Positions 1 to 33,640 of a DNA stretch of 33,640 nucleotides are shown here, piece after piece (position 1 is the stretch's first letter; every line of letters starts with the position of its first letter). Origin of the DNA: Gammaproteobacteria bacterium (lineage in GTDB: Bacteria > Pseudomonadota > Gammaproteobacteria > CAIRSR01). The notes beneath the pieces were generated by a model. That model was not told where the DNA came from. It saw nothing but the letters and a program-made list of their open reading frames with translations, and made no database searches. The DNA lies in contig CAUYTW010000166.1 in the NCBI GenBank assembly GCA_963575715.1, positions 1 to 33,640 of the forward strand, written 5' to 3'. The translations under genes and the position numbers were made by a program.

Positions 1-62
1 AGGACGACACCAACCTGGCGCCGGTGGCGATGACGTTGCCGGAATGCGGGCGTCCAATGAAT

Positions 63-134
63 CGCGAACCGTGCGGCAATGCGCAGGAGCCTGCCAGGGA
101 AGGCAGGCGACTAAGCATTAGCGGCGGACTCCAA
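63..134 (+). repeat. Structured leader repeat, copy J1
   Basis: A 72-base stretch upstream of leuA matches 29178-29249 on the other strand at 65 of 72 positions by eye, including an identical 29-base 3' part (106-134). It folds well: a GCCTGCC/GGCAGGC hairpin around AGGGAA, a CTAA-GCA-TTAG mini-hairpin, and a closing GGAG/CTCC stem. One G-C pair in the first hairpin becomes A-T in the other copy. Sequence further upstream (from about position 1) also looks related, so the unit may begin outside the window. Both copies sit upstream of a gene in the same orientation. The family is not recognised; a mobile structured RNA (for instance HEARO-like) is only a possibility. Confidence 0.6.
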
Positions 135-204
135 GAAGGGCAACCTTCAGTATTCATTTTCAGTACCGCTCTATATTAAGGGCGAGGTTTCTCGGAGACA
201 CTGA

Positions 205-1758
205 ATGAACGACCGACTCATTATTTTTGATACCACACTGCGCGATGGCGAACAAAGCCCAGGCGCGTCCATGACCCGCGATGAAAAAGTACGTATCGCC
301 AAGGCGCTCGAACGAATGCGTGTAGACGTAATCGAGGCAGGATTTCCCGCTGCCAGCCCAGGTGACTTCGAGGCCGTCAAGGCGGTCGCTGAGGCAGTCA
401 CTGACAGCACGGTATGCGGCTTGGCCCGTGCCCTGACGCAGGACATCAAACTTGCTGGCGAGGCATTGAAGAGCGAAAAAGTGAAAGCGCCGACGCGCAT
501 TCATATTTTTATCGCCACCTCGCCGATTCACATGGAGCGTAAACTCCGCATGACTGCGGATCAAGTGCTGGAACAAGCGGTTAAGGCGGTTCGCCACGCG
601 CGGAATTACACCGATGACGTAGAGTTTTCGCCAGAAGACGCCGGGCGTTCCGAATTTGATTTTCTGTGTAGGATATTGGAAGCGGTGATCGCGGCGGGAG
701 CGCGTACTTTAAATATTCCTGATACCGTTGGTTATAACCTCCCGAGTCAATTCGGTGACCTTATTCGACGCTTACGTGAGCGGATACCGAATTCCGATCA
801 AGCGATATTCTCGGTTCATTGCCATAACGACCTTGGCCTAGCCGTGGCCAATAGTCTGGCGGCGATCCAAAATGGCGCGCGCCAGGTGGAATGCACTATT
901 AACGGATTGGGCGAGCGCGCCGGAAATGCGGCTCTAGAAGAAGTGGTCATGGCGGTACACACGCGACGTGATCTTTTTACCTGCGATACGCGCCTGGATA
1001 CTACCCAAATCATGTCGTGTTCACGGTTGGTCTCCAATATCACGGGCTTTCCGGTGCAGCCAAACAAGGCTATCGTCGGGGCTAACGCTTTCGCGCATGA
1101 GTCAGGCATTCACCAGGATGGCGTGCTTAAAAGCCGCGAGACCTATGAAATCATGCGTGCCGAGGATGTCGGCTGGAAAGCTAACCGGATGGTGATCGGC
1201 AAGCATTCCGGGCGCAATGCCTTTCGTACTCGCATGGAAGAGCTGGGGATTAATTTTGGTTCCGAGGAGGAATTGAGCCGGGTCTTTGGCTTGTTCAAAG
1301 ATCTTGCCGACAAGAAACACGAAATCTATGACGAGGATCTCCAATCCTTAGTTACCGTTGAAGGCTTGGAACGAGAAAACGAACGAGTGCAGCTCGTCAC
1401 GCTCAAAGTTTGTTCCGAAACGGGTGAAATTCCCGAAGCTAATGTAACGCTCACCATGGATGAAACCGAGCGTCAAGGTCGTGCTACCGGAAGCGGTCCA
1501 GTAGATGCCACTTTCAAAGCCATTGAGTGTATTGTCGAAACCAACGCCGAATTATTGCTATATTCGGTCAATGCGATTACGGGAGGCACTGATGCCCAGG
1601 GTGAAGTGACTGTGCGTCTGGAAAAGGGCGGTCGGATTGTCAATGGACAAGGCGCTGATACTGACATTATTACTGCCTCCGCCAAGGCGTATATCAATGC
1701 CATCAACAAGCTCTTGGCTCCTATGCAACGCGCTCATCCCCAGATGGATAATGTTTAG
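205..1758 (+). CDS. leuA: 2-isopropylmalate synthase
   Basis: Condenses acetyl-CoA with 2-oxoisovalerate, the first committed step of leucine synthesis, in the cytoplasm. The 517-residue protein has the family's usual length. The N-terminal TIM barrel opens with [14 protein letters not shown] near residues 9-22, whose Arg-Asp are catalytic, and has the metal-binding HCHNDLG motif near residue 205. The C-terminal part (about 390-510) is the LeuA allosteric domain expected for leucine feedback inhibition. The ATG follows a GGAG Shine-Dalgarno at suitable spacing. No leucine-rich leader peptide or obvious attenuator is visible upstream; instead the leader holds repeat J1. A short GC hairpin (about 1768-1799) lies between this gene and trmJ but lacks a T-run. 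Confidence 0.95.
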
Positions 1759-1809
1759 AAACAAGATCCCCCGCAGTGCTTTTTTATCGCGCGCGGGGTC
1801 CATAACGTC

Positions 1810-2559
1810 ATGCTGCCGCCAATTTTTCCAATAATGCTTGATATCCGTATTGTTCTAGTGGGTACTAGCCATCCCGGTAACATTGGCGCAGCGGCGCGCG
1901 CTATGAAAACGATGGGTCTTACTCGCCTTATTCTCGTTTCTCCCCAAATATTTCCCAGTGCTGAAGCCACCGCGCGCGCCGCAGGGGCCGATGATATTCT
2001 CCATGCTGCCCAAGTCTGCGTGACCCTTGAGGAAGCTATCGCAGATTGTGGTTTAGTTATCGGCAGTAGTGCGCGTTCACGCCACCTCGCTTGGCCAACA
2101 ATGGATGCGCGTGCGGCGGGAATGCTCGCGGTGACTCAGGCGACGCTTTCTCCCGTAGCCTTCGTTTTTGGGAACGAACGTACTGGTTTGACTAACAAAG
2201 AATTAGACCACTGTCAGCGCATGGCGCATATTCCGACTCGTCCTGACTATAGTTCGCTCAACCTGGCGGCGGCGGTGCAGGTAATAACCTACGAGGTACG
2301 CATGGCTACCTTGGCGCGTGAAGGGCACGCAAGCAACCAGGAGGAAACATCACGAATATCTGCCCCTGTTCTGGAAATGGAACGTTTCTATACCCATCTC
2401 GAACAAACCCTCTCTGAAATTGGCTTTCTGGACCCCGCACGTCCACGGCTGCTGATGCGACGGTTGCGTCGACTATTCAATCGCGCCCAGCCCGACACAG
2501 TCGAAGTTAATTTCCTTCGCGGTATCCTTTCTGCAATGCAGCGATTAAATAAAAGTTGA
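1810..2559 (+). CDS. trmJ: tRNA (cytidine/uridine-2'-O-)-methyltransferase TrmJ
   Basis: A SPOUT-class methyltransferase that 2'-O-methylates the wobble-loop position 32 of several tRNAs using SAM. The sequence follows the TrmJ pattern: IRIVLVGTSHPGNIGAAAR at the N terminus, then VFGNERTGLTNKEL and YSSLNLAAAVQVITYEVR, which form the knotted SAM site. Length (about 241-249 aa) is normal. Two starts are possible: ATG 1810, preceded by GGGG at usable spacing, or ATG 1834, which matches where known TrmJ proteins begin but has no evident ribosome site. In gammaproteobacteria trmJ commonly precedes cysE and the isc genes, as here. Confidence 0.93.
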   Translation: MLPPIFPIMLDIRIVLVGTSHPGNIGAAARAMKTMGLTRLILVSPQIFPSAEATARAAGADDILHAAQVCVTLEEAIADCGLVIGSSARSRHLAWPTMDARAAGMLAVTQATLSPVAFVFGNERTGLTNKELDHCQRMAHIPTRPDYSSLNLAAAVQVITYEVRMATLAREGHASNQEETSRISAPVLEMERFYTHLEQTLSEIGFLDPARPRLLMRRLRRLFNRAQPDTVEVNFLRGILSAMQRLNKS

Positions 2560-2583
2560 CATAATTAATCAATTATTGATAAG
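2556..2583 (+). promoter_or_regulatory. Possible cysE promoter with palindrome
   Basis: A TTGACA hexamer (2556-2561) overlaps the trmJ stop codon. A poor -10 candidate (GATAAG) follows about 16 bases later. Between them is a 13-base perfect palindrome, ATCAATTATTGAT (2568-2580), that could be an operator. The -10 is weak, so this is tentative. Confidence 0.3.
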
Positions 2584-2613
2584 CTACTATCCCTTCTCCT
2601 GAAAGGATTTTCC

Positions 2614-3420
2614 ATGTTCGGGCGTTTGCGTGAAGACATCCGGTGTGTCTTTGACCGTGATCCAGCGGCCCGGAATGCCTTTGAAGTGTTTACGATTTAT
2701 CCTGGCATCCACGCGGTGCTGTTTCACCGCCTGGATCATTGGTTGTGGCTAAGGGGCATGAAATGGTTGGCGCGTTGGCTTTCTACCTGTGCGCGTTGGT
2801 TCACGGGGATTGAAATTCATCCAGGAGCGAAAATTGGGCGGCGTTTTTTTATCGATCATGGAATGGGAGTCGTGATCGGAGAAACCGCTGAAATTGGAAA
2901 CGATTGTACGCTTTACCATGGAGTAACCTTGGGTGGAACTTCCTGGCAAAAGGGAAAACGTCATCCAACCCTCGGTAATGATGTGGTGGTAGGCGCAGGC
3001 GCCAAGGTATTAGGACCAATCGTGGTGGGTAACGGGGCAAGAATCGGTTCAAATGCCGTGGTGGTTAAGGATGTCCCACCCGGCGTGACGGTGGTCGGCA
3101 TCCCTGGGCGAGTGGTGAAACCAGCTAGTGCTGAAGTGGAACAACGTCGCGCTGCCATCGCCCACAAAATTGGCTTCGATGCCTATGGAACGAGTCAGGA
3201 TATGCCGGATCCGGTAGCGGTTGCCATCAATTGCGTTCTAGATCATATTCATCTACTGGACAGTCGGATTGAGGCTGTTTGTGTCGAACTTCACGCTCGC
3301 GGCATCATGGACGACACCAAGTTGTCCCCATTAGCGGAGGATATTCGTATCCGCGAGCTTGATGACACTTTAGATGTCAAGACAAATGACCAAAAATCGG
3401 GCAAAATTTGTCGTAATTAA
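2614..3420 (+). CDS. cysE: Serine O-acetyltransferase
   Basis: Transfers acetyl from acetyl-CoA to L-serine, giving O-acetylserine for cysteine synthesis. The left-handed beta-helix of hexapeptide repeats is clear between about residues 66 and 165 ([49 protein letters not shown]). The conserved DHGMG and YHGVTLGG loops are present. The short N-terminal helical region and long tail after residue 170 resemble the EpsC-type family rather than the enteric CysE type. The start is supported by AAAGGA upstream. Its place directly before iscR suggests that cysteine, the sulfur donor for IscS, is made alongside the Fe-S machinery. The last 30 or so residues are polar and poorly conserved in character. 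Confidence 0.93.
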
Positions 3421-3595
3421 TAAAATTTATTGAACGTTTTATTGTAATCAAAATAACTTAGGAGTGATGTGGTTGAAATATGTTTCACATTTTCAATAAA
3501 TTAAAAAAATTCTTTAGTAGTTTTTTAACAAAATTAAACTGTTAAGTTTCAACGGCGTAATTCCTAACGACTATCTTGAATTTGGTTATTGCGTA

Positions 3596-3627
3596 ATAAT
3601 TGACTGATGTCATCGGATTCGTACACT
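3596..3627 (+). promoter_or_regulatory. isc promoter with IscR type-1 site
   Basis: TTGACT (3600-3605) and TACACT (3622-3627) form a sigma-70-like promoter with a 16-base spacer. The stretch 3596-3619 closely follows the known IscR type-1 consensus (ATAnTTGACT, four spacer bases, then a TCATCGGATT right half). The site covers the -35 element, the arrangement by which [2Fe-2S]-IscR represses its own operon in E. coli. A second, degenerate IscR-like site may lie at about 3563-3588 (ACGACT...TTGGTTAT). The remaining 3421-3595 is AT-rich with nothing else recognised. Confidence 0.7.
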
Positions 3628-3661
3628 AGCCTGACTTTTTTTCCGTATTAAGGATACTCTC

Positions 3662-4168
3662 ATGAGACTTACCACCAAGGGCCGTTACGCAGTTACCGCC
3701 ATGCTTGACCTAGCAATTCATTATAAGGAAGGTCCAATTACCTTGGCGGATATCTCCCAGCGCCAAGGCATTTCGCTGTCTTATTTAGAGCAGCTTTTCG
3801 CGCGACTACGCAAGCGAGGCTTGGTTGATAGCGCCCGCGGTCCAGGAGGAGGATACCGATTAAGTCGCCTGTCAACGGCAATCTCAGTGGGAGAAGTGAT
3901 TACTGCGGTGGATGAAAAAGTCGATGCTACTCGATGTGGTGGTCATGGTAATTGTCAGGAAGATGACCGTTGCTTGACACACGAACTGTGGATGGATTTA
4001 AGTGATCAGATATTTCAGTTTCTGCAAAAAATTAGTTTGGGCGAATTGGTGAAGCGTCGCGAGGTTCAGGAGGTGTGTCTGCGTCAGGAAGGGAAAACGG
4101 TGCTGCCTGCTTGCCAACGTGTTAGTAAAGCCACGTCAATGAGTGAAGCATTCGACGAAATTGACTAA
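3662..4168 (+). CDS. iscR: Fe-S cluster-sensing Rrf2 family regulator IscR
   Basis: Winged-helix transcription regulator that senses cellular Fe-S status and represses the isc operon when it carries a [2Fe-2S] cluster. The N terminus [18 protein letters not shown] is diagnostic. The helix-turn-helix (about 28-50) and wing ([11 protein letters not shown], 59-70) follow. The cluster ligands Cys92, Cys98 and Cys104, with His107, fall at the same positions as in E. coli IscR. Length (168 aa) is normal. It is the first gene of iscRSUA-hscBA-fdx-iscX and lies just downstream of its own probable binding site. An AAGGAT ribosome site precedes the ATG. Confidence 0.97.
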
Positions 4169-4243
4169 TCCTCCGCAAAATTGATTTTACTTCACGAGAA
4201 ATCCATAAAAAGTTTTACGGTTGCGTGGCGGAGCACGCTGAAC

Positions 4244-5458
4244 ATGAAATTACCAATTTATTTGGATTACGCGGCTACGACGCCGGTCGATCCGCGTGTA
4301 GCCGAAAAAATGATGAGACATCTGACTCAAGACGGGATATTCGGTAATCCCGCGTCCCGTTCTCATTCCTTTGGTTGGCGAGCCGAAGAGGCGGTCGAAA
4401 CGGCGCGCTGTCAAGTGGCGGATTTGGTCCACTGTGATCCCAAGGAAATTGTTTGGACCTCAGGGGCCACCGAATCGAACAATTTGGCGATTAAAGGCGT
4501 GGCTCGTTTCTACCAGAAGAAGGGACGCCATATCGTTACTTGCAAGACCGAGCACAAGGCGGTACTCGATACCTGTCGATACCTAGAAGGAGATGGTTAC
4601 GAGGTTACGTATTTGGAGCCGGAAGAGAACGGATTAATCGATCTCCGCAAGCTCGAAGCCGCCCTGCGCAAGGACACCATCCTGGTTTCGATCATGCATG
4701 TGAACAATGAAATTGGAGTGATTCAAGATATTGAATCTATTTCCGAAATAACCCGTGATCGCGGCATCCTGTTCCATGTGGACGCTGCCCAATCTCCTGG
4801 CAAGGTCAACATTGATCTGGATCGGATGAAAGTCGATCTTATGTCGCTTTCCGCGCACAAAACCTACGGCCCCAAGGGCATTGGCGCTCTTTACGCGCGC
4901 CGCAAGCCACGGGTTCGCATTGAAGCGCAGATCCATGGTGGTGGTCATGAACGTGGGATGCGTTCAGGAACGCTGCCCACTCACCAAATCGTGGGAATGG
5001 GGGAAGCCTATCGAATCGCTGGCGAGGAAATGACTGCGGAGGGGACACGAATTCGTCGGATGCGCGACCACCTGCTTACCGGTCTTCAGGATTTAGAGGA
5101 GATTCATATCAACGGCGATCTTGAACGGCGTGTTCCGCATAATCTGAACGTCAGCTTTTCTTTCGTGGAAGGTGAATCGCTGATGATGGCACTCAAGGAC
5201 TTGGCGGTGTCTTCGGGATCGGCTTGCACCTCGGCAAGCCTGGAACCATCTTATGTGCTGCGGGCGCTTGGACTTAGAGATGAATTGGCTCATGGCTCTC
5301 TACGCATTTCCATTGGTCGTTTCACAACCGCCGAGGAAATTGATTACGTGCTGGTTAAAATTAAGGATGCGGTGCATAAATTAAGAGAGCTTTCTCCTTT
5401 GTGGGAAATGCATCAAGAGGGGATTGATGTTTCCAAAGTGCAATGGGCGACCCATTAA
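4244..5458 (+). CDS. iscS: Cysteine desulfurase IscS
   Basis: PLP-dependent enzyme that takes sulfur from cysteine and hands it as persulfide to IscU and other acceptors. The 404-residue protein starts [19 protein letters not shown] and aligns by eye along its whole length with E. coli IscS. The PLP lysine is in [10 protein letters not shown] (Lys206 by alignment) and the mobile catalytic cysteine is in [14 protein letters not shown] (Cys328). The frame is open upstream to 4181, but ATG 4244 is preferred: it has GGAG at 4230-4233 and matches the family start. It ends 31 bases before iscU. Confidence 0.97.
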
Positions 5459-5489
5459 TTAATTCAGTCATGACGTTAGGAGAGATTCC

Positions 5490-5876
5490 ATGTCTTACAG
5501 CGCAAAGGTTATCGACCACTACGAAAATCCACGCAACGTAGGTTCCTTCAATAAATCCGATCAAAATGTAGGTACCGGTATGGTCGGCGCGCCCGCCTGC
5601 GGCGATGTGATGAAACTCCAAATTAAGGTCAACGATGCGGGAATTATCGAGGATGCTCGCTTCCGTACTTATGGGTGCGGGTCAGCGATTGCTTCCAGTT
5701 CATTGCTTACGGAATGGGTGAAGGGAAAAACCTTGCAAGAAGCCACTGAGATAAAAAATACCCAGATAGCTGAGGAATTGGCCCTTCCTCCCGTAAAGAT
5801 CCACTGTTCGGTATTGGCCGAGGACGCGATCAAGGCCGCCATTGCCGATTATCATGCAAAGAATTTGTCAATTTAA
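5490..5876 (+). CDS. iscU: Fe-S cluster scaffold IscU
   Basis: Scaffold on which the [2Fe-2S] cluster is built before transfer by HscA/HscB. The three cluster cysteines are present as Cys37, Cys63 and Cys106, with Asp39 beside the first. The HscA recognition motif LPPVK lies at 99-103. At 128 aa it has the canonical length. An AGGAGA ribosome site precedes the ATG. It is followed after 13 bases by the iscA fusion gene with an AAGGA-type site. Confidence 0.97.
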   Translation: MSYSAKVIDHYENPRNVGSFNKSDQNVGTGMVGAPACGDVMKLQIKVNDAGIIEDARFRTYGCGSAIASSSLLTEWVKGKTLQEATEIKNTQIAEELALPPVKIHCSVLAEDAIKAAIADYHAKNLSI

Positions 5877-5889
5877 AAGGAATAGGTAG

Positions 5890-6564
5890 ATGCGTATCGC
5901 GGTTACTAGTCAAAACTTCAAGACTATCACTGGCCACGCCGGAAAAACCCGTCGTTTTCTTGTTTATGAAACAGACGAAACCGGAACTTACCGTGAAATT
6001 GATCGACTGGATTTGCCCAAGGAATTATCCGTCCATGAACATCACGGCGAAGATCATCCACTTTTTGCGCTCGGACTTCAGGCACTGATCACGCAAGGAG
6101 CTGGCAAGGGTTTTGTCCAACGCATGGCGCAACACGGCATCATCGTTCATGTAACCAGCGAATCTGATCCACTGATTGCGATGAATAAAATCTCGACTGG
6201 CCAACCGCTTGCCGTCGCGTTGCCGCATGAACACGAGCAAATCGGCATTACTATGACCGAAGCTGCCGCGATGCGAGTGAAAACTTTCCTCACTAAAAGA
6301 GGAAAAGGGGTAGGACTGCGTTTAGGGGTTCGTACCTCTGGATGTTCGGGGCTTGCTTATGTATTGGAATTTGTCGATGCGCCTCGGGAAGCTGATCAAA
6401 TTTTCGAAGATCAGGGAGTCAAAATTTTTGTATATCCGAAAAGCATGGTTTATTTGGATGGTACTGAACTCGATTATGCCAAAGAAGGACTTACCGAAGG
6501 ATTTAAGTTTAATAATCCTAATGTTAAAAATAGCTGTGGTTGTGGCGAAAGTTTTCATACCTAG
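5890..6564 (+). CDS. iscA: IscA fused to an N-terminal NifX/NifB-like domain
   Basis: One continuous frame of 224 residues, about twice normal IscA. Residues 118-224 are a complete IscA (A-type Fe-S carrier) with Cys152 in [10 protein letters not shown] and Cys216/Cys218 in CGCGESFHT, close to E. coli IscA throughout. Residues 1 to about 112 ([20 protein letters not shown]... ending before LPHEHEQ) have the pattern of the Nitro_FeMo-Co fold found in NifX, NafY and the C terminus of NifB, which bind Fe-S or FeMo-co precursors. This part contains a His/Asp/Glu cluster (HEHHGEDH, 49-56) and the linker another (HEHE, 113-116). No ribosome site is seen before internal ATG 6253, so separate IscA synthesis looks unlikely. 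The domain assignment is by eye. The role of the extra domain, perhaps metal or cluster delivery to IscA, is inferred. Confidence 0.88.
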
Positions 6565-6584
6565 CCCCAATTTTTGGCCGCGAA

Positions 6585-7124
6585 ATGGAAAATCCCTTCA
6601 CCCTATTTGGCTTCGCGCCGACCTTCGAGATCAACGAACAACAATTGGCATCCACTTTTCGTAATCTCCAGCGAGTGGTTCATCCCGACCGTTATGCGAA
6701 TTCCTCGGATCAGGAACGGCGGTCGGCGGTGGAACGAGCAGCGGCGGTCAACGATGCTTACCAGCTTTTACGCAATCCCTTGCGCCGTGCCCGTTATTTA
6801 CTTTCCTTGCGCGGCGTGGAAACTCAGGAAGAAGGCAACACCGTAATGGATTCAGAATTCTTAACAGAACAAATGGAATTGCGCGAACGTCTGGCCGAGG
6901 TTCATGAAGTCAACGATCCCGAAAATATTCTGATGGAGATGAAGGATACTCTACAGAAGCGTCGATCCATCTTGCTTATTGAATTAGCTGAATGCTTGCG
7001 TATTGATACCCAGGAATCTTTGATCAAGGCCGCTGAAATTGTGCGTCGATTACGTTTTTTCGACCGCCTTGTCGAGGAAACGACACTTTTGGAAGAACGC
7101 TATCTCGATTCGATGTTTTCATGA
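6585..7124 (+). CDS. hscB: Fe-S co-chaperone HscB
   Basis: J-domain co-chaperone that brings IscU to HscA and stimulates its ATPase. The J domain has the HPD signature at residues 33-35 (HPDRYA). The C-terminal half (about 90-179) is the helical IscU-binding region. The frame extends upstream to 6540, overlapping iscA, but ATG 6585 gives the usual [10 protein letters not shown] start and the normal 179 aa length. It begins 20 bases after the iscA stop, within the operon. Confidence 0.94.
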
Positions 7125-7185
7125 AATAATTCTCGTTGCTATTCTTAATTTATTCATTCAGAAGCCAAGGAATTCCGAGACTCCC

Positions 7186-9063
7186 ATGGCATTTCTCCAA
7201 ATTGCCGAGCCTGGTCAATCCACCGCTCCCCATCAGCATCGCCTCGCGGTCGGTATCGACCTCGGCACCACCAACTCCCTAGTAGCGACCGTGCGTAGCG
7301 GTACACCGGAAACGTTGCCCGATGAGGTTGGCTCTCATTTATTGCCCTCGGTAGTGCGTTATTTCGCCGACCGCGTTCCCTTGGTGGGTCGAATGGCGCG
7401 CGATGGTGCGAACGAGGATCCGCTAAGTACCATCGCTTCGATTAAACGCTTGATGGGACGCGGGCGTTGCGACGCGCGACGTACCGGAAATCGTTTGCCC
7501 TATGAATTCGCGGGTTGCGAGGAAGGCATGGCGATCCTCAAGACCGCCGCCGGTGATGTAAGTCCGGTATCGGTCTCCGCCGAGATTTTGAAAATTCTCA
7601 AGGAACGCGCCGAACGTGCCCTGGGAGGCGAATTAGTCGGTGTTGTTGTTACCGTTCCCGCCTATTTTGATGACGCCCAGCGTCAAGCGACCAAGGACGC
7701 CGCTTACCTTGCCGGACTTAAGGTGCTACGCCTCCTGAATGAACCCACTGCCGCCGCTGTGGCTTATGGCCTGGATCGCGGCTCCGAGGGCATTCACGCG
7801 ATTTATGATCTGGGTGGCGGAACCTTCGATATCTCGATTCTCCATCTCCATCGTGGAGTTTTCGAGGTGATGGCGACCGGCGGTGACTCTGCGCTTGGCG
7901 GCGATGACATGGATCACGCCGTGACGGAATGGATTCTCACCGAGAGTGGTATTGGCAATGATGGCGACCATCGGCTAGTACGCAACATCATAGAAATGGC
8001 GCGAATCGCCAAGGAGTCGCTTACAACAGTTGATGCGGTGCCGTTACGTCTTGAACGCCTTGATGGCTCAATGTGGGAAAAAATCCTGACCCGTACTACT
8101 TTCGATGCGCTCATTGATCCACTCATCACTCGCACTCTTCAGGCTTGTCGTCATACCCTGCGTGACGCAGGCCTTACTCCCGCCGAAGTCCAAGACGTGG
8201 TCTTGGTTGGTGGCGCAACCCGGATCCCGCGAGTACGAGAACGCGTAGCGAAACTCTTTGGTCGCCCGCCGCTTTCCGATCTCGATCCGGATCGAGTGGT
8301 GGCGCTTGGTGCCGCGATTCAAGCCGATATTCTAGTGGGCAACAAGCCAGCCGACGAGATGCTGCTGCTGGACGTGATTCCGCTCTCGCTGGGAATCGAA
8401 ACCATGGGCGGTCTGGTGGAAAAAGTCATCCCGCGTAATACTACCCTTCCCGTGGCGCGTGGCCAGGATTTCACTACTTTCAAGGATGGTCAAACCGCCA
8501 TGGTTATCCATGTCCTTCAGGGGGAGCGCGAATTAGTGACTGATTGCCGTTCCCTGGCGCGTTTCGAATTGCGTGGCATTCCTCCTTTGGTGGCGGGAGC
8601 AGCGCGCGTCCGCGTCACTTTTCAGGTGGATGCCGACGGACTACTTGGAGTTTCTGCCCAGGAATTGTCCACTGGCGTGCGTAGCTCGGTGCAAGTGAAA
8701 CCTTCCTATGGACTCACTGACGCTGAGGTTGAGCGGATGCTACGTGAATCCATGGATCATGCCCGCGAGGATGTTGATGCCCGCAACTTGCGTGAACAAC
8801 AAGTTGAAGCGGATCGGGTGCTGGATAGCTTGGCGCGCGCCCTGGCGGTCGATGCTGATCTCCTCTCGGAAACCGAGCGTGCGGTCATTGATACGGTCGC
8901 CACCGAATTGGCCCAATTACGTAATGGTACCAATCACCGCGCCATTCACGCCGCCTTTGAGCACTTAGAACGAGTCAGTCAGGAATTCGCAGCGCGGCGG
9001 ATGAATCGTGGTATTCAAAAGGCACTGACTGGCCATCGTCTAACTGAATTTAGCGAGGGTTGA
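7186..9063 (+). CDS. hscA: Fe-S cluster Hsp70 chaperone HscA
   Basis: Specialised Hsp70 that drives cluster release from IscU by ATP hydrolysis. The 625-residue chain has the Hsp70 ATPase signature [13 protein letters not shown] near residue 22, the second signature [14 protein letters not shown], and the third [17 protein letters not shown], followed by the substrate-binding domain (about 400-625). The long open frame begins at 7039 inside hscB, but ATG 7186 ([10 protein letters not shown]) matches HscA proteins; an AAGGA lies upstream at rather long spacing. The IscU motif LPPVK is its expected ligand. It is followed within 2 bases by fdx. Confidence 0.96.
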
Positions 9064-9065
9064 TC

Positions 9066-9407
9066 ATGACTCGTTTGATTTTTTTACCTCATGCAGAAAT
9101 TTGTCCAGAAGGCGCACTAGTCGAGGCTAATCCAGGAACTCCGATTATTGACGCTGCTGCCGTTGGAGGCGTGGAATTGGAACACGCCTGTGAGAAATCT
9201 TGCGCTTGCACAACTTGCCACGTCATCGTGCGCGAAGGTTTTGAGTCGTTGCCGCCAGCAGACGAGCAAGAAGAAGATCTATTGGATAAAGCCTGGGGCT
9301 TGGAGCCGGAATCGCGCTTGAGTTGTCAGGCTCGGATTGGTAACGAAGATTTGGTGATTGAAATTCCTCGTTATACCATTAATATGGTTGCGGAACATCG
9401 CCACTAA
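9066..9407 (+). CDS. fdx: ISC [2Fe-2S] ferredoxin
   Basis: Electron donor for cluster assembly on IscU and for reductive coupling of clusters. Adrenodoxin-type fold of 113 aa with the four cluster cysteines at 42, 48, 51 and 87 and an additional Cys46 in CEKSCACTTC, the same spacing as E. coli Fdx. ATG 9066 lies two bases after the hscA stop, so translation is probably coupled. A TTG three codons earlier in frame is possible but not needed. Confidence 0.96.
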   Translation: MTRLIFLPHAEICPEGALVEANPGTPIIDAAAVGGVELEHACEKSCACTTCHVIVREGFESLPPADEQEEDLLDKAWGLEPESRLSCQARIGNEDLVIEIPRYTINMVAEHRH

Positions 9408-9420
9408 TTAAAGGTCCACC

Positions 9421-9615
9421 ATGAAATGGATTGATACTCGAGAGATTGCTATTGCCTTAAACGATAATTATCCAGACATTGATCCACGCCGTGTTCGTTT
9501 TACCGATCTTCACAATTGGGTAGTTGATTTGCCGGATTTTACCGACGACCACCAACGCGGTGGAGAAAAAGCCTTAGAGGCCATTCAAACGGCTTGGATT
9601 GATGAACTGGACTAA
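9421..9615 (+). CDS. iscX: Fe-S assembly protein IscX
   Basis: Small acidic protein (64 aa) that binds IscS and iron and modulates desulfurase activity in E. coli. The sequence MKWIDTREIAIALNDNYPDIDP and the RFTDLHNWVVDLPDF motif are typical. It is the last gene of the isc operon, with an AAAGGT ribosome site, and is followed by a strong terminator. Confidence 0.95.
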   Translation: MKWIDTREIAIALNDNYPDIDPRRVRFTDLHNWVVDLPDFTDDHQRGGEKALEAIQTAWIDELD

Positions 9616-9653
9616 CGATTAACAAATTTTTTTGCCTAACTCACAAAAAAAAA

Positions 9654-9684
9654 GCCTCGTGGGTATTAACCATGAGGCTTTTTT
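9654..9684 (+). terminator. isc operon terminator
   Basis: Nine-base stem GCCTCGTGG/CCATGAGGC (one G-T mismatch) with a seven-base loop, followed by six T residues. An A-run lies on the other side, so it may also work in the minus direction. Confidence 0.9.
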
Positions 9685-9729
9685 GTTACATTTCAATCCG
9701 CATCCGACCTCATCTGCGGAATGACAAAG

Positions 9730-9845
9730 CCATCGACAGATAGAGGTCGATGGATTGCCTCCCCGTAAACGAGGAAGTTACCAAAAAGATAACGATACTT
9801 ACGTATCGTTGTCTAATTTAACTAATCACCCTGAAGGGGGTGGTC
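9730..9845. other. Cluster of four hairpins between iscX and the lipoprotein gene
   Basis: In 116 bases there are CCATCGAC/GTCGATGG (9730-9753), CCTC/GAGG (9758-9774), AACGATAC/GTATCGTT (9791-9810) and a CACCC/GGGTG-type hairpin (about 9830-9845). The third, read on the minus strand, is followed by ATCTTTTT and can serve as the terminator of the lipoprotein gene. The others have no clear role. The run could be a decayed mobile element or a structured RNA. No gene is seen in 9685-9879. Confidence 0.55.
9784..9810 (-). terminator. Terminator after the Lpp-like gene
   Basis: On the minus strand an eight-base perfect stem with a four-base loop (AACGATAC/GTATCGTT, 9791-9810) is followed by a T-rich tail (A-run at 9784-9788 on the plus strand). 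It lies about 70-95 bases after the lipoprotein stop codon. Confidence 0.6.
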
Positions 9846-9879
9846 TCAAACCAGCAAGGAAATTTGATGAAAAAACTAA

Positions 9880-10149
9880 TTACTTCCTCATGCTTTTTTC
9901 AAAGCTGCGATTAATCTTTTCCTGGGTTTCGTTGCAGCATTCCTGGGCGCTTCTAGCAGCATTCATGGCTGCATCCGCCTTACGGCTTGCTTCGTTAGCT
10001 GACTTAAGCGCCTGATTAGCCACACTGGTAGCTTCAGCAGTGGCTTTTTGATTATCTTCAATCATTTTTGTGGTTTCGGTATTGGCGCAACCAGCGGCCA
10101 AGCCAAGTACCGCAGCCAGGGTAGCAAATTTTATAGATGTCTTTAGCAT
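9880..10149 (-). CDS. Lpp/OprI-like alanine-zipper lipoprotein
   Basis: Predicted small outer-membrane lipoprotein of 89 aa. It starts MLKTSIKFATLAAVLGLAAGC, a signal peptide ending in a lipobox with the acylated Cys at residue 21. The mature part is a continuous amphipathic helix rich in Ala, with heptad spacing typical of the Lpp/OprI alanine zipper (QALKSANEASRKADAAMNAARS). The chain ends in Arg-Lys; in Braun's lipoprotein the terminal Lys is the residue linked to peptidoglycan. ATG 10149 has GGAG upstream; an in-frame start at 10194 would spoil the signal peptide. Two adjacent cysteines late in the helix (QECCNE) are unusual for Lpp. The gene upstream on the same strand is an L,D-transpeptidase. 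Confidence 0.8.
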   Translation of the reverse strand: MLKTSIKFATLAAVLGLAAGCANTETTKMIEDNQKATAEATSVANQALKSANEASRKADAAMNAARSAQECCNETQEKINRSFEKSMRK

Positions 10150-10192
10150 TTTATTTCTCCATAGGAAGTTGATAAAAAATATTAAATCGTTC

Positions 10193-10209
10193 ATCCCCTT
10201 GATGGGGAT
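10193..10209 (-). other. Perfect hairpin upstream of the lipoprotein gene
   Basis: An ATCCCC/GGGGAT stem lies in the leader between the L,D-transpeptidase and lipoprotein genes. It could stabilise a processed lipoprotein mRNA or mark an RNA end; there is no T-run. Confidence 0.35.
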
Positions 10210-10362
10210 TTAACCAGGGGCATGTATCCCACGGTTCTGATTCGTCCGATATATTACATCTTTAATTTCCATAATAATACCCACCCATCAATTTCAATAA
10301 ATGAAAATAGTCAGGGGGACGGATTCAAAGATGATTTAATAAACAATAGCTTTTACAGTACT

Positions 10363-10917
10363 TTAGCGAATAACAACCAGTGTTCCTACCTCTACCCATT
10401 GCGCAAGTTGTTCGATTTCATCGTTGGTCAGGGCAACGCAGCCTTTTGTCCAATCAAATTTTCGATGGATAGATGGGTCAGCCAAACCCAAACCATGGAT
10501 ACCAATATTACCTCCCAATGGAGTGTCTTGGGGTGGCACCCTGCCCTCCGATAAGGACGTGCGGAGGGCATAATAAGTATCGATATCGATCAAGTGGCGT
10601 TGATAAGCTCGTTCCGTGTGCTCTTCATTAGGAAAGTTCAAGCCAAGGAAAATATTAAAAGTGCTCAAACGGTTTATCCACGCGACGCGAAATTCACCCG
10701 TGGGAGTCATGCCATCGCCACTTTGCCGCCCATTGGCGGCACCACGCCGCCCCAAGGCAATTCTCGGATAAAATCGTTCTAAATTCCGTCCTTGAAATAC
10801 CGAAAGAGTATGGGCAGATGTATCCACCAGGATCCATCGATCTTCATTAGCCCGATTATTACCCGAAAATAATATGATAACAATAATGAGGATATTATAG
10901 AGAAATCTTGGAGACAT
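10363..10917 (-). CDS. L,D-transpeptidase (YkuD domain)
   Basis: Periplasmic cysteine transpeptidase acting on peptidoglycan stem peptides. Residues 1-23 form a signal or anchor segment (NILIIVIILFSG). The YkuD domain begins at about residue 28 (ILVDTSAHTLSVFQGRNLERFYPRIALG) and ends with the catalytic signature: His in IHGLGLAD, then Cys in WTKGCVALTNDEIEQL. At 184 aa it is a minimal family member without an added binding domain. Members of this family either crosslink peptidoglycan or attach Braun's lipoprotein. The adjacent Lpp-like gene with a C-terminal Lys makes the second role attractive here, but that is inference. Confidence 0.9.
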   Translation of the reverse strand: MSPRFLYNILIIVIILFSGNNRANEDRWILVDTSAHTLSVFQGRNLERFYPRIALGRRGAANGRQSGDGMTPTGEFRVAWINRLSTFNIFLGLNFPNEEHTERAYQRHLIDIDTYYALRTSLSEGRVPPQDTPLGGNIGIHGLGLADPSIHRKFDWTKGCVALTNDEIEQLAQWVEVGTLVVIR

Positions 10918-11091
10918 GACGGGTTAGCTAACGCTCTAAAATTAAAATTCATGGTAATTATGTCATAATTTTAGGAAAATTTACGTTTTAAACTTACCAG
11001 CCGATTAAAAATTTTCAGCACGATTGCGGGATGAAAGTATTCAGATAACAATTTTACTTTATTAAAAACGGCACGATTGAGGAGTCGCCAG

Positions 11092-11733
11092 TTGAACCTA
11101 GAAAGCATTCGTAGCGCCTATCGGCGTCATTCATACTATTACGATACGATATTTGGTCCCATTCTTCACCCTGGACGTAAGCTCATCACACAGGCATTGC
11201 ACCTGGATTCAGGAGAACGAGTGTTGGAAGTAGGAGTAGGCACGGGGCTATCATTACCCCTCTATCCATCCACAGTAAGAGTCTCTGGTATCGATATCTC
11301 CCGGGAGATGCTTGATATTGCTAGAAAAAGAGTGATTCAGGATCAACTTGACCATGTGGATGCGTTACTGGAGATGGATGCCGAAGCCCTTGACTTCCCT
11401 GACGCTAGTTTCGACAAGGTCATTGCCATGTACGTTGTATCAGTGGTGCCTAATCCAATTCGGGTAGTAGATGAAATGCGACGTGTTTGTAAACCGGACG
11501 GAGAGCTTTTTATCGTCAATCATTTTCACTCCCAGCGTCCGGTCATCCGCGAAATAGAGGATTTATTGGCCCCTTTGTCCAAACTCGCGGGTTTTCGTCC
11601 CGATATGGACTTGGATAAATTCCTTCATGATACCCGCCTTGATGTAATCGAAAAATTGCGTGCCAATCTATTAGGGTATTGGAAAATTTTGCGCTGCAAA
11701 CAGCCTCCGATCTTGCGCCCGGTTGGACGCTAA
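11092..11733 (+). CDS. Phosphatidylethanolamine N-methyltransferase, PmtA type
   Basis: SAM-dependent methyltransferase of about 213 aa. The N-terminal IRSAYRRHSYYYDTIFGPILHPGR region with its YD..FGP..GR pattern is typical of Rhodobacter-type PmtA, which methylates phosphatidylethanolamine towards phosphatidylcholine. SAM motif I is VLEVGVGTGLSLPLYP and the acidic motif is GIDISREML. The start is set by GAGGAG (11079-11084) seven bases before TTG 11092; a TTG at 11077 is in frame but lies before this ribosome site. It is convergent with pilQ, in the place where aroK-aroB often follow pilQ in gammaproteobacteria. A ubiquinone-type methyltransferase is a less likely alternative. Confidence 0.8.
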   Translation: MNLESIRSAYRRHSYYYDTIFGPILHPGRKLITQALHLDSGERVLEVGVGTGLSLPLYPSTVRVSGIDISREMLDIARKRVIQDQLDHVDALLEMDAEALDFPDASFDKVIAMYVVSVVPNPIRVVDEMRRVCKPDGELFIVNHFHSQRPVIREIEDLLAPLSKLAGFRPDMDLDKFLHDTRLDVIEKLRANLLGYWKILRCKQPPILRPVGR

Positions 11734-11761
11734 CCTAATCAAATTTTAATTTTATTAATAT

Positions 11762-11783
11762 GCGGGCATGGATTCACGCCCGC
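11762..11783. terminator. Hairpin between convergent methyltransferase and pilQ genes
   Basis: A GCGGGC/GCCCGC stem with a ten-base loop lies 30 bases after the methyltransferase stop and 16 before the pilQ stop. It may terminate both, although the T-run is weak. Confidence 0.5.
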
Positions 11784-11798
11784 GCCTTTGCTCTTTAA

Positions 11799-13985
11799 TT
11801 ACTTAATGGCAAGGCTCTGTTTGAGGATACGTGGAGTAACGAATATTAGGAGTTCATTCTTATCATGTTTATTTGAATTGCTCCGAAAGAGTGCTCCAAC
11901 TATTGGTAAATCACCAAGAAAAGGAACGCGATTTATTGCCTTGGATTTGTTTTCCTCGTAGATACCACCTAAAACCAAAGTTTCACCATTATCTACTAAG
12001 ACCTCAGTGCTAATTTTTTTAGTCTCTATTGAAGGAATACCATTTGTTTCAATGCCACGGGCATCTTTATTCACTTTAATCGTGAGAAGTATACGATCAT
12101 CTGGAGTAATCTGGGGTTTTACATTTAAACTCAGCACCGCTTTCTTAAAAGCAACGTTGGTTGCTCCACTGGAGGATGCCTGTTGGTAAGGTATTTCAAC
12201 GCCCTGTTCGATAATGGCTTCTTTTTGATTGGATGTAATAACACGCGGATTGGAAATAACCTCTGCGGTGCCTTCGGTTTGGAGGGCAGAAAGTTCCAGA
12301 TCCAGCAGATAGCGCGAACCTAATAGAGCAAAAGCGATACTGCCTGTTTTTCCAGCAGTTGGCAGGCTGACATTTAATCGATCATCACTTGAGGGAAGAG
12401 CAACCGGATAGGATGAGCCGGTATTTTTTAAATTATCAATGGCACTGTTGGCCATGCCATCCGTACCCGAAAGATTACCGCTAACCGCACCGAAATTGCT
12501 GCCACGTTGTGCTATTCCCGTTGCGCCAAATTTTACTCCCAATTCTTTCGCAAAATTATCACTGGCGGAAATAATCCTTGATTCAATAAGGACTTGCTTG
12601 ATTGGCACATCCAAAGTGGTAATGAGCTGACGAATTTCAGAGAGATTGTCAGCGGTGTCTTGGACGAGGAGAGCATTGGTGCGTTCGTCCACTGCGACGT
12701 TGCCACGAGCAGACAAGAGCGAATTTTCTTTTGCCTTAAGAAGCGATTGGATTTCCGATGCCTTCGCGTAATTAACCTGCATGATTTCGGAATGCAGTGG
12801 CGCTAGCTCCTTTACCGCTTTCTGTGCTTCCAATTCTTGTTTTTCACGCGCGGTGAGTTCCTCGTTACGCGCAATCATAATTACATTGTTGGTGCGGCGC
12901 ATTCCCAGTCCCTTGCTTTTGAGGATGATATCCAATGCCTGATCCCAAGGGACATTGGTTAAACGTAAGGTGAGGGTACCCTGAACTGTGTCGCTGGTAA
13001 CAATATTGAGCTGGGTAAAATCGGCGATAAGTTGGAGTACCGCGCGCACATCAATATTTTGAAAATTAAGTGATAACCGTTCCCCGCTAAAACCAACCCG
13101 CTCTTTTTTTACGATTTCCTGTTGCTCCTTAGTAAGGGGGCGGATTTCCACCGTGAAGATTCGATCGGATTGGTAGGCAAGGTGTTCAAAATTTTCTCCA
13201 TTCTGGATCACCATGCGTACATTATTGTCCTTGGGAACGGTATCAATGGTATGGACCGGGGTTGCGAAATCGGTGACATCTAACCTGCGCCTTAACGCGG
13301 ACGGTATTTGCGCTCCCTGGAAACTCACAATTACATCATTGCCTTGTTGACGCACATCCACACCAATCGCGGTAGTGGATAGCGTGACGATGATCCGTCC
13401 TTCTCCATTGTTACCCCGCCGGAAGTCAATGTCCTCAATGATTCGTCCTGCCGCTGCTGCGGGCTTCGGAGCGAAAATTTCATTGGCGGAACTCAGTGAT
13501 GAGACGTGGGCATCCGTTGGTAACGAAGAGGTCGATTCAAGCTTGTTCAATGTGATGAGGACGCGATTACCATCCTGTTTAATCTCGTGGGGAGCAAGGC
13601 TGGTCAGGTTAACGACTACCCTGGTGCGACCACTCGCTTCCACAGCCGTGATGCTTTGGACCACACCCACACCGATTTTCTGAAATCGACTCGTTAATCC
13701 GAGATGAGTATCAGGCAGATCGATGGCAATCCGTGCGGGATTATCTGTGGTAAAACTTTCTGGTTTTGGGACAGAACTGGATAAAACCAGAGTAATCTCG
13801 GCTTGATTTCCGGCAAGAGCTGAAAAACTAATATCTTGCAGGAGCCGTTCATCGGCGCTGGCGTCAGCAGTCAGGTATAACCCAAAAACGAGGCCGAGCA
13901 AGTGTACTAAAAAGCGGTATTTTCCCGTGCCTGTTCTTGATTGTTTACGCCATCCATTAAGTTTTTGCATAATTGTACTAAACAT
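11799..13985 (-). CDS. pilQ: Type IV pilus secretin PilQ
   Basis: Outer-membrane secretin through which the type IV pilus is extruded. The 728-residue protein has a signal sequence (about 24-43), two AMIN domains that bind peptidoglycan (about 47-150 and 180-285), a short STN/N0 domain (about 303-360, RLSLNFQNIDVRAVLQLIADFTQ), the N1 domain (about 395-470) and the secretin core to the C terminus, with VISNPRVITSNQKEAIIEQG and VPFLGDLPIVGALFRS as signatures. An AAAGG ribosome site precedes ATG 13985. It is separated from pilP by 717 bases, unlike the usual tight junction, because of an inserted element. Confidence 0.96.
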   Translation of the reverse strand: MFSTIMQKLNGWRKQSRTGTGKYRFLVHLLGLVFGLYLTADASADERLLQDISFSALAGNQAEITLVLSSSVPKPESFTTDNPARIAIDLPDTHLGLTSRFQKIGVGVVQSITAVEASGRTRVVVNLTSLAPHEIKQDGNRVLITLNKLESTSSLPTDAHVSSLSSANEIFAPKPAAAAGRIIEDIDFRRGNNGEGRIIVTLSTTAIGVDVRQQGNDVIVSFQGAQIPSALRRRLDVTDFATPVHTIDTVPKDNNVRMVIQNGENFEHLAYQSDRIFTVEIRPLTKEQQEIVKKERVGFSGERLSLNFQNIDVRAVLQLIADFTQLNIVTSDTVQGTLTLRLTNVPWDQALDIILKSKGLGMRRTNNVIMIARNEELTAREKQELEAQKAVKELAPLHSEIMQVNYAKASEIQSLLKAKENSLLSARGNVAVDERTNALLVQDTADNLSEIRQLITTLDVPIKQVLIESRIISASDNFAKELGVKFGATGIAQRGSNFGAVSGNLSGTDGMANSAIDNLKNTGSSYPVALPSSDDRLNVSLPTAGKTGSIAFALLGSRYLLDLELSALQTEGTAEVISNPRVITSNQKEAIIEQGVEIPYQQASSSGATNVAFKKAVLSLNVKPQITPDDRILLTIKVNKDARGIETNGIPSIETKKISTEVLVDNGETLVLGGIYEENKSKAINRVPFLGDLPIVGALFRSNSNKHDKNELLIFVTPRILKQSLAIK

Positions 13986-14343
13986 AGTATGCCTTTTACG
14001 ATTTATATAAAGATAGCAAAAAAATACCGCAATCTCAAAGAGTTGTAGGGATTAATCGCTACCTGTGGAATTCGAGAGTTTGATTTTGAAAGCCGGCAAG
14101 CCGAGAATCGGACAAAACTTGTGGATCCTCTTGGCCAAGGTTGTAAAGGCTTTTTACACTGAACGCACCGACCGTTTCCGGTCTGTTGACGAACAACGAC
14201 TAAATAGGGGACTTGAGGAGCATCCCGGGGTATCACCTGACCAAGGTAGTGGAGTAAAACCATCCTGAACACCATCCTTCAAAATGTCATAACCTCCACT
14301 GAGGTTAATCAACCCGTTACCCTGCCCTGACACCGTATTTCAC
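13986..14343. other. Non-coding part of the pilP-pilQ gap
   Basis: No convincing gene is present. There is a GACCG-tttc-CGGTC hairpin (14170-14183) followed by TGTTGAC, which resembles the internal hairpin of the nearby mobile elements, so a decayed copy is possible. The open frames on both strands look random in composition. Confidence 0.4.
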
Positions 14344-14679
14344 CAAAGTCTCCGAGAGAGCCACCTTGACTTTAGCCATGGGGAGGAAAGGAGACGATTT
14401 TGCAACTGTCTGTTAAAAAATCGGTCTTTCCCGGCTGTCTGCCTGTAAGGGTAAATCGGCTTGCGCCGGTTATGTTTGCCTCGGCAAAGATTGATGCGTT
14501 TTTTACACCGCACACTTTCGTTGCATCCGCAACTGCATGATGTACAACGACAGAGCTACAGACTGGCACGCATCGGTAGGTGTCATGACGCAAAAATCGT
14601 AGATCGTCTATTTGCATAGATTTTCTTAGCCTGGTCATGATTGGTCTTTACAAGCCCCGGCTTTAGCTGTGGGGTTCAT
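14344..14679 (+). mobile_element. IS200/IS605-like non-autonomous element A (pilP-pilQ gap)
   Basis: About 336 bases with no ORF. It follows TTTCAC. The left end has an outer stem GTCTCC (14348-14353)/GGAGAC (14390-14395) around a CTTTAGCCATGG hairpin. An internal TCGGTCTTTCCCGG hairpin follows. The right end is CTTAGCCTGGTCA followed by the hairpin at 14655-14674 (CCCCGGC, TTTA, GCTGTGGGG) and TTCAT. Shared internal blocks with copies C and D include a GCATCCGC...AGAGCTAC motif. It separates pilQ from the rest of its operon. Confidence 0.75.
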
Positions 14680-14702
14680 GGATAGATAGCAACTTGGGTT
14701 AC

Positions 14703-15287
14703 TTATTGTGACAAGGCTAACGCCGCTTCGCGCTTCCGCCAACTATCTCCGATATCACGAACGATTTCAGTAAGCGTAATGCTATCTTCATTGATCTGGT
14801 TAATGTTACCGTGGTTTTTTCCCATGTAATTTCCTACTTGAACTCGATGCACGGTGCCATCTGGGCCTCGAACCAAGCCCCAACGTTCGCCTTGGCGCTC
14901 CAAGGTGCCGACCATGCGCAGGCTGTCCAGTGCATAATTCTCCAAAATTTCCCGGTTGCGATTGAAATCAGGTTGAATGTTGGAGGTAGATTTAGCGGTG
15001 GGTTCCTGCTCTCGCTGAGATTCGGGTTCGATAATAGATTCAAAAGGATCCCGTAACCCGGTAGAACCATAGGAAAAAGTTTCGTAAGGCCGAATTTCTG
15101 GCAAAGGATCGACATGAGAGGGCGGACGTTTTTTTACCTCGGTGATGAATGCCTGTAATTCGCTCATATCATCTCCCGCGCAGCCAGCCAAGACGAGGAC
15201 CAGGAAAAAAAAGACCACGCTAAACAGATATCGCAGAAGCAAGGATTGGCACCGTGGCACAAAAAGAGGGCACGGACAGCTATTCAC
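14703..15287 (-). CDS. pilP: Type IV pilus lipoprotein PilP
   Basis: Inner-membrane lipoprotein that links the PilNO complex to the PilQ secretin. The signal sequence ends in a lipobox, VLVLAGC, with Cys36 as the lipid site. The C-terminal beta domain (about 105-185: YALDSLRMVGTLERQGERWGLVRGPDGTVHRVQVGNY region) is the PilP fold. The GTG start at 15287 overlaps the pilO stop in GTGA, implying coupling; a later in-frame GTG would give a shorter signal peptide. Length (194 aa) is normal. Confidence 0.94.
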   Translation of the reverse strand: MNSCPCPLFVPRCQSLLLRYLFSVVFFFLVLVLAGCAGDDMSELQAFITEVKKRPPSHVDPLPEIRPYETFSYGSTGLRDPFESIIEPESQREQEPTAKSTSNIQPDFNRNREILENYALDSLRMVGTLERQGERWGLVRGPDGTVHRVQVGNYMGKNHGNINQINEDSITLTEIVRDIGDSWRKREAALALSQ

Positions 15288-15880
15288 TTTTTAGTCTCTT
15301 CGTTGGAATAATGATAAATCTTTGCCACAGCATCCATTCGTAACCTCGCGGTTTTTTCTGTGTTACTGATTACATTTAGGGAAACATCATGAAGTGTCAC
15401 GATTCTCGGCAGGGCGGCCACGCCACTTACGAATTGTCCAAATTGGTGATAGGTTCCAGTAACAACTATTTGTATTGGTTGATTCCGAAAATCCTGAGAA
15501 ACCTGAACTCCGGGTTTGAATAATTCAAATTGGAGACCAGCGGCAATTCCTGTTTGAGAAATATCCACCAGGAGTGCGTCTACTTCTGCTTTGCTTGGTA
15601 GCTGCTTTAACATGATATTGAAAGATTCTTCCAGGTCGGCCATTTGTTGTTTAAGAATATCAAGACTGGCAGCCTTTTTTTGGTTATCCACAAATTCTTT
15701 ACGTTTTGTTTCTTCTTGAACTTGGGCTTCATCCCAATCATTAATTCGGTATTGCGTGTCGAACCAATAGCCCGCACCCAGAATTACGATACAGGTGATG
15801 ACAATCATGCCAATCTTCGCGGCGAATGGCCAAGAACCTATATTGTTGAAATCAAGATTATTGATGTCCGCGAGATTCAC
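15284..15880 (-). CDS. pilO: Type IV pilus assembly protein PilO
   Basis: Inner-membrane protein that pairs with PilN beneath the secretin. One transmembrane helix lies at about residues 20-38 (KIGMIVITCIVILGAGYWF), followed by a coiled-coil (about 50-90) and a ferredoxin-like periplasmic domain (about 95-190, with PIQIVVTGTYHQFGQFVSGVAALPRI). Length is 198 aa. The GTG start overlaps the pilN stop codon by four bases (GTGA). Confidence 0.95.
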   Translation of the reverse strand: MNLADINNLDFNNIGSWPFAAKIGMIVITCIVILGAGYWFDTQYRINDWDEAQVQEETKRKEFVDNQKKAASLDILKQQMADLEESFNIMLKQLPSKAEVDALLVDISQTGIAAGLQFELFKPGVQVSQDFRNQPIQIVVTGTYHQFGQFVSGVAALPRIVTLHDVSLNVISNTEKTARLRMDAVAKIYHYSNEETKK

Positions 15881-16512
15881 TTAGTGCCTCCCTCGGTTTT
15901 TTCTGGGGTTTTCGGTTTTGTTGGGAGTTTTGGCGCGACTGAATTTTTTTGTGAATTATTTTTATCATCAGTCAGGTTGCGTTGCTTGGCTTTAAGAGTA
16001 AACTTGCTAATCCGTTCATTGCCAGTTTGCGTACTCTGAATTACATCCAGCATGGGATCGGTTACCCACTTCGAATCAGTAATATTGCGCATTAAGGTTG
16101 AAACTAAAGTATTGGATTGCGCACCTCCATCAAAGTTAAGTGAACTACCTTTTTGTACAATGCTAGTCAGGTATACGCCCTCTGGAAGTAATCTGGGAAT
16201 TTCATCAAACAGATGGACAATTTCCGGACGGCTGGCCTGAAGACGTTGAATAATATCCATGCGTGCTCGCAGGCTGGAAAGTTTCTTTTGGAGATTTTCT
16301 ACTTCAGTTATTTTTTCCTTAATTTTTTTAATTTCTTTATCCAAAAGTGCATTTTTTTCTTTCTGAAATGAAATTCTCTCTTCAATATAATAATCAGAAT
16401 AACCGAGTGCTCCAGCCGTGATAAATACGGAAAAAACCAAGCCGACGATAAATTCTTTTTGACGTTCCTTGCGTTTTTCCTCGCGCCAGGGTAGAAGATT
16501 AATTTGCGGCAT
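15877..16512 (-). CDS. pilN: Type IV pilus assembly protein PilN
   Basis: Partner of PilO and PilM. The N terminus MPQINLLPWREEKRKERQKEF is the cytoplasmic motif (INLLPWR) that binds PilM. A single transmembrane helix follows (about 23-44) and then a coiled-coil and periplasmic domain. The C-terminal 35 residues are Pro/Lys/Thr-rich and probably disordered. Length is 211 aa. It starts one base after the pilM stop. Confidence 0.95.
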   Translation of the reverse strand: MPQINLLPWREEKRKERQKEFIVGLVFSVFITAGALGYSDYYIEERISFQKEKNALLDKEIKKIKEKITEVENLQKKLSSLRARMDIIQRLQASRPEIVHLFDEIPRLLPEGVYLTSIVQKGSSLNFDGGAQSNTLVSTLMRNITDSKWVTDPMLDVIQSTQTGNERISKFTLKAKQRNLTDDKNNSQKNSVAPKLPTKPKTPEKTEGGTK

Positions 16513-16513
16513 G

Positions 16514-17575
16514 TTAATCGAAGCTCCGTAATGTCAATCCACAGGCGATCATCAGGGATGATGCGTCGCTAAACAAAGCCTGGGCATTCACCCGCGATGC
16601 CAAGGACATATTGGCAAAGGGATTAGCGATGACGGTGGGTGCTCCGGTTCTTGCCTCGATAATTTGAGCCGCGTCTGGAATAGAAACCGTGCCTCCCGAT
16701 AGCAAAATAATATCCACTTTGTCATATTGAGTGGAAGAAAAGAAAAATTGCAAGGATCGGCTAACCTGTTGGGCCATTTCTTCTCTGAATGGCGACAATA
16801 CCGCTGGTCCATAATCATCGGGCAGCCCACCTTTACGCTTGGCTTCTCCCGCTTCCTCATAGGACACCCCATAGTGACGCTGAATTCTTTCGGTGAGCTG
16901 CCTGCCGCCGAACACTTGTTCACGATTGTAAATAATGTGTTGGTCATATAACACATTAAGAGTTGTCATCGTGGCACCTACGTCGATCATTGCCACAGTT
17001 TTGTGGTTACCCTCGTCCGGGACTTGATCAACGACGAGGCTGAAAGCTTTCTCCATGGCATACGCCTCAATGTCGACGACCCTGGCAGTCAGTCCGCCTT
17101 GCTCAATGGCATTTACGCGCAGATCAATATTTTCCCGGCGGGAAGCCACTAGCAACACATCCACCATTTCCGGATTTTTTAAGGAAGGTTTTAAACGCTG
17201 AAAATCCAAATAGACCTCTTCCAGAGGAAAAGGGATGTATTGATCGGCTTCAACCTGGATTTGTGCTTCCATCTCATCTTCAGAGAGATTAGCAGACAGG
17301 GAGATCGTCTTGGTAATCACCGCCGATCCAGAGACCGCGACCGATGCCAGCTTAGTTCGTGTACCGGAACGTTTCACAGCTTTTTTAATGGCTTCACCCA
17401 CCGCTTCCACATCAACGATGTTACGTTCCGAAATGGCGTTGGACGGAAGCGGTACCGCAGCGTAGCTTTCCACTCGGTAGCCACTATCCGGGCGACTTAA
17501 TTCGATGAGTTTGATTACACTAGAGCTGATATCAATACCAACGAATGGTACCCATCGTTTTTTGAACGGCCACAT
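16514..17575 (-). CDS. pilM: Type IV pilus actin-like ATPase PilM
   Basis: Cytoplasmic actin-like protein that binds the PilN tail and links the pilus machinery to its motor. The 353-residue protein starts MWPFKKRWVPFVGIDISSS, with the first phosphate-binding strand in VGIDISSSVIKLIEL; the second appears as MIDVGATMTTLNV and an adenosine motif as ILLSGGTVSIPD. The frame extends 18 codons upstream, but ATG 17575 is the family start and has a GGGA upstream. It is divergent from the PBP1a gene, the classical gammaproteobacterial arrangement. Confidence 0.95.
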   Translation of the reverse strand: MWPFKKRWVPFVGIDISSSVIKLIELSRPDSGYRVESYAAVPLPSNAISERNIVDVEAVGEAIKKAVKRSGTRTKLASVAVSGSAVITKTISLSANLSEDEMEAQIQVEADQYIPFPLEEVYLDFQRLKPSLKNPEMVDVLLVASRRENIDLRVNAIEQGGLTARVVDIEAYAMEKAFSLVVDQVPDEGNHKTVAMIDVGATMTTLNVLYDQHIIYNREQVFGGRQLTERIQRHYGVSYEEAGEAKRKGGLPDDYGPAVLSPFREEMAQQVSRSLQFFFSSTQYDKVDIILLSGGTVSIPDAAQIIEARTGAPTVIANPFANMSLASRVNAQALFSDASSLMIACGLTLRSFD

Positions 17576-17673
17576 AATAATCCCGATATTTTTGCTGCTG
17601 CATCTAAATTTCGTGACACTCGACTTCACTTCTAAACACCTGCTGAAAGGGGGGAAGGAAGCGAATAGTTCAC

Positions 17674-17826
17674 GAAATGCCCACGAGAGAGCCGCCCCGG
17701 CTTTAGCCGTAGGGAAAGAAAACGAGCGGATTTAATGTGCCGGTCTTTCCCGGCTGTCAGACAGACTTTCTAAGCCTGGTCATAAACTGGACTTTACAAG
17801 CCTTCGGCTTTAGCCGTGGAGTTCAT
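17674..17826 (+). mobile_element. IS200/IS605-like short element B (pilM-ponA gap)
   Basis: About 153 bases, the shortest copy with both ends, following TTCAC (17669-17673). It has a left GCCCCGGC...GCCGTAGGG hairpin, the GCCGGTCTTTCCCGGC hairpin, and a right end nearly identical to that of element A: TAAGCCTGGTCAT, ACTTTACAAGCC, hairpin 17802-17821, then TTCAT. The long middle section of A, C and D is missing. It lies in the 376-base divergent promoter region between pilM and ponA. No promoter could be assigned with confidence there. Confidence 0.75.
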
Positions 17827-17951
17827 GACGTGAACTTGGTTTAATATGTTAATCAAATTGTTGTGTGGAATTGTTCGCTGAGTGCGTGGAAAATTGTGAG
17901 ATCCACTATAGACTGAGCGCCTCTAAAAAACAAACGGCTTGCTGCCTCATC

Positions 17952-20444
17952 ATGACTTCGTTATTGCGTATATTCGACTTCCTTCTATCGGCACTTTGTC
18001 TGCTGCTGTCGGTAATTTTGACGCTGACCCTGATGACGATGGTGGCGATAGTGTTAATTTACACCCATGTGGCGCGGGATCTTCCCGACCCTAAAACTTT
18101 ACGTGAAGTACGCTTGCAGGTGCCATTGCGGATCTATAGCGCCGATGATCGCCTCATGGCGGAAATTGGGGAAAAACGACGCATTCCCCTACGGCTCGAT
18201 CAAATCCCCAAAAAATTAATCAAAATCGTGTTAGCGGTTGAAGATGAACGTTTTTTCGAGCATCCTGGAGTTGACTGGCAGGGTTTAACCCGGGCGGCGT
18301 TGAGTTTGGTACGTACTGGTGAAAAGGCGCAGGGAGGCAGCACCATCACCATGCAGGTGGCACGTAACTTTTATCTCTCCCCGGAGAAGAGCTATCGACG
18401 CAAACTCAAGGAGATACTTCTCGCGCTAGGGATTGAACGCATTCTCACCAAGGAAGAAATTCTTGAACTTTATCTCAACAAAATTTACTTCGGTAATCGC
18501 GCCTACGGCGTAGGCGCAGCTGCCTGGACTTATTATGGACTACCCGTGGGCGAACTCAGCATCGCTCAAATGGCGACGATTGCGGGATTACCCAAGGCCC
18601 CTTCCCGAGATAATCCCATCGCTAACATCAATCGTTCTATGGCGCGTCGCGCCTATGTCCTCAACCGGTTGCTGGCCATGGGTGAGATTGACGCAACGAC
18701 CTATCAAACAGCCATGGAGTCACCGGAAACCGCGCGACTTCATGGGCCGGAGGTGGAAGTAAACGCACCCTATCTGGTCGAGATGGTTCGCTCCGATTTG
18801 GTAGCGGCCTATGGCGAGGATGCTTACACCGCAGGCTTGCGCGTCCATACCACTCTTGATCCAACGCGCCAGCAAGCCGCAGACGCCGCCCTGCGGGCAG
18901 GTCTACTGGATTACGAGGAACGTCACGGCTATCGAGGCCCAGAGGGTTATTTGAAAATCACCTTGCCAGCACGCCAGATCGACGCCAACCTCGCTCACTA
19001 TCCACTTCTGGCCCAATTGCCGATCGGGCAAGTAGTCGCGGTGGAAGGTCGAACAGCGCGTGTCCAGGTACCCGGTCATGGCATCGTTACCTTGAATTGG
19101 GAGGGTCTTTCTTGGGCGCGGCGGCGTTTATCCGATGGACGGCGCAGTGCGCTACCCCGTCAGGCGGCGGACATCGTAAAACCCGGCGATGTAATTCGCG
19201 TGCATTCCGACGCAGAGGGAAAATGGCGCTTGGCGCAACGCCCTGAAGTAAGTGGGGCATTGGTTTCACTGAAGCCCATGGATGGCGCAATTGTGGCCTT
19301 GACAGGAGGCTATGATTTCGCACAAAGCAAATTCAATCGTGCCGTACAGGCCGAGCGCCAGCCCGGCTCAAGTTTTAAGCCTTTCATTTATTCTGCCGCT
19401 CTAGAGCGTGGCTATACCCTGGCCAGTGTTTTTAATGATTCTCCCATGGTCGTTGACTTGCCTGGAATTCATGATTGGCATCCAGAAAATTATGGTGGTA
19501 AATACCGTGGTCCGACGCGACTCCGCGAAGCACTCATTCATTCACTCAATTTGGTCTCAATCCGGTTGCTTCAGGCGATTGGTATCGATTACGCCATCGA
19601 TTACGTGGGCCGCTTTGGTTTCCCGCGAGAACGCATGCCGCGCAATCTGACCTTGGCGCTCGGTACTTTGGTGGCCTCTCCCCTGGAAATGGCCAGCGCC
19701 TACGCAATATTTGCCAACGGTGGTTATCGTGTAAATCCTTATTTCATTAAACGCATCGTAGATGACAATGGCACTGTGCTAGTCCGAGCTGAACCGCCGA
19801 CCGTTTGTCCAATTTGCCCAGAGGTAGTGGAATCGGAAACCACGGAAGAAAATCGTCAGATGGTGCGGGGACCGGAAGGTCTTCCGGTTGCGCCACGGGT
19901 CGTGGACGCGCGTAATGTCTATCTGATCAATTCGATGTTGCGGGACGTGGCACGCCGGGGAACGGCAGCGCGGGCCAGGAGTCTGGGACGCTCCGACCTG
20001 GCGGGTAAAACGGGCACCACCAACGCCGAGCGTGATACCTGGTTTTCAGGCTTTAATAGTGAATTATTAACCACAGTCTGGATCGGATACGACCAGATGG
20101 AATCTCTGGGTGCCGAAGAAACAGGAGGCAAGACCGCGCTCCCTATCTGGATGAATTACATGGCCGAAGCCCTGCGGGGCATTCCCGATGCAGCCATCAA
20201 TGAACCAGCCGGGTTGGTAACGGTACGTATTAATAGCCGTACTGGTTATGCCGCCGCGAGTGGCGATCCCGGCAGCATTTTTGAAACTTTCTCCGTTGAT
20301 CATATTCCAGCGCGCCGTCCAATTTTAGCTAAAATTAATTCTGATTCTGGTTCTAATGCCGATAACGAGCAAACTTCATCGGATATAGATACTTTTCATT
20401 CGCGTAAAGAGTCGGTTTCAACAATGCCGGAGCAATTATTCTAG
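17952..20444 (+). CDS. Bifunctional penicillin-binding protein 1A
   Basis: Class A PBP (PBP1a, mrcA/ponA family) that polymerises lipid II and crosslinks the glycan strands. A transmembrane anchor covers about residues 8-38. The glycosyltransferase domain (GT51) contains EDERFFEHPGVDW with catalytic Glu97, then GGSTITMQVARN and LELYLNKIYFG. The transpeptidase domain has the active-site serine in SSFK (Ser473-Lys476), SLN, and KTGT (686-689). Between them is an OB-like insertion (about 310-410). Length is 830 aa from ATG 17952; a GTG at 17865 is in frame but adds a non-membrane-like 29 residues. Neither has a clear ribosome site. The short Ser/Asp-rich tail is unconserved in character. Confidence 0.95.
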   Translation: MTSLLRIFDFLLSALCLLLSVILTLTLMTMVAIVLIYTHVARDLPDPKTLREVRLQVPLRIYSADDRLMAEIGEKRRIPLRLDQIPKKLIKIVLAVEDERFFEHPGVDWQGLTRAALSLVRTGEKAQGGSTITMQVARNFYLSPEKSYRRKLKEILLALGIERILTKEEILELYLNKIYFGNRAYGVGAAAWTYYGLPVGELSIAQMATIAGLPKAPSRDNPIANINRSMARRAYVLNRLLAMGEIDATTYQTAMESPETARLHGPEVEVNAPYLVEMVRSDLVAAYGEDAYTAGLRVHTTLDPTRQQAADAALRAGLLDYEERHGYRGPEGYLKITLPARQIDANLAHYPLLAQLPIGQVVAVEGRTARVQVPGHGIVTLNWEGLSWARRRLSDGRRSALPRQAADIVKPGDVIRVHSDAEGKWRLAQRPEVSGALVSLKPMDGAIVALTGGYDFAQSKFNRAVQAERQPGSSFKPFIYSAALERGYTLASVFNDSPMVVDLPGIHDWHPENYGGKYRGPTRLREALIHSLNLVSIRLLQAIGIDYAIDYVGRFGFPRERMPRNLTLALGTLVASPLEMASAYAIFANGGYRVNPYFIKRIVDDNGTVLVRAEPPTVCPICPEVVESETTEENRQMVRGPEGLPVAPRVVDARNVYLINSMLRDVARRGTAARARSLGRSDLAGKTGTTNAERDTWFSGFNSELLTTVWIGYDQMESLGAEETGGKTALPIWMNYMAEALRGIPDAAINEPAGLVTVRINSRTGYAAASGDPGSIFETFSVDHIPARRPILAKINSDSGSNADNEQTSSDIDTFHSRKESVSTMPEQLF

Positions 20445-20491
20445 GTCGGAATCATTAAAATACTCAGAAAACTCCTATAACGGCGTCAGCC

Positions 20492-21745
20492 ATGGTCGAT
20501 GACTTTATTCACGCACGAAAACAAGAAACACAAGTCCGTACCGCGCTCAGCCGGGCGCGCACCTCATTGGTTTTGGATAAACCATTTATCGGGGCATTGG
20601 TGTTACGCCTGCCGATGGTTGCGGCTGATCCTCGATGGTGTCGTACCACCGCCACCGATGCCAGAACCTTTTACTACAACCCTGACTATATCGCTGCGCT
20701 TACCTCAAGTCAGATCCAATTCGTACTTGCTCATGAGGCGCTCCACTGCGCGCTGCTGCATTTCGCGCGTCGTTTACACCGGAATCGACAACGCTGGGAC
20801 CAGGCTTGCGACCAGGCAGTCAATCCCCTCCTGGTCCGTGATGGACTGCATCCCGCGCCGGGTTGGTTAGTGATGGAAAATTTTTTCGGTATGACGGCAG
20901 AGGAAATTTATCCCTACATAGAAGAAAATAATACCAATGAACTGATGGACAGCCATGTGTACGATAGTGATGATAGCCAGTCGCGTGGACAACCATTCAA
21001 CGGAGAGATGCAGCAGGAGCAAGAAGATGCGGGGGAAAAAAAGCAGCACGCACGCCATGAGGAAACGACAGCAGCGCGACACGGAGCACCGCGCCCTCCC
21101 CCCCTTGGCGCCGCCGAGTGTGAGGCTTTAACCATCCAGTGGCGACAGCGCCTAGCGGGAGCTGTCGAACTCGCACATCAAGCAGGAAAATTGTCGGGAG
21201 ACATGGCTCGGCTTGTCGAACATTTGCTGCAACCGCAACTTCCCTGGCGCATGTTGCTCGCACGTTATCTTTCCGCAACTGCCCGTGATGATTACAGCTT
21301 TCAGCGTCCCTCGCGCCGGGAAGGACCTTATATCTTGCCCAGCTTGCGGAGTGGTCAACTAAATTTGGTCGTGGCTCTGGATGTGAGCGGTTCGATTACG
21401 GATACCGAATTACGGGAATTCGTCTCTGAAATTAACGCCATTAAAGGGCAGGCACGGGCAAGAGTAACCCTTCATGCCTGTGATGAGCAATTAGCGAGTG
21501 ACGGACCCTGGATTTTTGAACCCTGGGAGTCGTTATCACTACCATCTTCCTTGCAAGGAGGAGGAGGCACCAGTTTCCTGCCGATTTTTGATTGGCTTGC
21601 TCACTGCGATCACGCTCCCGATCTATTAGCCTATTTCACCGATGCCCAAGGCCCATTTCCGCCACGGGAACCTACTTATCCAGTGATCTGGCTAATTAAA
21701 GGAAAATCTGGTGTTCCGTGGGGAACAAGAATTCAACTTAATTAA
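20492..21745 (+). CDS. VWA-like domain metallopeptidase protein (DUF2201 type)
   Basis: Two-part protein of 417 aa. The N-terminal half is a putative zinc metallopeptidase domain with HEALH at residues 81-85 and a downstream WDQACDQAVNPLL. A low-complexity Glu/Gln/His-rich linker covers about 140-200. The C-terminal part is a von Willebrand A-like domain with the MIDAS start DVSGS (297-301). This is the architecture of the DUF2201 family, usually encoded next to a MoxR-type AAA ATPase. No such ATPase lies in this window on either side. Substrate and role are unknown. Confidence 0.85.
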   Translation: MVDDFIHARKQETQVRTALSRARTSLVLDKPFIGALVLRLPMVAADPRWCRTTATDARTFYYNPDYIAALTSSQIQFVLAHEALHCALLHFARRLHRNRQRWDQACDQAVNPLLVRDGLHPAPGWLVMENFFGMTAEEIYPYIEENNTNELMDSHVYDSDDSQSRGQPFNGEMQQEQEDAGEKKQHARHEETTAARHGAPRPPPLGAAECEALTIQWRQRLAGAVELAHQAGKLSGDMARLVEHLLQPQLPWRMLLARYLSATARDDYSFQRPSRREGPYILPSLRSGQLNLVVALDVSGSITDTELREFVSEINAIKGQARARVTLHACDEQLASDGPWIFEPWESLSLPSSLQGGGGTSFLPIFDWLAHCDHAPDLLAYFTDAQGPFPPREPTYPVIWLIKGKSGVPWGTRIQLN

Positions 21746-21794
21746 CATAAATCAATTTATTTATTTAAATAAATTAAATTAAAAATTAGAACAT

Positions 21795-22442
21795 TTATTC
21801 GATTTCATTTATCAATATTCGTAATGATTCAATCATCCGCTGCCGTGAAACATCATCTTTGATAGTTTGGAACAATCGGATTCTTGCATTGCGATCGAGG
21901 AGGACAAAATTTTCACTGTGGCGTATTTCGATTACGGCTAGATCGGGAGAATGCGTGGATTCCTTATCTAATGGATGAATAAATTCGGATTTGAATCCTT
22001 GAATTACCAAAGATTTTATGTTCTCAAATTTTCCAGTCACGAAGCTCCAGCGAGAATCGGTTGCTTCAGTTTTTTTAGTATAATTCAATAAAACTTCGGG
22101 AGTGTCATATTCTGGGTCCACCGAAATCGATAAAAAAGCAACACGATCACCAAATTCCTTTGTCTGGCTGGTAAGTATTTTCATTTCCTGTAGAGTACAA
22201 TTGGAATGACAGCGTGTAAAAATAAAATTTATGACATGAGGTTTTCCTTTCAAGTTGGCGAGTGTATAGGGAGAACCGTGCTGATCCATAAGCGTTATCT
22301 GCGCCAAAACATCGCTTGCCGCAACCTGAACCTGTTCGGGGATTTCTGTCATTGGAAGTTTGTCGTCCATATTAATCCAGACAACAAGAGCAGCAATGGA
22401 TAGGACGATAAACGCAATAATTTTAATAATTTGTACTTTCAT
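21795..22442 (-). CDS. SCO1/SenC family protein
   Basis: Membrane-anchored thioredoxin-like protein (215 aa), normally involved in copper delivery to cytochrome oxidase or in thiol redox control. An N-terminal helix covers about 5-24. The copper/redox motif is CHSNC (Cys78, Cys82) after NFIFTR. The conserved distal histidine appears as His175 in RHSENFVLLD. All three ligands of the family are thus present. It lies downstream of accC on the same strand, where prmA is often found in related genomes. Confidence 0.88.
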   Translation of the reverse strand: MKVQIIKIIAFIVLSIAALVVWINMDDKLPMTEIPEQVQVAASDVLAQITLMDQHGSPYTLANLKGKPHVINFIFTRCHSNCTLQEMKILTSQTKEFGDRVAFLSISVDPEYDTPEVLLNYTKKTEATDSRWSFVTGKFENIKSLVIQGFKSEFIHPLDKESTHSPDLAVIEIRHSENFVLLDRNARIRLFQTIKDDVSRQRMIESLRILINEIE

Positions 22443-22491
22443 TAGTAAACAAGCGTATTAGTAGGAAAAATTCATCTGCAATTGAAAATTT

Positions 22492-23832
22492 TTAGTGTTC
22501 CAACATTTTTTCCAGATAATGAATATTGGTACCTCCGTGCTCAAAATTGATATCCGCTAAAATAATCTGATGAAGTGAGATATTAGTTTTAATACCTTCA
22601 ACAACAATTTCTGCAAGTGCATTGCGCATCCGCGCGATTGCACGAGGGCGATCCTCGCCATGAGCGATTAATTTACCAATCAGTGAATCATAATAAGGAG
22701 GAACCCGATAGCCCGTATAAAGATGAGAATCCACTCGAATACCAGGGCCACCCGGTGCGTGGTACATTGTGACGATTCCTGGCGAAGGGATGAAACGCTG
22801 CGGATCTTCGGCGTTAATACGGCATTCGATGGCGTGGCCACGCCAAGTAATGTCCGATTGACGATAAGCAAGTGACTCACCAGCAGCAATACGAATCTGT
22901 TCACGCACGATATCGACTCCGGTGACCATTTCCGTAATTGGATGTTCCACCTGGACCCTAGTGTTCATTTCGATAAAGTAAAACTCTCCATCCTGATATA
23001 AAAATTCGAAGGTACCTGCGCCCCGGTATCCGATTTCTAAGCAAGCCTGAACACAACGATCTCCAATTTGATTACTTATCTCGCGGGTAATGCCCGGAGC
23101 GGGAGATTCTTCCACCACTTTCTGATGACGGCGTTGCATTGAGCAATCACGCTCCCCGAGGTGAATAGCATTGCCATGGGTATCGGAAAGCACTTGAAAT
23201 TCCACATGACGTGGATTATCTAAGTAACGCTCCATGTAGACCATGGGATTACCGAAAGCATTGGCAGCCTCGGTTCGAGTCAGGGAAATAGCAGTGATGA
23301 GATTGGCCTCGCTATACACCACGCGCATTCCGCGACCACCACCACCACCAGCAGCCTTGATAATTAAGGGATAACCGATATCGTGGGCAATTTTAAGATT
23401 TTCTTCGTCGTTTTCACCCAAAGAACTATCGGAGCCTGGCACTGTGGGAACACCGGCGCGCTTCATAGCCAGAATTGCTTGAACTTTATCCCCCATCAAA
23501 CGAATATTGTCAGGGCGCGGTCCAATAAAAATAAAACCGCTATGCTCGACACGTTCAGCAAAATCAGCATTTTCAGAAAGAAAACCATAGCCAGGATGGA
23601 TGGCACTGGCATCGGTAACCTCAGCTGCGCTAATTACCGCAGGTACATTTAGATAACTCCCAGTAGCCATGGGAGGACCAATACATACCGATTCGTCGGC
23701 TAAACGTACATGCTTAAGGTCACGATCAGCCGTGGAATGAACGGCCACAGTACGAATATCCATCTCGTGGCACGCACGTAAAATGCGTAGGGCGATTTCG
23801 CCACGATTGGCAATAACAACTTTTTTTATCAT
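22492..23832 (-). CDS. accC: Acetyl-CoA carboxylase, biotin carboxylase subunit
   Basis: Carboxylates the biotin of AccB using ATP and bicarbonate, in the first committed step of fatty-acid synthesis. It starts [21 protein letters not shown], as in E. coli AccC. The ATP-grasp glycine-rich loop [14 protein letters not shown] and [16 protein letters not shown] are present. Length (446 aa) is standard. The start codon is also the insertion target (TCAT on the plus strand) of element C, so the leader is element sequence. The GGAG of the element's left-end stem (23839-23842) lies six bases before the ATG and can serve as ribosome site. Confidence 0.97.
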
Positions 23833-24203
23833 CAGAGTCTCCGAAACCTCACCCTTGAGGGCGGGGACGAAAGGAGACGGTTTTGCAACCGTTGGTAAAA
23901 TGCCGGTCTTTTCCGGCGGTCAGCCGGTAAGCAGCCCAAGTGACACACACCTTGCGGTGTGTGTTCTCATCGCCACTGTTGCAACGCAGCGTATTGCGAC
24001 AAACCGTTGCGTAGTTATCCGTACCGGGTCTGCATTTGCCGCTTTCATTGCTTAGAGTTGCCTGTCTGCCGACAGGCAGGAGGAAACGCCCCAAGGTGAG
24101 TCTTTAATTACTGCATTGCAACGTCGCCCGATTGCTCGGACTTAGGCTGGTCAATCTCCGACTTGTTGCCACAAACCTCGCCCTTGAGGGCGGGGAGATT
24201 GAT
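23833..24203 (+). mobile_element. IS200/IS605-like element C, abutting the accC start
   Basis: About 371 bases filling the accB-accC gap, directly after TCAT (23829-23832). The left end has an outer stem GTCTCC (23837-23842)/GGAGAC (23873-23878) around a CCTCACCC/GGGCGGGG hairpin. Internal features are the GCCGGTCTTTTCCGGC and CACACACC/GGTGTGTG hairpins, a GTTGCAACGCAGC block, CCTGTC-tgcc-GACAGG (24061-24076), and GGACTTAGGCTGGTCAA. The right-end hairpin is 24176-24195, then AGATTGAT. Its two end hairpins match each other rather than those of A, B or E, which suggests covariation of the ends. Confidence 0.78.
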
Positions 24204-24227
24204 CGATGCGAAGAAGGCAAATAAAAG

Positions 24228-24692
24228 TTAATCAATGACCAAAATTGGCTGACCGTATTCAACAGGCTGCCCATTCTCAACAAGAATGGCTTTAATATTC
24301 CCGGCGTAGTCGGCATCAATCTGATTTAGCATCTTCATGGCCTCGATAATACACACGGTATCGCCGACATTAACTCTTTGACCTATTTCCACGAAAGCTT
24401 TTGATCCGGGAGATGGGGAGCGGTAAAAGGTACCTACCATGGGCGAGGTAAGAATATGCCCGGAAGGCAGGGAAGATTCGGAATTGATCGCTACAGTGGC
24501 TACTGATGGAATCGCTAATGGCGGTGCGGGCATTGTAGCAGGAGGGGTGCCAGGAACCATCGTGAGCGGAAGGGTAGAAGCCGTCGGATATCGGTTGATA
24601 CGTACTGATTCCTCACCCTCATGGATCTCGATTTCGGAGATGCCAGATGCTTCCACCAGCTCAATGAGTTTTTTTATCTTTCTGATATCCAT
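24228..24692 (-). CDS. accB: Acetyl-CoA carboxylase biotin carboxyl carrier protein
   Basis: Carries the carboxy-biotin between AccC and the carboxyltransferase. The N-terminal helical segment [23 protein letters not shown] is typical. A Pro/Ala-rich linker (about 36-75) leads to the biotinyl domain with VCIIEAMKM, biotin on Lys120. Length is 154 aa. Element D begins about 22 bases upstream of its ATG and element C begins after its stop. Confidence 0.97.
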
Positions 24693-24714
24693 GGACTTTA
24701 AGTTGCTTATTCAT

Positions 24715-25105
24715 ATATCTTTGGCGTGGAAACCCCCTCGATCCCGAAGAGTGGAGGGGAGGAAACGCTGTCTTTGGTGTTAATCAAAGGTTAGCAAAAC
24801 TAGATGCCGGTCTTTCCCAGCGGCCAGGCACTTACGCGGCCCTAGTAGTGTGGCTCCCCTCGCCAAAGTTGTAACGCAGCTTCGATTCTTGCGAACTTTG
24901 CAGCAGACCATTTCGTTCCATCCCAGGAATGTCTGCATCCGCTACTTTCAGAGCTACGAACTTACGAACTGAGGAAGCATTCGTAGATGAGTCTTGTACT
25001 TCGTTGCAACGTAGTCCAATGTTTTGGACTTAGGCTAGTCAAGCTGGGACTTATGAGTTTTACCTCACCAGAGCCTCGCTCCAGAATGGTCGAGAGGCTC
25101 TTGAC
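24715..25105 (+). mobile_element. IS200/IS605-like element D (accB-aroQ gap)
   Basis: About 391 bases directly after TTCAT (24710-24714), filling most of the 443-base gap. The left end has outer stem GGCGT (24723-24727)/ACGCT (24765-24769) around CCCCCTC...GAGGGG. The GCCGGTCTTTCCCAGC hairpin, CTCGCCAAAGTTGTAACGCAGC, TCTGCATCCGCTACTTTCAG, GTTGCAACGTAGTCC and GGACTTAGGCTAGTCAA blocks are shared with A and C. The right end is a GAGCCTCG/CGAGAGGCTC hairpin (25071-25100) followed by TTGAC. No ORF. Confidence 0.77.
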
Positions 25106-25135
25106 TTTCAATGTGATCAAAAATGAGCGGATTGA

Positions 25136-25582
25136 TTAAGATTTATTGGTAATGCGTTTTAGTGCGGCATCCAAAGCTAATTCATATCCATGAGCGCCTA
25201 ATCCGCTGATGATTCCGACTGCAATATCGGAAAAATATGAATGTTGACGAAAGGGCTCACGCGCATGAATATTGGACAAATGAATCTCGATAAATGGAAT
25301 CGCTACCGCCAGCAAGGCATCACGCAAGGCAACGCTGGTATGGGTATAGGCAGCAGGGTTAATAATAATAAAATCCACTCCATCCCGAGCTGCGGTATGA
25401 ATACGATCTATCAGGGCATGTTCGGCGTTACCTTGGAAAGTCTCCAAATGACAACCCGCCACTTCAGCGAGTTGCTGAAGCCGCGCGTCAATGTCGTCAA
25501 GTGTCGTGTTACCGTATTTATCCGGTTCGCGGACACCAAGCAGATTCAAATTGGGACCATGTAAAACCAACAGGCGCGCCAT
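25136..25582 (-). CDS. aroQ: 3-dehydroquinate dehydratase, type II
   Basis: Dehydrates 3-dehydroquinate to 3-dehydroshikimate in the shikimate pathway. The type II signature [21 protein letters not shown] opens the protein and contains the catalytic Arg and Tyr. [20 protein letters not shown] and [20 protein letters not shown] complete the active site. ATG 25582 has GGGG five bases upstream. Length is 148 aa. aroQ-accB-accC is a widely conserved gammaproteobacterial order. Confidence 0.96.
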
Positions 25583-25693
25583 CAATTCCCCTTCAAAGAT
25601 CTACCCCTTCTAACTCAAGGAAAGATTGTGCCTAAGATCAAGGTTATTGTCCATCCTGTTTGCCGCTAACCGCAAGAAACATTGATTATCAGG

Positions 25694-26233
25694 TCACAAC
25701 AAGGGACGAATAGTTTTTTCGGCAGCAGTGGCGGACAACTCACCAAGATGGGTAGACACTACCTTCCCGGAACGATCAATAATCACTGTATAAGGTAAAC
25801 CACCGGCATGGTCACCATAACGAGTGGCCAATCCAATTCCAGTATCTTCCCCTACGAGATTGGGATAATCAATACGAACATCAGCCATGAAACGACGTAC
25901 TTTCTCAGGTTCATCAATGGCGATGCCAACGACCATGAATCCCTTGTCATGGTAAGCGTGGTAAAGGTTTACAAACCCCGGGATCTCCTTGCGGCAAGGC
26001 GGACACCAGGTGGCCCAGAAATTGAGTAATACCACTTGGCCAACCCATTCATCGCTACTATGCGATTGTCCTTCTGCGTCGTTCATGGTGAAACCATTGC
26101 CTCGTGTTAAGATTGGGTAATCCGAGGCAGATGAAAAAAGTATTCCTTGGAGATAGTAAATGGAAGTTGTTCCTGCTCCGATACCAAGCACAGTCAGGAT
26201 CAATAACATGATGATCCGTAGCAATTTTTTCAT
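25694..26233 (-). CDS. TlpA-like membrane-anchored thioredoxin
   Basis: Periplasmic thiol-disulfide protein of 179 aa. An N-terminal helix (about 4-29) anchors it. The redox centre is WCPPC (Cys77, Cys80) in LLNFWATWCPPCRKEIPGF. The cis-proline loop is GGLPYTVIIDRSG. It overlaps the cutA stop by four bases (ATGA), so the two are translationally coupled. In related genomes dsbD is often between cutA and this gene; it is absent here. Confidence 0.9.
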   Translation of the reverse strand: MKKLLRIIMLLILTVLGIGAGTTSIYYLQGILFSSASDYPILTRGNGFTMNDAEGQSHSSDEWVGQVVLLNFWATWCPPCRKEIPGFVNLYHAYHDKGFMVVGIAIDEPEKVRRFMADVRIDYPNLVGEDTGIGLATRYGDHAGGLPYTVIIDRSGKVVSTHLGELSATAAEKTIRPLL

Positions 26234-26568
26234 GCAACTTCCTGATAATTAACGCTTTCTATAATCCAATTTAAATAGTTTGGCAGCCCGTGCGCAATGT
26301 GAAGGGCTATGACTTCGGGGATGTGATAGGGATGGTGTTTGGTTAAACAATCCTCTAGCGCCTGATACACGGAAGCGTGAGTCTTGATTATCAATAGATG
26401 CTCCGCAGAAGTTTCTACATTTCCCGCCCAACGATAAACCGAAGTAATGCCAGGCAAGAGATTGACACAGGCGGCGAGGCGTTCCTCCACAATGGTATTA
26501 GCCAAGGTACGGGCGACCTCAGCATTCGGGCAGGTGCATAACACAACCAATAACTTATCGGTGCTCAT
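26230..26568 (-). CDS. cutA: Divalent-cation tolerance protein CutA
   Basis: Small trimeric ferredoxin-like protein (112 aa) linked to copper tolerance in E. coli; its exact role is unresolved. Typical motifs are LVVLCTCPNAEVARTLANTIVEERLAACVNLLPG and KTHASVYQALEDCLTKHHPY. The ATG is the reverse complement of the TCAT at which element E is inserted, so the gene's entire leader is element sequence. No Shine-Dalgarno lies within 15 bases of the start. A 12-codon mini-ORF in the element ends in a TGA overlapping this ATG. Confidence 0.95.
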   Translation of the reverse strand: MSTDKLLVVLCTCPNAEVARTLANTIVEERLAACVNLLPGITSVYRWAGNVETSAEHLLIIKTHASVYQALEDCLTKHHPYHIPEVIALHIAHGLPNYLNWIIESVNYQEVA

Positions 26569-26603
26569 CCAAATTCGGCGCGAAAACCCCTGGCTTTAGC
26601 CAT
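26565..26603 (-). CDS. Possible leader mini-ORF of cutA inside element E
   Basis: ATG GCT AAA GCC ... encodes MAKARGFRAEFG and ends in TGA that overlaps the cutA ATG as ATGA. AGGAGG (26619-26624) lies 15 bases upstream, longer than ideal. Similar peptides occur before rluB and flgN. The frame also coincides with the end hairpin, so structure alone could explain the conservation. Confidence 0.3.
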   Translation of the reverse strand: MAKARGFRAEFG

Positions 26604-26747
26604 GGTGAGAAAGCGCCACCTCCTGTTTTTTCTTGCTGAAGTTGCCGATCTTTCCCGGCCGTCAACCCTTTCGGGTCTGGTGACACACAACTTGCGGTGT
26701 GGCTTCCCTCGCCAATTCAATTAAAGTCCCCGGCTTTAACCGTGGGG
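26569..26747 (+). mobile_element. IS200/IS605-like element E, abutting the cutA start
   Basis: About 179 bases directly after TCAT (26565-26568). The left end has outer stem GGCGC (26577-26581)/GCGCC (26613-26617) around CCCCTGGC-ttta-GCCATGG, then CCTCCTGTTTTTT. The GCCGATCTTTCCCGGC and CACAC...GTGTG hairpins and CTCGCCAA follow. The right-end hairpin (26728-26747; CCCCGGC, TTTA, ACCGTGGGG) overlaps the 3' end of tolC and provides its stop codon. Confidence 0.78.
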
Positions 26748-28103
26748 TGATTTACGGCTGTCTTTATCAGTAAGCCATGCATTCACACTCTGTAAATCAG
26801 CCTCATCAAGTTGTCCCGCCGCATGGTTGAGACGCAAAGTATCCAGGACATATTCATAACGTGCCCGCGAGTAATCACGCTCCGCTGCAAAGAGAAGACG
26901 TTGGGTATTGAGTACATCAACGATGGTGCGCGTCCCCACGTTGTAACCCGCTTCTGTGGCCTGGAGGGCGCTCTGGTTGGAAACAACCGCCTGCTTTAGT
27001 GCCTTAACCCGTGAAATCTCCGTCACTACTCCGAGATAAGATTTTCTGGCGGAAAGTATCGTGGCCCGTTGGCTTTGCTCTAGCAGATCCAGCGTGCGGG
27101 CATAGTCTGATTCTGATTGACGTACCCGAGAATTAATTAGTCCGCCCTGGTAAAGAGGCATCGAAAGCTGCAATCCAATAACGGCGCTATCGGTATCGGT
27201 GGTGCCCGCAACACTACCCCCACTAATATTTTGAATCTTGACGCCACCTACTGCGTCAAGGCGCGGATAGTGACCAGAACGTTGCACCTCAATATATTTT
27301 TTTGCGCCTTCCACTTGAAAACGAGCAGCTTCCAAGGTCGGATTGCGTTTGACGGCGATCTCAGCCCAACGATCGGGATCGGCAGGATCAGGAGGAACCA
27401 GCGGCGTTTTTTCGCTCAAGGAAGCAAGATCGCCAGGATAGTTTCCCGTGATTTCACGTAGTGCTTCTTTAACATTGGCGACTTGATTCTCGGCGGCGAG
27501 TTCCTGAGCAACCGTAAGGTCATAACTCGCCTGGGCCTCGTGGACATCGGTAATTGCGATGAGACCCACCGCGAATCGCTGCTTACTTTGTTCAAGCTGG
27601 CGTCCGACCGCACGTTTTTCAGCGCGCACGGTTTCCAGCGCGTCAAGGGCAGCGAGAACATCGAAATAACGCTCCGCTACCCGTAACATCAACGCTTGAT
27701 GGGCAGCGCCATATTCAGCCTCCACCTGGCTTACTTGAAAGTTCGATTTCTCCAGTACCAGCGCTGTTTCTCGATGGTAGATCGGTTGAGTAATGTTGAG
27801 CGCAGCACCATGATCGGAAAAATTTTTCGTTTGACCCGAGCTGGCTCCGCCTTGGCCTAGGGCCGCCGCATTTGCGTAACTGGTTTTTTGACGATTGAAA
27901 TTCAGATCCGCGTTGGCACTAATCGTCGGTAAAAATCCCGACCTGGCCTGAAGCACTACCTCTTGAGTGGAATTCCGCATGGCAGCAGCCGCTGCTAACT
28001 GCGGATCATGCTCCAATGCGAGGCGATAGACTGTCATCAAATCCTCAGCCCTAGAAACAGCGGGCAGAGCCGAAAGCACAACAGCGAACAGAGCAAGAAT
28101 CAC
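26736..28103 (-). CDS. tolC: TolC family outer-membrane efflux protein
   Basis: Trimeric outer-membrane channel for type I secretion and drug efflux. The 455-residue protein has a signal peptide (LALFAVVLSALPAVSRA) and two OEP repeats with long helices; motifs include GFLPTISANADLNFNRQ, QPIYHRETALVLEKS, MPLYQGGLINSRVRQSESDY and AGYNVGTRTIVDVLNTQR. The GTG start at 28103 is fixed by AAGGA upstream and an in-frame stop before it. The last three codons (PHG) and the TAA lie inside the right-end hairpin of element E, so the original C terminus has probably been replaced. Confidence 0.95.
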   Translation of the reverse strand: MILALFAVVLSALPAVSRAEDLMTVYRLALEHDPQLAAAAAMRNSTQEVVLQARSGFLPTISANADLNFNRQKTSYANAAALGQGGASSGQTKNFSDHGAALNITQPIYHRETALVLEKSNFQVSQVEAEYGAAHQALMLRVAERYFDVLAALDALETVRAEKRAVGRQLEQSKQRFAVGLIAITDVHEAQASYDLTVAQELAAENQVANVKEALREITGNYPGDLASLSEKTPLVPPDPADPDRWAEIAVKRNPTLEAARFQVEGAKKYIEVQRSGHYPRLDAVGGVKIQNISGGSVAGTTDTDSAVIGLQLSMPLYQGGLINSRVRQSESDYARTLDLLEQSQRATILSARKSYLGVVTEISRVKALKQAVVSNQSALQATEAGYNVGTRTIVDVLNTQRLLFAAERDYSRARYEYVLDTLRLNHAAGQLDEADLQSVNAWLTDKDSRKSPHG

Positions 28104-28137
28104 TGCTAATCCTTAACTTGTTGATAAATCATGAGTA

Positions 28138-28458
28138 TCAGTAGACGGGCATGGCAGGATCAACATCGCGTGCCCACGCGGCCACGCCTCCAGTCAGATT
28201 GATCACGTTGGTGAAGCCCATATGCTCCAGAAAATAGGCAACTTGATAACTCCGCACTCCGTGGTGGCAGATCACCACCGTTTCGCGGTTTTTGTCAAGG
28301 GTTTGGTAAGAGGTCGGAATTTGGCGCATTGGAAGAAGTTGTGCTCCCTCAAGACGGCATACCTGATATTCCCAAGGCTCGCGTACATCTAATAAAAACG
28401 GAGCCACACGAGCCTGGTTTAGATATTCCTTAAGCTGCATCGGCGAGAGGTGGCGCAT
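28138..28458 (-). CDS. Single-domain rhodanese-like protein
   Basis: Predicted sulfurtransferase of 106 aa with FLLDVREPWEYQVCRLEGAQLLPM and the active-site loop CHHGVRS (Cys64). Single-domain rhodaneses of this type are often found between a Pcm-like gene and tolC in gammaproteobacteria, as here. Substrate unknown. Confidence 0.9.
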   Translation of the reverse strand: MRHLSPMQLKEYLNQARVAPFLLDVREPWEYQVCRLEGAQLLPMRQIPTSYQTLDKNRETVVICHHGVRSYQVAYFLEHMGFTNVINLTGGVAAWARDVDPAMPVY

Positions 28459-28487
28459 GAATAATTCCAGTCTAATAATTCCGGTCT

Positions 28488-29150
28488 TTAAAATAAGAAA
28501 CGCCGCTGGCCGGTCGCGTTCACCAACGGAGTAAGAATGGTTTCAAAAATGTCTTCCCTGGCATAGGCGTCTTCCCCAATTCGCGTCACCAAACATGCTT
28601 TCATTACCGGAGGCACACCAACCACGGCAAACATTCGTCCCCCGGGACGCAGGCTGCGTGAGAACGTGTCAGGTAGTTCAGGCATGGAGCCGGTAAGGAC
28701 AATCACATCATAAGGCGCATGACGATCCCAGCCTGCAGCGGCGTCCCCTTGCTCCAGAGTCACATTAGTGATTCCTAGAGAAGTCAGGCGTTCGTATGCG
28801 CTAGTCACAAAATCGTCATAAATATCGACGCTATAAACATGTTTGGCAAGGCTAGCCAATAGCGCAGTGACAAAACCGCTGCCAGTACCCACTTCCAAGA
28901 CTATATCTGTAGGACGCAACGCCAAAGTCTGAAGCATGCGTCCCTCGACGACGGGAAACATGGTTGCCTGACCATGACCAATAGGAATCTCAATGGCGGC
29001 AAAAGCGAAGTTACGGTAAATTGGTGGTACAAACTTTTCCCTAGGAATGTTTCCTAGTACATCCAACACCTGGGAGTCAAGGACATCCCAAGGCTGTATT
29101 TGTTGTTTCACCATGTTGAAACGAGCATGATCCAAATTAATATTAGGCAT
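28488..29150 (-). CDS. Pcm-like protein-L-isoaspartate methyltransferase family protein
   Basis: SAM-dependent methyltransferase of 220 aa in the Pcm (PIMT) family. SAM motif I is VLEVGTGSGFVTALLA (about 84-99) and motif II is VYSVDIYDDFV. In true Pcm the region after motif zero reads GQTISQP; here it is GHGQATMFPVV, so the substrate-contact residues differ and repair of isoaspartate is uncertain. ATG 29150 (MPNINLDHARFNM) is the family start, with GGAG upstream. The frame runs open to 29417, but that part is the leader containing repeat J2 and is probably not translated. Confidence 0.85.
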   Translation of the reverse strand: MPNINLDHARFNMVKQQIQPWDVLDSQVLDVLGNIPREKFVPPIYRNFAFAAIEIPIGHGQATMFPVVEGRMLQTLALRPTDIVLEVGTGSGFVTALLASLAKHVYSVDIYDDFVTSAYERLTSLGITNVTLEQGDAAAGWDRHAPYDVIVLTGSMPELPDTFSRSLRPGGRMFAVVGVPPVMKACLVTRIGEDAYAREDIFETILTPLVNATGQRRFLF

Positions 29151-29566
29151 TGCCGATGTCTCCAGAGGGTAGGGGTGTTGGAGTCCGCCGCTAATGCTTA
29201 GTCGCCTATCTTCCCTGTTAGGCTCCAACGCATTGCAGCACGGTTCGCGCTTCAGGCGCTGGGTTGGTGCCGTCCGCCACGCGCATGACTTTCGGGCCTG
29301 CTGCCCGTAGCGATCATCTATTTTTTCAGGTCTTCTTGACAAAACTGCATACCCTAGACCCAAAAGTAATGGTAGCGCGAAGCCATCCAAATCGCAAAGC
29401 ACCAACGGAGCGTACAATCAACATCTGCCGCCGACTGCCAGCTCCGCTGCACTACGCAATGGCTTGAATCGTTGGGGTTGCGTGTCATCCATGGCTCGAT
29501 TCACTGTGGGAAAAATCTGAAACAGGTTTTTCTATTATCAAAAAACAGTCAAGCAGGATTTTAGTC
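29151..29566. other. Divergent pcm-flgA intergenic region
   Basis: No gene is supported. The pcm side holds repeat J2 and, upstream of it on the minus strand, further possible stems: CGCTAC pairing with GTGGCG around a CGGGC-agcag-GCCCG hairpin (about 29268-29314), and GGGTCT pairing with AGACC (about 29327-29362). Together these suggest a leader RNA of about 200 bases. The flgA side has AGGA before the ATG; no promoter was recognised with confidence. Confidence 0.45.
29178..29249 (-). repeat. Structured leader repeat, copy J2
   Basis: Partner of J1 (63-134), in the leader of the pcm-like gene. The closing stem TTGGAG/CTCCAA is perfect here. The inner hairpin reads GCCTAAC/GATAGGC against GCCTGCC/GGCAGGC in J1: one changed pair is compensated, one becomes a mismatch. 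The 3' 29 bases are identical in both copies. Confidence 0.6.
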
Positions 29567-30280
29567 ATGCGTTTTCCGTTCAGTTATCCATGCTGCATAT
29601 TTTTATTGAGTTTATTTTGTATCCCACTGACCGCCGGCAGCGCGCAAAACATCCAAAGTCTTGATTCTATAACCACCGCTGTAACTGCATTCCTCAGTAC
29701 GTTGCGAGGCGAAAGTAAATCACCCCCCGTCATCAGCGTGGACTCACTGGATCCACGATTACGTCTTTCCATGTGTGATACCCCACTAGAGGTATCACTA
29801 GCACCCGGTGCCCGTTCAACTGGCAGAATGGTGGTCATGGTGCGTTGTTCCTCGCCCCGTCCATGGTCGGTATATGTTCCCGCAAAAATAGCGATGCCGG
29901 TGTTCGTCGTTGTCGCAGCTCGTCCCTTACTTAGAGATCAAGTAATAACCCCCGCTGATATTGCCGTTGAACAACGAGATTCCAGTGATCTTCCAGCGGG
30001 TTATTTGACGGATCCTAACCAAATCCTCGGCAAGTCACTCACCCGTCCGGCAGCAGCGGGATCGATTTTAATTCCGGGTCAGACCCGTAATCCGATAGTG
30101 ATACGCCGAGGAGAGCGAGTTACTCTCTTGATACAGAGCACGGGACTGACAGTACGCAGCATGGGTGTGGCACTCGCAGATGCCGGTGCCGGGGATCGGA
30201 TCTCAGTGCGCAATGAAAGCTCACGGCGGATAGTCGAAGGTATCGTGGAAAAAGCCGGCGTGGTAGTCATGGAGTGGTGA
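29567..30280 (+). CDS. flgA: Flagellar P-ring assembly chaperone FlgA
   Basis: Periplasmic chaperone needed to assemble the P ring (FlgI). A signal peptide covers about residues 1-25 (CCIFLLSLFCIPLTAGSA). The C-terminal half (about 115-237) is the SAF domain, with RPLLRDQVITPADIAVEQRD and IRRGERVTLLIQSTGLTVRSMGVALADAGAGDRISVRN. Length (237 aa) is normal. AGGA precedes the ATG. It heads the flgAMN group. Confidence 0.94.
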   Translation: MRFPFSYPCCIFLLSLFCIPLTAGSAQNIQSLDSITTAVTAFLSTLRGESKSPPVISVDSLDPRLRLSMCDTPLEVSLAPGARSTGRMVVMVRCSSPRPWSVYVPAKIAMPVFVVVAARPLLRDQVITPADIAVEQRDSSDLPAGYLTDPNQILGKSLTRPAAAGSILIPGQTRNPIVIRRGERVTLLIQSTGLTVRSMGVALADAGAGDRISVRNESSRRIVEGIVEKAGVVVMEW

Positions 30281-30288
30281 TGAGCTTT

Positions 30289-30303
30289 ATGTCTTTAAGA
30301 CAT
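30289..30303. promoter_or_regulatory. Palindrome between flgA and flgM
   Basis: ATGTCTT-T-AAGACAT is a perfect inverted repeat just before the flgM promoter. It may be a regulator site or a weak RNA end. Confidence 0.3.
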
Positions 30304-30311
30304 TAGATTCC

Positions 30312-30338
30312 TAAAGATTTTCTCACCACTGCCGCTAT
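30312..30338 (+). promoter_or_regulatory. Sigma-28 (FliA) promoter of flgM
   Basis: TAAA (30312-30315), exactly 15 bases, then GCCGCTAT (30331-30338), close to the known FliA consensus TAAA-N15-GCCGATAA. flgM is a FliA target in enteric bacteria, so the position fits. Confidence 0.7.
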
Positions 30339-30365
30339 TATCGACATAACTTTGGAGAAACTTTC

Positions 30366-30704
30366 ATGACCATTGAGATCGCCAGCCCCCAAGCGGTAAC
30401 AAAAAACGTCCCAATAAACAAAATCGCCACTCATAATCAAGGGGATCAACGTGATATCCAACGGGTTAATCAACAATCATCGGTTGCCGCTGCCCATGAC
30501 GACCGCGTGATCCTGACAGCGGCGGCTGAACGTCTCCGCCAGGCAGAGGATAGTAGTGTGAAACAGCCTGTTGTTGATACTAAACGTGTGGAAAATATCC
30601 GAGAGCAAATTAATAATGGGACTTACCGCGTCAATGCTTCTCGTGTTGCGGACAAACTCTTTAACTTTGAATCTTCTCTAAATGGTGCCTCTCGGAAACA
30701 TTGA
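30366..30704 (+). CDS. flgM: Anti-sigma-28 factor FlgM
   Basis: Binds FliA and holds late flagellar genes off until it is exported through the completed hook-basal body. The 112-residue protein has a disordered, polar N-terminal half and the conserved C-terminal FliA-binding helices (VENIREQINNGTYRVNASRVADKLFNFE). A GGAGAA ribosome site precedes the ATG and a FliA promoter lies upstream. Confidence 0.92.
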   Translation: MTIEIASPQAVTKNVPINKIATHNQGDQRDIQRVNQQSSVAAAHDDRVILTAAAERLRQAEDSSVKQPVVDTKRVENIREQINNGTYRVNASRVADKLFNFESSLNGASRKH

Positions 30705-30711
30705 GAAACAA

Positions 30712-30801
30712 AAATGGCTTTAGCTACTACTATTAAATAACAGGAGGGCGGCGCTTCCTCACCATGGCAGAAGCCAAGGTTTTCCGCGCCGTACATGCTG
30801 G
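30712..30801 (-). mobile_element. IS200/IS605-like element I (reverse), abutting the flgN start
   Basis: Shortened copy of the family in minus orientation, ending exactly before the flgN ATGA (30802-30805). Read on the minus strand it has the left-end stem GGCGC/GCGCC (plus-strand arms 30750-30754 and 30786-30790) around ACCTTGGC...GCCATGGTGAGGAAGC, then CCCTCCTG, as in E and G. A trace of a CTTTAGC hairpin lies near 30716-30726. It separates flgM from flgN. Confidence 0.7.
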
Positions 30802-30805
30802 ATGA
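30764..30805 (+). CDS. Possible leader mini-ORF of flgN inside element I
   Basis: Encodes MAEAKVFRAVHAG and stops in TGA overlapping the flgN ATG (ATGA). AGGAGG (30742-30747) lies 16 bases upstream. It corresponds position by position to the mini-ORFs before cutA and rluB. Confidence 0.3.
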   Translation: MAEAKVFRAVHAG

Positions 30806-31296
30806 ATCAGCCGTTGAACATGGATTTATTTCCTGGATTAGTTGAGCAATTATCTGCGCAAACAAGTATTGCGGAAGAACTTTTATCACTTTTGGAACAA
30901 GAGCCGACCGTGTTGGCGAGTCGTGATCATCACGACATTGTTGATCTATCTCGTCATAAACAATATCTCGCCGAAAAATTAGCGGAAGAAGAAAATAAAC
31001 GGTGCCATTATTTAGAAACAGCAGGATTGCCAACGGATTTGTTGTTATTGGAAACCGCACTCAGGGAAGCTGGTGCCGAAACAGCAGCCACTGCTTGTCA
31101 AAATCTCAAGCAGTCGGCCGCCGCATGCGCCGAGCATAATCGCAATAATGGAATCTTGGTGGAAAATAGATTGCGTCACGTAGCGCGGGCATTGGAAATC
31201 GTGACAGGACAAAGCAGTGAAACAACTGAAATTACCTACGGCGCGCAGTCTAAACGGCTAGGGCGAGGCAACGGGCGTTCATGGGCAAAAGTGTGA
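30802..31296 (+). CDS. flgN: Flagellar export chaperone FlgN
   Basis: Cytoplasmic chaperone for the hook-filament junction proteins FlgK and FlgL. The 164-residue protein is mostly helical with the FlgN pattern LLSLLEQEPTVLASRDHHDIVDLSRHKQYLAEKL and a C-terminal helix. ATG 30802 is favoured because element I ends there; ATG 30820 (MDLFPG) is an alternative. Neither has a normal Shine-Dalgarno, so initiation may depend on coupling. Confidence 0.85.
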   Translation: MNQPLNMDLFPGLVEQLSAQTSIAEELLSLLEQEPTVLASRDHHDIVDLSRHKQYLAEKLAEEENKRCHYLETAGLPTDLLLLETALREAGAETAATACQNLKQSAAACAEHNRNNGILVENRLRHVARALEIVTGQSSETTEITYGAQSKRLGRGNGRSWAKV

Positions 31297-31320
31297 AAAT
31301 TCAGGATTAAATCAAATTAA

Positions 31321-31358
31321 ATTAAGAATCTCACGAATTTATTCGTGGGATTCTTAAT
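31321..31358. terminator. Long hairpin between flgN and the small membrane gene
   Basis: ATTAAGAATC-t-CACGAAT/ATTCGTG-g-GATTCTTAAT forms a nearly perfect 18-base stem between two convergent genes. There is no long T-run, but position and symmetry suggest bidirectional termination. Parts of it recur at 31805-31818 and about 31909-31919. Confidence 0.6.
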
Positions 31359-31385
31359 CTACGCCAAAATTTCGCCCACGTCCAA

Positions 31386-31730
31386 TCAATGAATAGGTTC
31401 ACCACTGGCATTTAATGCGTGGATATTCCGCTGTACGAAGTCCTGCCCAAAAACTCCACCGAGAACCGCGCTCAACAGTACCAACGGAAGGGAAAGTCCA
31501 GCACCGCTTTCCATTGCCTCTGCGAAACCCGCCCCTTCATACATCATGGTGCTACTGGAAATCAATCCAACCGTTCCACTGGCCAGTACCACGCCGAGCA
31601 CCCCTGCGCCTAACATGGCCAGGTTTTTGTTGAAATTTTCGGACAAACCCCGGGTGTTTTGTGGTTCGGCACCCAGCGCCGGTATGCTTAAACTCAGCAT
31701 CAATACTGTAGACATAAATAATTTACGCAT
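31386..31730 (-). CDS. Small predicted membrane protein, unknown function
   Basis: Not recognised. The 114-residue product has a signal peptide (about 1-20, ending IPALGA), a short polar stretch, a Gly/Ala-rich hydrophobic segment at about 37-60 and a second at about 78-97, then a polar tail. A perfect AGGAGG precedes the ATG, so it is probably translated well. It lies between a strong hairpin and element F, and a 14-base direct repeat (31348-31361 and 31805-31818) flanks it, which could mean it moved as a unit. Confidence 0.7.
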   Translation of the reverse strand: MRKLFMSTVLMLSLSIPALGAEPQNTRGLSENFNKNLAMLGAGVLGVVLASGTVGLISSSTMMYEGAGFAEAMESGAGLSLPLVLLSAVLGGVFGQDFVQRNIHALNASGEPIH

Positions 31731-31764
31731 AATAACCTCCTAAATTATGGCTTAAAAATTTTAT

Positions 31765-31896
31765 AAATTTTTGGCGTGGAAACACTCGATCCTGAAGGGT
31801 CGAAGGATTCTTAATCTAACCATAGCACCCTCCGACGCAGCGGACAATTACATATTTTCTAAACCACCCCATGGCTAAAGCCAGGGGGTTTCAAGG
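31765..31896. mobile_element. Element F: two facing left ends of the IS605-like family
   Basis: On the plus strand TTTAT (31760-31764) is followed by the typical GGCGTGGAAACAC and a CTCGATCCTGAAGGGTCGA hairpin. On the minus strand TTCAT is followed by CCTTGAAACCCCCTGGC-ttta-GCCATGGGG (right boundary at 31896). No internal GCCGG hairpin or right end was seen. It may be the remains of two converging copies joined by deletion. Confidence 0.6.
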
Positions 31897-31900
31897 ATGA
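31871..31900 (+). CDS. Orphan mini-ORF in element F
   Basis: Encodes MAKARGFQG and ends in TGA overlapping an ATGA, as in the cutA and flgN leaders, but the ATG opens only a ten-codon frame and no gene follows on this strand. It shows that the stop-start arrangement belongs to the element and its target, not to the genes. Confidence 0.2.
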   Translation: MAKARGFQG

Positions 31901-31922
31901 ACCCATCTTATTCGTGGGAGTG

Positions 31923-32792
31923 TCAATAAAATCTGCCCCGGCGTCCTCTGTTCTGCTCTACTCCGCTACGCGACGCTGGGGGTCGCTCGCCTTCCTTGGT
32001 TCGCTTCGATGACGCGCGAAACTGACTGGTGTTGGACTGCTTTGGATTGGATATTTCAGTCATTCCGGCCAGTTTCAGTAGACTTTGAACGACATTTAAT
32101 GGTGCCTCTTCCCAGCGGCCGCGATGTAGGCCACGCGGTAGCAGCACGGGTCCAAATCGCACCCGGATAAGTCGACTAACCTGAATACCTTGCGATTCCC
32201 AGAGGCGACGCACTTCTCGGTTACGTCCCTCCTTGAGTATTCCTCGATACCAATGATTCGCTCCTTCCCCTCCAGCATCGATTAGATGCTCAAAATGGGC
32301 CAGACCATCCTCTAAGTCAACCCCAGCGCAAAGGGCTTGCAACTTGGTTGCCTCAATTTGACCCAATACGCGCATTGCATACTCCCGTTCCAGCTCTTGG
32401 GATGGATGCATAAGACGGTGAGCCAGCTCTCCGTCGGTAGTAAGAATGATTAACCCACTCGTATTGAAATCCAGACGCCCTACCGCTACCCATCGACTAT
32501 TACGCGTCATGGGCAGGTGATCAAACAGCGTCGGACGACCTTGAGGATCCTTTCTGGTGCAGACTTCTCCCTCGGGTTTATGGTAAAGCAGTACACGGCG
32601 GCGGCTAGGTTGAGCATGAAGGGTTACAAGCTGGCCATCAATACGAATACGCTCCTGACCAGTTACTCGTTGACCCAAAATCGCTTGTGTTTCGTTCACG
32701 GAAATTCTGCCAGCAGTAATCCATGTCTCGACTTCGCGGCGCGAGCCAACACCTATCCGCGCTAATATTTTTTGCAATTTTTCAGTATTCAT
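31923..32792 (-). CDS. rluB: 23S rRNA pseudouridine synthase RluB
   Basis: Converts U2605 (E. coli numbering) of 23S rRNA to pseudouridine. An S4 RNA-binding domain (MNTEKLQKILARIGVGSRREVE, to about residue 60) is followed by the RsuA-type catalytic domain with GRLDFNTSGLIILTTDG, catalytic Asp108. YRGILKEGRNREVRRLWE and LIRVRFGPVLLPRGL confirm the RluB/RsuA family. The tail (about 245-289) is basic and disordered. ATG 32792 is also the TCAT target of element G; no Shine-Dalgarno is present and a mini-ORF stop overlaps the start as TGATG. Confidence 0.94.
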   Translation of the reverse strand: MNTEKLQKILARIGVGSRREVETWITAGRISVNETQAILGQRVTGQERIRIDGQLVTLHAQPSRRRVLLYHKPEGEVCTRKDPQGRPTLFDHLPMTRNSRWVAVGRLDFNTSGLIILTTDGELAHRLMHPSQELEREYAMRVLGQIEATKLQALCAGVDLEDGLAHFEHLIDAGGEGANHWYRGILKEGRNREVRRLWESQGIQVSRLIRVRFGPVLLPRGLHRGRWEEAPLNVVQSLLKLAGMTEISNPKQSNTSQFRASSKRTKEGERPPASRSGVEQNRGRRGRFY

Positions 32793-32827
32793 CAAAATTC
32801 GACGCGGAAACCCCTGACTTTAGCCAT
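32792..32827 (-). CDS. Possible leader mini-ORF of rluB inside element G
   Basis: Encodes MAKVRGFRVEF and ends in TGA that shares its A with the rluB ATG (TGATG). An AGGAGG (32848-32853) lies 20 bases upstream, too far for a classical ribosome site. It differs from the cutA leader peptide by two Ala-to-Val changes and a lost final Gly. Confidence 0.3.
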   Translation of the reverse strand: MAKVRGFRVEF

Positions 32828-32932
32828 GGGACGGAAGCGCGCGCAGCCCTCCTGTTTTTTTTGTTTTTGAATGAAACGTTGCCAATCTTTCCCGACTGGC
32901 AGCCTATAAGTGGCACAATAATGATGGTTAGA
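32793..32932 (+). mobile_element. IS200/IS605-like element G, abutting the rluB start
   Basis: Directly after TCAT (32789-32792). It has GACGCGGAAACCCCTGAC-ttta-GCCATGGG, CCTCCTGTTTTTTTT and a GCCAATCTTTCCCGACTGGC hairpin, then runs out before the nuclease stop codon. The right-end hairpin is missing, so it is truncated. Confidence 0.72.
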
Positions 32933-33490
32933 CTATTTACGCCAATCCCAAGGGGCCTGATGGAGACCAGGTGTTTTCCAAATGCCGAGTTTTTCGCCTT
33001 GGGCCAAGAGTTCCGTTTGGGGATAAATAGCATCCTTGCAGTATTGCGCATAGACTGCAGCCATTCCGTCACGAACCTGTTGCAAATTGAGGTTAGTTTC
33101 GCCGCGCCAAACCTCACCAACTACTCGACCGTATCTATCCTTGTCGATTTGCTTGAGTCGTACCGATTGCCCAGCCAGGGTTTCAAGGTTGTTGCGGGCT
33201 AATTCACCCCAGGGTGTTTGCCGCATTTCCGGGGCATCAATGCAGTACAAGCGAACTTTATTTTCCGTGCCCCCACAATTGAGTGTCATGGTATCGCCAT
33301 CATAGACTTTTTTTATCAGGCACTCACCCTCCGGGACCAATTTGTACTGCCAACGCTCCCACACCCAATTACCCACCATCAGAGCAACAACCATAGCACC
33401 AGCCAGCACCGGATGATCCTTGGCAAGCGTTTTAACGAATTGATTAACTGTTTTGTTAATGGCAGCTCCACCGAGTCCATTGAGTTTCAT
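32933..33490 (-). CDS. Membrane-anchored thermonuclease (SNase) family protein
   Basis: Predicted nuclease of 185 aa. A hydrophobic segment (about 27-44) probably anchors it in the inner membrane. The staphylococcal nuclease domain (about 55-175) keeps the expected catalytic and calcium residues: Asp64 and Asp66 in VYDGDTMTL, Arg80 and Asp85 in VRLYCIDAPE, Glu96 in PWGELARNNL and Arg122 in DRYGR. Its ATG is the TCAT target of element H, and no Shine-Dalgarno is visible. Physiological substrate unknown. Confidence 0.88.
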   Translation of the reverse strand: MKLNGLGGAAINKTVNQFVKTLAKDHPVLAGAMVVALMVGNWVWERWQYKLVPEGECLIKKVYDGDTMTLNCGGTENKVRLYCIDAPEMRQTPWGELARNNLETLAGQSVRLKQIDKDRYGRVVGEVWRGETNLNLQQVRDGMAAVYAQYCKDAIYPQTELLAQGEKLGIWKTPGLHQAPWDWRK

Positions 33491-33556
33491 CTAAATTCGG
33501 CGCGAAAACCCTGGCTTTAGCCATGAAGCGCCATCCTCCTATTTTTTTGAAATTGA
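33491..33556 (+). mobile_element. IS200/IS605-like element H, abutting the nuclease start
   Basis: Left end only, directly after TTCAT. Outer stem GGCGC (33499-33503)/GCGCC (33528-33532) around CCTGGC-ttta-GCCATG, then CCTCCTATTTTTTTG. One G is missing compared with E and G, so the mini-ORF frame is not preserved. The right part is absent or decayed. Confidence 0.65.
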
Positions 33557-33597
33557 AGTGATACGAGTTATGCAGTTGAAAAATAATTTTTAACGTG

Positions 33598-33624
33598 AAC
33601 TCGACGTAAGGAGTCGAGTTTTTT
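33598..33624 (+). terminator. Terminator-like hairpin near the window end
   Basis: AACTCGAC/GTCGAGTT stem with a seven-base loop followed by T residues on the plus strand. No plus-strand gene precedes it here, so it may belong to element H or end an antisense transcript. Confidence 0.5.
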
Positions 33625-33640
33625 GAAATTCGCATCACAA

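Follow-up and report, generated by a model that had tools for sequence, protein, structure and literature searches.

Ends of HEARO-type elements at gene start codons as candidate hairpin-split ribosome-binding sites in a gammaproteobacterial genome

HEARO elements are flanked at their end by ATGA or GTGA. IscB-type nucleases use the HEARO RNA as their omega-RNA (PMC9755519), and DtIsrB, a relative of IscB, uses an NTGA TAM and cuts TTGA as well as ATGA targets (PMC9581776). Ribosome-binding sites that are split by a hairpin have been described in a different context, for T4 genes 38 and 25, where they work and where the spacing falls from 22 to 5 and from 27 to 11 nt (PMC3014915). The elements studied here share with HEARO and the standalone omega-RNAs of IscB the match to the RNA model, an iscB gene in the same genome, many copies without an ORF and an NTGA-type flank at the right end. 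They differ in that right ends of two classes, designated E and G, are found at gene starts, and in that many copies consist of the right end only. With the miniature elements of the IS200/IS605 type they have in common imperfect subterminal hairpins, which are present at the element ends, a fixed short target at one flank and a Y1 transposase available in the genome. Here, however, the target coincides with start codons, and the resident TnpA is a putative mobilising enzyme for class E.

The window, i.e., the whole stretch of 33,640 nucleotides that was analysed, contains three mini-ORFs that stop on the ATG of the next gene, and these are present just as an earlier note on this DNA had described them: MAKARGFRAEFG before cutA (26603-26565, minus strand), MAKVRGFRVEF before rluB (32827-32792, minus strand) and MAEAKVFRAVHAG before flgN (30764-30805, plus strand). 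The stop codon overlaps the gene's start as ATGA at cutA and flgN and as TGATG at rluB, and an AGGAGG lies 15 (cutA), 20 (rluB) and 16 nt (flgN) ahead of the mini-ORF. Gene identities were assigned by protein family (cutA, PF03091; rluB, S4 plus PF00849; flgN, PF05130), and the closest named match for rluB is a Thiotrichales MAG with 71% identity. What had been called left ends of the elements before these genes are right ends in HEARO orientation. The copy at cutA is a truncated HEARO-type element (26569..26755, minus strand) that retains its left-end hairpin (26728-26747) and a class-E right end, which was matched genome-wide, while the omega-RNA in the middle is deleted. Its AGGAGG is located at 26619..26624, and its target/TAM, ATGA (26565..26568), is the start codon of cutA. 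The mini-ORF here, as in class E in general, is made up of the 3' half of the element's terminal hairpin, the linker and the target, in agreement with the earlier remark that the coding stretch is also a hairpin. Further class-E right ends precede rluB (32789..32853, minus strand; AGGAGG 32848-32853, target ATGA 32792-32789) and flgN (30742..30805, plus strand; AGGAGG 30742-30747, target ATGA 30802-30805), and no recognisable element was seen upstream of the latter. A fourth one, copy H, is situated before a gene for an SNase protein (PF00565; 33487..33550, minus strand; AGGAGG 33535-33540, ATG 33524, target ATGA 33490-33487). Its mini-ORF is indeed broken by a deletion, which comprises a single base, and the start of the SNase gene is real nevertheless. 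Copy F (31870..31895, plus strand), which had been listed as a further case of overlap, carries a similar hairpin from another type of element end, and its ATGA is internal without any gene start. It was rejected as a comparable copy: ATGAACCCATC / ATGAACCC also follows the hairpin in other copies of its kind, and ATGAACCCATC is therefore part of the element itself.

The Rfam model for HEARO (RF02033) has 136 matches in the genome (3.70 Mb, 363 contigs), 63 of them above the cut-off. One RNA above the cut-off is located in the window at 14469..14680 on the minus strand. Two full-length elements on the same strand, at 23829..24203 (RNA 23959-24203) and 24711..25105 (RNA 24848-25105), gave matches that are strong though below the cut-off. 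The first of them ends with GGAGACTCTG directly before an ATGA that is the start of an ORF reading as accC (23832), the second ends at an ATGA 19 nt before an ORF reading as accB (24692), and both are without a mini-ORF. The copies at cutA, rluB and flgN are truncated and do not themselves match the HEARO covariance model. Intact class-E elements with RNA are found elsewhere in the genome, and the one in locus L148 matches the HEARO model above the gathering score; what lies ahead of cutA, rluB, flgN and the SNase gene is the right end of an element of this kind, in most cases a truncated one. Three matches to Y1 transposase exceed the cut-off, and one of these follows an intact iscB in an omega-RNA/iscB/tnpA unit on contig C351. 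This unit (locus L116, 2081-220, minus strand) is apparently complete, and its right end resembles neither class E nor class G. Because of this difference, no autonomous partner of class E was seen in the genome. All in all, the repeats belong to the IS200/IS605 superfamily as ORF-less, often truncated HEARO (RF02033) / IscB-IsrB (OMEGA) elements. The explanation as a whole, in which their end may supply a split ribosome-binding site where they lie at start codons, is in our view quite probable.

Right ends were collected genome-wide by the hairpin motif alone, without use of the flank. Class E is defined by AACAGGAGGACGGCGC..CATGGCTAAAGCC..GCGCCGAATTTGG and class G by ends reading GGAGACACTG or GGGGACATTG. 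ATGA follows directly in 70 of the 72 parsed class-E copies and comes next in most class-G copies, and GTGA follows in 19 of 20 copies of a further class, C. Just before the ATGA, the right end forms a nested hairpin, with CGGCGC..GCGCCG on the outside and CCCC-a-TGGC/GCCA-GGGG on the inside. In class E the hairpin ATG and the ATGA are always 35 or 38 nt apart, and this places the TGA of the ATGA in frame with the mini-ORF. In class G the corresponding distance is a multiple of three, which would result in an N-terminal fusion instead of a stop. Where class-G copies contain CATGG (e.g., at L144 +51, L201 -50 and L202 +2534), the ATG in the hairpin shares the frame of the gene's ATG and would add MAKARGISGTM- extensions to real proteins. 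What looks like a stop placed on the ATG of the next gene is thus the target site of the element, and the coding stretch is its terminal hairpin. An excess of in-frame copies, to which the earlier note had attached importance, does exist genome-wide, but its cause is the fixed length of the element: the stop/start overlap occurs more often than by chance, yet a fixed element end together with a fixed target site accounts for it. Apparent "leader peptides" at repeats, with stop and start codons that overlap, can be target-site artefacts.

The same structures had been interpreted before as a mobile device for translational coupling, in which ribosomes would start at the AGGAGG, read through the mini-ORF and start anew at the gene's ATG, with which its stop overlaps. 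The geometry of the overlap and the upstream Shine-Dalgarno sequence are those of coupling at overlapping stop and start codons (ATGA, TGATG), the genes are devoid of a proximal Shine-Dalgarno sequence, and start, frame and stop of the mini-ORF are kept in 38 of 47 class-E copies at gene starts. However, the mini-ORF is intact in 24 of 25 class-E copies elsewhere, and the share of broken ones is, if anything, higher at gene starts (9/47) than away from them (1/25). The analysis of synonymous and nonsynonymous changes that the earlier note had asked for yielded no sign of selection on the mini-ORF: among the gene-start copies with the main type of linker, 74 changes are nonsynonymous and 12 synonymous (14%, with 28% expected at random), and substitutions are distributed 42:24:20 over codon positions 1:2:3. 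All five indels within mini-ORFs of gene-start copies break the frame, four further copies are without the ATG, and the genes behind them are still open. The mini-ORF ATG, at 15-20 nt from the AGGAGG, lies inside the hairpin, where its A forms a bulge between two stems in the predicted fold. Other families have CACGGC..GCCGGG at this position; here a T-A pair is swapped for C-G, and the ATG is lost while the pair is kept. In class G, the mini-ORF is mostly absent, with CATGG in only 6 of the 32 gene-start copies. The tests of frame, codon position and sister class rule out the mini-ORF as a selected reading frame, and unlike in known coupled genes the upstream ORF is neither kept by selection nor conserved as an ORF. 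What stands of the earlier proposal, with a stronger case than the bare sequence could give it, is a mobile element end that carries start signals for the next gene. Coupling may come in as an accessory effect; as the explanation of the arrangement it is very improbable.

Class-E right ends are strongly associated with gene starts. With a gene start taken to be an ATGA (or similar) at which a gene-like ORF begins, 48 of 72 copies are located at one, compared with 319 of 2307 (13.8%) ATGA sites that are either non-coding or at starts (p=1.4e-24; baseline from a simple gene caller on 828 kb around the copies, the copies being related by descent). By the same baseline criterion, 32 of 66 class-G candidates lie at gene starts (p=1.7e-11), a fraction that is conservative because the list holds some chance matches. 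None of the 20 copies of the GTGA class, class C, does so. Judged by their translated starts, the genes behind the element ends are presumably clpX, serC, dut, aroB, rluC, fliG, acs, thiC and others, and genes that look essential are among those affected. The diverged same-genus genome G001 is without any class-E copy; in most matched orthologs the start codon is the same one or lies close to it, without any element before it, and the rluB ortholog (locus L267) represents an empty site. Class G has undergone a separate expansion in G001, where 15 of 37 copies are located at gene starts (p=5.7e-5 when compared with the baseline of the source genome, G000), and the start-site association is thus repeated in a second species. 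The exact class-E pattern gave no match in the GTDB genomes, a set that possibly does not include the source genome, and one genome of the same family gave matches at the level of the hairpin only. G001 also contains a second HEARO subfamily (contigs C392, C408, C409 and C411; loci L392, L408, L409 and L411) with fragments of iscB-like reading frames after the RNA.

The earlier observation that cutA, rluB and flgN have no Shine-Dalgarno sequence of their own holds genome-wide: AGGA, GGAG or GAGG at -17 to -4 occurs in none of the 48 class-E gene-start copies, compared with 171 of 352 ordinary genes (shifted control, 20). The AGGAGG of the element is about 55 nt away from the gene's ATG, and with the hairpin folded this distance would shrink to about 8 nt, or to 11 nt with the second type of linker. 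In the consensus fold (-29 kcal/mol, z -3.2), the AGGAGG is found directly before the stem and the ATG 7 nt after it, so a stable hairpin is flanked by both signals at short effective spacing; the arrangement is weaker in individual copies, and those at rluB, cutA and the SNase gene fold less well than the consensus. As at T4 genes 38 and 25, Shine-Dalgarno sequence and AUG are too far apart and would be joined by the intervening hairpin, but the present site, which is predicted from sequence, belongs to a repeated mobile element and would bring a spacing of about 55 nt down to about 8. The outer stem of class E is 98% paired, and covariation in the hairpin does not exceed that in shuffles. 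Changes in the outer stem at gene starts tend to retain G-U in the sense RNA (15:2 vs 37:30, p=0.013), a bias that is absent from copies not at gene starts. At gene starts, no part of the element end is mutated less than the AGGAGG (1/240), although its intactness does not differ significantly between copies at gene starts (43/45) and those elsewhere (19/23; p=0.17), nor do private changes in it relative to the rest (p=0.09); p-values from mutation counts are optimistic since the copies are related by descent, and several comparisons were made. Many class-G copies have GGAG 6 nt before the ATG, and the variants with GGAG are overrepresented at starts (p=0.006). The GGGG variants are without a good Shine-Dalgarno sequence, yet they are found at starts too.

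These features lead us to lean towards the view that the element end replaces the displaced Shine-Dalgarno sequence at start sites and acts as a split ribosome-binding site. An element that targets ATGA would very often land right before a start codon and, once inserted there, would displace the gene's own Shine-Dalgarno sequence; the gene is left whole because the target ATGA is used as its start codon. AGGAGG and folded hairpin together would then form the split site for the next gene. A gene relying on the element end could not lose it, so start-site copies would persist while the remainder of the element decays. The left end is kept by few gene-start copies. Gene-start class-E copies carry about twice as many private changes as others (p=0.02) and hence look older, as would be expected if an end on which the gene depends is retained. 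The upstream homology score, which reflects loss of the element, is no different between gene starts and other places (p=0.41).

Alternatively, the ATGA of a start codon might be a tolerated landing place, the element end having no role in translation and leaderless or S1-dependent initiation being enough. About half of the ordinary genes here are likewise without an SD-like 4-mer and intactness of the AGGAGG does not distinguish the two groups of copies, as such a coincidence would predict. It is nevertheless rather unlikely in view of the four- to fivefold enrichment over other non-coding ATGA sites, the wobble bias of the sense strand at gene starts only, the enrichment of GGAG in class G and the essential-looking genes affected. 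A more serious contender, though still on the doubtful side, is a transposase that prefers start-codon ATGA independently of later selection, be it for single-stranded DNA near promoters or for a longer target. The class-G copies of G001 are near-identical and hence young, and 41% of them are already at starts. Moreover, the targets into which TnpA of IS608 integrates are single-stranded, and there is a preference for the base next to them (PMC5934647). This preference does not sit well with the complete absence of the GTGA-targeting class from starts, though GTGA is a rare start, and the excess of private changes in gene-start class-E copies points to retention as well. Insertion bias and the split ribosome-binding site may also act side by side. 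With regard to the latter, we infer that the element end drives translation and that gene dependence locks it in. We tentatively extend this to the whole family: IscB guide-RNA elements could have spread as portable, hairpin-bridged ribosome-binding sites on dozens of start codons, probably including those of essential genes, where they took over the start of translation and were locked in by gene dependence. If this is true, translation initiation is rewired genome-wide, with the genes left unbroken, by transposons of a family to which the ancestor of Cas9 is related, and the element survives by the dependence of host genes on its end.

Two other repeats were noted. One of them (CAACTGCGTAACTCCTAT, inverted form ATAGGAGTTACGCAGTTG) adjoins several element copies, at L156, at L116 and in the window at 33551-33620. 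The other is a 77-base inverted repeat with 90% complementarity between window positions 58-134 and 29178-29254.
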